NCBI RefSeq assembly: GCF_029873635.1
Contig: NC_080421.1
Location: 558,001 to 622,000, forward strand
Source: Malania oleifera
Taxonomy: Eukaryota > Streptophyta > Magnoliopsida > Santalales > Ximeniaceae
Direction of reading: 5' to 3'
DNA length: 64,000 bases
The notes beneath the pieces were generated by a model, which worked only from the letters and a program-made list of their open reading frames with translations, did no database searches and had not been told where the DNA came from. The translations under genes were made by a program, and so were the position numbers. Shown in pieces: positions 1-64,000 of this stretch (position 1 is the stretch's first letter; each line of letters begins with the position of its first letter).

Positions 1-613
1 AGAAAGATGACCTTTTTTTTAACATATTTAGCCTTAAAAAATCACGTCCATAAATTATCCATTTTCAATAAACGCCAAACAAACTTCATATGAAGAGATC
101 TCTGCACCTCCTCAAAATCTCTAATTCCCAAACCTCATTCCAACTGAGGAACGCATAAATTTTTTCAAGCCTGCCATATATGCTTAAATTTTCCATTTTC
201 CTCTCCTCAAAAGAACGATGATAAAATAGAGTTTACCTTCTTCAAGGTAGAGCAAGGAACATCAAGCACAACCAGTAAATGAGATGGTATAGATGACTAA
301 ACATGTTTCAACCAAATTAACCTACCACCTTGCGACAAAATCTTAAGCTTCCAACTTGCTACCTTTGATTGGATTTTATTCACCAAAGGATCTAAAGTCC
401 TTGCTTTAAGTCGACCAGACACAAGCGGAACTCCCAAGTATGTTGTAGGAAAGGATCCTTCAAGAAAACCCGAGGTCCTCATAATCTCACTATGCCTTGA
501 AATATTGATGAGCTTATAAAAAAACACAACATATTTCTCTTTGTTAATATGTTGACCTGACCATTTTTCGTACATCTCAAGAGTCTTCAACAAATTTCGA
601 AAGGACCTTGCAT
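1..613 (-). pseudogene. LINE ORF2 reverse transcriptase, second part
   Basis: Continues the reverse transcriptase beyond the hAT insertion. The frame at 297-613 reads SFRNLLKTLEMYEKWSGQ, then NKEKYVVFF and TTYLGVPLVSGR, the usual thumb-region signature (YLGVPL) of plant L1 elements, then KVASWKLKILSQGGR. The region 1-296 continues with weaker similarity (a degraded RT C-terminus) and runs off the window. Confidence 0.75.
606..613. repeat. hAT target-site duplication, left
   Basis: CCTTGCAT, identical to 1937-1944. The 8-bp length fits hAT transposase. Confidence 0.93.
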
Positions 614-1039
614 TAGGGGTGAGCAAACGGTCGGTTAGGCCAAATTCGGTTAATTAACCGAAATTTTTGGTTAAAGAATACTGTTAACCGAACCGATTGA
701 ATTGCTGAGCCGAATCGAACTAAACCCGACCGAATTTTTTTTTGGGTAATTCGATTAACTGAATTTAACCGAAAGGCAGGTTTATGTATTTGATAAGGCT
801 TGGAAAGAAGCTCTTCAAAGAATGCTCGGCATAAAATCTTGCAGCACTATCCTCATCAAGTTGAACTTGATTTCCTTGATAATTTCAAAGCCAGAATAAA
901 AAATAACTTTCTTTATCTCATTCGTGTAGTTAATTACCCAATAATCCATCAGGTTTTATCATGGCTAATGTTTTTTCCTTCTCTATACTTCCATTGCTTG
1001 AAGATCTGACAGTGAGAGAGAAGGAAAACAGAAGGAAGA

Positions 1040-1291
1040 AAACCAAAATCAATGGCACGAGCTGATTGAAGCGCAGAGTCATCTCCATTTTTCAAACTCA
1101 GAGAGAGAGAGAGAGATGGGGCACGAGGGGCTAGCGCCGGAGTACATACCCTTCGTCTACATAACGCGCTTCCGGTTTAGCCATGGAGCTGTGTACTCAA
1201 TTACCAGCTCAAATTCTTCTTCCGAGCTGGTGGGTTCTTTCATTTGTGACCCAAAATTTGAATTGAGCTTGTTGAGTTGCTTAGGGTTTTG

Positions 1292-1327
<36 letters not shown>

Positions 1328-1338
1328 ATAGGGAGAGA
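1040..1338 (+). other. Probable captured 5' leader or promoter piece ahead of the L27 sequence
   Basis: Between the subterminal repeats and the L27 start lies sequence unlike the element ends. It has GA-rich microsatellites (about 1100-1115 and 1296-1318) and the motif TTAGGGTTT near 1281-1289. That motif, the telo-box in reverse, is known from promoters and leaders of plant ribosomal protein genes. I infer that the capture included non-coding sequence upstream of RPL27. ORFs across it (for example 1116-1331) run into the GA repeat and look like chance readings. Confidence 0.45.
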
Positions 1339-1753
1339 ATGGTGAAGTTTTTGAAACCAAACAAGGCAGTGGTCCTCCTCCAAGGTCGCTATGCCGGCCG
1401 CAAAGCGGTGATCTTCCGATCGTTCGACGATGGCCCTTGTGACCGTTCATACGGGCACTTTTTGGTTGCCGGGATAGCCAAGTACCCGAAGAAGGTGATC
1501 TGCAAACTGCAAGGACTCTGCCAAGAAGACCGAGAAGAAGTCCCGTGTGAAGGCCTTCATCAAGCTAGTGAATTACAACCACGTTATGCCCACACTGTAC
1601 ACCTTCGACATCGATCTCAAGGACATCGTCACACTCGAAACCCTTCAGTCTTGCAACAAGAAGATCATCGCCACCAAAGAAACCAAGGCCAAGCTCAAGG
1701 AGAGATTCAAGGCCGGCAAAAATGGGTGGTTCTTCACCAAGCTCGGGTTTTGA
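1339..1753 (+). pseudogene. RPL27: 60S ribosomal protein L27 (eL27), captured copy with one frameshift
   Basis: The reading begins [20 protein letters not shown] and ends [15 protein letters not shown], which I recognise as plant eL27, a structural protein of the large cytosolic ribosomal subunit. The region is 415 nt. A 7-bp tandem duplication (CTGCAAA twice, about 1498-1512) shifts the frame after VICK; without it the length would be exactly 135 residues, the family length. No intron is present. Several substitutions sit at normally conserved sites (RP to CD/RS in the SFDDG segment, LRF to LGF at the end). It lies wholly inside a hAT transposon. The frameshift makes a working ribosomal protein unlikely. 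Confidence 0.93.
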
Positions 1754-1936
1754 GTATCCTTATTAAATTGGTTAATCGGTTAACCGAATTAATATTTTCT
1801 ATTCACCGAACCGAAACCCGATTCACCGAAATGTTGGAAGGCATAACCAAACCGACCGAATTGGTTTTTTTAACCAAACCGAACCGACCAATTTTGGTCG
1901 GTTAATTCGGGTTTCCCCGAATTATGCTCACCCCTA

Positions 1937-1944
1937 CCTTGCAT
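1937..1944. repeat. hAT target-site duplication, right
   Basis: CCTTGCAT, identical to 606-613. Confidence 0.93.
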
Positions 1945-3430
1945 CTCCATTAGAAAAAATCAATAAATCATTTGCATAAAGAAGATAAGAGACAATAGGA
2001 GCACCAACAGGATGAAAAAATCTACCAATCTTGCTAGACATATAATTATGTTGTAGCAATCTGGATAGGACTTCTTCCATCAAAATAAAGAGGTGAGGAG
2101 AAAGAGGATCCCTTTGTCGTAATCCCCTCGTTGATTTAAAAAAACCTTTGAAGGTGTCATTAAGCATAATACAGAACCAAGGAGACTGAATACAATTTGT
2201 TATAATCCTGCAAAATTTATCTTCAAAACCAAAAGCCATAAGGATGTCTAAAAGAAAACCCCAGTTAATTCGGTCATAAGCCTTAGCCATATCAATCTTG
2301 AGCATCACATTGCCACTCTGATTTTTCCCGTGGATTGAATGCACCACCTCCTGGGCCAAAGTAATATTTTCAAAAATACTACGCCCTGAAATAAAAGCGA
2401 TATCATCTTATGTAAAACCCTTGTCAACTGAGTCACTAAAATCTTCGAAAAAATTTTATATGCCAAAGAGCACAAACTTATAGGTCTAAACTTATCAAAA
2501 CTCTTTAGATCCAACACTTTAGGAATCAACACAATAAAAGAAGACGAATAGAACTTGGGAAGCACTGTCTCCTTGAAAAACTTCGTCGTTGCTTCAACAA
2601 CATCATCTTTTACAATATCCTAACAAGCCATATAGAAACCGGACCCAAATCCATCAGGACCAAGGGAGCTGTGTTTCGGAATAGAGAAAACCACAGCAAG
2701 AACTTCCTCAATCGTAGGATCCACAGTGAGCATGGAATTTTCCTCTCCAGTTAAGGTTGGTTGAATAAAAGGCTCCAACTCCGCATGAATAACTTCTTGC
2801 TCCTCAGTCAGAAAATTATTGAAGTAATAAATAGCCCCTTGGTGAATTTCCTCTGGAGAAGACAGAACGGAGCCATCTTCCAAGTGCATACTAGTCATCA
2901 TAGATTTTTTCCATCTCTGCTTAACAGAAGCATGGAAAAACCTCGAGATTTGATCTCCTTGAAGAAGCCACTTCTTCTTAGCTTTATGAGCTCAATAGGC
3001 TTCTTCTCTTGTGTCCCATTCCACCAACTCCATTTTGGTACTCAAAAAATCAGCCTCAACGTGCGGGTTGAACTGAGCCTGTAGTTGAAACTCAAAAAAC
3101 TCTAACTTTTCTTCAAGTGCCTGAATATTAAGATTCACCCAGCCGAAGGTCAGTTTATTCCAAGTCTTTAACACATTTTTCAGTTTTTAAAGATTTGCCG
3201 CTAGTTTAAATAAACCACTCGAATTTTCCGGCAGCTTCCACACCTTCTTCACAGAGCCCAAAAAAGAATCGTGAGAACACCGCATATTTTGGAATTTAAA
3301 AGGAGACGGGCTATATGGAACCCGAGGAGCCCACAAATGAACCACCATCAGACAATGATCAGAAGACTTTCTACGCAAATATTTCATATAAGCCGAATGA
3401 AATAAACTCTTAAAAGCAACATTAACCAAC
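1937..3430 (-). pseudogene. LINE ORF2 linker and reverse transcriptase, first part
   Basis: Leftward of the endonuclease, several frames spell a plant L1 ORF2. Visible are the linker, a SLGPDGFGSGFY segment (RT motif 1, near 2620-2680), FYSSSFIVLIPK and FRPISLCSLAYKIFSKIL (motif 2, near 2460-2560), DMAKAYDRINWGF (motif 3, near 2260-2300), LRQRDPLSPHLFIL (motif 4, near 2085-2130), and YANDLLIF in place of the active-site YADD box near 1955-1975. The change of the second box residue to N, together with stops and frame changes, marks an inactive copy. The hAT element interrupts about five codons after the YAND box. Confidence 0.85.
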
Positions 3431-3470
3431 GCATAGCCTAACTACGAGACCTCCATATATGCCCATTGCA

Positions 3471-4003
3471 CTAGGACATACTATGATCTTGAAATCTCAT
3501 CTCAAGAAGTTTACAGTAATGCAAACAATTATTAAATTCTAACATCACCACCATCGGACGTTGATTACCCCCAATATGTTCAGTATAATTACGGATGACA
3601 TTAAAATCTCCAACCACTAACCATGGAGACTCCCCATCACATAAATTCTGACAATCCTCCCAATGGAGATGTCGCTCTACATGAGAACACTTAGCATAGA
3701 CAAAAGAAACCAAAATTTTCCTAGAATTAAAATGAACCCAACTTGACAAGGCTTGGTCCGAAGAGTGAATGATCTCCACCTGATAACTTTTTTTCCACAA
3801 AATCCAGATTTTCCCTCCCAAATCCTCATTGCAACAGAAATTTGGAAAACCCAAAAAAGAACCTAACCTTGGCATAGCAACCCAATTATGAAGTGGTTCA
3901 AGAATGCAACCACTGCAACATGAAACTTCTGAATAATAGCTTTCATACAACTCCAAGAACGACCTAACCCTCTTATGTTCCACACTAAAATGGTGTCAAT
4001 CAT
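3471..4003 (-). pseudogene. LINE ORF2 endonuclease domain, partial
   Basis: Starts at the ATG at 4001-4003 that overlaps the ORF1 stop. The first residues contain VWNIRGLGR, the usual first motif of L1 AP-endonucleases, and a WLVVGDFNVI segment near 3600 carries the conserved GDFN motif with the catalytic Asp. The frame shifts near 3880-3900, so the domain is no longer continuous. It is followed leftward by the linker and reverse transcriptase of the same ORF2. Confidence 0.8.
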
Positions 4004-5435
4004 AAATAATTTTTTAAGGAACGAGTTACAACCCGTGTGTCCCAATAAGCACCACTCCCCATGTTCCCCTGATTCTTTTTCTTTGAAGACCTTAAAACTG
4101 TTGGATCCGTCTCATAATTTTTGGCTTTCATCAAATTTTCGTCTCTAGCTTCCTCCCTATTCGACGAGTAATCACATTCATTCAACTTTAATTTTCCTTT
4201 ATCAACCATCATTCCCTCACCTTCGAGAGCCAAAACTTCTGAAACAATACCACACTGACCATCTTCCACATCCATAGTCGGGCCTTTACTCACCATATAA
4301 GCAAACAAATTTTCGGCACGATAATTAACCGCGGCATCACAAGCAACTATCTCTGAAAATATAGTTTGAAAAGCAGTGACAACACCCCGTGGATCAGCTT
4401 CACATTCCATCTCCTCATCTTTTTCCTCATCATCCAAGTTATCATAGCCGAGCTCCTAATTCATAACCTCTTGCATCTCCTCAACAATAGTATCCGCTAG
4501 CCTATATTTAACTCCACCTGAAATTGAGGCCCCTCCTTGTTCGAACTCTGTATTCCCCATAATAAGTTCTATATGTGGAATCGGTTCTGGAAGACTCACT
4601 TCTTTTCCTTTAACACTCTGTTTCTCCTGCCATATTTTCTTTAGAGCCAAAGCAGGTTTATCCATATTCTCCTCCTTCTTCCCAACAGTATAACACAATC
4701 CCATCCTACAAACTTGCGAGGTATGCCCCTTCTTGTGGCAATTGGAACAATAGAACCCAGGTTTTTAATACTTAACTTTTTGCCAAATAGTTCTATTAGC
4801 CGAAACAACAATGGGAAATCGTTGCATCGGTTCCATGGATAAATCCACTTTCACGCACATCCTAGCTCCCGATGCTATGGTCTTGTACAACGTTGCATGA
4901 TCGGTACCCAAATACCTTCCAAACCTAGTTGCAAATATTTGCAAGTAGTCGAAACGGTAAAGATGAAGGGGCAAACCTAGAAGAAAAATCCATTGGGTTA
5001 CAAAAGGAGGTTCCTTCTACAAATCAAAGTCCTTTGTCCAGTGAAATAAACAGAATGATGCCCCTGCCAAAATTCTTCCTTCCCGAGACCATGCATGCGT
5101 AAAATCACGTTCACTTCTTAACTGTAGCAGCACATGAAAGTCATCCATCACACTCACAGTTGGCACCTCCAACAAACCCCAAGTTTTCACCACGATTCGA
5201 CGTGCAACATCAATGAACGGTCTCAATCTTGTAAATTTAATCACCAAAGCATTCTTATAATCATCAGCAGCCTTAACCATCTCAGATATAGGAAAAAAAC
5301 AAATCGTTTTTCACCATGAATCTCAACCAGATGTCTCATAGGTAGTTTAAATCCTGAAGATGAATTAGACGTGTTAGCCACAACCTGAACAAAGGTTTTT
5401 TTAATAGCAACAACCCCCACCAACGGCGGTGCCAA
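4000..5435 (-). pseudogene. LINE ORF1 (DUF4283-like plus CCHC zinc knuckle), broken
   Basis: This is the nucleic-acid-binding protein of the LINE. The N-terminal two thirds (about 4765-5435) resembles the DUF4283 domain typical of plant L1 ORF1 proteins: a VMDDFHVLLQL segment, then WTKDFDL and a GLPLHLYR segment. A CX2CX4HX4C zinc knuckle (CSNCHKKGHTSQVC) is encoded around 4715-4757. The remainder is acidic and low in recognisable motifs. At least one frame change (near 5241-5280) and stop codons near 5017, 4765 and 4440-4456 break it. Its final stop overlaps the ORF2 start in an ATGA tetranucleotide at 4000-4003. Confidence 0.75.
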
Positions 5436-5539
5436 CGGAGGTGTAGGGGCAGCCTCTATGTCTAAATCCTTTGGTTAGCGGATTCAACCACGCATCTAAC
5501 AAAAGAGAAGGAAAAAAAAAAAACCCAACCTTATTCAAG

Positions 5540-6340
5540 AGTAGTCGGCGAATAGCAGCAACAAGTATCTTAGTGAGTGGCGGAGAAGGTAGCGGTCAGT
5601 TCTGTCCATTGGAGAGGCTACAGTTTTGAAGAAAGTGGTTGTAGCGCGACAATGGAACCAACAACCGAGTCAATGGCAGCGGCAAAGATATGTTGTAACG
5701 ACGATGATGTACGGCAGCGGCAGGATTTTGTCCTTCAGCAACAGCAGTGGCAACGATCTCCACGGCAACAGCGAACAACATCAATGATTTTCTCCTTCGA
5801 CAACAGTAGCGACAACGATCTTCATGCCAATGGCGAACAGCAGCAACGAGTATCCCAGTGAGTGGAGGAGACTACAATGGTTAGTTCCGTTGATTGGATA
5901 GACTGTAGTTATGAAATAAGATGGTTGTAGCGTCGGCCACAATAGCGGAAAATGAAGACAAAAGTCAGTGGCGAAGAAGTACAGTAACGATGAACTATGG
6001 GCAGCGGTGCCAATGTTGATGATGAGCGACAAACATCAACTTTGACGATGAGTGGCAAGGATAGCGTAAGGTGGTCTGTCATGGAGCGCAGCAGCGAGAG
6101 GGACTTGCAAGTGGAGAACGATTCCTGGTAATCGGTGATTGAACGAAAGCTTTTGGTATAACGGGTTATCGACGACAGTGTGAGTCGCTGGTGGCGGTGT
6201 GAATGAATAGCTAGGTTACGTAGGAGACGGGCAGTGCACTAGCAACTGTGGGATAGATCGCCGGCGACTTTCGTTGGCCGGTTATGGTTACATAGTGCAT
6301 TGGCGCGCTAGCGGCTGTGTGCGTGAACAGCTAGGGTTTC
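5540..6340. repeat. GC-rich imperfect tandem duplication, about 290-bp spacing
   Basis: About 5553-5655 and 5843-5940 are diverged copies of the same sequence (CAGCAACAAGTATC versus CAGCAACGAGTATC, both running on to GGTTGTAGCG). Shorter echoes (GCGGC, CAGCGG, CGACGATG) continue to 6340. The block is richer in G and C than its surroundings and begins just beyond the 5' end of LINE ORF1, so it may be the LINE 5' UTR/promoter. It may equally be a separate repeat into which the copia fragment to its right was joined. ORFs here are low-complexity and not credible genes. Confidence 0.55.
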
Positions 6341-6389
6341 CTCCTCTCTGTCACTCACGATTAACCCACGTGTTTTTCCTACTTTTGAA

Positions 6390-9300
6390 TTTTTCAAAGT
6401 AAGAGATAACCATAACTTCTTAGCACTTCTGTCACGTGAGATTCTCATGCTAAGAATCTGTTTCGTTGGTCCCAAGTCTTTCATGGCAAAAGACTTACTC
6501 AACACGTGCTTTAACCTGTCAATTCTAGAAGCATTGTGACCAATAATGAGCATGTCATCAACATAAAGTAACAAAATAATGAAATCATCATTAGAGAATT
6601 TTTGAACAAATACATAATGGTCTGAAGTCGTCTTACTGTAGTCTTGTTGAACCATGACAGACTCAAACTTCTTATACCACTGTCTAGGAACTTATTTCAG
6701 GCCATACAAGCTCTTCTTCAATCTACAAACATAATTCTCCTTACCTTTCACCACAAAACTCTCAGGCTGGTTCATATAAATTTCTTCCTCAAGATCGCCA
6801 TTGAGGAAAGTAGTTTTCACATCCATCTGCTCAACTTCCAAATCAAGACTAGCAACTAAACCCAAAACAACACGAATTGACGACATTTTCACTACCGGTG
6901 AGAAAATCTCCCACAAATCAGTCCCCTTTTCCCGACTGAAGCCTTTGACAACTAATCTAGCTTTCTACTGTGGGAGTAAAGAATTCTTTTCCTGTTTTAA
7001 TCTACAGACCCATCGATTTTTCAAAGCTCTCTTACCTTTCGGTAATTTTACTCAAAAGTGTGGTTGTCATGTAGAGATTTCATGTCATCTTCCATTGCAC
7101 TAAACTATTGTTGCTTCTACTCATTTTCAATGGCTTCTTCATAACACTCTAGTTCTCCTTCATCAGTTAGAAGAACATACTCATCTATAGGATATCTCGT
7201 GGATGGTTTTCGATCTCTGGTAGACCTCCTGAGTAAGTTGCAGGTGGTTCAATAGTCGAAGTGCCTTCCTCATCAACAATTTCGTGATCTTTCACCACAT
7301 GATCATTCTAAACATCTGTCTCTGTATCATACTGATTGCCAATCTCAACTGTATTAGGAAAATATTCAGAAGGAATCGAATCCAAGTCAACTGAGCCATC
7401 ACTATCCTGAAACTGAGAATTTTATGTCTTGCCAATGTCTTCAATGGTTTGATCCTCCATGAAGACTACATCACGACTTCTTATAAGTTTCTTTTCCACT
7501 AGATCATAAAACCTGTAGCCAAACTCATCCTGACCGTACCCAATAAAAATGCACTGTCTTGCCTTGACATCTAACTCGAACCTTTCATCTTTAGGCACAT
7601 GAACAAAGGCTTTGCAGCCAAACACACGTAGATGGTCATAGGAAACATGCTTCCCATATCAGATTCTATCAGGGACATCAATATGCAACGCAACAGTAGG
7701 AGCCAAGTTAATTACATGAACAACAATATATAATGCCTCACCCCAAAATGATCCAAGTAGTTTTGTTTCTGAAAGCAAACATCTAACTCTCTCTACCATT
7801 GTTTTATTCATCCTTTCTGCCAAACCATTCAATTGAGGAGTCTTAGGAGGTGTCTTATGATGTCAGATGCCCCGTTGTTTACAGCACATATCAAATGGAC
7901 CACAATACTCACCACCATTATCAGTGCGAATACATTTTATCTTCTTTCATGTTTCTCTCTTAACTAAAGCCTGAAAATCTTTAAACATATCAAGCACCTA
8001 ATCTTTGGATTTCAAAGTATAAACCCAAAGCTTTCTTGAATGATTATCAATAAAAGTAACAAAATAAAGTGCACCACGAAGTGTCTTTACCTTCATTGGG
8101 CCACAAACATCTGAATGAATCAACTCAAGTAGCTCTATTTTTTAGGAAGGAGGATGACTCTAAAATGAAACCCTTTTCTGCTTCTCGGCCAAACAGTGAA
8201 CACATCTTTTTAGTTTTGCACCATTTAAGTCTGACCGCAAATTCTTCTTGGCCAAGCAATCGAGTCCTTTCTCACTTATGTGACTGAGTCACTTGTGCCA
8301 TAACTCTGATGTAATATTGTTATCAACTGCATTCACATAATTCAAGCAAATAGAAGCATTCATAAAATATAAATTAGAAAATTTGTTACCTTGGGCCATT
8401 ATTAAATTTCCTCTGGTAAGTCTCCATTGTCCATTACCAAAGAAGTTGTAATATCCATCATTATCAAGTCTTCTAGTAGAGATCAAATACAGACAAACAC
8501 TAGGAGCATGTCTAACATTATTGAGTACCAATTCCGTTCCAATGTTGGTCTTTAAGCAAACAGTTCCAGTGTCAACTATTGGTACCACTACACTGTTTCC
8601 CATCTTCAACACTCCAAAGTCACTGGAAGTATATGAATTGAAGAAATCCTTCCTTGATGTCATGTGAAAAGAGGCACCATTGTCAACCACCCAATTAATT
8701 TCATTACATGCAACACTAATTACATTATCATCATAAGTAAGAACCAAATCATCTCCAAAAGTAGTAGCAACACGATCATTATTATTCTGATCCTTATTTT
8801 TTTGCTTGTCATTGTTACTTTTATTTTCTCTTTTCTACTTGTAATAGTATTTCTTGATATGACCATTTTTACCACAATAATGACACTCAAGATTTTTAAA
8901 TCTTGATCTTGACTTGCTTCTACTTTTACTTCTACCCCTTTCATTTTTGTATCATCTTCTCCCCCTATCTTTTGTAACAAGTACCTGGGTATTATCTATA
9001 CCCGTTTCTTTTCTTCTGGTCTCTTCATTAAACAAGCTATTTTTAACAAATGATAGGGTCAACACACCATTTGGGGGAGTGTTGCTAAGAGATATTACAA
9101 GAGTCTCCCAACTCTTTGGCACATAACTTAATAGCAACAAGGCTTGTAGTTCATCATCTAAAATTATCTTCATGTTGGTTAACTGTTTTACCAAATTTTG
9201 GAAATTGGTCAAATGTTCAGTAACATATTTTCCTTTGCTAAGCTTCAAATTTACAAGCTTTCTGATTGTAAAAATTTTGTTGGGAGCAGTTTTTTTCTCA

Positions 9301-9601
9301 TAAAGACTCTCCAACTTCTTTCAAAGTATTTGGGCATCTGTCTATAGAGCCACATAATGAAAAACACTATTATCCACCCACTGTCTGATTATGCCAACTA
9401 CTTTCCTATGCATTTTCTTCCAGTCAGCTTCAATTTGTTTTCCCGGCTTATCGTTACCCAACTCAATCAGATCAAATAAATTCTTACAATACAGAATATT
9501 CTCCATCTTTGGTTTTCAAATTGAATAATTTGAAGCTATGAGCTTGCACATAGTACCTACGTTGTCTTCCATATTTTATATAAACCTGGCTCTGATACCA
9601 C
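6390..9601 (-). mobile_element. Ty1-copia retrotransposon fossil, 3' part lost
   Basis: On the minus strand, in order: primer-binding site (complement of GGCTCTGATACCA, 9588-9600), gag (about 8720-9580, with an NLKLSKGKY region and a zinc-knuckle-like stretch), protease (WVVDNGASFHMTS, near 8660-8700), integrase (about 7420-8300) and the first part of reverse transcriptase (6390-6916, with the YVDDML box near 6545). RNase H and the 3' LTR are absent; recognisable sequence stops near 6390 next to a GC-rich repeat. It has multiple breaks and is a fossil. Gag-protease-integrase-RT order identifies copia rather than gypsy. Confidence 0.88.
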
Positions 9602-9877
9602 TTGTTGGGATGTGTTAGGTGGTCTTGGGTCTTGTCAACCCAAAAAGTTAGCTCATGAGGTGAGACTTTTTCTCACACTTAATAACTAACTACCAGCCCA
9701 TTCCACAACCGATGTGAGATAATCCCAACAATCTCCCCCTTACATATCAAGTTCCAAATAGGTGGCCCCATGTACCTTGACTCTGATACCAGTGTTAGGT
9801 GGTCTTGGGTCTTCTCAATCCCAAAAGCTAGCTCATGGGGTGATGTTTTCCCTCACACTTAATAACAGACCACCAGT

Positions 9878-10071
9878 TGTAGGGGAATTAACATGAAATT
9901 TCCAAATCTTGTGAGAAAACAAAATAGAGAAAACATAACCACGCCAAAGAAAAACAATCACACACACAAGATAGTATTTACGTGGTTCGATAATTTGCCT
10001 ACGTCCACGGAGTTGTAGGGATTTCACTATTAGTAGGGAAAAAATTATAGAGTGCGGCTCTCAAAAATTGC

Positions 10072-10119
<48 letters not shown>

Positions 10120-10341
10120 CTATGACGACCTACAAACCCTAATCACCAAAAGAATGATTTTATATCATGCGCATAATAATGGGCTACAAAACGAGCCCAA
10201 AAAAATTTATTGGGCGGCCCAAGCTTTCGTTCCATGGACTAAGCCTTAGGATATACATCTCTTATTAAAAAACCAAGCAACATCATTTCAAGTCGGATCA
10301 TTATTCGGATCAAACGCAACTAGGCTCCACAAAGCCTAACA
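9878..10341. mobile_element. Solo LTR (copy 1 of the ACGTGGTTCG family)
   Basis: Begins TGTAGGGGAATTAAC and ends GCCTAACA. It matches the solo LTR at 54532-54989 in order and sequence: a GTGAGAAA segment, TTTACGTGGTTC, CCTACGTCCACGGAGTTG, a CT-rich tract (here a pure (TC)n at 10073-10116), GGGCT, and ACAACTAGGCTCCACAAA near the end. It interrupts one LTR of the TRIM. No clear 5-bp duplication was found at its ends. Confidence 0.7.
10073..10116. repeat. (TC)n microsatellite
   Basis: About 22 uninterrupted CT units inside the solo LTR. Confidence 0.95.
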
Positions 10342-10477
10342 CATGCCCTTTCCACAACCGATGTGGGATAACCCCAACAGTATTGTCAAGCTGCTATTGA
10401 ACCTCAAGAAGATGCTTTCTTGAATTTTAATGGTCATGAAACCTGGCTTCCTCTTCCTTATTTTTTTTATTTATATT

Positions 10478-10756
10478 ATTAGCGCACAACCTAACAACTT
10501 AAGTTCTTAGGTAAAGTGTTATCTAATATGGTATCAGAGTTAGTTATCAAAAGGTCCTAAATTCTAGTCTTGTTACTCGCGTTTATTGTGTGATATTTAA
10601 AAAATAAATATTGTGTTTTCTATCATAGGTACTATTTATCATGTGTTTATCTTTTCACGTATTATCGGACTACACATGCAAGGGAGTTTAAAGCTTGATA
10701 TACATTTTTGACTCACAACCTAACAGTTTAAATTTTTAGGTAAAATAGTAATCTTA
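10478..10756 (+). mobile_element. TRIM relic (family of 49285 and 63347)
   Basis: Short terminal repeats sharing CACAACCTAACA, a TTTAGGT segment and TAATCT flank about 155 bp. The interior has a primer-site motif (TATGGTATCAGAGTTAG, near 10527-10543) and a purine-rich GCAAGGGAG before the right repeat. The left repeat is truncated. Two related copies occur elsewhere in this window. It is a non-coding miniature LTR element. Confidence 0.7.
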
Positions 10757-10941
10757 CAAAAACTTTGAGTTAAAATTTAATTTGAATTTATACGTATAAA
10801 TTTGAAATTTGAAATATGTGCTCCTAAACAACTTTAATGTATTTAGCTTATGCTATATTCTTGTGCAATTTGATAATTTTTCTTCCATATTTTCATTTTT
10901 TATTTTTTCAAAAAACCATTCTTTGAAATTGATGTAATATA

Positions 10942-11217
10942 ATGGGCAGGGGAATGCCGTTGCATTGTGTACATGACAAGAATAAGAAATTACGTCGGAT
11001 GGAAGAAGATGATAGTGTATTTGTATACAGAGAAGGAACATTAGACGAACCCGCCTACAATCTCTATCGCCTCCACAACAGTTTTAATGGTACCTCTTCC
11101 ATCACTACGGCTGAAGTTGCCATTTCTAATGGGTATTACAAGTCCGTCCTAATTCGTAACAAGGGCGACAATACTACCGTTGGATGTGTGGTTCCATTGA
11201 AGAATATTATGATATAG
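10942..11217 (+). CDS. Hypothetical 91-residue ORF, possible gene fragment or exon
   Basis: An uninterrupted 91-codon reading from ATG at 10942 to TAG, beginning MGRGMPLHCVHDKNKK and ending VGCVVPLKNIMI. Its base composition is more balanced than the AT-rich flanks and the protein is mixed in composition rather than low-complexity. Both suggest it was, or is, coding. I do not recognise the family. It has no obvious signal peptide or membrane segment. It lies between a TRIM relic (10478-10756) and the expansin gene and could be a stray exon of a gene broken by insertions, since a short open stretch just before the TRIM (about 10380-10460) also looks protein-like. No splice junction could be assigned. 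Confidence 0.35.
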   Translation: MGRGMPLHCVHDKNKKLRRMEEDDSVFVYREGTLDEPAYNLYRLHNSFNGTSSITTAEVAISNGYYKSVLIRNKGDNTTVGCVVPLKNIMI

Positions 11218-11903
11218 TTTGGTTATCTTGATCAATTTTAAAAACCTATTTTTTTTTCTTTTAAAGCATGGTCATTCTACATTAACTTATTAATAATCAT
11301 ATTCAATATTTCAAGTGCTTCCCCTTTTCTTTTACCCGTGCTCAATACCATAGTTCTTTTTGATGGTAATAATAACATCTCTTTGAATGTAGTATGATCC
11401 CTCCAAATTTGGAATCCAAAAACTATATATTGAAATCAAACCATTTGCACTTCAGGGATGATTTTTTAAAAATTTTTAAAAATTTCATTGATGTTCCTCG
11501 GGATTTCAAAAGTATTATAAATCTTTTCTTAAGATTTGATAAAAAGATACAAATCTCTTTTCAAAAGACTTGTATTTTAGCTAAATATAAGAAGTATGTA
11601 TTTTTTTAGCAAATTTTATGAGAGCTTACTGAAATTCTTGAAATCTTAAGGAAGATTTTTAGGGTTTTTAAAATGGTAAAAGAGATTCTAATTTTTTTGT
11701 CAAACATCAAAAAAGACTAACATCTTTTACCCTAATTTTAATTCTGATTTGATTCCATTAAATTTCATCTTATTCTCACACAACAAATATGTAATAAAAT
11801 AATCAAGCCCATTAGATGACCCCATTAGATTAGATTGTGTCCAAAAATGGTCACAACCCCAACCTCTGCTCGTAAATTGGTAATGAGCCGAATATGATGC
11901 TTT

Positions 11904-11936
<33 letters not shown>

Positions 11937-12719
11937 TGGCCCTGTTTACCTGTTGAAATCTGCTAACAAAAAAACAAAAGTTTAAGCGGTGGACCAAAAA
12001 CAACAAAAGAATGCTTCCTAAAGTCAAAAAGAATTTCCCGCCAAGCTCTCCCGCCGAGTTATCATAGCTTTCTTCTCAAAAGAAGATCCCAATACTGTCC
12101 CACAAACATAAACATATTCCATCAGATTAGAGAGATAAGCACGACCCACGCCCAAGCAAACAGGGACGAGGACAGACCAGTTCACTGGAGAAGAGGCAAA
12201 AGAAGGTTTTTTTTTTTTTTTCCATGGCTTTCCGCTTTTCCTGCCTGACACAAACCCAAAACTTCAAATTGATCCAACCTCTCTTCATTTTATTTATTTA
12301 TTTTTATTATTGCTATTTAGTATGCAACTCTGCGTTTTCCTCGGCTTTTAATTTTTTTTTTCAAATTTTTGAAGAAGAAATAAAAATGAAGAGGGAAAAG
12401 AAAACACGCGCATCGTCCTCCTTGAATAATAACAACTCCTGCAATGTAAACCCTGGATAGCGATAGGATTCCTTAGTCAGCTTTTGTCTGATTATTTTCT
12501 TTTCGACTAATATTAAATAAATAGTGTTTCAAATTTCAATTCATGGAGTCCTCAACTTATAATTACCTCTAACTAGCTATACATCCCCCCCTATAGTTAA
12601 TAAGAAAGAAAGAAGAAAAAGCAAGGGCAGAAGAGGAAAAGGAGAGGGAACAAAGAAAAAAGGAATCCCAGAAGCTTCAAATCAGTAATAATATAATTAA
12701 CGAGGGTTTTCATTCTCAA
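11218..12719. other. AT-rich spacer and upstream region of the expansin gene
   Basis: No further gene is visible. It holds a (GA)n microsatellite at 11906-11934 and poly-T stretches near 12208 and 12350. The last few hundred bases before 12720 should include the expansin promoter and leader, but no element could be pinned with confidence. Confidence 0.6.
11906..11934. repeat. (GA)n microsatellite
   Basis: About 14 GA units. Confidence 0.95.
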
Positions 12720-13382
12720 ATGGCAGCAGTTCTCCAAACCACACTTGTCTACTTCATTTTATTGCATTTATCCAGTGGTATTGTTACTGCCAAAGAAAGG
12801 GAATGGAAGTCTGCTACTGCAACGTACTCCAGGGACGCAGATGATGGCCGGACCAGCACGGGTGATTAAAATTACTTCCCTTTCTTCTCTCTCTCTCTAT
12901 CTGTTTCTCTAGTTGCACTGTGTAAATGTAAGATCCTCTGGCTTTAACTGCACAAAGATATATATAGGATGGGTTGATTAATTATTTTTTCTGCTAATAC
13001 ATATTATTTATGGTGGGTGTTAATTGGTGCTCTTATCCCTATTTTGGTAAATCCTGCTGCAGAAGGTGCTTGTGGTTATGGGGATCTTCACAAGAGTTAC
13101 GGAGAATACAACGCTGGCCTAAGTAGCACGCTATTCAACAGAGGGAGTGCCTGTGGGGGTTGCTTCGAAGTGAGATGCGTTGATCATATCCGATGGTGCC
13201 TGCCCGGGAGCCCTTCTGTTGTTCTCACTGCTACAGATTTCTGTCCCCCAAATTATGGCCTCTCATCCGACTATGGTGGATGGTGCAATTTCCCCCAGAA
13301 ACACTTTGAGATGTCCCAGGCGACCTTTGCTGCTATTGCTCACATAAAAGCTGATATAGTGCCAATTCAATACAGGAGGTGT

Positions 13383-13418
<36 letters not shown>

Positions 13419-13803
13419 TCTATAATATATATATCTAGGTAAAAGTTAAAGAAATTACGTACTGAATTCCATTTTCCCTACCGATTTTTGCAGGGTGGGT
13501 TGCCAGAGAAGAGGGGGGATGAGATTTACAGTGCACGGAAGCAATCAATTCTTTCAAGTCTTAGTAACCAACGTAGGGTCAGATGGAGAAGTGGCTGCAG
13601 TGAAAGTGAAGGGATCAAGAACAGGGTGGATGCCTATGGGTAGGAACTGGGGACAGAACTGGCACTGCAATATCAACCTCCTCGGGCAGCCTATATCTTT
13701 CGAGGTGACCGTCAATGGCGGAAAAACAGTCGCATCCTACAGTGTGGCCCCTGCAGATTGGCGGTTTGGTCAGGCATTTGAAGGAAAACAGTTCCAAAAT
13801 TAA
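12720..13803 (+). CDS. EXPA: Alpha-expansin, secreted cell-wall-loosening protein (three exons)
   Basis: Exons 12720-12861, 13063-13378 and 13494-13803 join in phase (phases 1 and 2, GT-AG introns of 201 and 115 bp) into 255 residues, the usual expansin length. Residues 1-24 form a signal peptide, so the product should go to the cell wall, where expansins loosen cellulose-xyloglucan contacts without hydrolysis. Domain 1 (double-psi barrel) shows GACGYGD at 50-55, CGGCFEVRC at 78-86, TATDFCPPN and GGWCNFP, with six or more Cys. Domain 2 ends with [16 protein letters not shown] and FEGKQFQN. The normally conserved HFD triad is HFE (128-130), so it is a divergent alpha-expansin, resembling the EXPA13/EXPA20 types by recollection. 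Upstream lies AT-rich DNA; no operon-like neighbours. Confidence 0.93.
13384..13417. repeat. (GT)n microsatellite at the 5' end of expansin intron 2
   Basis: About 17 GT units begin five bases after the exon 2 donor (13379) and take up nearly a third of the 115-bp intron. Confidence 0.95.
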
Positions 13804-15450
13804 TTTACACATGAATCTCAAATATTTTACTGAAAGTCAGCTTGTATATTACAAGAGATATGTAGTGAAATACCAGTCCAGAATTCTCTCCTCTCACTCG
13901 ATCTCTCTATGAAAATTCAATAGCAGCTGGAAAAATATTTCTGAGCACCAGCTAGTCGTCATCCCATCCCATCCCATTTTTGTATCTAATTTATGTCATT
14001 GATACATCCTCAAATTTTCAGGTGTAGCAAAGAAACAGATGTTGATGGAAAAAAAAAAAAAAAAAAACCTAGGAAATACATCGAACTACTCATGAATATA
14101 TATGTGTCAATGATCGATTGAGTCTTGATGTTGAGCTGTAATAATTAAAGGCGGCAAAGGCATGGTTCCCTTCAATTCCTTCTACATGCATGTAATGCCT
14201 TAATTTGCTATTTTTATTTATTTATTAATGAAAACTCTAGTCACTGACGAGTCCTTTGAACTCCTCGGTACGACACCAAACTCCTGTGGACAGCTACCTT
14301 CCCCTCTTGATGCGACACTCAGGTAAATTAGAATGCGGTCACAGCTTTTGGATGCCGATTGGATGTTCAACAAATCCGCTCTTCAGGCCACACATTGTGT
14401 GTCTACTGAGTTCAAACACATGATGCTTCTTCTTACATGCTAATACCTTTTTACTGTGCCATGCCCGCATTAATTTGCTGTTCTTGTTCTACGAAGCAGA
14501 TGGTCTTCAGAGAAATTTAATCAATATGGCTTGTGCAAGAAAGAAAAGACTGCCAAGCCTGGAACAAGCAGCAAAACGTGCTACTGGAACTCTAATCAAA
14601 CAATTAAACACGCTGCTTGCCTAATATAAAATTGATGCTCTGACTGACAATTCTAGTCTACATTCGCGTAACTGGCGGGCAAGCCTAGTCTATTCCGCCT
14701 TTTATAAAAATTAAGGTATTTTTTATCTCAAAAAATATTTGAAGTGCAAGCTTTGCATGTGTGACGCCATATTCTGTTTGGCAGTGCTAACAAAGTGGCG
14801 GTCTCCAAAAAAAAGAAAAAGGGAGTTTAAATGAATAGGTATAAAAATATTTTGAAAAACGGAGTTGTTGGAAAAACGGAGAAAATTCCTACAAAAGGTT
14901 TAGGAAAAATCAGATTTAGAGTTCGGGAGTACATTCTGAAAACTAAGGTGTATTCTCAAAAGAGAGTAAATTGGATTATTAAAATTTCTTTTAATTTTTT
15001 TATGAATTATCAACCTTTTATTAATTCAACTGACACCCACCAAGTACTAAATTGATTATTTAAACCACAAGTCAATACTTCAACACAATATAAGTAAGCC
15101 AAGACTCAAACAAACATTCAACCAATCATCAACTAAAGTAATCAATTACAAAATACAATATTCAGCACTTTGACAACTCTCAATTTTTGTGGGTAGCCCT
15201 GTGTATATAGGCAAGTCCTGTAGATATTTGATTTTGCTTTCTCAATATGATATGTAATATAAAATCCAACACTCTTTTCAAAAGTTTAGACTTTAAATAA
15301 ACATTCAGTTATAGAGTCTTTAGGTGTCAACCAATCAACGTACTTCTTTACGATTTTTGCAAATTATTGATCAACCAACGTACTCCCTTTCGATTTCCAC
15401 AAGCTAAAAAACAAATTAATCTTTGACTTATTTAATTTCCAAAATACTTA
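13804..15450. other. Expansin 3' flank and AT-rich spacer
   Basis: The expansin 3' UTR presumably occupies the first few hundred bases. A poly-A run lies at 14049-14067 and a CCCATCCCAT repeat near 13963. From about 15040 to 15450 the sequence may be a worn LTR fragment (TATA-like TGTATATAGG near 15202), but this is not secure. No gene seen. Confidence 0.5.
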
Positions 15451-15573
15451 GTATATATGATCAAGAATTTAAATCATCCACGCAATTTATAGGTATGTTG
15501 AAAAATAAAGAGAGTAAGGGAAAGAGAATGACACCATTTTTTTTTACGAGGTTCGGCTTATCCCTAGCCTACG
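15451..15573. repeat. 123-bp direct repeat, left copy, abutting a solo-type LTR
   Basis: Nearly identical to 17803-17924 (two substitutions and one extra T). It ends exactly where the LTR at 15574-17802 begins, while the other copy starts exactly where that LTR ends. Confidence 0.93.
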
Positions 15574-16592
15574 TGTCACGACCTGCTCATTTTCCACATA
15601 TTTATATATATATATATATATATATAATAACATCATCGTCATACATCTCAGCAGGTCACCATCCACCTGAACCCGTGGGTACCAGGGGTACATCAGAACA
15701 CAAAACGGAAGTCTAAGCAGTAGAAAATATACAATCATATACATACCATCATGTCATACATCGCAATATATCATAGTTACTACAATCACTGTATCTTAGA
15801 AAATATATCCCAAAAATCATATCTAGAGACATTTTCCCCCAAAATCTAACTGTCCCTACAAAACCTTACCCTTCACAGAGGGCAGATAAATAACACTAAT
15901 TCTGCGAGGCTTTTCCCGCTCTCCTATCTGGGGCTCCTGAAAAGTTTATAAAATTTAGGGTTGAGACACCTCTCAGTAAAGAAAATAAACTAATACCAGT
16001 GTGTGGCAACATGAGTATTTCGTGTTATACATATACCATATATAACATATTCAATACTGTTTCGTCAAATCTGGAAAACATATATATATATATATATATC
16101 AACACATGATAGAACATACTGCATTTTCATAAACATATCTCATCTCATACAATAATAATAACATAAAAACATTCTTGGTAGGTTAGCTGATTGTTGTCAT
16201 GTATTACCCCCACATGATTGGGTTGTGTGACCCGAAGGTGGGACCTGACAATGGTTGGCCAACCACTGTCAAGTCAAACATACAATCTGTAAGTCCGATG
16301 GGCCTGCCTGACCTGGTCCGTACACTAGGGGCGATCACACACACTTTTTAAAAGCCACATCGACCATCCAATCTCACACCACTCCATACAGCGGCGTTAA
16401 CACAAATATCATGATCACAAAGACCATGAATACATAGCAATAGTACCATGCAAGTGCTAGCCTAGACCAAGTCAACCAGGTTCTGATACCATATAACATA
16501 TACTAAAATTGTGATACATAGATAACTCATATAATTTATTTCCACATCGATCATAACATTTTTCATATATATATGTGTATCATGAAAATCAT

Positions 16593-16834
16593 CGGCCCGT
16601 ATGCCGGTATTACACATTTTATCATAACTCGGCCCGTACGCCGGCAAATCATAGCACAACTCATACGTTGGCAAATCACATCCACATAGCACGGCCCATA
16701 CGCCGGCAAATCATATCCACATAGCATGGCCCATATGCCAGAAAATCATAGCACAGCCCGTACGCTGACAAATCACAGTCACCTAGCATGGTCCGTACGC
16801 CGGCAAAACATATAAAAATCTTGGCCGTATGCCA
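16593..16834. repeat. About 38-bp tandem repeat inside LTR S1
   Basis: Roughly seven degenerate units around CGGCCCGTACGCCGGCAAAT. A matching but shorter array lies at 23920-24060 in a sister LTR. Confidence 0.88.
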
Positions 16835-17360
16835 GTTTTTCATCATAAAAATCCATATCATAAACACATTTCCCAGAAACAGTATCTCATAACATTTTAT
16901 ACTCATGCCACACTAACAGATTTTCATATATTCAACAAACGATCATTTTCACAATATATTCCAAATATAAATCATATATATATATATGTATATATTTATT
17001 TTTCCCGAATCCAGATGCTATATATATAAATACATGCATTTTCTCAAAACAAAACTAGCTTAGTTTATCCCCTTACTTGGTTCCTGAAAAGCCCCTAAGA
17101 AAATCTTTCTCGCACCCGCAGGGTTCCCAACTCAACACCCTGAAAATGAGAACTCCCAATATTAAAGTTTAGTATTTTCGTACGTACAACATTTTCTATA
17201 ATTGCCACAAAGTCAAATTTGACTTAAAAAACATTACCTCAACTTAGGGATGATTCCCAACTTATTTTCACCAACGATCTGCTCTAGCAGATTTGGATAA
17301 AACTTCCCTAGGCGCGTCGTGGTGACTTCAAACTATCGATCCGGCGAAGATTTGGCCCAA

Positions 17361-17369
<9 letters not shown>

Positions 17370-17391
<22 letters not shown>

Positions 17392-17415
17392 AAACCAAAG
17401 AGGAGAGAGAGAGAG
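17370..17415. repeat. (GA)n tract in LTR leader
   Basis: Two runs of GAGAGA (about 17370-17391 and 17403-17417) separated by AAAACCAAAGAG. Confidence 0.9.
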
Positions 17416-17802
17416 AGGGAAAACTTAGCTTCTTTAGGAAGTCAAAATCCGGATTTTCATATTTATAGAACATGGGATTTCGTCGATGAGCCACATCCTT
17501 CGTCAATGAATTCTTTATAATTTCGTCGACGAAATTCAGTCAGCTCAAAACCCCTTCTCGGTATTTCTTCATTGACGAAACCCCTATATTCGTCGACGAA
17601 TTCTCTTAAGCCTTCGTCGACGAATCCCCTGTATTCGTCGACAAAGCCCTGATGACCTCCCCTCAGTTATTCCTCCCAAAGTTCAATGTCGTCAACGAAC
17701 ACGAAGCGTTCATCGACAAAGTCGACTGCTTCCTTCTGTTTCCGGTTTTCATTTCCCCTTCTCTTTATTATCTAAATTCCATTTTAAATTCGAGTCTTTA
17801 CA

Positions 17803-18636
17803 GTATATATGATCAAGAATTTAAATCATCCACGCAATTTATAGGTATGCTGAAAAATAAAGAGAGTAAGGGAAAGAGAATGACACCATTTTTTTTACGA
17901 GGTTCGGCTTATCCCCAGCCTACGTCCTCGCCTTACGCAAACCATCTAAGGATTCCACTATACCTGTTCCTTTTCGGGCGGAAAAAAACCGTTACAAGCA
18001 ATACCCCACGCTCAAACACTCCTTAAGTAGGTGAGAGTTATGCCTCTCCAAGCGATACCCGACGCTTGGTCAACAATTCAACAACCTAGAATTGTTAAAA
18101 AACACTCCAAGAATACAAGATAATCGATGCGTATAAGAATACTCTCTCAAAGAGCAGATTAGTACAAATTCAGCACTATATACTTCAATAATTAAATATC
18201 AAAATGAAATAAGATTGAAACTCAAGTATAGAATTCACCAATTCCTTCTCTAGATGAATATCAGTAGTAGGAACTAGATTTGAGATGATCAGCACTTCAA
18301 TTGCTCAGCAAAAGAGTATTGCAAGATAGAGAGTAAGAGAGAACTTTGTTTGCAAGAAAGCTTTCAGCAGATTTTTAATTCTCGATTTATTCTTGATTAA
18401 TTTTGATTTTCAAAACCATATATTTATAGGCTTAAAAAAGTGTTTTCGTGATGCCCAAGTTTACTTGGAGTATTTCCCAAGTTTTCATTAATTTTGGGGC
18501 ACAAGCAACCATTATTTTAAATTTAAAACATTTAAAATTTCTAACCGTTAATAGTGTTCAGATGACTGAATTTTAGGGTTAAGTCTTTTGATGTTCCTTA
18601 ATGTTTTGAAAATTTGAACTGGACACATGGTCAGAC
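17803..18636 (-). mobile_element. Fragment of an LTR of another family (ACGAGGTTCGGC motif)
   Basis: The first 122 bp duplicate 15451-15573. It contains ACGAGGTTCGGCTTATCCCC then CCTACGTCC, echoing the ACGTGGTTCG...CCTACGTCC motif of the solo LTRs at 9878 and 54532. A TATA-like TATATTTATAGG lies near 18417 (minus sense). I infer an LTR fragment; its own ends were not found. Confidence 0.5.
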
Positions 18637-20574
18637 TGTAAGAACTCGAACCGTGATATATGGGTTTAAATAAATAAGAGAGGGGTAAATTGGGAATTTA
18701 GTAGATTTCATCGACGAAGCCCATGTAAGTCTCATCGACGAAGTTCAGAGGCTCGTCAACGAGGAGAAGTTAAGAGATTTCAGGAAACTGGTGATATCTG
18801 GATTCGTCGACGAATCCATCGTCTCATCGACGAGTTATCTATATGACCTCGTCAACGAGTACACCATTTCGTCGACGAGAACACCCGAGTCAAAGGGCTA
18901 TAAATATAAGTTCTCTTTACTTCCAAGCTAAGAAATCTAAAAATTTTCTCTTTCTCTAGAACTCTCCCTATTTTCTATCTCTCTAGATTTCTTCATCGTT
19001 CGTCGTGAGAATCATTAATCTGAAGTTACCACGAGGATCGGGGAAGGATTTTCTACAAAACCTACGGATCGGAATCCCGTTTCAGAGATTTTTGGGTTTC
19101 TGCTTAAAATAAGGCTCGATTTTCTTTTCTGATCCAGTAGTTTGGTAGAGGATGGAGTTGTGAGTATCTTCTGTACTGTGATTTGTAGATTTTGGAATTT
19201 GGTTCGCTATTTAGGAGCCTTAGAGTTCGGGATTTGTCATTCGAGGGAAAGTTAAGGGGAATTGTGTTTATATCGGTTATTTTTTAAATCATACTCGGTG
19301 GAACTGTGATTCACGGTCCTATGTGTGTTTTGGCTACTCATTTGGTAGGGATCTAAAGGGGAAAACTATGGATTTTTCATGATTACAGTTTTGGGAAAAG
19401 GGGGCGACAGGCTGCATCCTTGGTTTTGTTGAAATCGTGTGTATATGATGATTTATACTGTGATATAAGAATGGTCATGCCTTGACTTGTTTAAACTGTA
19501 TGTATTTGGAAAACCATGATTTTAGATTACCAAATGGATGTGGTTTGTTTGGTTATATGAGCATGCATGTGTGTGTGATTGGTTGTAATATAAGGATGGT
19601 CGTGCCTTGACTTGTTTAAACCGTATGTGTTTGGAAAACCATGATTTTAGATTATCAAATGGATGTGGTTTGTTTGGTTATATGAGTATGCATGTGTGTG
19701 TGATTGGTTGAAATGCTAGTAGGAACGCGGTTTCGAATTTGTTCTAGGTACTGAGAGTGTCCGGCTCTATATCCGAGGGTGTGTGTTTATCGCCTGCCAC
19801 GTAGGCAAGAGTGTTCGGCTGCATATCCAAGGGCGTGAGCCTATACTAGATGATCACCGAAGGGTGTGGATCCACCAGTTAGCGCTGGTACGATGCCATG
19901 GTAGTCTAGGACTAGCCATGTGCCGGTGGCGCCGTGTATCGCGGGTTGGCTACGGGCTAACGCCGGATATCGCTGATTGGTTTCGTGTTGAGGGGTGTGA
20001 CGACATTGGGTAGATCATGGGCATGCGTATATGTGTGTTGTGCGTGTATGCACTGTTGTGAAATTAATACTGGAACTACATTTAACTGCGTGTATGTTGC
20101 ATCATGATAACACTCAAATGCCACACACTAATATAACCTATATTCTTCCTTACTGAGAGGTGTCTCACCCCTACTCTACGTACATATTTTTAAAGGTCCT
20201 TTAAGTAACCGGAACTAACGTCCTTGTGTCGGGAGCGTAGTGGCCGATGTACTGCAGGTAGTACTTGGGTAAATGCTAGGACTTGTATTTTGTGGGTTGC
20301 CATTTTGAGATATGTTGGGCACCCGTTTGTATGTTATTTGATAAAACCTTGATTCTATCCTTGTATAGACTCTGGTATGGTATTGTATGTATATAGAATG
20401 ACCTTATTCCGCTGCGTACATTTTGTTATGTTTGGATGTGTATAGGGTGCCTGGGAACTCCACAGGGTCGGACCCTCATCATTTGCTCTGTATCTTGGAT
20501 GTTTTGTATGATACAGGGACTGATTGGTTTATATTTTCACACTTGGGACCCATTTTCAAGTTCGAGGCGTGACA
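18637..20574 (+). mobile_element. Gypsy-like large LTR in plus orientation, copy S2, with primer-binding site
   Basis: Begins TGTAAGAACTCGAAC and ends GAGGCGTGACA, directly followed by ACTTGGTATCAGAGCTAACC (20575-20594), an initiator-tRNA-Met-type primer-binding site. So this is the 5' LTR of an element, not a solo LTR. TCGTCGACGA palindromes lie at about 18700-18890 ahead of a TATA box (CTATAAATATAAG, near 18898). A GAGAGGTGTCTCACCCC segment is near 20154. It is the inverse-oriented relative of S1. The coding part is gone: about 170 bp downstream the sequence switches to an oppositely oriented LTR tail. Confidence 0.8.
19461..19709. repeat. About 124-bp tandem duplication inside LTR S2
   Basis: Two near-identical units, each containing CTTGACTTGTTTAAAC, TTGGAAAACCATGATTTTAG and GGATGTGGTTTGTTTGG. 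Confidence 0.9.
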
Positions 20575-20594
20575 ACTTGGTATCAGAGCTAACC
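20575..20594 (+). other. LTR-retrotransposon primer-binding site
   Basis: TTGGTATCAGAGCTAA lies two to three bases after the LTR end. TGGTATCAGAGC is the common plant match to initiator tRNA-Met. Confidence 0.8.
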
Positions 20595-20739
20595 AGGTTG
20601 TTAGGTCTTATAGACTTGGTTAGACTTAGCTGTGAGTACATACCAGAATATAGGATGTTGGATGTGGGTAGTGTTGGTTGAGAGTTGTTCTGTTGCTAGA
20701 CCCTTGTCGGCGGTATTTCGTGTTTTTCTCGGAATGACG

Positions 20740-20918
20740 ATAGCTCCTCTTATACCCTCGTCGACGAGTCCCCTGTGTTCGTCAACGAGGAGCTGAAAAT
20801 TTCCTCAGGATTATCCCATCTAATGCGTTCGTCGACAAAGTCGACTGCCTCCTTCTGTTCTTGTTTCCATTTCCCTTTCTTTTTATTATTTAAATACCAT
20901 TATTCTTCGGGTCATTAC
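20740..20918 (-). mobile_element. Tail of a minus-oriented CGTCGACG-family LTR, S3
   Basis: Contains CCTCGTCGACGAG, TTCGTCGACAAAGTCGACTG and ends TTCTTCGGGTCATTACA, matching the last 200 bp of S1. Its body is missing; the sequence left of it belongs to the interior of the element headed by S2. Confidence 0.75.
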
Positions 20919-20927
20919 AATCAATAT

Positions 20928-23106
20928 TGTAACAACCTCAAAATTCTTATCATTTTTCATTCATTTTTTTTTATTTTTTTATTTTATATACAATAAACAT
21001 TCCTACGCAGCGAAAACACAAATCATAAAAACCATTTATACATAAACTGTACAATACCAGAATCCAGAATATACAGACGATACAAAAATATTCCCCAGTG
21101 TCATCTACTCAAAAATATATACAGCTCTGACAAAAACTCACCCTATAACCAGGGTGATCTAACTACTTCCTATCCGTGAGCCTAATTTGCTCGCCTAGCT
21201 GGCTCACCTGAAAAATGGTAAAATGATAGGGTGAGTCGACGCTCAGTAAGTGGAAATATGCTATTGCTAGTGTGTGTCAACTAAGTTTAGAATACTTAAA
21301 AATAGCAACTGAACTGTAATACAATAAATAATTCGTAAAACATATCTTTCAAACATTTCTTTCTTTCTCAATTAAAATATACTGTGTTATATGTTTTCTA
21401 CTTTTCATACTGATAATATATCATACTATTCTCATCATATGCTGTAAAACTGTTTTCATACATATAACTATTCTGTATCCTTAGAACTCTGTACGTTATG
21501 ATTTGAACCCTCATGACAGGGTTGTGCGACCCGTAGGCGGGGCTCTATCTGGTCAACCCTCCAGATAAGTCATCATACTCTACACTACCTCATCCCGGCC
21601 AAACTGTATCCTCTCCTAAGCTTGGGACTGGCTACTACCTCGTCAAACTGGCCCCCTTAACCCAGTGTACTGGGGAGCTGCATACTCTCCGAGCACGGTT
21701 GACGGTACCCACATACTATCTGAGATATGTGGTTGCACTCTATTTGTATCTAGCAACGGTACCGTGCTTTATAATCTGTATCTGTCTGTGTATCTTTCCT
21801 CAGGGATCTGATACTATATACATATATACATATATACTCTTTTACTGTTTTCATCATGATTTCAAAATTACCATAACTCTATCTTTCTATACTGTAAATA
21901 CTGTATCTGTAGCATCTTGATGCTACCTCTGTATATCTATCTGTGTATTCTATATATATACTCTGTCTGTGTGTTCTGTATGTTATGGTAATAGGAAAAC
22001 ATGACATGCTATAACACTGTATATATATATTTATACTGTTCTATATAAAGCTATAATATAAAATACTGATCTGAGTATCTTTATACATGTATATGGATAT
22101 ATGTATATATCTGTTTCATGAAACCATTCATATATAAGCTGTATAAGCATGTATATTTCTCTGTGAATATAAATCTATATCTGTATATTCTGTGTAAACC
22201 ATATACTGGAAAAACTATGTAAATTGTATGTACTGTCAATAACTGTGTATTCAGTATAGTATGATACATCACAAAACTATATAAATTCTTTATCTCATGG
22301 GAATCTACTCAGGCCACACAAGCATTTAACTCATATCCTGTAAATTCTGTATAAACTAAATAATAAACTGATATGAATATATGTCTATAAAATCTTTAAA
22401 AACTTTATAAAAATTCCTAGCATAACATATTTCCCTTACTTCAACTTTGAAAAGCCACTATAAAAATCTGGTTCTATACCCGCAGGATTCCTAACTCAAC
22501 ATCCTGAAAACACAATGTTTCAGAACAAAATATCAGTATTTCTTAGTCTACATCATTTTCTATAATTGCCAGGAAGTCAAAAACTCAACAAAAGACCTTA
22601 CCCTGAATTTGGGATGAAATCCAATTTCGTTTCCTAGACAATCCGCTCCAGCAAACATGTAGAGAATTCCACCAGGAGCGTCGTGGTAGCTTTGGATTGT
22701 TGATCCAGCAACTGGTGGGGCCATAAACTAAGAGAGAAGATAGAGAGAGTTGTAGGAGAGAGAGAGAGAGAGCGGCGAGAGAAATGAGAAATATCCTGGT
22801 TTCCCGCCTTATATACTGCCAGATTCGTTGACGAATCCTTCAATAAATTCGTCGACGAAGACCTGTATTAGTCGACGAAATTCAGATCACCCCAGAACCT
22901 CTCTCGGTATTTTCTCGTCGACGAAACCCTGTGTTTGTCGACGAAGCTTGGTAGTTTCCCGAAATTTTGATTATTTAATATTATCTCTAAAATGCAATGT
23001 CGTCGACATTCGCGTTTGTCGACAAAGTCTACGGCCTCCTTTTGTTTTTGTTTCTATTTTCTCTCCCTCTTATTATTAAAATATTATTATTTTTCGAGTC
23101 ACTACA
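20928..23106 (-). mobile_element. Solo LTR, CGTCGACG family, copy S4, with 5-bp target duplication
   Basis: Begins TGTAACAACCTC and ends TTCGAGTCACTACA. It is flanked by identical AATAT at 20923-20927 and 23107-23111, so this LTR inserted as an element and was then reduced to one LTR. It has the same layout as S1: a GGGTGAGTCGACGCTCAGTAAG segment near 21228, a long AT-rich middle, a GA-rich leader near 22735-22775 and TTCGTCGACGAA-type palindromes at 22820-23030. Confidence 0.88.
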
Positions 23107-23111
23107 AATAT

Positions 23112-25057
23112 TCTCAACATTCTCTCTTTCTTTCCCATCTTTTCAATACACATTCCATTCTCATAATAATATATATCTCATTTCGCATATCTCAACATTT
23201 CTCAATAAAACAATTCTCTTATCATTATAGTTTGGTATAAAACATCATTGGGTTCCTCTCATATTCTTTTCTACATAAAAACATTTCAATATATTTTTAT
23301 CTCATATTCTCATAATTCATCATGCAGCTCACACAACCCAGTTTCAAACATATTCTCAGTAACTCATATGCTACACAGTTTCGTCTGTTATTCATATCAT
23401 AATATTGATTTATCATAACATAGTTTAACATACTACATTTCTATACTGAAAAAAAAAAAGTCATCTTGTATAATCATATCATACTTGGATTATTACCCAA
23501 AATAGATAGTTAGTTATTGTCATGTCTTACCCCCCACATGACAGGGTTGTACGGCTCGAAGGTGAGACCTAGCAATGGTTGGCCGAACATGCCAAGTCAA
23601 ACATAGATGTGTAAGTACAATGGGCCTGTTCCACCTGAGCCAGAATACCAAGGGAACTACGATACTCCCATAAAGCCACATCGACTGCCATCTCCCAGAA
23701 TACCAAGGGAACTAAGATGTGTGGTAGCACTAACATATTCATAATCGTGAACATATATAGCTACGGTACCATGCCTTATAAAACTGAATTAAGCTATCCA
23801 GGTTCTGATAACATATAATATATTCCATATTAAAACATAATTGTTCTGTAATTTAGAGTAATTTTTGACATAAACATATTCCACGATTTCTTACATATCA
23901 TACATAATCACGACATCAATGTTGGCATAATTCATAACGTAAAAATCACGACATTTACGTCGGCATAATTCATAACGTAAAAATCACGGCATTTAAACCG
24001 ACATAATTCATAATGTAGAAATCATGGCATTTACACCGGCATAACTCATAACGTAATAAATATAAATTCTTACACTATTTAACATAATCTTAAAACCATA
24101 GTTCCTGTACTGTTTTTAGGATTTTCCATAAAACTACTATAATTGTTTATCTTGGAAAAATCATAATATTTCAATAAAACATAATTTTCATGGAAATGTT
24201 ATACTCATGCCACACAAATGTAAATAGCCTTCTAAACTCATAATTTGCTCTAAAATCATATTTTCTTATAAAATGTGTTAAAATCATTTCCCTGTTCAAC
24301 AACAGTATTTCCAAACATAGTTCTATGACATACATATTTTCCTGAAAATAAATGTTGTATAATAATAAATAATTTCATAAAAAAGACCGACTTAATTTAT
24401 TCCTTTACCTGACTTACTGCGAAATCCACAATTTAAACCAAACTTACACTTGTGTGTTCCCCAACACAACACTCTAAAATTACATTTTTCCCATCAAAAC
24501 TTCAGTATTATACTATCTAAAGCATTTTTCTTAGTCCAGAAACACCAAATACCTTATAAAACCCAGAATAACCAACTTACCCAGATTTTGGGATGATGCC
24601 CAAGTTGGCTTAACCAACAAACTATTCCAGTAGACTTAAAGAGAATCTTCCCAAGAGTAGCATGACGGCTTTCGATCGTCAAACCGATGAGAATTGAAGT
24701 CGAAAATGAAGAGAGAAAGAGGGGGAGATGAAATTTAGAGAGAGAAAGGGTTTCATGCAAAATTTTCACACAGAAATCTCGAGGTTGGTATATTTATAAA
24801 ATGCAGATTCATCAACAAGTCACGTCACCTCTTCAACAAATCCGTGAAAGGAGTTCATCAACAAACTAGTAACCCTCGTCGACAAACTTCAGGCTCTGCC
24901 AAACCCTATCTCAGTAAGTTTTCATCGACGAGACACGAGTCCACGTTGACGAGCCCAAGAAGCCTATTTGTTGCACTCATCGATGAGGCCCTGCTGAATC
25001 ATCTTTTTGAAAAATCCTTTTCTTTTTTAAATTTCTATAATTCTTCGGGTCTCTACA
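23112..25057 (-). mobile_element. Truncated LTR of the same family, S5
   Basis: Ends TTCTTCGGGTCTCTACA. Landmarks in order match S1 (GTCATGTCTTACCCCCCACATGA near 23519, the tandem CGGCAT repeats near 23930-24060, GGGATGATGCCCAAGTTGG near 24591, a GA-rich leader near 24705-24750, worn CATCGACGAG motifs at 24800-24990). Its far end is lost or lies in the target sequence of S4. The palindromes are more decayed than in S1, S2 and S4, suggesting greater age. Confidence 0.7.
23915..24060. repeat. About 39-bp tandem repeat inside LTR S5
   Basis: Four degenerate units around AAATCACGGCATTTACACCG with CATAACGTAAAA spacing. It corresponds in position to the 38-bp array in S1. Confidence 0.85.
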
Positions 25058-27089
25058 TTTTGCCCTCATTTTAACCCTAAAACAAGTCCAAATTTTTTTT
25101 TTGATTTTAGCTTTTATGAAAATGGTTTTTGATGAAAGGTTAGGTCCCCTAAGGTTAGTCTATGGTCTTTTGAGCTTTTATTCATATCATGCAAGAACTA
25201 CATTATTACAGACTAAAAACCTAAATGCATTACAAATTAAAAATACATGTTTTCTTTTCTTTGCTCTTCATTTTCCCGTGGAATACGCTAAGAGTATGAG
25301 CTTTAAGTCCTTCAAATTTCCATGTTCTTTCCCTTATGTGTGTGAGTGCTTTGTCAGCATCAAAAGAGGGATCAAACTCAAAAAGTCAACATCTTCTTAC
25401 TTCAACACTTCACTTTGAATCTTCAAGCACCTAATAGTCGTGTAATAACATATCCAAACATAGTATGAAATCAACACAATAGCAAAGTCTTCCATAACAA
25501 AGAAGTAGAAGATCTTCAAGTATGATCTTCAATTAATCACATGTGTTCCTACAAAATAGATATGAACAATAGTGGACATCTAGAGGTCGTCCACATGTCA
25601 CCATATCAACAAAGGAGTGGACATCAAGAGGTCATACACGTGTCACCATGTCGACAAAAGAGATAGACAAGGCATGGTGATCCCTATCAATCTTTATTGC
25701 AATATTGCTTTCTTCCAAAAGATATTTACCTTCAATATTTAATTGATCTTCATTTGATATATCCCTAAGTTCATCTAGATTGATACTTGTGTAAAGCTTT
25801 ATATCTGTTATAGAAAGCTCTTCATCCATGAGCTAAATCGAGAAATAAACTTCTATCTAGCTTCTATTAATAGACGAATAAAATAAAAGAAGCGGCCAAT
25901 TAGTATAACAAAAGCATAATTTAGAGCTATAAGTATCCACCCATTTGAGTGTTCATTCTTGCTAACATTTGTAGAGAGTGCCATTGACCTCTATTTTTGT
26001 AGTTGAATAATTTTATGATGACTTAATCTTACTAATTATAATTATTAATTAATATATGTATGCTTCTAATTCAACTTTCGTAAATCTCATCATAGCCATT
26101 AAAAATATATATAACATGGGTTTAACAAATTTATTAAGTTTATTAAAAAAGAAAAGAAAAGAAATGGTGATCTCGACCCTTACCAATAAGAACTACAATT
26201 CTAGCCCTAAAGGCCTTTTTTTAAAAAATGATTACAACCCTTACTAGATAATATGTTTCAAAAAGTAAAGAAAAAATAGTCGTTTTTTGAGTGAGCATTG
26301 TTGACGCCGATAATAGTAACAAAACTAATAGCAACGTAACAACATGTTAGGGCTGGAAGATGTTAGGCGATCAAATAAAATTTGACAATTTTGTGATTTT
26401 GAGATATAAATAATTTATTATTGTAATTCGCACAATGTACTATAAGGAGACTTCCTATTGCAATTCATACACCTTAACTGGCCAATTGTCATCATACTAT
26501 AAGGAGACACACAAATTAAGATAACACAAAATAACGTTATATGAGATGAAAAATTTATTTATGTGATAATGCAAACTCACCTTATAAAACCAAAAACTGG
26601 ACTCAAATTTCACTAAAGCAAAGGGATTTAAAAGGTTAAAAAAATAATACCAGAAGTTAATGTAGGTAGCTATAGGTTTTGAACTAGAGTGATCTTGCCT
26701 TGGAAAGATTAGAATTTATAGATGCATGCTTGATTAATTGAATTAATCATGTGTTTTGTTTTGAAAGTAATCTCTGTCTTGTTTCTTAATCAACGTCTTA
26801 TTCATTGGTAAGGGCATGTTTGGGTAGTTATGGAAAATTTATAAAAAAAAAAATCAATTATTTTTTAGTTTTTGTAAAAGAAATTGTACAATAAATTTTA
26901 AAACAATTTAAAATTTGATAGTATTGGCTTGCAAAAAAATGTTTTTTCATTTTTCAAATAATTAAAGAAATGTCAACTTGGTTTCAAAATTTTTAAACTT
27001 ATATAGGAAAGTTGGAATTGTTTTTTGGTTGTTCAGTGAATTAATTTCTTATTTCTTGTATAATCTTTGAAGGTGGGGGGTAGTATATA

Positions 27090-27117
27090 TAGAGAGAGAG
27101 AGGGAGAGAGAGAGAGA
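27090..27117. repeat. (GA)n tract upstream of the small gene
   Basis: GAGAGAGAGAG runs following TATATATAGA. GAGA tracts are common in plant promoters, but no function is shown. Confidence 0.85.
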
Positions 27118-27382
27118 CGCACACAGTAATGTTAAATAAATTAAATAACCGGCGTGTTAGCGTACAGCGGTACAAAGCGCGTGTCGGTGGCCGAAGGTAA
27201 GGGAAACTGAGCTGGGAAGGTGAGACCATCAGAGTCAGATGTGGCCCTCCAGCTGGAGCTGTCTGCTTGCTATCTAGCTGTAATTTATTCCCACCAGGCC
27301 ACAACCCCAACCTCCCTCCGTCCGATATACGCTGTCCAACCTGGACTCGGCAATATTAAGACAACCTGGAATCAATGAATGT

Positions 27383-27406
27383 ATGTGTGTGTGTGTGTGT
27401 GTGTGT
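27383..27406. repeat. (GT)n microsatellite
   Basis: About 12 GT units after GAATGTAT. Confidence 0.93.
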
Positions 27407-27761
27407 TGCTAGCTAACCACTAGCTAGCAGTGAGACTCCGACCACTGACCACATTCGATCTACGTCTACGCCTATCACTACTACTACGTACGTACAACTG
27501 CTGCTCACCGTCTCCACCTCCATCTCTATCTCCATCTTAATTAATTCAATCTGGTCTACCGTCCCCGGCCACCTTCAATTCCCTCTTGGCGCGTGATACC
27601 TGCCTAGCTTCTCTGTTAATTAATTTCTTCAATTCTCCTTCCGGCCTCAGCTCAATTGGTTCTCAGTTTCTTTCATCATCCGCTCCTCGGTCATATATAT
27701 CATCGTTCGTGACCCATCAGATCATTCTTCTTCAATTGATCGATCCATCAGATCTGAATCA

Positions 27762-28403
27762 ATGGCTGAATCCGTAATGATCATCAATGAGCAGAGCAGC
27801 ATACAGCAGAAACGACGTTCCTTGTTTCCGGCTTATTATATTAATAAACATTCCAAAGATGATCAATTACGTCTCCCTCTCTCCATCTCATCAGCATCAT
27901 CATCATCATCAGGGCAGCAGCAGGAGGCCGGTAGCCTGCGCCGAAGACTGTTCTCTCAGCCGTCAGCGAATAGTACCGCTACTAATACTACTACTGCAGC
28001 TGCTTCATCATCTTCTAATTCGTGGAAGGGGGTCTCCTCCGCAGTACTACGATTTCCAATATACGCAATATTATTTCCAATTAGATCCAGATCCACCAAT
28101 ATGATGGGGAAATGGTGGGAATGGGTGCGGGGCTGGATCCAGCAGCAGCAGCATTCCGCATCATCATTATTATTCCCCAAAGTAGTAGATCTGGAGATGA
28201 TGATGACATCGTCGTCGTCCATGAACGCCGAGTGTGATCATCAAGTAGAACGAAGGGTGGCGCCGCCCACGGGACGTCTTCGTGGGTGCTGGACACTGAG
28301 ACTGCACGCCTTCCACAACCTGATCAGCTCTCACCTCACCACTCTTTTCAGTTCTTCTTCTCCCAATTCTCACCATCGCCTCCCTCTGTCCGTTCCAAAC
28401 TAA
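27762..28403 (+). CDS. Ser/Gln-rich protein of unknown function, 213 residues, intronless
   Basis: A long open frame in a locally GC-richer block, from ATG at 27762 to TAA. The protein starts MAESVMIINEQSSIQQKRR. It has LPLSISSASSSSSG near 38-51 and LRRRLFSQPSAN, an Ala/Thr/Ser-rich linker at 70-88, then a hydrophobic SAVLRFPIYAILFPI stretch near 92-106 and WWEWVRGWIQQQQ near 118-130. A basic and Ser-rich tail follows. The order (SLRRRLF motif, hydrophobic patch, WW-W-W motif, acidic LEMM) is reminiscent of small uncharacterised plant proteins, but I cannot name the family. The leader is CT-rich. The hydrophobic patch could be amphipathic or one membrane segment. Overlapping antisense frames look like shadows caused by composition. 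Confidence 0.6.
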   Translation: MAESVMIINEQSSIQQKRRSLFPAYYINKHSKDDQLRLPLSISSASSSSSGQQQEAGSLRRRLFSQPSANSTATNTTTAAASSSSNSWKGVSSAVLRFPIYAILFPIRSRSTNMMGKWWEWVRGWIQQQQHSASSLLFPKVVDLEMMMTSSSSMNAECDHQVERRVAPPTGRLRGCWTLRLHAFHNLISSHLTTLFSSSSPNSHHRLPLSVPN

Positions 28404-29014
28404 ACTAACCCCCTGCCGTGCAGCCCGTCTCCCTGTTCGATCCTGGAGTACCCTGGTCACCCACGATCACTGCATCCATCTCATCAAATTAGATAAGCTA
28501 CATTTGAATATTACTACTACGTTCTCAATTAAATTTATTACTTTCTCCTATCATTAATGCATTGCTTGTCTATTTTTTGCGCCATCCACTTCTTTCAATG
28601 TGGTACTGTACGTTTTCCGAGAGGGGATATATATATAGAATTGAATCCAGTTGAAGATTGATCGTGATCATCATCACCGTCGCCCCCAGAATTAATAATG
28701 TTCAGAAGAGCTTGGAAAGACTACTGCCTGTGGTGGATCATCATAGTCATTCTATATATGCATAGAGAGAATTAGATCATCATGGTCATTCTTTATCTGT
28801 AGAGAGAGAATTATTGTTTTGATGTCAGTGTTTGAGTTTTCTTTGATAAAATCTTAATTTTGTTTGTTCAATTCTTTCCATATTCTAATAATATTGTTTA
28901 TAGATTTGTACTTGCACGTACGTATATGCTGATTTTCAACTGTCTCCTATATACTGAGTTTCCATGAATTGGATTCATTTATTCTTGAATTTCGGGAAAT
29001 TTTAATAGCGCGGA

Positions 29015-29066
<52 letters not shown>

Positions 29067-30199
29067 TCTTTTCATTCCATGCACATTATTTCTAAAATGC
29101 ATCCTCAATATTGAAAGTTGCTATCAAAATTTAACACTTACAAATGATGGATGTAAAAGTAACTCAAGATGAGTTAATGGTGTTTTTATTCAGTGAGACC
29201 CATTTTAATTCCCATACATTTTCTTTAATTAGAACAATTACTTTATTTTATACAATGTAACTACAATTGTCATGGTAAAAATTTTAATATTATTTCTAAA
29301 ATTACTTAGATTGATATAGATATTTTTGAGTTATATTTTATTTGCCACAATTACTTGTAGCAAATATTTAGCAAAGTACAATAATATAATGTCAAATTAA
29401 TATTTTGTGTACACCTTAACAAGTTTACCTTATACCATCAAACTTAATTTTTGGATGATAATTAATATAATTATGTCAAATTAGTAAGTACAAGCCTTCA
29501 ATTCTACTAATTAAACATATTTTATTTAAAATAAGTTTTAGATAATAGTACAATAGCTAACTTAAGATTTCACTGAATTAATTAATAACACTGTACAATA
29601 TTATGTGAAAATTTTATTTTTTATGGTTATGATATTTATTAGACAAAAGAAATTTGCTAAAAATGAATTATTATTTGTCTTAAATATGTCATAAGATATA
29701 GAAGCATGGACTCGTTAATACCAACAATTGAATCATAATAATAAAAAAAAAAAAAGAGTTTGGGAGAACCCTAGTAGTTTCTGATGGACCAAGCTCTAAA
29801 GAGTAGCCATACTAGTAAAAAATTAAAGATTAATAAGTAACCTACTAGGCCATGCAGACTAAGCTCAAAGGGACTGTTTAGGACCATGAAGATCAAGCTT
29901 GGGGAGCAACCTTATCGGGTTTATAAAAAACATAAACTATGACTATATTTTGAAGTATAGATTTTAGATATTAGCTTTAAATTTGAACAAATTTAAGCAT
30001 AATTTTACATCTTATTTAAATTACTACAATTCTAAATCTAATGTCTTCCAAAACATAGAATAAAAAATAAAAAAGAACTCCGTATAACACAGATACACAA
30101 TGAAAAAGACCTCAAAAATCATGAGAGATCTTTTAAATTTTTTGTTTCTCTTATAAGTAATTATTAATATTCTATGTGGAACTCAAAAAATATTAGGAA
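28404..30199. other. 3' flank and AT-rich spacer
   Basis: Likely 3' UTR to about 28850. A long (ATT)n microsatellite lies at 29016-29067. The rest is AT-rich without recognised genes. Confidence 0.6.
29016..29067. repeat. (ATT)n microsatellite
   Basis: About 17 uninterrupted ATT units. Confidence 0.96.
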
Positions 30200-31345
30200 A
30201 AAAAAGAAGAAAATGTCAAGAAATTTACATTTTCACATTTGATTATATTAAGAAAAATGATAAAGAAAATAAAAAATATACAAAATTTATGGACTAAAAT
30301 TTAATTTTACGCATCATTAATATTTCTTTTTTCTTAATATTTAGTCATATTAACACAAACTTTCATTTTTAATAGCATTTAATGAATAAAGAAAATACAA
30401 GGGAATATGAATTTTCTTATTTTCCTTTTCTTTCATTTTTTTTTTCCAAGTAAAATCCTTAATCCAAGCAAACCCTAAGTCCCTAAATTTGGAAAATATT
30501 ACGGAAAGCAAAGAAAAATATCAAAGAGTTCACATTTTTATATATGATTATAAAATATAATAAATCTATAAATAAAAAATTAATTTTATACATCATTAAT
30601 ATTTACTTTTTCTTAATTTTGAACATATTAAAATAAAATTTCAATTTTAGTATATTTGGTTTACATATAATTGAAAATAAATTTCCTACTTATTTTCCTT
30701 TCTTTTCCTTTTTCCCATCAAAATTCTCGATCTAAAGGAACCCTAAGGCCCAATTTGAAACTTGCAAAATATCAAGATATTCACATTTTCATATTTAGTT
30801 ATTAAGAAAAGTAAAAATATATTAAATTTATAAACAAAAATTTGATTTTACAAATCATTAATATTTAATTTTTTCTAATTTTTAATCATATTAAAACAAA
30901 CTTTTATTTTTAAAAAGAGAAGGGTTGCGTTAGATAGCTGTAAGCCTGTGTAAAATTTGTCACTTCACTATAATATGAATTTTTACATAATGTTTATTAC
31001 ATATAGAAAGAAAATATAATAAAAAATAATATTTTTCCTTTTCTTTTTTTTCTTTTTTTCAAATAAAATGCTTAATCCAAACCGACCCTAAGGGTATGTT
31101 TGGATTAAAGATTTTACTTGAGAAAAGAAAGGACAATGAAAAGGAGGAGGAAACTCATTTTTCATTATATTTTTTTCTTATATTAAATACTATTAAAAAT
31201 GAAAATTTATTTTAATATGATAAAAAATATGAAAAATTCAAATATTAATAATATATATTATAGATTTGATATATTTTTTATTTGATGTTTTCCTTTGCTT
31301 TGCTTTCTTATGTTTTCGAGTTCCAAATGAAATCTAAGGGTATGG
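30200..31345. repeat. Array of about 280-bp tandem units ending in an inverted copy
   Basis: Three diverged units, about 30200-30480, 30481-30750 and 30751-31090, each contain CATCATTAATATTT or similar, a CATATTAAAACAAA segment, a TTTTCCTTTTCTTT tract and end near CCAAGCAAACCCTAAG. At 31080-31110 the sequence turns back on itself (CCAAACCGACCCTAAGGGTATGTTTGGATTAAAG) and 31110-31340 reads as a reversed copy. The GGGTATGTTTGGATTAA end resembles termini of plant MITEs. The inverted part could fold into a long hairpin. Confidence 0.65.
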
Positions 31346-31550
31346 GAAATCAAAATATTTGATTCTTAAGGAATAAACTAAAAAATGTTAAGGAATTTTT
31401 TTTTAATTGCATTATGTACAAATTTATTTATTTATAAAAAAGGCACACTAATTTGCAGGGGTGGGGAAGGACAGATGATATCTCTTTATCTATTCTCCCG
31501 CGAAATGCAGCAATCTTTGGACTTTGGGTAGTGAAGCAGAGAGGGGGCAA

Positions 31551-31761
31551 ATGGCTTTCTTATTGTCAGCGAATGGAACCATCCTATTTGCTCCTACTTT
31601 CCCATCCTCCAAGCGCCTTCTTCCTTACTGCTCCCCCTCTTATTCTCTCTCGCATCCTCGCGTCATCATCATCTCTGCCTCTTCGTCCTCCACAACCGAG
31701 ACCCTTCCGCATCTGCAAGTCGGCGACCCCAATAACGGCTTACCTTCAGCCGCCACCGCTA
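31551..31761 (+). CDS. Exon 1 of the plastid-protein gene (transit peptide)
   Basis: ATG at 31551 follows GAGAGGGGGCAA. The exon encodes [15 protein letters not shown] and a Ser/Pro-rich transit region with SASSSSTTE, and ends in phase 1 before donor GTGAGT at 31762. A longer reading upstream would need a non-ATG start. Confidence 0.85.
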
Positions 31762-34700
31762 GTGAGTCCTTCCCTGCCCCCATTCCCATATGATTCTCTC
31801 TTTCTTTTGTTTTTTGTCTTTTTTTAAATGTTTCTTCTTTGTTTGCATACTGCTTGATAATCATAAACTGGAAACCCTTCGCTATAGCTTTTCCCCCATT
31901 TTTGCCTCTGTTACACCCCCGCCCCCCTCTGCCCTGCCTCGTGTTTGTTTTGAGAATTGGGGGGGGGGGGGAGTGGGGAGAGGAGGTGATGGGGGTGAGA
32001 TCGTGAGAGGCTTGAGTGAGTACAGTTTATTAGAAATAACCAAGGGCCATGATACTAATTCTTAGAGCGGACAAGCATGCAAACCAAGATACTGTTAGGA
32101 AATTGAATGGGTAGGAACAATATTGTACAGCTAAAATAAAAATTTAGAAAATAGGAATCGGCACCAAGATTTAGGTGAAAAATTTCCAAAAAAATTGAGG
32201 AAAAAATCACGGATAAGGCTAGAAGGAATTCACTATAAAATTGGGATGATACAACTTCTCTTTAATTACAAGAAGAGAACAATGATATCTCTTTCTTGAA
32301 TTAGGAGTATACAAATCTCTCTAATTATAATAGGAGAAACTGCATAAAATTGGAGATACATCGGGTTATGTATTTGAACAACAAGCATGTCCTTTAAATA
32401 GGCATTCGGGCATACTCAAAGTACTTCATGTGGGCTTCTCATCCACAGCATAGGTTGGCTTGGGCTGGAGATCGGCATGGGCTCTTGTGACACATTTATT
32501 GCATAAAACAAAACGGCTTCACATGCAGGAATGGTATGGTGCGGCTGCAATTTCACTTGGATGGTATGGAGCATATGACATAGGATGGGCAACATTTATT
32601 TATTGCTGCAAGTCTCCAAGAGAGGATGGGCATGCAGTACATGGGCTCCTGTGCATGCAGGCCTTCACATGGGCCGCCCTCAGACCTGCTCCATCAACCC
32701 ACATTTATTATTAAAATAAAGGGGCTTTTCTTTCACATTCTCCCACTTAAAGCCACTTTCAAACATATTTTCATCATTTTGAGTCTTGCCAGTTTTATGT
32801 CACTTACTTTTTTGTAAGGCAATAAGAGGATCTACACCATATGAACTTGTCAGCGTTCATTGGTTTTGTCATAACATATGCTAGGTTGTCTTTGGTGTGA
32901 ATCTTTTGCAAGTTAACATTTCCTTCCTCCACAACTTCTCGAACGAAGTGATACTGTACTCCGATGTATTTTGTCATGGAATGAAAAGCTAAATTCCTTG
33001 CAATATGCAAGGCATTCTGATTGTCACAATACAAAAGAGTCCTCTCTTGCGTGTGCCCGAGTTCTTCCATTAACCTTTTAATCCAGATTGTCTCCTTGCA
33101 AGCCTGAGTAGCTGCCATGTATTCGGCTTCAGTTGTTGACAATGCCACAACAATATGCAACTTTGATACCCGGCTTACTGCGCCTCCTACAAGAGTAAAT
33201 GCATAACCTATAGTGGATTTTCTTTTGTCAAAATCACCTGCAAAATCTAAATCAACATATTCCCTAATAGTGAATTTTGATCCTTCGTAACATAATGCAG
33301 CATCTAAGGTCCCTTTGATGTATCTTAGGACCCTCTGCACAACATTCCAATGCTCTCTACCAGGATTTGCCATGAACCGACTGACTGCACTGATTTCCTG
33401 AGCAATATCTAGTCTCGTACATATCATAGCATACATTAGGTTTTACACTGCTGATGTGTATGGCACTCGAGACATTTCCATCCTCTCTGCTTCATTGTTA
33501 TGACACATATATGAGGATAATTTATAATTGACAGGAAGTGGGGTAGAAATTGGCTTATAATCTTGCATGTTGAAGCATCGCAAGAATTTTTTCAAATAAT
33601 TCTTTTGAGAAAGCCAAATCTTTTTTTCTTTTCTGTCTTGGTTAGTTTGCATCCCTAAAATCTTGTTTGCTGTTCCCAAATTCTTCATATCAAACTCTCT
33701 AGCCAATTGTGCCTTCAATTCTTGGTCTCTTTCTTTGTTGGGACCTACAACCAACATATCATCCACATACAACAACAAAATAATGAAATCATTATTACCA
33801 AACCTTTTGTAGTACGTACAATGGTCTAAACTGAGTCTGTTGTATCTGAGGCTAATTATGAAGGAATCAAATCTTTGTACCAACATCTTGGTGCCTGCTT
33901 TAAGTCGTACAGAGATTTAGTTAACCTGCAAACCAAATTTTCTTTTTCTTTTTCTTCAAAACCTTCTGGTTGGAGCATGAAAATCTCTTCTTCAATTTCT
34001 CCATGAAGAAAGACAGTTTTCACATCTAACTACTCTAAATCTAAATTAAACACAACACACATAGCCAATACAGTTCTGATAGTAGTAAGTCTAACAACTG
34101 GAGAAAATATCTCATTAAAATCAATACCTTCTTTTTGAGCATACCCTTTCACTACCAGTCTTGCGTGATATCACTCCACTTGATCATTGCCATCACGCTT
34201 GATCTTATAACCCATTTATTTCCAATGGCTTTACGTCCGTGTGGTAATGGAACAAGCTCCCATGTATTATTTTTGTACAGGGCTTCAATTTCTTCCTACA
34301 TTGCTGTCATCCACAAAGAAACATCAGTGCTACTAATCGCCTCATGTATTATTTTTGTACAGGGCTTCAATTTCTTCCTGCATTGCTGTCATCCACAAAG
34401 AAACATTAGTGCTACTAATAGCCTCATGGAAAGTTGATGACTCTCCATCTTCTGTTAGAAGACAATATGCAATATTGTTTATCATGACATAATCTGAGTG
34501 CCATGATGGTTTCTTTGTCGCACTTACTGAATGTCGAATTTCTGTATCATTTGTCTCATTTGGTTCTTGTTCCTCACGCTCTGGTGCGGCTTCAAAAGAA
34601 TCTTTCTTTTCTTCTATTTGAACAATAATAGTCGTTTCCGAAGTGTTGTTGTTTTCTTTATTTTGTAGTTCATTTTCTGTAAATATCACACCCCTGCTGA

Positions 34701-37700
34701 CTACGAACTTGCGGGCAGTGGGATCCCACAGGCGATACCCCTTGACTCCGTCAGCATAACCGAAGAATATGCATTTCTTGGACTTTGGGTCCAGTTTAGT
34801 TCTTTCCTGGGTATTATACATTACATATGTAGAACATCCAAATATGTGAAGAGAAGAATACTGGGCTGGCTTACCGGTCCACACCTCCATTGGTGTCTTC
34901 AAACCAATTGCTGTTGACGGTGACCGATTTATCACATAACAAGCGGTTTTGACTACTTCAGTCCAAAATGACTTGGCTAGATCTCTAGTCTTCAACATCA
35001 CTCTAGTTCTCTCCAATAGGGTTTTTTTCATCCGCTTTGCTACACCATTTTGCTGAGGTGTATGTGCAATAGTGAACTGCCTTTGAATACCTTTTTGCTT
35101 GCAAAATGAAATAAAATTGTCGTCTGTATATTCTCCTCCATTATCTGTCCTTAAATACTTGATTCTTTTTTCAGATTCAAGTTTCATCCGAACTTTGAAT
35201 TCTTTAAATACTAGAAACATATTAGACTTCTTCTTAATTGGAAATACCCATAACTTCCTGGAATAACCATCAATAAATGACACAAAATAATTTGCTCCTC
35301 CTAGGGATGCAATTGGTGATTCCCCAACATCTGAGTGAATTAAGTCTAAAATATGTTTGCTCCTGGCAGTAGATCTATCAAATTTTAATTTATGCTGCTT
35401 ACTTGTAATACAGTGCTCACAGAAAGGTAGACTTACTGATTTGAGCCCGGGAAGAAGATTACGATTTGAAAGGATCTTCGAACCACGTTCAGACATGTGG
35501 CCAAGTCTGCGATGACACATTATTGTTGATTCTTCCTGGGTTGATGCAACTAATGCGTCTCCTTGTTGTACAATATTTCCCAGTAGTGTGTATGGATTTG
35601 CCACGATCTTTTTTGCCCATCACTACAAGTACGCCCTTGATGATAACCTTCAAGATCCCTTTTCAATATGGGTCTTGCAGCCGAGGTCATCCAACTGTCC
35701 AAGAGACAATAAATTTTTCTTCAAGCCCTTCTGATGTTGTACCCCTTGAATTTTGCGAATTGTACCGTCGTACATCTCTAGTTTGATATTACCAACACCA
35801 GTGATCTTTAAGGCATGATCATTACCCATGAACACAGATCCCCCTGAAACAATGAATGGAACCAATCTCGGCGAGAGGTCATGTGCCAGGTTGCTCCCGA
35901 ATCCATGATCCATACATCAGTGAGTTTCTTACCACCTTTAGAGATAGTTTCTGCTTCGCTGTACAGGATTTCGCCATCACTAAAGGTACTCGCAGCGCAT
36001 CCTTGAGAAGTTTTCTCCTCAGGAGCTTTCCCTACATTCTTCTTTTTGTGTCGACAATCCTTTGAGATGTGCCCCCTTTTGCCAAAATTGTAGCATTTAA
36101 AATTTTTCTTACTCCCTGACTTTGATCTACCAAGATTTTGACTCCCTCTAGAGCCACATTTTGTTGATCTTCCTTTCGTCATCGGTAGTGCCTCAACTTG
36201 TTGAGAACTAAACGATCTGTCTTTCTTGTTTTTGCATCTGGATTCCTCTTCTAGAACAGCCGCTGCAACATTATCGAAGACTAGATTATCTTACTGAATA
36301 TTATTTATTATGTTGATGATGAGTTGATCATACGAATCTGGTAGACTTTGGAGTAGAAGCTCCACTCATTCGGTTGGCTCAATCTTATGGTGTAATGTTG
36401 TCAGTTGGGAGAACAACGTATTAAGATTGTTGATGTGATCAGTGACCGATGTGGACTCACTCATTCGAAGAGTGTAGATTCGCCTCTTTAATAAGATTTT
36501 ATTGTGAAGTGACTTAATCTCATAGAGTTCTTTCAGCGCATCCCAAATTTCTTTTGCTGACTTCTTCTCCGCAATGCTTGATAACATTGAATTTTCCAAT
36601 ACTAGATGAAGATTGGTCATAACATTGTTATCCATCTCATTTCATTTTTCATTAGTTATCCCTGTTGGTGTGTCTCTAATTGCCGCTAAGCAATTATCCT
36701 TTCTCAAGATTGCCTTCATCTTCAATTTCCAAAGGGAGAAATTACCCTCATTGAACTTCTCAATTACGTACTTTGCTGCCATTGTAGTAGATAAGATTTG
36801 TTTCTCTATTAAATCGGCTCCCGCTTTTTCACCGTGATCAATACCGTATACGTGAATAGTATCATAAATGAATGGAACTATATACTTGAACAAATCTCGT
36901 ATACGTTCATAATCCTGTAAAAGTATCCGGTGACACGTGTGAATAGTAACCCCAACCCAAAGGCCGTAACCTAAGGCTTTGATACCACTGTTAGGAAATT
37001 GAATGGGTAGGAACAATATTGTACAGCTAAAATAAGAAATTAGAAAATAAGAATTGACGCCAAGATTTACATGAAAAACTCCCAAACAAATTGAGGGAAA
37101 AACCACGAGTAAGGCTAGAAGGAATTCACTATAAAATTGGGATGATACAATTTCTCTCTAATTGCAAGAAGAGAACAATGATATCTCTTTCTTGAATTTG
37201 GAGTACACTAATCTCTCTAATTATAATAGGAGAAACTACACAAAATTGGAGATGCTTCGGGTTATGTATTTGAACAACAAACATGCCCTTTAAATAGGCA
37301 TTTGGACATACTCAAAGTACTTCACGCGGGCTTCTCATCCGCAACATAGATTGGCGTGGGCTGGAGATGGGCATGGGCTCCTGTGACACATTTATTGCAT
37401 AAAACAAAATGGCTTCACATGCAGGAATGGTATGGTGCGGCTGCAATTTCACTTGGATGGTATGGAGCATATGACATGGGATGGGCAGCATTTATTTATT
37501 GCTGTAGGTCTCCAAGAGAGGATGGGCATGCAGGATATGGGCTCCTGTGCATGCAGGTCTTCACATGGGCTGCCCTCAAACCTGCTTCATCAACCCACAT
37601 TTATTATTAAAATAAAGGGGCTTTACTTTCACAGATACAACCAAAACAAAGGAAACCTTTCATTCTCAAACCTCTCTTCTATCAATTTTCGTTTAGCAAG

Positions 37701-40700
37701 TTTTGGTCTTGTGTCCCTATTGTAAGGGGGGGCTCTTGAGATGAGAGGAGAGATTGCTTTGTAGACAAGCAAGGGATGTAATAGAGAGAGGAGGACTAAG
37801 CAATCTTCAAGAAGTTCAAGTGTGAAAAAGTGGTTTCTGAGAGTGTTTCTTGTAGCTGCAGAGCTGGGAGAGTTCCACGTGGTAGGGAAGAATTCTTGAG
37901 AAAGAGAGTGAGAGGGATAACAAGGATGCCAGGAACACCTAAATGAGAGATGAGAAGGGGTATTTAGAGGAGTTGTAGCAAGGGTTCAGTTGTCACTGAT
38001 CAATGAAAACATTTTACATACTAGCGTGGCCAATGAAAAAGACAATTATAGACCCAGTTTGCGTGTGAGAAATGGCCAAGCACACAATAATTAGGAGTTA
38101 AGAAGAGCAAATTAGTATGAAAAGGGGTACTACAAGAATTGTAGCATGTGTCCAATTGTCACTGATCAATAAAAGGATACCATATGAAAGTGGGGCCAAT
38201 GAGAAAGACAATTATAGAACAATTCACATGTGACAACTGGTCAAGTGCAAAAGACTTGGGAGTTGAGAAGAGCAAATTAAATGCAGAAGGCGCTTGAGCA
38301 ACCTAATGGAGAGGTTGAGGAGGGTTTGGGCTGTGTACAATGTTGCAAAAACAATATCATTCTTATTTTTGAGATGTTCCATTATTGTTCTCGTTATTAT
38401 TTTCTATGAACTAAACTTTTCCATTCCCATTATAAGTGCTATAAAATTTGATAGGAAAGCTATGTACTTCCATATATTTAGTTTCAGTTCTTCCTAGTTT
38501 GCTTTTTCTTTTAAATTTTTTATATCTGTGCTTCTGTCTTGCAAGCTAATGGTAAATTAGTGTTTTGGGATGGTGCTTTGGTAATATTGTAGGTCAATTT
38601 GACAATCATTTCCATTGGTGGTGAAGTGCTTCTATAATTTGGTTCTTTAACTAGGCAGAGTAAATCAAGTATGGTCTACATTTTCCGCTTATGACTTTTT
38701 TTTTTTTTTTTAGAACTTGCCACAGGATTAATTGTATGCTAGTGTTGCATTAAACCCAACTCCAGCAACCCAGTCAAAATGACAACTTTCCTCCAATTTC
38801 AAATAGACTTTAGCAATGCTTAAGCCTCCATTATGCTTGAATTTCATTACCCCATTTCTTGAAGGACCTTCTATTGTTTTCTGTTTTGATTTTGTGGAAC
38901 CTGAAAATAAAAAAAAGGTTTTGCCTTTCTTTTTTCCCCACTTCTAAGTGAAGCCAAAAATGGGGTTCTTCAAGTTCAGTTTTAGCTGGTTTTCTTATGA
39001 TTCATTTTCTCTTTCTTTTGTTAAGGATGGTCCGAATTTTCTAGAAATGTGTCTGGTGAATGGGATGGCTATGGAGCATATTTCTCAACCGATGGTAAGC
39101 CAATTGAACTTCCAGAATCTGTTGTTCCCGAAGCTTTCAGGGAGTGGGAAGTTAAGGTGTTTGATTGGCAGACTCAGTGCCCAACTCTTGCGCAACCGGA
39201 GGAGCTTCTAGTTACATACAAACTGATAAAGCTGCTTCCTACTGTTGGTTGTGAAGCTGATGCTGCCACACAATATAGCATTGATGAAAGGAAAATTGGA
39301 GGTAGTGATAATAGAATTTCTGCCTTTGCATATCAATCTAGCGGATGTTATGTGGCTGTGTGGCTGATGGAGAATCCACAAATTGATGGGACATCTAGTT
39401 TACTGGAGTTAGAGCACTGTTTGGTGGATCCTAAAAATCGTGAGTCGCGCGTGAGGATAATTCAGTCTGTTCGTGTTGATAACACAAAGATGGTGCTGCA
39501 GAATGTCAAAGTTTTTCGTGAGCAGTGGTATGGGCCTTTCCGGAATGGGGAACAGCTTGGTGGATGTGCTGTTCATGAATCTGGATTTGCTTCAACAGAC
39601 ACAATGAAAGGTTCAGAAATTAATGGTGTTTGGCAGGGCCCTGTTTCTGTTGCCAGATTCCAAAGTTCTGAAGCTGTGAGTTTTGGAAATAAATTTTTTA
39701 TTGTTACTTTCTCTGAGATGATGTTGTGCAATGTGAATATATTATTTATTTTCTCTAACATGATGTCTTTCTATGTGAATTTGTTTCTTCAAAATGATTG
39801 CATGCTCACCCTTCAAGTACCATTTTGTTCACTGTAGTTTGGTGCAGAAGTTATGTTGACGACAAAAATCAAACCTAATCTCTGCGCCCGCTGTATGTGA
39901 CGGTCACTTGCAACCAATTAGAAAAAGGAAGCATGGGAGACCCCTGGTGGTCTCTAGGGGCCTTCTCTGACGCTTCAATCAAGGCCAAGGATTAAGAAAT
40001 GGGTAATAACATGGAGAGTATGTAATTGAGAGATTAGTATAGGGACTATTAAAGAGTGCGTGATTGTCAAATTGTGAGATGTCTTATATTTTTCCTAGGA
40101 TTCCCTTTTAGAGTAGCAAGAACCCTCTTTCGTAATCAATATTGGGTGCCTATGTAAAGGGAGTTATAAGAGTTACTTTCTCTTTATTCCCCCTTTATTC
40201 ATGAATTATAGGTCCTTTAGTAACCTATTCTTTAATCCCCTTATGTTACACCTTAAGGGACTTTTCATCTCTTCCTTATAGATATTTTATCTCTCATCTG
40301 TTGAACCCCACTCCTAGGTATTGACATTAATTTTCAAGACCAAGAGTATTTTAGAATCATCAACTTTCTCACATAGTAAGTTGAGCAATCATTAAGCTAA
40401 CACGTAAACGTTAGGATCACTTAAATATCAACTTTGATATAAGTTAATGGAAAAATAGGTTAACAAAACATGCTTTTGTGGGGTCAACATTTGCCTATGA
40501 CATGGATGAAGAGTGGCAACACATGATAATTTTGAATCTAAAAATTCATGATACTTTGTGCCACCACATAATCATGCACGATCATTACCCAAGCATGTAC
40601 CAGGTTCACCTGTCAGCCAATCTCAAGATTGTTACCAAGCTGAATATTTGCTGGTTCCCCCCTTTTTTTTTCTTTGTAATTGAGTTGTGCAGAGCATACA

Positions 40701-43700
40701 ATTGCCAAAGTAGGGTCTTTCTCTTCAAGCCAAGCAGCCTGTTGTTTTTTTGAAACCAAGCAGCCTTCTCTCCATGTTGACTAAGAAGTTTGGCTCCCTT
40801 CCTTCTAGCCAACAAGAAGGTCCCTATATATTTTTTGTTTTGATTTTTTTTTTTTTTTCACTTCTTTTTTCGTTGAAATCTGTCGACTAGGCCTCATTTT
40901 CTGTTGATTGCTGTTGAATAGGGTTCATCTGTCCATAAGCAAAGCTCATGTGTTGTTATGAGCAGGGCTCATCTGTCTTATTAGTAGGGCTCATCTGTAG
41001 ATATGAGCAAGGCTCATCTGTCTATGAGCAGAGTTCATTTGTTAGTATGAGCATCGCTCATCTATTTAATAGGCATGATTCATATGTCAATTTGAGCAGT
41101 CCTTATCTGTCTATTAGTAGAGTTAATTTGTCTTATCACTAAACCTCATCTGTTTTATGAGTAAAGCTCATCTACCGGTATGAACAAGGTTTATCTGTCT
41201 CTGAGTAAAGCTTATTTGTCCTTGGTTTTTCCACCCAAGAAGCCTATTTGGCCCGTTGAACTAATCTTGCAACCTTTTTTAGAAATTCTTTGAAATGTAT
41301 TTTCTTGCATTCAAACATCACTAAAAAGAGGATACCCATTATTTAAAATCAGGTTACCTAATGTGACATCCATGTTAGCATGACTAAATGACTATTCAAT
41401 TTATTTTTTCATATTAAAATATATATTTTTTGCAAGCCAATAAATAAATTAGAGGAAGACTTCAAGTTCCTTGGATAATTCAAGGTACTTACAAATAGTT
41501 GATAGCTTTAGGTCCTTGGTTATTTGGCCTCTTCAAGCCTTGGGGTTAAGGTACTCCCAATTTGGGACTGGTCAAGTTGTCCCCCGTTCCACTTTTTTTT
41601 TTTTTCTCCCTCTTGTTACAAGGATCCTCATAAGGGAAGCAAAGTTCTCACAGGCGGCGCTAAACTGTTGATGTCAAAAACCGAACTTAATCTTCACATC
41701 CGTAGTATGTGATGATCACTTGCAACCAATAAAAAAAGGGAGCTGGGGAGACCCTTAGTTGTCTTCGGGGGCCTTCCTTGATGCTCAAGTCAAAATCAAG
41801 GAATAAGAAATGGGGAATAACATGGAGAGTGCATAATTGAGAAAGTAGTATAGAGAGTATGTAATTGTCAAATTGTGAGATATATTACCTCTTCCCTATG
41901 GTTCCCTTTTATAGTAGCAAGAACCCTCTTTGGTAGTCAATATCGGGTGCCTGAATGTAAAGGGGGTTATGAGAATTACTCTCTTTATTCCCCCTTTATT
42001 CATGAGTTAAAGGCCCTTCAATAACATATTCTTTAACCCCCTCAAGTCACACCTTAAGCGACTTTTCATCTATTGTAGATATTTTGTACATCATCAACCC
42101 TAAACATCTTTCTTTGTTCTAGTTTCCATGCGACAACTTCAGTATCCATGAAAGAAATCTGTTGTGCATGTACATTCTCATGGTCTACAGATTTGAAGGG
42201 AAAAGCTATATGGTGATGTGGCAACATTAAGGTTCTGCAGCCATAGGAGAAAGAAGAGAGGAAGGAAAAGGAAGGGAGGAGAGAGGAGATACCAAGGGGA
42301 AACTCATGTTCAATTCCAACTAACTTACAACATGTCTTTCACACACTATTTATAAGAAAGCCTAAACACATATAATTACACACATTCCCCTAAAACTACA
42401 TGAATTACAAACAAACTAATACTTTACACAAATATTACAAGCAAGTCCCCAAAATACACATAATATTACACAAATTAAACAAAATACATAATAAACTACT
42501 TATTGAACCCAAAGATCCCTTAACCCAATTCTTCTTAATTATTCTCCAACATGGCTCTTCCCAAGGTCTTGCTTCTTGTCCTACATCAACTCTCCCCCAA
42601 TTAGGAAAAAATTGGCCTTGAATTTTGAAATGTTGGAAAGGGGAAGCAAACTTGGACTCTTTGAAAGCTAGCACTTGAATGAGACAAGAAACTAGGTTCC
42701 ATTGGTAGTACCATAAACTTGACTTGAGAATTGGAATCAATGAACTCGTCGGGGATCACAAACTCTACAACATGAATGTTTGAAGGACTTTGGATGTCTT
42801 CATACACATTCATTGCCTTGCTTGTAGTGTCTTCAAGCTTTGTCTTGGTTGGTTGGTAGAGCAGGCTTTAAAGTGATTTTCTTTCCATTATAATGAAAGA
42901 CATATGTGTTCTCATGTCCACCCAAATCATCCAACCAAGGAGAACCAAGAAGTACATGGCCAATCATCATATGTATGATGTCACACCAAACATTATCAAA
43001 ATAGTCACCCATTTGGGTAGGAACCAAACATCTTTCACAAACATATATGTAGAGTTATCAATCCAAGATATTTCATAAGGTTTTGGATGGGGATTCAAAT
43101 GAAGTTGCAAATGAGTAACTCCGTTTCTAGAAATCACATTCATAGGGCATCTTCCATCAAAAATGAATTTGCATACTTTTTCCCCATACTTAAGAAAGGT
43201 ATGGAATGGCTTATATTATTCTTAGAGTATGACAAAAGCCCTTCATTTTTCTAGTAAGCTGTCACCATATTGCTGGATTTATTCATATATACTGCAACTA
43301 TATATCACCTAAAGCCTTAACACAATTGCCCACAACCCTTGGTCTTAATTTCTCAAAAACTATCTTCAATTCACCTTTGATATTGATTATGGTGCTGAAA
43401 TGAAACAAATTCACAAAGAAAACTCACAAACACAGCTATGCAAACTTATTTGTTATTGTTGGCAGTGACAACTCCATGCTCCAAAGTGCTGATGGTTCAA
43501 TTCTTCAATTTCTAGTGTTCTGTGTAAAATTATTGCACCTGCTTGCATTATGTTGTGTCCGCGATCAAAATACCATGCTGCACATCAAAATATCGTAGAG
43601 AAAACACCAATTCGCATAGTTGGGAACCAATTTCTGGTGATTCTGGCAGCAGGGGGGGAGTCTGGCAGGACCCCACTCAGAGTCACCGGCGCGTGGGGCG

Positions 43701-46700
43701 CATGAGTCGCCGGTGGAAACTTTCCAGCAATTATTTTTGTGGCGAAGGGAGATCAATGAATGGGGAGTACAATGGTGTTGGTGGTGTGATGAGAAATGCA
43801 CAGGAGGATAGGGCTTTCAAAGAGCCAACAGCTGGAGATGTTTTAGCTGGGGCTTGGGGGTTCTTCTGGTGGTTGGTTGGCAATGAAAACTTAAGGGTGA
43901 GGGTTTTTTGTGGGGGTGGGGTTTGCTTTCAACGGGATGGATGGTGTTGCAGGAAGCGGTCTAGAAGGTGGTTTGTGAAAAATGGAGACATGGATGGAAT
44001 TTCAGAAAATGTTCAGAAACTGCAGAGCAACTTTTCATTTTTTTTTTTATTTTTAAAAACTGAAATTCAGAGAGAGAGAGAGAGAGAGAGTTAAAAAACT
44101 GAAGGAGAGAGAAAAGAAGAAAATGGAAGGTTGGAAGAGAGTTGATCGGATCATGGGAGATAATTAAAGAGAAGAAGAAGAAGAAGAAAGAAAAGAGAAA
44201 CAGAGAAGAAGAAAGAGGGCAGAAGGTTGCTGGGCAGCAGAGGATTAGGGACAGAATAGTAGATCAGAACAGAGAAGAGAGGAGGAGAAGAAGAGAAGAA
44301 ATCAGAAATAGAGAGAATTAGGAGAGAAAATTAGAAGAGAAGAAGAAGAGAGTGGGGAGAAGAACAAGGCAGAAGAGAAGAGAGAAGGGGACAATGGTGG
44401 GATTGAAATGGAATATTGGAGATCGAAGTTGGGCTCTGATACCAAATGATGCAGGGACAGCATCAAGGTTCTGCAACCATGGGAGAAAGAGGAGAGGTGG
44501 GAAAGGGAAGGGAGGAGAGAGGACGAACAAACTCATACTTTACACAAATATTACAAACAAGCCCCCAAAATACACATAATATTACACTAATTAAACTAAA
44601 TACATAATAAACTACTAATTAAACCCAACAATCCCTTAACCCAATTCTTCTTAATTATTCTCCAACATGGCTCTTCCCAAGGTCGGTCTTCTTGTCCTCC
44701 ATCATATGGTATTCTTTTTGTTGATGAGAATCCAGATATTATAGTTATTTTTAGAGCATGTTGTTAGGGGCTGACAGTTTGATCTTGGTTAAATGGGAAG
44801 GTGCGATGGCTTCACCTGTCCTTGCCAGGGATTTTTATACTGGGTGTCGAATTACTCAGATTATTCATTCCCAAAAGACAACCAACTACAGTGGATGAGT
44901 CGAGTCCCTTTTTCAGCTATTTACCAATCAGCAGTCGTAGTTACCTCATGCAGTGGATGAGTTGTATTATCTTTTTCAGCTCTTTACCGGTCTGTAGTCG
45001 CAGTGACCTTACACAGTGGATGAGTCGTATCCCTTTTCAGCTCTTTACCAGTTAGTAGTCGTTGTTAGCTCACACAGTTGATGAGTTGTATATCTTTTCA
45101 GCTCTTTGCAAGTCAGTAGTCGTAGTGATCTCACACCGTGGATGAGTCGTATCCATTTTCAGCTCTTTACAAGTCGGTAGTCGTAGTTCCCTCACACAGT
45201 GAATGAGTCATACAGAGTAGAGACTAAATATGTTGCCCTGTAGACAAGTAGTCAATGACGAAAGTTGTCAACGACAATAGTGGGAAGACTTCTTACAGTA
45301 CATCAATGAGGACGTCAATAGAGTGAGTGGGGGAGTTAGGGGCTGGCAGTTTGATCTCGGTTAAATGGGAAGGTGAGATGGCTTCACCTATCCTCGCTAG
45401 GGATTTTTATACTGGGTGTCAAATTACTCTGATGATGTCTTGTGTGGTTGTTTTGTTGATTGAACAAAACAAACAGTTCCACTTGTCATTGAGTATGAAT
45501 GTCGCTTGCCTTCATGATTCAATATTGTTGGAACTAATATTTCGTGATTACGAATGGCTTTCGTAACCTCTCTGGTGCTCATGAATGCAGGTTGGAACGG
45601 TTAGTTGTTGGCTGACTCTGTTGAGGGAGAGCCTCGACGAGTGCCACGTGGCCCCTTGATTGAGTTTAACTTGGGGGTCCATGGCACATGTCCTATAGTT
45701 CAAAGTTCAAACTTCTTCCTTCTTTTTCTTTCTTCCTTCTTTAGAAATCAGTGACTTGAGTAGAAATAATTTTTCATTTCCAAATATAATTTTTCTGTTT
45801 TCTCTTTAATTTTTCATTTCTGAATTTCAGTTTCTTTATCAAGCTTTGAGGTTATGAAAATCAAATTACACATCTTACTGCGTCAAATTTATCATGACCC
45901 TGCTAGTTAACTTGAATGAAATTATCTGACGAATTAAAAGAATTATAAATCAAGTGAAGACTATGAAAGTTTGCAATGAACTAGTTAGTGTTCACATATA
46001 AATGAGGAAGAATTGCATGCTGAGTTTCAAGGATTATCTGACTTTTAATCTAGCCTGGAAGATTTACACTTCATTGGTTCATTTATTGGACAATTCATTC
46101 CTAAACAATGATAGTTTCGTTGTTTCTTTTTGAATGTAGTGTTTAATCTTCTGTGTAAAATTGCCTCAAGTCACCACCAGCAACTGATGAACATGAATTT
46201 TGAATATCTGATGCAAATAATTTTTAAGTGCATTGTTTGGTCTCTCTCTATTCTGGACTAACCTTGATTACCCCAGAATATATTTCAAGAATTTACAGAT
46301 GAGAGTGTGCAGAAGTTGGTAAGAGATGAACGTGATATCATATTTCTGCCGAAGCAATTGTGGTGTTCATTAAATGAAGCGGTTGGTGGTGAAACATGTG
46401 GTGAGGTGGGATGGATGTTAGATAGTGGGCATGCTATCACATCAAGATGTGTTTTCTCAAGCGATGCAAAGTTGAAGGCAAGTCAATGTGTGGATTTTTA
46501 TTTTTGCTCCCTTTTATTTCTAATCAGTGTGCTACTGACCGAATATCTGATGGGAAAATCTGACAATTACTGATGAGACTTTAAAAATGCAAACTTTTTA
46601 ACCTAGCTTCATGCAATGTGAGATATGCATGCGTGTACCACTGACCTCCAAAATCTAGCCTCATTCAATATTTTTATTCAACTTCCTTACTGAATAACTT

Positions 46701-48679
46701 AATGTATATGCATAATTATCCATTCAATATTTTTTTTGGAGCAGTTCTGTATTTTTATCTAGTTATACCCATTGTGGTCTGCCCTTCCCCTGACCCCACA
46801 TACGTGGGAGCTTTGGGCACCAAGCTGCCATTTTTAGTCTCAAAGAGTGAGTCCATTACTTATGGGGTATACTTTAATCTTTGATTCCTATTTTGATAAG
46901 GAAGTTCACGAGGGTTCTGGCAGTTGATTGTTTTTTGATATATTGGAAAAAAGCTTGGAAGTTCACATCTGAAGTTTGAGGACCACTGGGGCAGCTTAAA
47001 GTTAAAGAAATGAACTGAAGTCAAGTTTATTTAGAATTACTCCCATGGCTGTCTATCAACAAATAGAATACATACTTATTTGGGGCATTTTGTTATATAG
47101 TGAACAAAAATTTTCACTTGCATTTTCCTTCAAAATTTACTTGCTAGAAAACACCAAGTGCAACTTTATTTTAGAGGGTTGGTGACCAAAAGCCATGTTA
47201 CTTTATCTAAGTAGATATTTTTTAATATAGTCTTCTTTTCTTATCAACGCTATCCTAGACAAACAAATGAGAAATGCGTGGCTTCTAGACATTATAACCT
47301 GCCTTTACAGGCAGACACTCCAACCCAAACACTGCAATAGTGGAGGAAAAGTGGGTTATATGTTAACATGCTGAGTAGTTAGCTTTTAAAAGGTGTATTA
47401 TAAAGCCTGTTGGTCGTGCATAATTGAAACTAACTTTATTGTGCTCAATTACAGGTCTAGTATATTTGTTTGAGCCATTTAAAACTTCTAATGGCACCGT
47501 CTCCTTGTGTTTGAGTCCGCATGGTGTCTGACCTTATGGGCTGTAGGCATGCTAATGTATGAAACATGGAGCATAAGTGCATGCCCAAATTGACTAGATC
47601 CCATGCATAAACATTCATTGCTGAATTGAAGTGAAGCTTCTGTTAAAAATTGTTGACATGTCCATTTTTGTCCATGCTGAATATGTTATGTCTGTAACAT
47701 TTGGATGCTTTTCTCATCATCTGCACTAGATTGACTGTGTTTGGGATTTTGGTTTGATCATTTTTGTAATTCTGATATTCATTATACCTTTCATTTGATT
47801 GATAATAAAATTCCCTTCCCTCTTCCCTGGGTGTAAGCTTTCAAAGTAGACAACATAAATTTTTGTTGTTTTTGTGTTGTTTTTCATTTACATGTTGATT
47901 TGCATTATTGTTGTGTTTGAGTTGGGCATTGATATGGAATATTTTTTAAAATTTGTATAGTATGGGGAATATAGGAATTCAATTTTCATTCAAGAAGTTG
48001 CTTCATAGTCTATACTGATAACTCTAAAAGATAAAATATATATAATATGAATAATTTGAACCGTTATATTTGGTGCTGTATGGCTTAGGTCTAGACTTCT
48101 TAATTTTAGTTAATCTGAAGACTCGTTTTTAACGTTTTACAAGTTGCAATTGTGTCTGTTCATTTGCCTCCTGGAAACAACTGATCAAATAAATCAAGCT
48201 TTCTTTTCATGATAACGGTAGTTCTCTTTGCCCATCCCTTTGGCATTTTTATCATTTGCCTTATAAAAGTATGCTTTATTTTAGCATAACTTTGTTTCTT
48301 TTTGTTTTTAATTGCGGCCAATGATGATACCTTAGCATCTTTTTTGGAAGGAAAACTATATTATGTTTGCACAAATCATTTTGAATTCGAAAGTTTCTTT
48401 TAAAATTCATATTTCAAATTTCCTTATTGGGAGCGGGCTGTGAATCAATAGTAAGGTTGCTCCGCTTTGTGACCAGGTCGGTCATAGGTTCAAGTCTAAA
48501 GAAAGTATTTCTGTATAAAAATAAGGGTAAAACAATGCTGTAATGATCCTTCCTTTACCCTTTCAAAACAGCGAGCCTTGTAGTCCAAAAATGTGCTATA
48601 TTTATATCATCTGTTTCTTTTTCTTTTGCAGGAAATCACAATAGCAAGTGAAACTGCAGAGGGTTTGGACCAATTATAA
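31551..48679 (+). CDS. Plastid-targeted conserved protein of unknown function, four exons, 369 residues
   Basis: Exons 31551-31761, 39026-39675, 46277-46477 and 48632-48679 splice in frame into 369 residues. Residues 1-60 are Ser-rich and almost free of acids, as in a chloroplast transit peptide. The mature part begins near [21 protein letters not shown] second similar motif, [14 protein letters not shown], lies near residue 207. Two W-x-G motifs starting beta-rich halves suggest a double lipocalin-like barrel such as DUF3598/CpeS-CpeT relatives of cyanobacteria; this is inference. Other conserved-looking stretches are [30 protein letters not shown] and [11 protein letters not shown]. Introns are 7.3, 6.6 and 2.2 kb, swollen by transposons; intron 3 has a GC donor. 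No break was seen in the exons, so the gene is probably active. Confidence 0.85.
32093..32737 (-). repeat. Copia LTR, left (3' LTR of the minus-strand element)
   Basis: 645 bp, TGTTAGGAAA...CTTTCACA, matching 36989-37633. Confidence 0.95.
36989..37633 (-). repeat. Copia LTR, right (5' LTR of the minus-strand element)
   Basis: 645 bp, directly beside the primer-binding site at 36976-36988. Confidence 0.95.
37639..39025. other. Rest of intron 1
   Basis: Holds an imperfect tandem duplication of about 155 bp (about 37965-38110 and 38125-38280, sharing CAATTGTCACTGATCAAT, AATGAGAAAGACAATTATAGA and GAGTTGAGAAGAGCAAATTA). After that is ordinary AT-rich intron ending in a T-rich tract. The original intron was probably under 2 kb. 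Confidence 0.7.
37965..38280. repeat. About 155-bp imperfect tandem duplication in intron 1
   Basis: Two diverged units in direct order; see shared blocks TTGTAGCA, TGTCACTGATCAAT, GGCCAATGA and GAAGAGCAAATTA. Confidence 0.8.
39026..39675 (+). CDS. Exon 2 of the plastid-protein gene (core domain)
   Basis: Acceptor TTTTGTTAAG ends at 39025. The 650-bp exon encodes most of the mature protein, from the split Arg codon through ARFQSSEA, and ends in phase 0 at donor GTGAGT (39676). Confidence 0.9.
39854..42096 (-). mobile_element. Non-coding LTR element (LARD/TRIM-like) in intron 2
   Basis: Direct repeats 39854-40299 and 41666-42096, about 430-446 bp, both start TGTTGA and share CACTTGCAACCAAT, AATAACATGGAGAGT, ATTGTCAAATTGTGAGAT, TAGCAAGAACCCTCTTT and TTTATTCCCCCTTTATTCATGA. 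Left of the right repeat, GGCGGCGCTAAAC (41654-41665) reads on the minus strand as a worn TGGCGCCG-type primer site. The 1.37-kb interior has no coding capacity but contains a minisatellite. LTRs are clearly diverged, so it is old. No matching target duplication was found. Confidence 0.78.
40920..41225. repeat. Minisatellite of GAGCAGGGCTCATCTGT units
   Basis: About twelve degenerate units of 20-30 bp, ATGAGCARGGCTCATCTGTC. Each carries a small inverted repeat (GAGC...GCTC). It lies inside the non-coding LTR element. Confidence 0.88.
42214..44704 (-). mobile_element. Shrunken Ty3-gypsy-type element in intron 2
   Basis: LTRs 42214-42588 and 44447-44704 (TGATG...CCATCA/CTACATCA; the right one is shorter), flanked by the duplication TATGG at 42209-42213 and 44705-44709. 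On the minus strand: primer site (complement of GGGCTCTGATACCAAA, 44431-44446), a non-coding GA-rich stretch (43540-44430), then a gypsy protease-region remnant (about 42600-43030, with [17 protein letters not shown]) and a purine tract (complement of CTCTCCCCCAATTAGG, 42590-42605). Reverse transcriptase, RNase H and integrase are absent, so it cannot move by itself. Confidence 0.85.
44071..44092. repeat. (GA)n microsatellite
   Basis: About 11 GA units within a broader purine-rich stretch reaching 44390. Confidence 0.93.
44762..45686 (+). mobile_element. Remnant gypsy element (chromovirus LTR family) in intron 2
   Basis: The start (TGTTAGGGGCTG, 44762) and the right LTR (45334-45686, ending GGGGGTCCATGGCA) are flanked by the duplication CATGT at 44757-44761 and 45687-45691. 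About 97 bp of the left LTR remain; the interior is a tandem array plus the purine tract GTGAGTGGGGGAG before the right LTR. The right LTR shares AACGAGTGC-type and GGGGGTCC segments and the ATCAATGAGGACGTC lead-in with the chromovirus at 52364-60870, so it belongs to a related family. Confidence 0.82.
44884..45225. repeat. About 62-bp tandem repeat, five to six units
   Basis: Units contain CAGTGGATGAGTCGTATCC, TTTTCAGCTCTTTACCAGT and AGTAGTCGTAGT. It lies between the two LTR parts of the element at 44762-45686. Confidence 0.92.
45692..46276. other. Original 3' part of intron 2
   Basis: AT-rich, with a pyrimidine-rich stretch near 45705-45740. No repeats recognised. Confidence 0.6.
46277..46477 (+). 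CDS. Exon 3 of the plastid-protein gene
   Basis: Acceptor TTACCCCAG ends at 46276. It encodes [14 protein letters not shown] to FSSDAKLK (67 codons, phase 0). The donor is GCAAGT at 46478-46483, in the AAG|GCAAGT form typical of GC-AG introns; reading on instead would add [11 protein letters not shown] and a hydrophobic tail. Confidence 0.82.
46478..46483 (+). other. Non-canonical GC splice donor
   Basis: AAG|GCAAGT: a GC donor with otherwise ideal consensus. GC-AG introns are about one percent of plant introns (general knowledge). Confidence 0.7.
46765..46840 (+). mobile_element. 3' fragment of an Au-type SINE in intron 3
   Basis: ATTGTGGTCTGCCCTTCCCC, GACCCCACATACGTGGGAGC and CACCAAGCTGCC match in order the conserved 3' half of plant Au SINEs (GTGGTCCGGCCCTTCC, GACCCCGCGCATAGCGGGAGC, CACCGGGCTGCC), as recalled. 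The tRNA-related half is missing. Confidence 0.72.
46841..48429. other. Intron 3 body
   Basis: No ORFs or repeats of note recognised. Confidence 0.6.
48430..48575 (+). mobile_element. Au-type SINE, tRNA-related half, in intron 3
   Basis: AATAGTAAGGTTGCTCCGCTTTGTGACC fits the region around the A box, and GGTCATAGGTTCAAGTCT the B box of a tRNA-derived polymerase III promoter, followed by GGGTAAAACAATGCTG, a worn form of the Au SINE GGGTAAGGCTGCGTACAAT segment. The conserved 3' end is lost. It lies about 55 bp before exon 4. Confidence 0.7.
48632..48679 (+). CDS. Exon 4 of the plastid-protein gene (C-terminus)
   Basis: After the acceptor TTCTTTTGCAG it encodes [15 protein letters not shown] and a stop at 48677-48679. 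A polypyrimidine tract and phase-0 match to exon 3 support it. Confidence 0.78.
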   Translation, partial: EITIASETAEGLDQL

Positions 48680-48869
48680 TCAGCTTCATCAATTTGTTTT
48701 TGGATCTGTTAATTTGTACATGTCAACTCCAATAATCAAAATAGGAAACTAGGATGTAAAAGGTCTGTGTTGATTTGGGAGAAAATGTCAGTTGCCAAAA
48801 CCTGTTTGCGTAATCTGTACATATGTCATGCTCTCATTTGTAGGCTTTAACGTGTTTATTCAGATATCA

Positions 48870-48892
48870 GAATATATATATATATATATACT
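48870..48892. repeat. (TA)n microsatellite downstream of the plastid-protein gene
   Basis: AATATATATATATATATATA, in the probable 3' flank. Confidence 0.9.
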
Positions 48893-49112
48893 TATTTATT
48901 TATTATAAACATATATCCCTTCATGACACCACAATAATTGATCCAAGAATGAAAATAAAATGAATTAAAATAACGAAAAAAAAAAAAAAGTTTAATGGCA
49001 TATTTTTCCTTTCTTAATGTTGCTAAGTTTGACACGAGCTTTAATTTCCCATGCTTGACAGTATGTTCCACGGCCTTTTTCTGTTCAATTAATTAACCAC
49101 GCTGCACTATTA

Positions 49113-52100
49113 TGATAAGACCTTGGGCTTTATCATGGTGAAATAGGGGAAATTTAAAAAAGGAAAAATAGGGTTTGATCACTTTGCAGGGATCTGTAGG
49201 TTATGAACTAGTTATTACTTCATTGCTTGAATGCCAAAAGTTCCATCGGGTCACATATATAGGGTAACTTATTCCTATTAGGATTGTTAAAGTTTGATAT
49301 AGATTGTTGGTTTACAACTTAACAACTTAAATTTTTAGAAAAAATAGTAATCTAACTAGTTATCCAAGGGTCTTGGACTTTAGTCTTGCTGCTTGTGTTT
49401 TTTTGTGTCGTATTTAAAAAAAATTATTGTGTTTCCTAGTATGGATGTTAATTATTGTGTGCTTATCTTTTCATGTGTCGTCATAACCTAATAACTTAAG
49501 CTTTTTGGTAAAGTAACAATCTAACAAGGACCATTAAATACCCCCTCAAATCCCAATTGATATGGCAATCTTAACAAATATTAAATAATCCTAACATTAA
49601 ATAGAATGCTAATCGATTTAAGAATCATAATACATTAATTGGAAATTTCAATTGGTTTGAGAATCCTAACATTCTCACCCCCTTCAAAGTAGTCTTGTTG
49701 TGAAGGTTGAGCAGTAATAAACTCTAGGAGTCTCCACTTTGTAGCTACATGCACAATGGTTAGCATCTCTATGTTAGACATGTAGATGTGGGATGGAGAA
49801 AAAGCCTTATTGATAAAAAGCAAAGGGGCGTTCTGTCTTGCATTAAAACTACACCAATGCCAACTCCTGATGTATTAGAATCAATGATGAACACCTTCAT
49901 TTGAATGCATCCTTTTTCAGTATAGGGGTCAGTGGAGCACTAGTCGTTCCATAATCCTTGACAAACTTGTGGCAATAACTAGTCAGCCTAAAAAATCCTC
50001 ACAACATTTTTATTGTTTGTGGAATAAGTTGTTATCACTTGTATTTTAGAAGGGCGAACTAAAACACCTTCTTAGGAAACAATACGTCCAAGGTATTCCA
50101 CATGCAGTCGAGCAAAATTGCATTTAGATTTCTTGACAAACAGATGATGCTCACAAGATTCGTTAGTATAGTTTGCAAATGACCTGAATGATTTGGCAAT
50201 GGAGGAATGTAGTGATCATGTGTTCATTAAGGTAATAATACCTATGGCTGCTCAATAGGTCAAAAAATTCTGAAATAAGAGTGTAGCCCTTTATCCTAGC
50301 CATATTAATGTTATGACTCCTTTGGTGCTTGAAGTTGTACTCAACCATTTCACTTCTTTTTAAGGAGATTCTCCATATGACGGCTTGAAACTACAGAGAC
50401 ATTATTACCACAACGTTTGCCTTTAAGAGTCACTCTTTGACCATTCACCAGTTTAGAGAAATTCCAAACTATATCACCTAAACTCCTTAATAATTTAATA
50501 CCCCAAACCACTTCATAGTCTTCCAATGGTAGCAAAAGAAATCAACATACAACCTATGATTTTGCATAGTAAGTTTAACCTTTAGAAACTTGCTCTGACA
50601 TATCAAGGTCTTTCCATCTATAACCTTCACATCAAACTTTTCACATTGCTTTACACGATTGGCTAGTTGTTTAGCAATTTTAATGTTCATTAAATTATTA
50701 GTGCTCCCCATATCAATTATGATAGTAATAGGTTGCCATTTTAGGAAGCCGCTAATTTTCATGGTTTGAGGATTGGCATAACTAGCTAAAGCATGAACTA
50801 AAGAATTGATAGACTCATTATTATTATCAGATTCCATACCTTTTTTTATCTAAATTGGGGAGACATCCTCAACCTCTTCTGGCACCTTCACTGGTTCAAT
50901 CATCAAGAGTCGTCCTTTTTTTTCAACATTGTCCTCAATGGCACTTTTCATCACTACGCCAACACAAACCTCTTGTCATTTGCTCTTTAAGTTCCTCTTG
51001 AGTCAATCATTTGGAAGGAGGATTGTGAGGAGTAGGTGGCGTGATAGTACTGCTAACATTCTTCTTGTTAATGGTCTTGTTAGAGTGATGCCATTCTTCT
51101 CCCAACTTCTCTTCTTCTAACCATGCAGAAGAAACTGTGGTAGTCATAGTCCGCAGTCGGCACACTTTGACACCACGTCAAATGTTAGGTAGAAGATCCT
51201 CAATAAATGTACCCTCAAGTTGACTTTCATTTCAATCTTTACTTCAGTTTGATAGTCACTCAAATTGTGTCTAATACTCCAAGACAATACTTGTTTGGTG
51301 TATTTTAGACAGCTCTCCATCAAATGCTCATATCTAGTGGGCTCAAATTGGACAAGTAATCTAGAAACAAATTCTACTCATGAAGGCATTCCATAACGAG
51401 CTTCAAACCAGTCATACCATTGAATAGCATTGTAATCCATACTAATAGAAGCAATTTCAACTGTAGATACTTCTAGAGTTCGGTGAAAAGGAAAGTATTT
51501 TTTAGCCTTAGAAATCCAACCGATAGGGTCATCACTGTCCCACTAAGGAAATTCCACCTCATGATCACGCTCTCCTTGGTAACCTCTTTTATGCATGTAT
51601 GATTCCTCCCTATGATTAGCCGATGTAAAGGCATCATATTTTCTCTCTTTATGGGAGATGTAATGAGCAATTTAGGGAGTGCTGCCTCGATCTCTTCAAA
51701 TTAAGACTAATGTTTTACTAAGTTCAGTCTTTAGCCTAACTTCTATCTGGGATTTTGCTAAATTTTTTTAGGCCATTGAGTATGAGTAAAGATCAAGAAT
51801 TACAAGATTTTGCTTTTATTGATGGGTTAACAGCATGCACAAGAACACCGACTTTGATACCAAATGATAAGACCTTGGGATTTTATCAAAGAGAAATTTA
51901 AAAATTTTAGAGAAGGAAAAATAGTAAGACAAATTCGAGGGGGTCAACCTCCAAATTAGCCAAAGGCTATGAATTATATTATTACTTCATTACTTCAAAT
52001 GGCAAAAGCCTTGCAGGGGTCACATATATATATGATAGAAAAACATACTCTTATTTATTAGGAATGTAAAATATCCTCTAAAATCTTAATTGATTTGGAA

Positions 52101-52160
52101 ATCTTAACAAACATAATCCTAACATTAAATAAAATCTCAATTGATTTGAGAATCCTAACA
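49113..52160 (-). mobile_element. Ty3-gypsy element, broken and shortened, with a TRIM in one LTR
   Basis: LTRs 49113-49671 (holding the TRIM at 49285-49526) and 51865-52160 share TGATAAGACCTTGGG at the start and GAGAATCCTAACA at the end. They are flanked by the duplication TATTA (49108-49112 and 52161-52165). On the minus strand: primer site (complement of CTTTGATACCAAA, 51852-51864), gag (about 51000-51700), retropepsin (about 50500-50840, with DMGSTNNLMN), remnants of the pol region (49680-50480) and purine tract (complement of TTCTCACCCCCTTC) beside the left LTR. At 3 kb it lacks most of pol and has many breaks. The LTRs differ strongly, so it is old. Confidence 0.85.
49285..49526 (+). 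mobile_element. TRIM copy inside a gypsy LTR
   Basis: TGTTAAAGTTTGATATAGATTG starts it and CAATCTAACA ends it, with near-matching flanks AGGAT and AGGAC. Two terminal repeats share ACAACTTAACAACTTAA/CATAACCTAATAACTTAAG. The interior matches the copies at 10478 and 63347 (CTTGGACTTTAGTCTTG, TTATTGTGTGCTTATC). No coding capacity. Confidence 0.75.
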
Positions 52161-52363
52161 TATTACTTATAATAATTATGTGGAACAATAACTGGCCAAG
52201 CAAAGGAAAATAGAAGGGTTGTATCAGCAACTCTATGACTCATCACTTCCCATCTAAATCTTGTTGAGTCAATCGCACCATTGGTTCGATTTAGCACCCA
52301 CAAAGGCAAGGAGCAAGGAAGAAGGAAGAGTTCTTTAAGTCAGCCCACCATCTCTATGCACAG

Positions 52364-52752
52364 TATTAGGGAGTGACAATGTAATGGGGAAAAAGGGGGA
52401 GAGAGATACTGCTATAATTGTATTCTCCAAGGATTTAGAATGAATATATGATTATGTGTGTTAACGTTTGTATGGTTATTCTCTTGGATTGAATAATACA
52501 AGTAGTCCTTTTCATTATGGTGTTTTATTGCCTTGGATTGTGAGATACCTGATTGTCGTAGCCTTGTTCTGTGTGTGTGAATATATTGATCTTGTGATAT
52601 CATATGGTTCCTTGTTTCTCGAGTATTGAGATTCACCTGGTGCTCATGCTTGCAGGTTTGAACGTGTGAGATTTGGCTAACTCGTCGGGGGAGAGCTCTC
52701 AACGAGTGCTGCATGACCCTTCCTTGAGTTCCATTTGGGGGGGTCCTTGACA
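52364..52752 (+). repeat. Chromovirus 5' LTR
   Basis: 389 bp, followed at once by the primer-binding site. Confidence 0.93.
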
Positions 52753-53507
52753 GTTGGTATCAGAGTACAGTGTGTGCGGGCACCATGAGTGGTAACATGA
52801 GAAACAAATCTAGAAAAGTATAGTGCATTGAGGCACTTGAGACAAAACTTGTAACCTTGGAGACAATATGCTGTGAACTCCAAGGGTTGGTGGCAACATT
52901 GATAAAGGAGAAAGGCGTGCCAACAAAACTTGAGGCCGCTGAAGAAAACCCTAGAGGAAATCTCTAAGGGGTATCAAAATTTGAGGAGAGACTTGAAGAA
53001 CTTGAAAAATTCATTCCATGTGTAAAATCCCTAGAGAAAAGGCCAATAGAGCTTGAGGCCTTCCAGAGGAGGATCGAGCAGTTGGAAGCCTTTGAGAGTA
53101 GGTTGGAACATATTGAAGGCATATTGTCATCTCTTTCATCCCATCGGGGAGAGCCAATTGAGCTTGAGGCCTACTTATGGGAGTTAACGGATAATTTTGA
53201 CTTCCTTGCAGAAGATGTTAAAGAGTTCATCACTACTTTGAAGGAAGATTTGAAGGAGATGGGCAATATCTAGAGTGCTGTGGACCAGGTTCGGTGATTT
53301 ACAAGAGATGACGATGAAAGTAAATGCAGTGGCACAGATAGCCCGAAGGCCGATGGCAAAACCAAGTGAGGGTTTTTGATTAAAGGTACCGGAACCTAAA
53401 ATTTTAAGGGGTACGCGAGATGCAAAGGAACTGGATAATTTCTTCTTTGATATGGAGCACTATTTCATGTGCTCATGAGTTGATCTAGAAGTAGACCGGG
53501 TAAATAT

Positions 53508-56273
53508 TATAACGCCCCGAACCCATAAACCCGAGGCCGGAGTGTTATACCTGATCATATCCTGATATTCATGATCCATACATACATAGCGGAAAACATA
53601 AACATAATCTTCATATAACATAATACCAAAGTTTACTAATTCTAACTATAATTCATATTAAAATTCATCCATCACCTACATTTCCATAAATCTACATAAC
53701 TCCCAAAACAATTCAATATTTTCACAATCATTCCTTACTCAAGTGCCTTAAAACATAAAGACATAAAACATAAATATTTACATTCCCCAAATTAACATAG
53801 AAATATACTCTTTTCTTTTTCTATTTCCCAATAATGCTATAAAAATATCAAATTCTCAAAGCTTGATCTCGAGGAAATCCTAAAAAAGATAAATTCATAT
53901 TCGGGTGAGACACATCTCAGTAAGAGAAAAAACAATATATTAAAACAGTGTGTGGCCAACATGAATTTGTATATGACATATTATTTAACATTTGAAAATC
54001 GTTAACATAATTTCTAAAATCATTCCCTAAACCTAATCAAACACATGCAAATGTTTAACCTATGAGATTACCCGAGGATAGGGGTGATTACCCGCCCATA
54101 CAAGTAGGTTTCCTCTACCCTAGTACGTTATGCCGCTACTGCCACATCTGTAGCTACTAGTGCACTCGCCTTACTCAGCAAGCTCTTAGGCGAAAGGTAC
54201 GCCTCACCCAATCGTAACATGTTCTACGTACATACATACTTCTAATATCATAATACATCATTCTTTCTATTATTATTCAATCATACACATCTATTCATAT
54301 TCATGATTTAACATTGCATTACATTGCATTTTAAGTGACTCTTTCCCATTTTACATTGTTCACATTTCACATTTCATTTCCATTTCTTTCATTTCCCTTT
54401 TCATTTCATTTCATACCCAACATCTTTCAGCTGTTTTACCCAACATATTTCAGCTGTCATACATTTACCCAACATTTTTCAACTGTCATACATTTACCCA
54501 GCCACTTTTAGCTGTTTTACCCAACATATTTTGTTAGGAATATACGAACAAATTCCCGAAACCTGTGAGAAACAAATAGAGAAAGAATAACGCCAAAGAA
54601 AAATTCAATCACACGCACAAGACAATATTTACGTGGTTCCGCAATTTTGCCTACGTCCACGGAGTTGCAGGGATTTCAATATTATCAGGAAGAAAGTACA
54701 AAGAGTGCGGCGATACAATTCTCTCGCTCTCGCTCTCTCTCGCGGATACAACCACGCGAACCCTAATCACACGAAAGCACCCTTTTTATATGTTGCGCCT
54801 AGGGTTCCGTTCCGAATGGGCTCCAAAAATTTTCCCCGAGGGCGTTGCCCCCGGGCCCCCACGAGTACGGCTTGTACCGCTTAGTCCATGGAGCAAAGGC
54901 TTGGGCCGTGAGGATAGAAATCTCTAATTAAACAGAGGTCAGGTCGTCATCCAAATTAAGACACAACTAGGCTCCACAAAAGCCCAACATATTTCAGCTG
55001 TTTACCCAGCACATTTCAACTGTTTACATGGTTGCATTAATACACACAAGCAGCATATTTCATTTAACATTTTCATACTCAGTTCATTCTCTATATATTA
55101 TGCATCTCATACATATAACATATTTCCACACAGCATTCCTATTTACTCATGCCACACAATTTTAGCAGTAAAATTCATCCATTGCCTGAAAATAAGTCAA
55201 CCCACAATTAACATTCATATACTAGAAAAATATTTCACTTCCATCAGTTCAATTTCACATATACGTATCTAATAAATAGTCCTAAATTTAGTAAAATATA
55301 ATTTAAATGATTGACATTCTAAACTCATACCGAAAAATTTACACGTACATATAAAAAAATTTATTTTTCATTATATTTATAAAAATTCTGATTTAATATA
55401 TATTTTTCTCATTACCTGGTTTCTTGAACTACGCCAACAGGAATTTTGAAAAATACCTACGGTACTCACCCGGACCTTGAATCAAAAATTCTTATCTCCA
55501 ATAAATTATTCCTGAATAAAATATTATTTAAATATTTCCTAGGGCCATAATTCCTAAATAAATAGTAATACCCGCAAATATACCCAAATTGCTAAATTTC
55601 TCAAATCTCATTCTCGCTTTGGAGCAGGACCTAGAAAACCTCAATTGAAAATTTATCCTCATCAAAATGACGGCAATCACGACTAGGGCCACGTGGTGGC
55701 ACCCAATCGCCAATTTAATAGCAGATTTAAAGCAAAATTGAGAAAATGGGAAAAAATTACCTTTCCCTAGGAGTAGGGCCCAAGTTGTTCCCACGAAAAA
55801 TCTGCTCCAATAGAAATGTCGGCGGCGGAACTAGGAATCCAACGGCACCTTCCGTTTCCCCATCCGACGCAAACTCATCGAGAAATTGAGAAAATGAGAG
55901 AGACGGAGACGGAGGTGGCTGGAGCTCGCAGGAACTTGCAGAGAGGGGGGAGGGGGCCGTGAATCCCTTCTGTTCTTCTTCTTCTTTCTTCTTCAGGTAA
56001 CTTTATATATATATATAAAACTTTAACTTATACTTATTTTATATATATATATATATATATATCTTATTTCAATTAGTTTTTTTTTTTAAAAAAAATCCAA
56101 TGCAAAAATGTTTAATTTAATTATTTAATTATTTAATCTATCTTAATTTAATATAATTTCTTTAATTTTAATTTTTTTCCCTTCTTTTTCCCACGCCATT
56201 CCTTTTATTTATTTATTTGTTATTCTATCTTTTTTTTTTATTTCAATCATTTTAATTTTTTTGGGTCTTTACA
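53508..56273 (-). mobile_element. Large solo LTR inside the chromovirus gag, itself interrupted
   Basis: Begins TATAACGCCCCGAA (an altered TGTAACG start) and ends GGGTCTTTACA, flanked by AATAT at 53503-53507 and 56274-56278. Without the nested solo LTR and its duplication it is about 2.3 kb. Layout resembles the S1-S5 LTRs (GGTGAGACACATCTCAGTAAG near 53905, GTGTGTGGCCAACATGA near 53950, AATCTGCTCCAATAG near 55799). It lacks the CGTCGACG palindromes, so it is a sister family. (TA)n tracts lie near 56010 and 56040-56062. Confidence 0.9.
54532..54989. mobile_element. Solo LTR nested inside the solo LTR (ACGTGGTTCG family, copy 2)
   Basis: 458 bp, TGTTAGGAATAT...GCCCAACA, flanked by TATTT at 54527-54531 and 54990-54994. 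It shares TTTACGTGGTTC, CCTACGTCCACGGAGTTG and ACAACTAGGCTCCACAAA with the solo LTR at 9878-10341. Confidence 0.93.
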
Positions 56274-59200
56274 AATATGGCAACCATATACCTGGTTGGG
56301 GATGCTAAATTGTGATGGAGAACTAAAAGGAATGATATTCAGCACAATAAGTGTGTCATTAACACTTGGTAGAGGTTGAAATAGGCATTGAAGACCCAAT
56401 TCTACCCAGAAAATGTAGAATACATAGCACGGTGCAAAGTAATGGAATTGCAACAGACCGACTCAATAAGGAGTTATGTACGAGAATATCAGGTCTTGAT
56501 GTTGGACATTACAGACATGACCGAATCAGACAGGCTATTTCATTTTCTTCAGGGTTTGAAGACATGGCTGAAGAATGAAATGCACTGGCAAGGTGCTAGT
56601 GATCTCTCTTCCACCCTCGCCGCTACTGAATGGTTGGATGATTTTTCAGAGAGTTCTAGGAAGCGAAATTTTCCCATGTCCGCCAATAATGACTCCAGGC
56701 CCAATAAAGTGTATAAGCCCACAAATGAGGGAAGGGGCAAAGAGATAAATAGTTCTTGGAAAGATAAAAGAGCGCCCATGACTAGAGAGTGGAGGGGCAG
56801 ACGAACAAGTGGTGGGAAGCGTCGGTTGCCGATCTCATGTTTCCTTTGCATGGGACCACATTGAGTGGTGGAGTGCCTTGAACGAAAGGCGTTGAATGCT
56901 CTAAAGGCCCTTCGAGGGGAAACCAAAACCCCGACAGCAACCCCAGAAGAAAAACAGAATATGGTGGGAGCATTGAGATTTTTGGGGGCATTAGAGCGCC
57001 AAGTAGTTACTAACAAGTCTCAGGAGAAGGGCTTAATGTACGTTGATATACTTTTGAACGAAAAGAAAATCAAGGCCATGATTGATACAGGGGTCACCCA
57101 TAATTTCATTGCTGATTCAGAAGCCCAATGGTTAGAATTACAAGTAGACAAGGATATGGGGAAGTTGAAAGCAGTGAATTCTCAAGCGTTAACCACTGTG
57201 GGAGTGGCACCTAAAGTAGCCTGCTAAATGGGGTCGTGGTCTGGAATAATTGACTTCACCAGGGCACCCCTCGATGACTTTGTTGTGGTATTGGGGATGG
57301 ATTTTCTTAAAGTGACACGCTCAATGCTGATCCCAGTTACGGATTGTCTTGTGATAATGTAAGATACATCTTGTGCGATTCCCGCAGCCTACAACACTTT
57401 CAATGAGAGGAAGTTGCTTTTAGTCCTCCAATTCAAGAAGGGAGTAAAAAGGGGAGAACCTTCTTTCATGGTTCTACCGGTAGTTTCAGAAAATGAAGAA
57501 ATAGGTGAATATCCGGCTGAAATTAAAGAAGTTTTAGAAGAGTTTAAGGAAGTAATCCCAGAGCAGCTACCTAGGGTTTTACCAACTTGACGACAGATTG
57601 GCCATGAAATTGAGCTTTTGCCAGGGGTAAAACCGCCAGCATATGCCCCTTATCAAAGGGCGCCGCCTGAGTTAGCTGAACTTAGGAGGCAGCTAAATGA
57701 TATAATTGCAGCAGGATTCATCGGCCCATCAAAAGCACCTTTTGGGGCTCCAGTGTTATTCCAGAAGAAACAAGATGAAACTTTGCATTTGTGTGTAGAT
57801 TATCAAGCTCTTAATAAGGTGACGGTTCGTAACAAGTACCTCATTCCGTTGATTGCCGATATTTTTGACCAATTAAGTACAACTAAATATTTCACTAAAC
57901 TGGACTTGAGATTGGGATATCATCAAGTGCGCATTGTAGAGGGAGATGAACCTAAGACCACTTGTGTCACTCGGTATGGAGCATTTGAATTCCTTGTCAT
58001 GCCTTTTTGGGTTAATAAATGCACCTACTACCTTTTGTTCTTTAATGAATCAGGTTTTTCGGGACTACCTGGATTAATTTGTAGTCATTTACTTTGATGA
58101 CATAATGGTTTTCAGTGCATCCTTAGCAGAACATAAAGATCACCTTCGCGGGGTTTTTCAAAAACTCCAAGAAAAGCAGTTATATGTAAAAGGGGAGAAG
58201 TGGGCTTTAGCTCAAAAGCGGATTAAATTCTTGGGGTATATCATTGAAGAGGGCCAGATAGGGATGGATTCAGCAAAAGTACAAACCATCAATGAATGGC
58301 GAGCACATATATCCGTTAGAGAACTGCGATCCTTCTTAAGGCTAGCCAACTACTATCGAAAGTTTATAGAGGGGTATTCTAAAAGAGTTGTATCGTTAAC
58401 AAATTGACTGAGGAAGGGGGTACCATGGGGGTGGTCAGAAGAGTGTCAATCAACATTTATTGATTTAAAGGAAAAGATTGTAGGAGATCCTATGTTAATC
58501 CTTCCTGATGTGACAAAACCATTTGAAGTACAAGCGGATGTTTCAGACTTTGCATTAAGGGAAGTTCTTTTGCAGGAAGAGCATCCAGTTGCTTTTGAAA
58601 GTAGAAAATTATCAAGTGTCGAACAGAACTATACAACATAGGAAAATGAGCTTCTCGCGATGGTACATTGTCTCTGGGTATGAAGGCACTATCTCTTGGG
58701 ATCCAAATTTGTGGTAAAAACCGATAATGTGGTAGTTACTCACTCCTTGTCGCAACCAGGACTGACTTCAAAACAAGCCCGTTGGCAAGAGAAGGTAGCT
58801 GAATTTAATTTTAATTTGGATTTTGAATACAAAGCAGGGAAGACGAATGAAGTGGCTGATGCTTTAAGCAGAAAAACCGAAATTGGCAGCATTGAAACTC
58901 ATAAGTCATTTATCAGCTAGTAGGGTGGCGTTACCTTTGAAAGACCTTATCAGGGAACATTTAAGTACAGACCAGCAAGCATAGACATTAAGTAAAATTG
59001 ATAGAAGAAGGGAAGACACGACAATTTTGGGTAGAAGATGGGCAGATACTGACTAAAGGTAGGAGAGTCTACATGTCCAAAGCTGGAAACTTGAGGAAAA
59101 CCTTACTGAAAGAGTGTCATGATACACTGTGGGCTGGTTATCTCGGATGGCGAAGAACTCATGCATTAATTACACAGGGGTACTATTAGCTGAATATGCA

Positions 59201-60480
59201 AGACGATGTGATGAGTTATACCAAAACTTGCTTGATCTGTTAACAAGATAAGGTAGAAAAAAAGAAGACCTCAGGTTTGTTGGAGCCATTGCTAGTTCCT
59301 GCAAGGCCGTAAGAGAGTGTCTCTTTGGACTTCATTTCCTCATTGCCAAAAGTAAAGGAGTATGACACGATTTTGGTAGTGATTGATCGATTTTCAAGGT
59401 ATGCAACTTTCGTACCAGTCTCAAAGCCATGTTCAGCAGAAAAGACAGTTCAATTATTCTTCAAGCATGTGGTGAAATATTGGGGTGTTCCAGAAAGCCT
59501 AATCAGTGATAGGGATGTTAGCTTCACTAGGGGTTTTTGGAAAGAACTCTTTCGCTTGGTGGGTTCAAACCTTAATCTGTCCACCAGCTACCACCCACAA
59601 ATAGATGGTCAAACCGAACGTTTTAATGGGACGCTGGAAGAATACTTGCGACATTTTGTTAACTCAAATAAGAAGAATTGGGTTCCTTTACTAGACACGG
59701 CACAATTCTGTTTTAACTCTACGAAATCTTCTGCGATTAATAAAAACCCTTTTGAAATTATGACAGGTCAACAACTGACTCTCCCGCACACTCTGGATGG
59801 TCCATACAAAGGAAATGCCCGAAAGCATACCAATTCACAAAGAATTGGTTGCAAAATATCGAAGTCACTCGACCTCAGTTAGAAAAAGCATCGAAGCGCA
59901 TAAAGAAATGGGCTGACAAAAGGAGACGACCACAACAATTTGAAACTAGAGATCTGGTTCTTGTAAAAGTGTTGCCAAAGACATTTCGATTTCTTCGTGG
60001 CAAGGATAAAAGGCTTTTACGCCGTTACAAAGGTCCAATAAAAGTGATTGAGAAGGTGGGGCATGCATCTTATCAGCTTGAACAACCAAAGTGGATGAAA
60101 AGCCACAGATGACCAGTCCATCTCGTGTTTCATGTAAGCAACCTAAAGTCATTCCACACAAATATAGCAAATCCGCACCGACAAAAGATAAGGAGATCAA
60201 CAATATCTAGAAAGCAACCTATAAAAAAGATGTTAAGGAGATCATTGTAGACAGAGTCGTCAATGCAGATGGTTGTCAACAACAACAATATCTGGTTTAG
60301 TGGATGGGGTTGGGAGAAGAAGAGAACTATTGGGAAAAGGCAGAAAACCTTCAACATGTCATACTAAAGATTGAAGATTTTAGAAATTCAAAGACAACGA
60401 CATCAACTTCAACATTAGTAGAGTGAGGAGGCCTTCTACAACACATCGACGAGAACGTCGATAAGATGAGTGAGGGAGGA

Positions 60481-60870
60481 TGTTAGGGAGTGACAATGTA
60501 ATGGAAAAAAAGGGGGAGAGAGATACTGCTATAATTGTATTCTCCAAGGATTTAGAATGAATATATGATTATGTATGTTAACGTTTGTATGGTTATTCTC
60601 TTGGATTGAATAATACAAGTAGTCCTTTTTATTATGGTGTTTTGTTGCCTTGGATTGTGAGATACCTGATTGTTGTAACATTATTTCGTGTGTGTGAATA
60701 TATTGCTCCTGTGATATCATATGATTCCTTGTTTCTCTTGAGTATTGAGACTCACTTGGTGCTCGTGCTTACAAGTTTGAACGTGCGAGATTTAGCTGAC
60801 TCATCGAGGGAGAACTCTCAACGAGTGCCGCACGACCCTTCCTTGAGTTCCATTTTGAGGGTCTGTGACG
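60481..60870 (+). repeat. Chromovirus 3' LTR
   Basis: 390 bp, preceded by the purine tract and followed by the CACAG duplication. Confidence 0.93.
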
Positions 60871-60875
60871 CACAG

Positions 60876-62689
60876 CAACAGCGCCACCCGCAAGGAGTTG
60901 GCCAAAATCCCCCCTTTTGAGCCAAGCCTTCTCAGACTAGTCCTCGATCCTGATCAGGACATTCGTAACATCTTCTTATATTAATTTTTCTAATTTTGGC
61001 TTGAGTACTTTTGTTATATTATTAATAACGATATCCTATATTCATTTTATTATTTCACTTTGTGTGCTTGAGACTACTATGAAAAGTGCAATGGCATGCA
61101 GGATGATGGAGAGTGTAGCATCTTCTGGATCAACTGCTAAGAGATTCCTTAATTAACATGCACGTGGATGTGGCGAGGAAGGAAGTTGCGAGTTCAATGG
61201 GGAAAAATAAATAACTATAATGAGTGAATAACTCTTAATTTTATCAGAATAGCATCCATTGTCCAATCCCCGATATACTTATAATGAATTAAAAAATTTA
61301 TACAAATACATGGTACACGAGTGAGGTAGTTACTGTTGGGAGCAATAAGATAACTTGAAAAGAAATAGTAAGGATTTAAATATTTCTAAATCTGCCAAAA
61401 GAAATAGTACAAAATTGCATAAATTGACAAAAAAAAATCTTATTGTTATTGTACACATACAAATGTGTATATATATACATACATATACACATTTATATAT
61501 AAATTTAGATTGCTTAACCAATAATAGAATGTAATTATCTGTTGATTTTGGACACGAAATGTTGATTTCAAAATTTGTATTTAAATTTAGGACTCCTAAG
61601 GCGAATGCTGGACTGAAACTTCTCCTTATCCCATTTGTACATAAACGCCAATTGGGCCATTTAACAATCTTTCTACCAAGCACTATTCTCTCATTGCTTT
61701 GGCATGCTCCTACAAACAAACTTCTTGGACTACCTTCTCTCATTGCCAACAATTTTTTGCAACTCAAAAAAAAAAAAAAAAAAAAAACCAATACACAAAC
61801 ACACAGGCATACATGATCTCAGCAGGTGCAAGGCACGAGTCCATTTACTATATTCTTCAAAAAAGAAAAAAAGAAAACGAGTCATTTCATAATTCTGACA
61901 GGAGTGAAAAATGTTCTGGATTCACATTACCCTAAAAGCATACACCAAAGTTTAAGAGAATAAGAAAGAGAAGATCTACTTTTCATTTCCATCAATAATG
62001 GCTGAACAATACCAAGAAACGCCGGCAACTTAGTCTCACCATAACGTCCACAAAACTTACAACACCTTCACTCCTACAGCAACTTTTAAGGCACAACTGT
62101 ATGAATGCTGGAGCACAAACGCCTCCATAACACACAAATCATCTCGACCATGGCCGAGGTTTCAGAGCCAGATGGGTAAAAAAATTCCACACATCTACCA
62201 GATCTTTTAAACTCTGGGAATTTCCTCTGTCTTGGCTGTGCTGTGCAACCTGCCAGCTAATTTACCAGGTGAGTTTATAACAGAAAATTTTATTATGATT
62301 GTCAATTTGTAGCATCTAGTTGAACAATTTCCAGCAGTCTTTCTTAAAATAATAAAAAATAAAAAATAAATTGTTCATATCAGACCAAATTCCTGTGAAC
62401 ATGTTGTCAATTTATAATAGAAAGATGGAATTTGCCCACACCCCCCTGCACTATACTGTACGAAACCTCATCATATACTATGTTACTTGGTTTCGCCATT
62501 GAGTTGGTAAGAAAGGTTGGTGGGATGAGGCACAATATGTAATTAAAATAAAAATAACGTGATTTAAGACATGAATACATCGAGAAAATAGAGAAGACTA
62601 AGAACAATATCATGAGACGAGGAAGGATGCACAAAAAAAAAACAGCTAGTGAAGCTAAACTTGGAGAGGGTAGAGCATGCAGCAAAATT
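60876..62689. other. Spacer without recognised genes
   Basis: AT-rich with a poly-A run of 22 at 61766-61787 and TA/TG-rich sequence near 61450-61510. About 61920-62280 has more balanced composition and could be an untranslated exon or gene relic, but nothing was recognised on either strand. Confidence 0.5.
61766..61787. repeat. Poly-A tract
   Basis: 22 A residues after CTTTTTTGCAACTC-like sequence. It could be the tail of a retroposed sequence, but no duplication was found to support that. Confidence 0.9.
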
Positions 62690-64000
62690 GCATACTACAC
62701 TGGACATTAAGATGGGAAGAAATACAAACTTGCTAGGGCTAGAGGAGTAGACATTTAAGTAATATCAAATGCATAAAAATTAAAAAGTGAGGACAGTATT
62801 GTGTTTGTTAAAAAAGATACAAAAGAAAGAAGAAAAATGCATTTTAGTGAGCTAATTACTAAAGAAGGCCTGACGTTGCTATTGACAAGGAGAAGGCTAC
62901 AATTTTGATATACATTCACAAAATTAGAATACATGAAGCTAGGGAACTAGTACACGAAGTTAAATAAGCATAAAAAATATTTTAAAAAATGAAAAGGCTA
63001 CACAACCAGACGGCATCCTAACTGAAGTTTGAAAAAGTTTTATGAGATAATGGGGTTATATGGCTGGCTACTCAATTTAACAAAATTATAAGATATATAA
63101 AAAGCAGAGTGCACCTATATATAAAATATAAAAATAGAATTATTTAAAATTTTAGTAACTATTGTGGATAAACATAAGACATATAATGAAACTTCGAATG
63201 AGAGTGGTTGAACAAAGACTAAGATTAAAAATGAGGTTTTCAAATAAATCAATTCAATTTTATGCCTGAAAGACTAACCACTGAAGTTATATTTACTAAA
63301 GAGATTAATAGAAAAGTTCAGTGACAAGAAAATTTGCAAAAATATTTGTTGAAGTTTGATATACATTGTTGGCCCACAACCTAAGCTTTTAGATTAAGTG
63401 CTAATATAATGTGGTACCAGAGCTAGGTTGTAGAGGTCTTAGGTTCTAGTCTTGTTGCCCATGATTATTATCTGGTGTTTAAACATTATTGTATTCCCTG
63501 TAATAGGTGTTATTTATCATTTGTTTCTCTCTCCATGTGCTATCAGGCTGCACGTGCGGGGGAGTGTTGAGGCTCAATGAATATTGTTGGCCCACAACCT
63601 AACTGCTTAAGCTTTTAGGTGAAGTAGTAATATAACAGTATTCATTGACCTAGAGAAAGCTTAGGGTTCCAAGAGAAGTTCTATCATCGGCTTAAGAAAA
63701 GAAAGAAGTAGATTGTAGGTATATGTATCAAAATATGTCATTACGGATGTCTCTAATGGATTAATGATTGGTGTTGGTAATGCACATGGAGAATGTAGGC
63801 TCATTCACAAATAGGTGTATATCAAAGGTCTACTGAGTCCTATATTTTTACTCAATAATATATGAACTTACAAGACATCTAAACGAGTAAATGGCATTAG
63901 TGTATTTTATTTGTGACTGATATTGTCTTAATGAATGAAACTAGACACAGAACAAACTACATGTTAGAATATGAAGAGAGGTTTTAAAATATATATATTT
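62690..64000 (+). mobile_element. Decayed LINE of the RTE-like plant type, running off the window end
   Basis: On the plus strand, scattered frames spell reverse-transcriptase pieces: ATQPDGILTEV (near 62998-63030, motif 1, cf. GPDGIPIEVW), GYMAGYSI and QNYK further on, FIDLEKA (near 63640-63660, motif 3), GLLSPYLF (near 63825-63850, motif 4) and a worn active-site region (CDxYCLNE) near 63915. The order and spacing match RTE-type LINEs common in plants. Stops and frame changes are frequent; this is a dead copy. A TRIM interrupts it at 63347-63637. Confidence 0.72.
63347..63637 (+). mobile_element. TRIM copy inside the RTE-type LINE
   Basis: Terminal repeats (63347-63411 and about 63566-63637) share TGTTGA, ATTGTTGGCCCACAACCTAA and GCTTTTAG. 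The interior starts with a primer site (GTGGTACCAGAGCTAG, near 63411-63426) and ends with a purine tract (GCGGGGGAG, 63557-63565). Flanks are ATATT and GTATT, a nearly intact 5-bp duplication. At 291 bp with no coding it is a textbook TRIM. Confidence 0.85.

Follow-up and report, generated by a model that had tools for sequence, protein, structure and literature searches.

Introduction

Pack-MULEs, in which gene pieces lie between the ends of a DNA transposon as in the element described here, belong to the Mutator superfamily and generate 9-bp target site duplications (TSDs), unlike hAT elements. How Pack-type elements pick up genes is unsettled, and mobilisation of neighbouring insertions, gap filling and template switching have been proposed. 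Pack-hATs and other Pack-TYPE elements are known in maize and rice (PMC8903248), and the view of the original prediction that Pack-type hATs are described less often could not be upheld, as many have already been described in maize, rice and animals. Like the element studied here, those of PMC8903248 are non-autonomous hATs with 8-bp TSDs and gene pieces, which there come from more than one locus and were gained stepwise; that study explains capture by the mobilisation of neighbouring insertions, whereas a spliced piece and repair-like joints are found here, and none of the terms intron, retro and cDNA occurs in its main text. The Hatvine-6 transduplications of grapevine (PMC2528002) also combine shared ends with an interior that varies and corresponds to introns and exons of genes; unlike the present element, they share transposase coding sequence, and no spliced piece is described in the accessible part of that paper. 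Animal Pack-TIRs, including Pack-hAT-N8_XT (PMC8277862), resemble the present family: template switching at microhomologies has been proposed for them, and one multi-copy Pack-hAT has separate TSDs. The same paper reports ARF6 as a retrogene found in MER20, its authors also allowing for repeated retroposition, and its pipeline treats captures without introns from multi-exon parents as retroduplicates and removes them, a step that the present case would not have survived. In RNA-templated double-strand break repair (PMC12065846), a spliced mRNA template leaves an exact intron deletion, as here; that work concerns human cells and a transcript matching the break site, whereas an unrelated gene and a plant DNA transposon would be involved here.

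No report of spliced cargo in a plant Pack-hAT was found among the papers listed by full-text searches of the open-licence literature. What sets the present case apart is such cargo in a multi-copy Pack-hAT family with surviving stages, Pack-hATs themselves being known. Here the stages survive side by side in one genome, and donors, empty sites and relatives with transposase are available as well, so that both the order of events and the joints can be read.

Structure and insertion site of the element

The window, by which we mean the whole analysed stretch of 64,000 nt of Malania oleifera DNA, contains at positions 614-1936 a non-autonomous hAT transposon, bounded by a perfect pair of 12-bp terminal inverted repeats (TIRs) and flanked by a perfect 8-bp TSD (8/8), the length typical of hAT elements. 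The features of this region are as follows:

300..2407, minus strand: LINE reverse-transcriptase open reading frame (ORF) split by the element (300-605 and 1937-2407), recognised by an RVT_1 match and an open empty-site joint
606..613, no strand: left TSD copy, 8 bp, CCTTGCAT
614..625, plus strand: left TIR, 12 bp, TAGGGGTGAGCA
614..781, plus strand: left (5') element end with AACCGA/TCGGTT repeats
782..1210, minus strand: spliced 5' part of a nucleoside diphosphate kinase (NDPK) gene (part of exon 2, 782-1005; join, 1005/1006; exon 1 and leader, 1006-1210)
1211..1280, plus strand: segment X, an older family interior also present in copies without L27 or NDPK
1278..1759, plus strand: eL27 piece (5'UTR with TAGGGTTT at 1282; coding region 1339-1753; 6 nt past the stop)
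1760..1936, plus strand: right (3') element end with AACCGA/TCGGTT repeats
1925..1936, minus strand: right TIR, 12 bp, partner of TAGGGGTGAGCA
1937..1944, no strand: right TSD copy, CCTTGCAT

TIRs of hAT elements start with the consensus (T/C)A(A/G)NG, to which TAGGGGTGAGCA conforms, and the pair is perfect over its 12 bp. Four pairs of 12-bp TIRs with 8-bp TSDs less than 10 kb apart occur in the window, the other three being AT-repeat-like, and 0 were obtained in 100 dinucleotide shuffles of the window. The AACCGA/TCGGTT motif was detected 13 times in the 346 terminal bases of the element (mean of 0.7 and maximum of 4 in 1000 shuffles), 0 times in its 977-bp core, and at most twice per sampled 346-bp stretch elsewhere in the window. 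No transposase ORF was seen within 614-1936. The original prediction, which had described a hAT element with 12-bp TIRs, an 8-bp TSD, subterminal repeats and no transposase inside, is therefore borne out on these points.

The element lies in a LINE, whose right part (1937-2407) matches RVT_1 at 1.7e-17 in Pfam, the left part (300-605) alone giving 0 Pfam matches. Once the element and one TSD copy are removed in silico, the LINE ORF is free of stops across the joint. A genome search with the joined flanks yielded at least 40 matches (best 40 of 68 candidates), and at least 39 other LINE copies span the joint without an insert, providing the empty sites that had been proposed for comparison; the 40th match is the right flank of the window itself.

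Captured eL27 and its donor

Positions 1339-1753 match Ribosomal_L27e in Pfam at 2.5e-28, and the two halves of the eL27 sequence match eL27 chains in the PDB at 1.8e-34 and 1e-24, respectively. The reading frame is broken by a 7-bp near-duplication at about 1500-1513. A functional eL27 in the window was rejected, since the sequence is frame-broken and differs at 16 of 98 invariant positions (4/39 and 12/59 in the two halves); when each of five other eL27 chains per half was left out in turn as a control, the differences ranged from 0 to 8. These comparison chains are presumed to be of plant origin. Among aligned copies of the element (L009-L024), the near-duplication measures 6 or 7 bp in most and is absent from L021 and L024; it may recall a hAT excision footprint (8-bp duplication with altered middle).

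The closest L27 gene found, L027 on contig C5, is 88% identical to the captured stretch 1278-1759, which begins in the 5'UTR and runs 6 nt beyond the stop. This agrees with the earlier description of an eL27 coding sequence plus probable leader at full length save for a 7-bp duplication, and L027 provides the donor locus whose search had been suggested. This donor consists of a single exon, uninterrupted over the captured stretch, and rice RPL27.3 has likewise been reported to lack introns (PMC4995216, accessible part). Because the donor stretch has no intron, the sequence is compatible with entry of eL27 by way of either DNA or RNA. No L27 relatives were confirmed in viral_contigs and genome_contigs.

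The joints of eL27 can be read in L024, the copy that bears eL27 with its 3'UTR. The insertion point is GTTGAGTTGC, and two copies without L27 (L035 and L036) show the uninterrupted site GTTGAGTTGCATGC where L024 has the insert. At the right joint, 8 bases are common to the donor 3'UTR (TTTTGAGTTG) and the element, and at the left joint 3 bases (TGC) are shared. These joints would fit template switching in repair. Because the joints share donor and element bases, a 9-bp direct repeat mimicking a target duplication flanks the insert in L024. The original prediction had reasoned that poly-A and target duplications around L27 would point to a retrocopy landed in the transposon. The 3'UTR retained in L024 has no poly-A, and the 9-bp repeat is explained by TTTTGAGTTG in the donor 3'UTR; accordingly, eL27 carries neither the poly-A nor the TSD of its own that mark a processed pseudogene, and a LINE retrocopy of eL27 in the element was rejected.

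Spliced NDPK piece

The content of the element as first described was incomplete: the whole coding region of eL27 was indeed captured, but a second gene piece, the spliced NDPK sequence at 782-1210, had been missed. Read on the minus strand, this segment codes for the beginning of a nucleoside diphosphate kinase preceded by a hydrophobic leader, with the start codon at 1088-1086; its edge at 782 was taken from sister copies, the alignment of the window's own copy beginning at 784. Alone, 780-860 matches the NDK profile at 4.7e-4, below the curated cut-off, and the first NDPK piece gives 0 matches, whereas the pieces joined by the letter X at two frame breaks match NDK at 4.6e-11 over profile positions 1-65 of 135. 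Among the best PDB matches, several bear the names NME5 or NDPK 6/7. The captured gene may be NDPK5-like (group II, plant type IV). Type-IV NDPKs of plants that carry an ER retention signal have been described (PMC13120501, accessible part); the captured piece has the N-terminal hydrophobic leader and ends before the C-terminus, where such a signal would lie. The available parts of papers retrieved for TAGGGGTG, NDPK5 and NDPK gene structure (including PMC2777172, PMC11203525 and PMC2631504) contributed nothing that was used here. An ORF at 1116-1286 is mostly the NDPK leader read backwards, and a coding meaning for it was rejected (it has no Pfam match, and the longer frame has none in the PDB).

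The sole NDPK donor found is one gene on contig C9 (L026), 95% identical in exon 2 and 91% in exon 1. In this locus, exon 1 occupies 3681-3889 and exon 2 starts from 4687, the intron between them being 797 bp long (GTGAGC...AAATAG), and the reading frame is maintained through the exon junction and on into the NDK domain. In the element, these exons abut exactly: three registers fit (AG is common to both sides), one of which is GT-AG, and the intron is missing at the exact join in all 11 element copies that span the site. Searched against the genome, the intron gave 1 match from 1 candidate; being single-copy, it is therefore no recently inserted repeat. As the piece lacks the intron of its parent, it very probably derives from messenger RNA and not from the DNA of the gene, judging from sequence comparison.

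The piece starts 43 nt after a TATA motif of the donor, which only suggests that it may begin at the 5' end of the mRNA, i.e., the transcription start. It ends about 4 nt short of the inferred exon 2 end and is thus 3'-truncated and without poly-A. No target duplication was found around it, and about 38 bp of the element have been replaced; exact intron loss is the one mark of a processed pseudogene that it displays, poly-A and a TSD of its own being absent. At its joints, where these ~38 bp of the element are gone, at most 1-2 bases are shared, a pattern that would fit the insertion of an RNA copy at a break by end joining.

No free NDPK retrocopy was seen in the assembly by either DNA or protein search. 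With the piece as DNA (14/14 candidates scored), the 14 matches comprise 11 element copies, a remnant of 55 bp on contig C13 and the two donor exons; with exon 2 as protein (15/15 candidates scored), the 9 matches are the donor and 8 element copies. Joint capture of NDPK and L27 as head-to-head neighbour genes was also considered and rejected, as the donors lie on different contigs (C9 vs C5) and six L27 copies lack NDPK.

Family copies and stages

A search of the host genome (1.49 Gb, 510 contigs) with the element gave at least 74 matches (best 40 of 2293 candidates scored) and revealed forms both with and without L27, for which the original prediction had proposed to search. For copy comparison, 35 loci were fetched by place (L048 gave no match and L049 was left out). 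Both ends are present in 32 of the 35 loci, L019 and L031 lacking one end; among the two-ended copies, TSD agreement is 8/8 in 19, 7/8 in nine and 6/8 in three, L020 having 1/8 as called. Seven full-length copies, including that of the window, occupy different places with different flanking duplications, indicating that the element moved as a unit after capture. The copies can be arranged in the following stages, b forming one branch from a and c to f another:

Stage a: segment X only, e.g., L051, 787 bp, TSD 8/8
Stage b: X and a piece of a PLAT-domain gene (L035, L036, L058, L059)
Stage c: X and eL27 with its 3'UTR, without PLAT (L024)
Stage d: deletion running from the L27 3'UTR up to the 3' end (L018, L020, L021, L022)
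Stage e: spliced NDPK in place of ~38 bp, and a 16-bp deletion (window, L009-L014)
Stage f: most of NDPK exon 2 lost (L015, L016, L017, L023) or most of the piece (L019)

The likely donor of the PLAT piece is L050 on contig C7 (86%), and the Pfam match of the piece is weak (0.0022, below the cut-off). In the sister elements that carry it, this piece retains 35 bases of the inferred donor intron and therefore came from DNA; thus RNA is not the sole acquisition route in this hAT family. One family consequently combines a DNA-derived PLAT piece, a microhomology-joined eL27 piece and a putatively RNA-derived NDPK piece. Being non-autonomous, bounded by TIRs and loaded with gene pieces whose donors lie elsewhere and outside such an element, it is of the Pack-TYPE kind. 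No element ends were detected near the donors in the fetched 8.0 kb (NDPK, L026) and 5.5 kb (L27, L027). The original reading of the locus as gene capture by a Pack-type hAT holds in this respect; that the element belongs to a multi-copy stepwise series with a probably RNA-derived piece goes beyond it.

At least 18 element copies bear L27, a lower bound because the tally of L27 loci was taken from the whole-element genome search (best 40 of 2293 candidates). In the L27 tree, one branch separates these 18 copies from the four L27 loci (support 92/90, recovered in 88% of 200 bootstrap trees), of which L027 is the nearest, in line with the earlier view that the element took up eL27 and carried it along. 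Inside the element group the tree is star-like, with the bootstrap not settled. As labelled, copies with full NDPK do not form one group (4 changes; 2 forced by the starred branches); in this labelling, L019, which has an NDPK remnant, was scored as L27-only, and partial copies were labelled apart. The forced change comes from L012 with L019, whose remnant the label ignored. A single origin of the NDPK piece, which appears probable, rests on the shared joints, splice join and deletion and not on the L27 tree. The 16-bp deletion is present in 11 of 11 aligned NDPK-bearing copies vs none of four aligned L27-only copies. Copies without L27 also contain the ~38-bp sequence or one closely resembling it, and its absence is therefore the derived state.

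In one further locus (L025, C4:20490626-20493022), an L27-bearing copy is nested in a copy of the same family, with the inner ends near positions 479 and 1293 of the latter; the inner copy is deleted further back than the stage d copies. In a second lineage with the same ends, the interiors are different, measure about 520-690 bp and fall into related groups (L033, L034, L037-L040, L042-L044, L046, L047), compared among themselves only.

We also examined relatives with transposase. The hAT dimerisation domain (PF05699) gave at least 150 matches in the genome (best 150 of 1711 candidates), and the family 5' end was detected at 7 of 30 PF05699 loci fetched, six of which were extended to 9 kb. 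Both ends are present in L090 (4908 bp, TSD 7/8), L093 (4909 bp, 8/8) and L094 (4563 bp, 8/8); by similarity, both ends are also recognisable in L092 and L095, and L091 has the 5' end only. The first three are presumably autonomous-type hATs (4563-4909 bp) and may be a candidate source of transposase.

Proposed history and alternatives

The ends and TSDs, donors, splice join, nested forms, differing TSDs and same-end relatives with transposase are observed, and on them we propose, with a probability of about 0.86, that this is a Pack-type hAT built stepwise, which took up eL27 by template switching, lost part of its interior, received spliced NDPK and was spread in trans. In this history, an element with only its own interior would have gained eL27 when repair switched template at short shared sequences, and a deletion would then have removed part of the interior of the eL27-bearing form. 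The 5' part of NDPK may subsequently have entered antisense from a spliced mRNA or its cDNA, with loss of ~38 bp of the element. Forms of each stage would have spread by cut-and-paste insertion, for which autonomous-type hATs with the same ends could have supplied transposase in trans. A double-strand break inside the element was the likely entry point, and the template was probably RNA or cDNA at the element itself, not a retrocopy made elsewhere and since lost. We consider it slightly better than an even bet that a plant DNA transposon was repaired at an internal break with a spliced mRNA (or its cDNA) as template and then spread the acquired piece. RNA would in that case be a second Pack-type route, overlooked in part because one published survey sets intronless captures aside as retrocopies.

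The splice join could also be accounted for if retrotransposon enzymes had made an NDPK processed pseudogene elsewhere, whose 5' part was captured as DNA by the hAT element before the retrocopy was lost, and DNA capture is indeed known in this family from the PLAT piece with its intron bases. However, no free retrocopy is present in the assembly among all candidates scored (14/14 and 15/15). Retrocopies are usually 5'-truncated, whereas the NDPK piece extends far in the 5' direction and is missing its 3' end and poly-A, so that we regard this course of events as unlikely, yet a serious contender. Direct insertion of a retrocopy into the hAT element by LINE-type target-primed reverse transcription is improbable: the piece is spliced and LINEs are present, but there is no target duplication or poly-A, and ~38 bp of the target were lost. 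An endonuclease-independent variant of LINE activity at a break would be close to the explanation we prefer, namely the copying of spliced RNA during repair.

Two further accounts dispense with RNA. If all pieces came from genomic DNA, the NDPK donor must have gained its intron after the capture; the intron evidence does come from one genome, but the intron is single-copy, 797 bp long, GT-AG and located at an in-frame exon joint, and a recent gain of such an intron would be rare, which makes this very improbable. Still harder to credit is that a fusion of neighbouring hAT insertions enclosed the genes, according to the model of PMC8903248 as far as accessible. This route has been proposed for Pack-TYPE elements and one nested copy (L025) exists, but a spliced piece cannot arise by enclosing a gene; moreover, copies from before and after the gains of L27 and NDPK share ends and interior, the pieces lying inside at simple joints, and no element ends were detected beside the L27 donor within 5.5 kb.

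With regard to the host, the broken gene pieces probably do nothing at present and are best seen as passengers, to judge from their sequences, although antisense effects on NDPK or L27 genes are possible. Should RNA serve as a template more generally, a kind of gene movement in which spliced copies travel on cut-and-paste transposons would have escaped the surveys from which intronless cargo is filtered out.

Other features of the window

Scans of the window for tRNA genes and Rfam families gave nothing. An expansin-like gene lies at 12978-13800 on the plus strand, with a DPBB_1 match at 7.1e-19 for 12978-13439 and a second ORF (13450-13800) assigned by eye. Broken pieces of a Gypsy-like gag, reverse transcriptase and integrase were recognised by eye at 56385-60109 (plus strand), the integrase match being below the cut-off. 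A Copia-type retrotransposon is located at 32091-37633, its integrase-type matches (34345-35619, minus strand) lying between two 647-bp direct repeats that are 92% alike and look like LTRs. A tandem array at 44888-45209 consists of 5.2 copies of a 61-bp unit and adjoins other repeated blocks.
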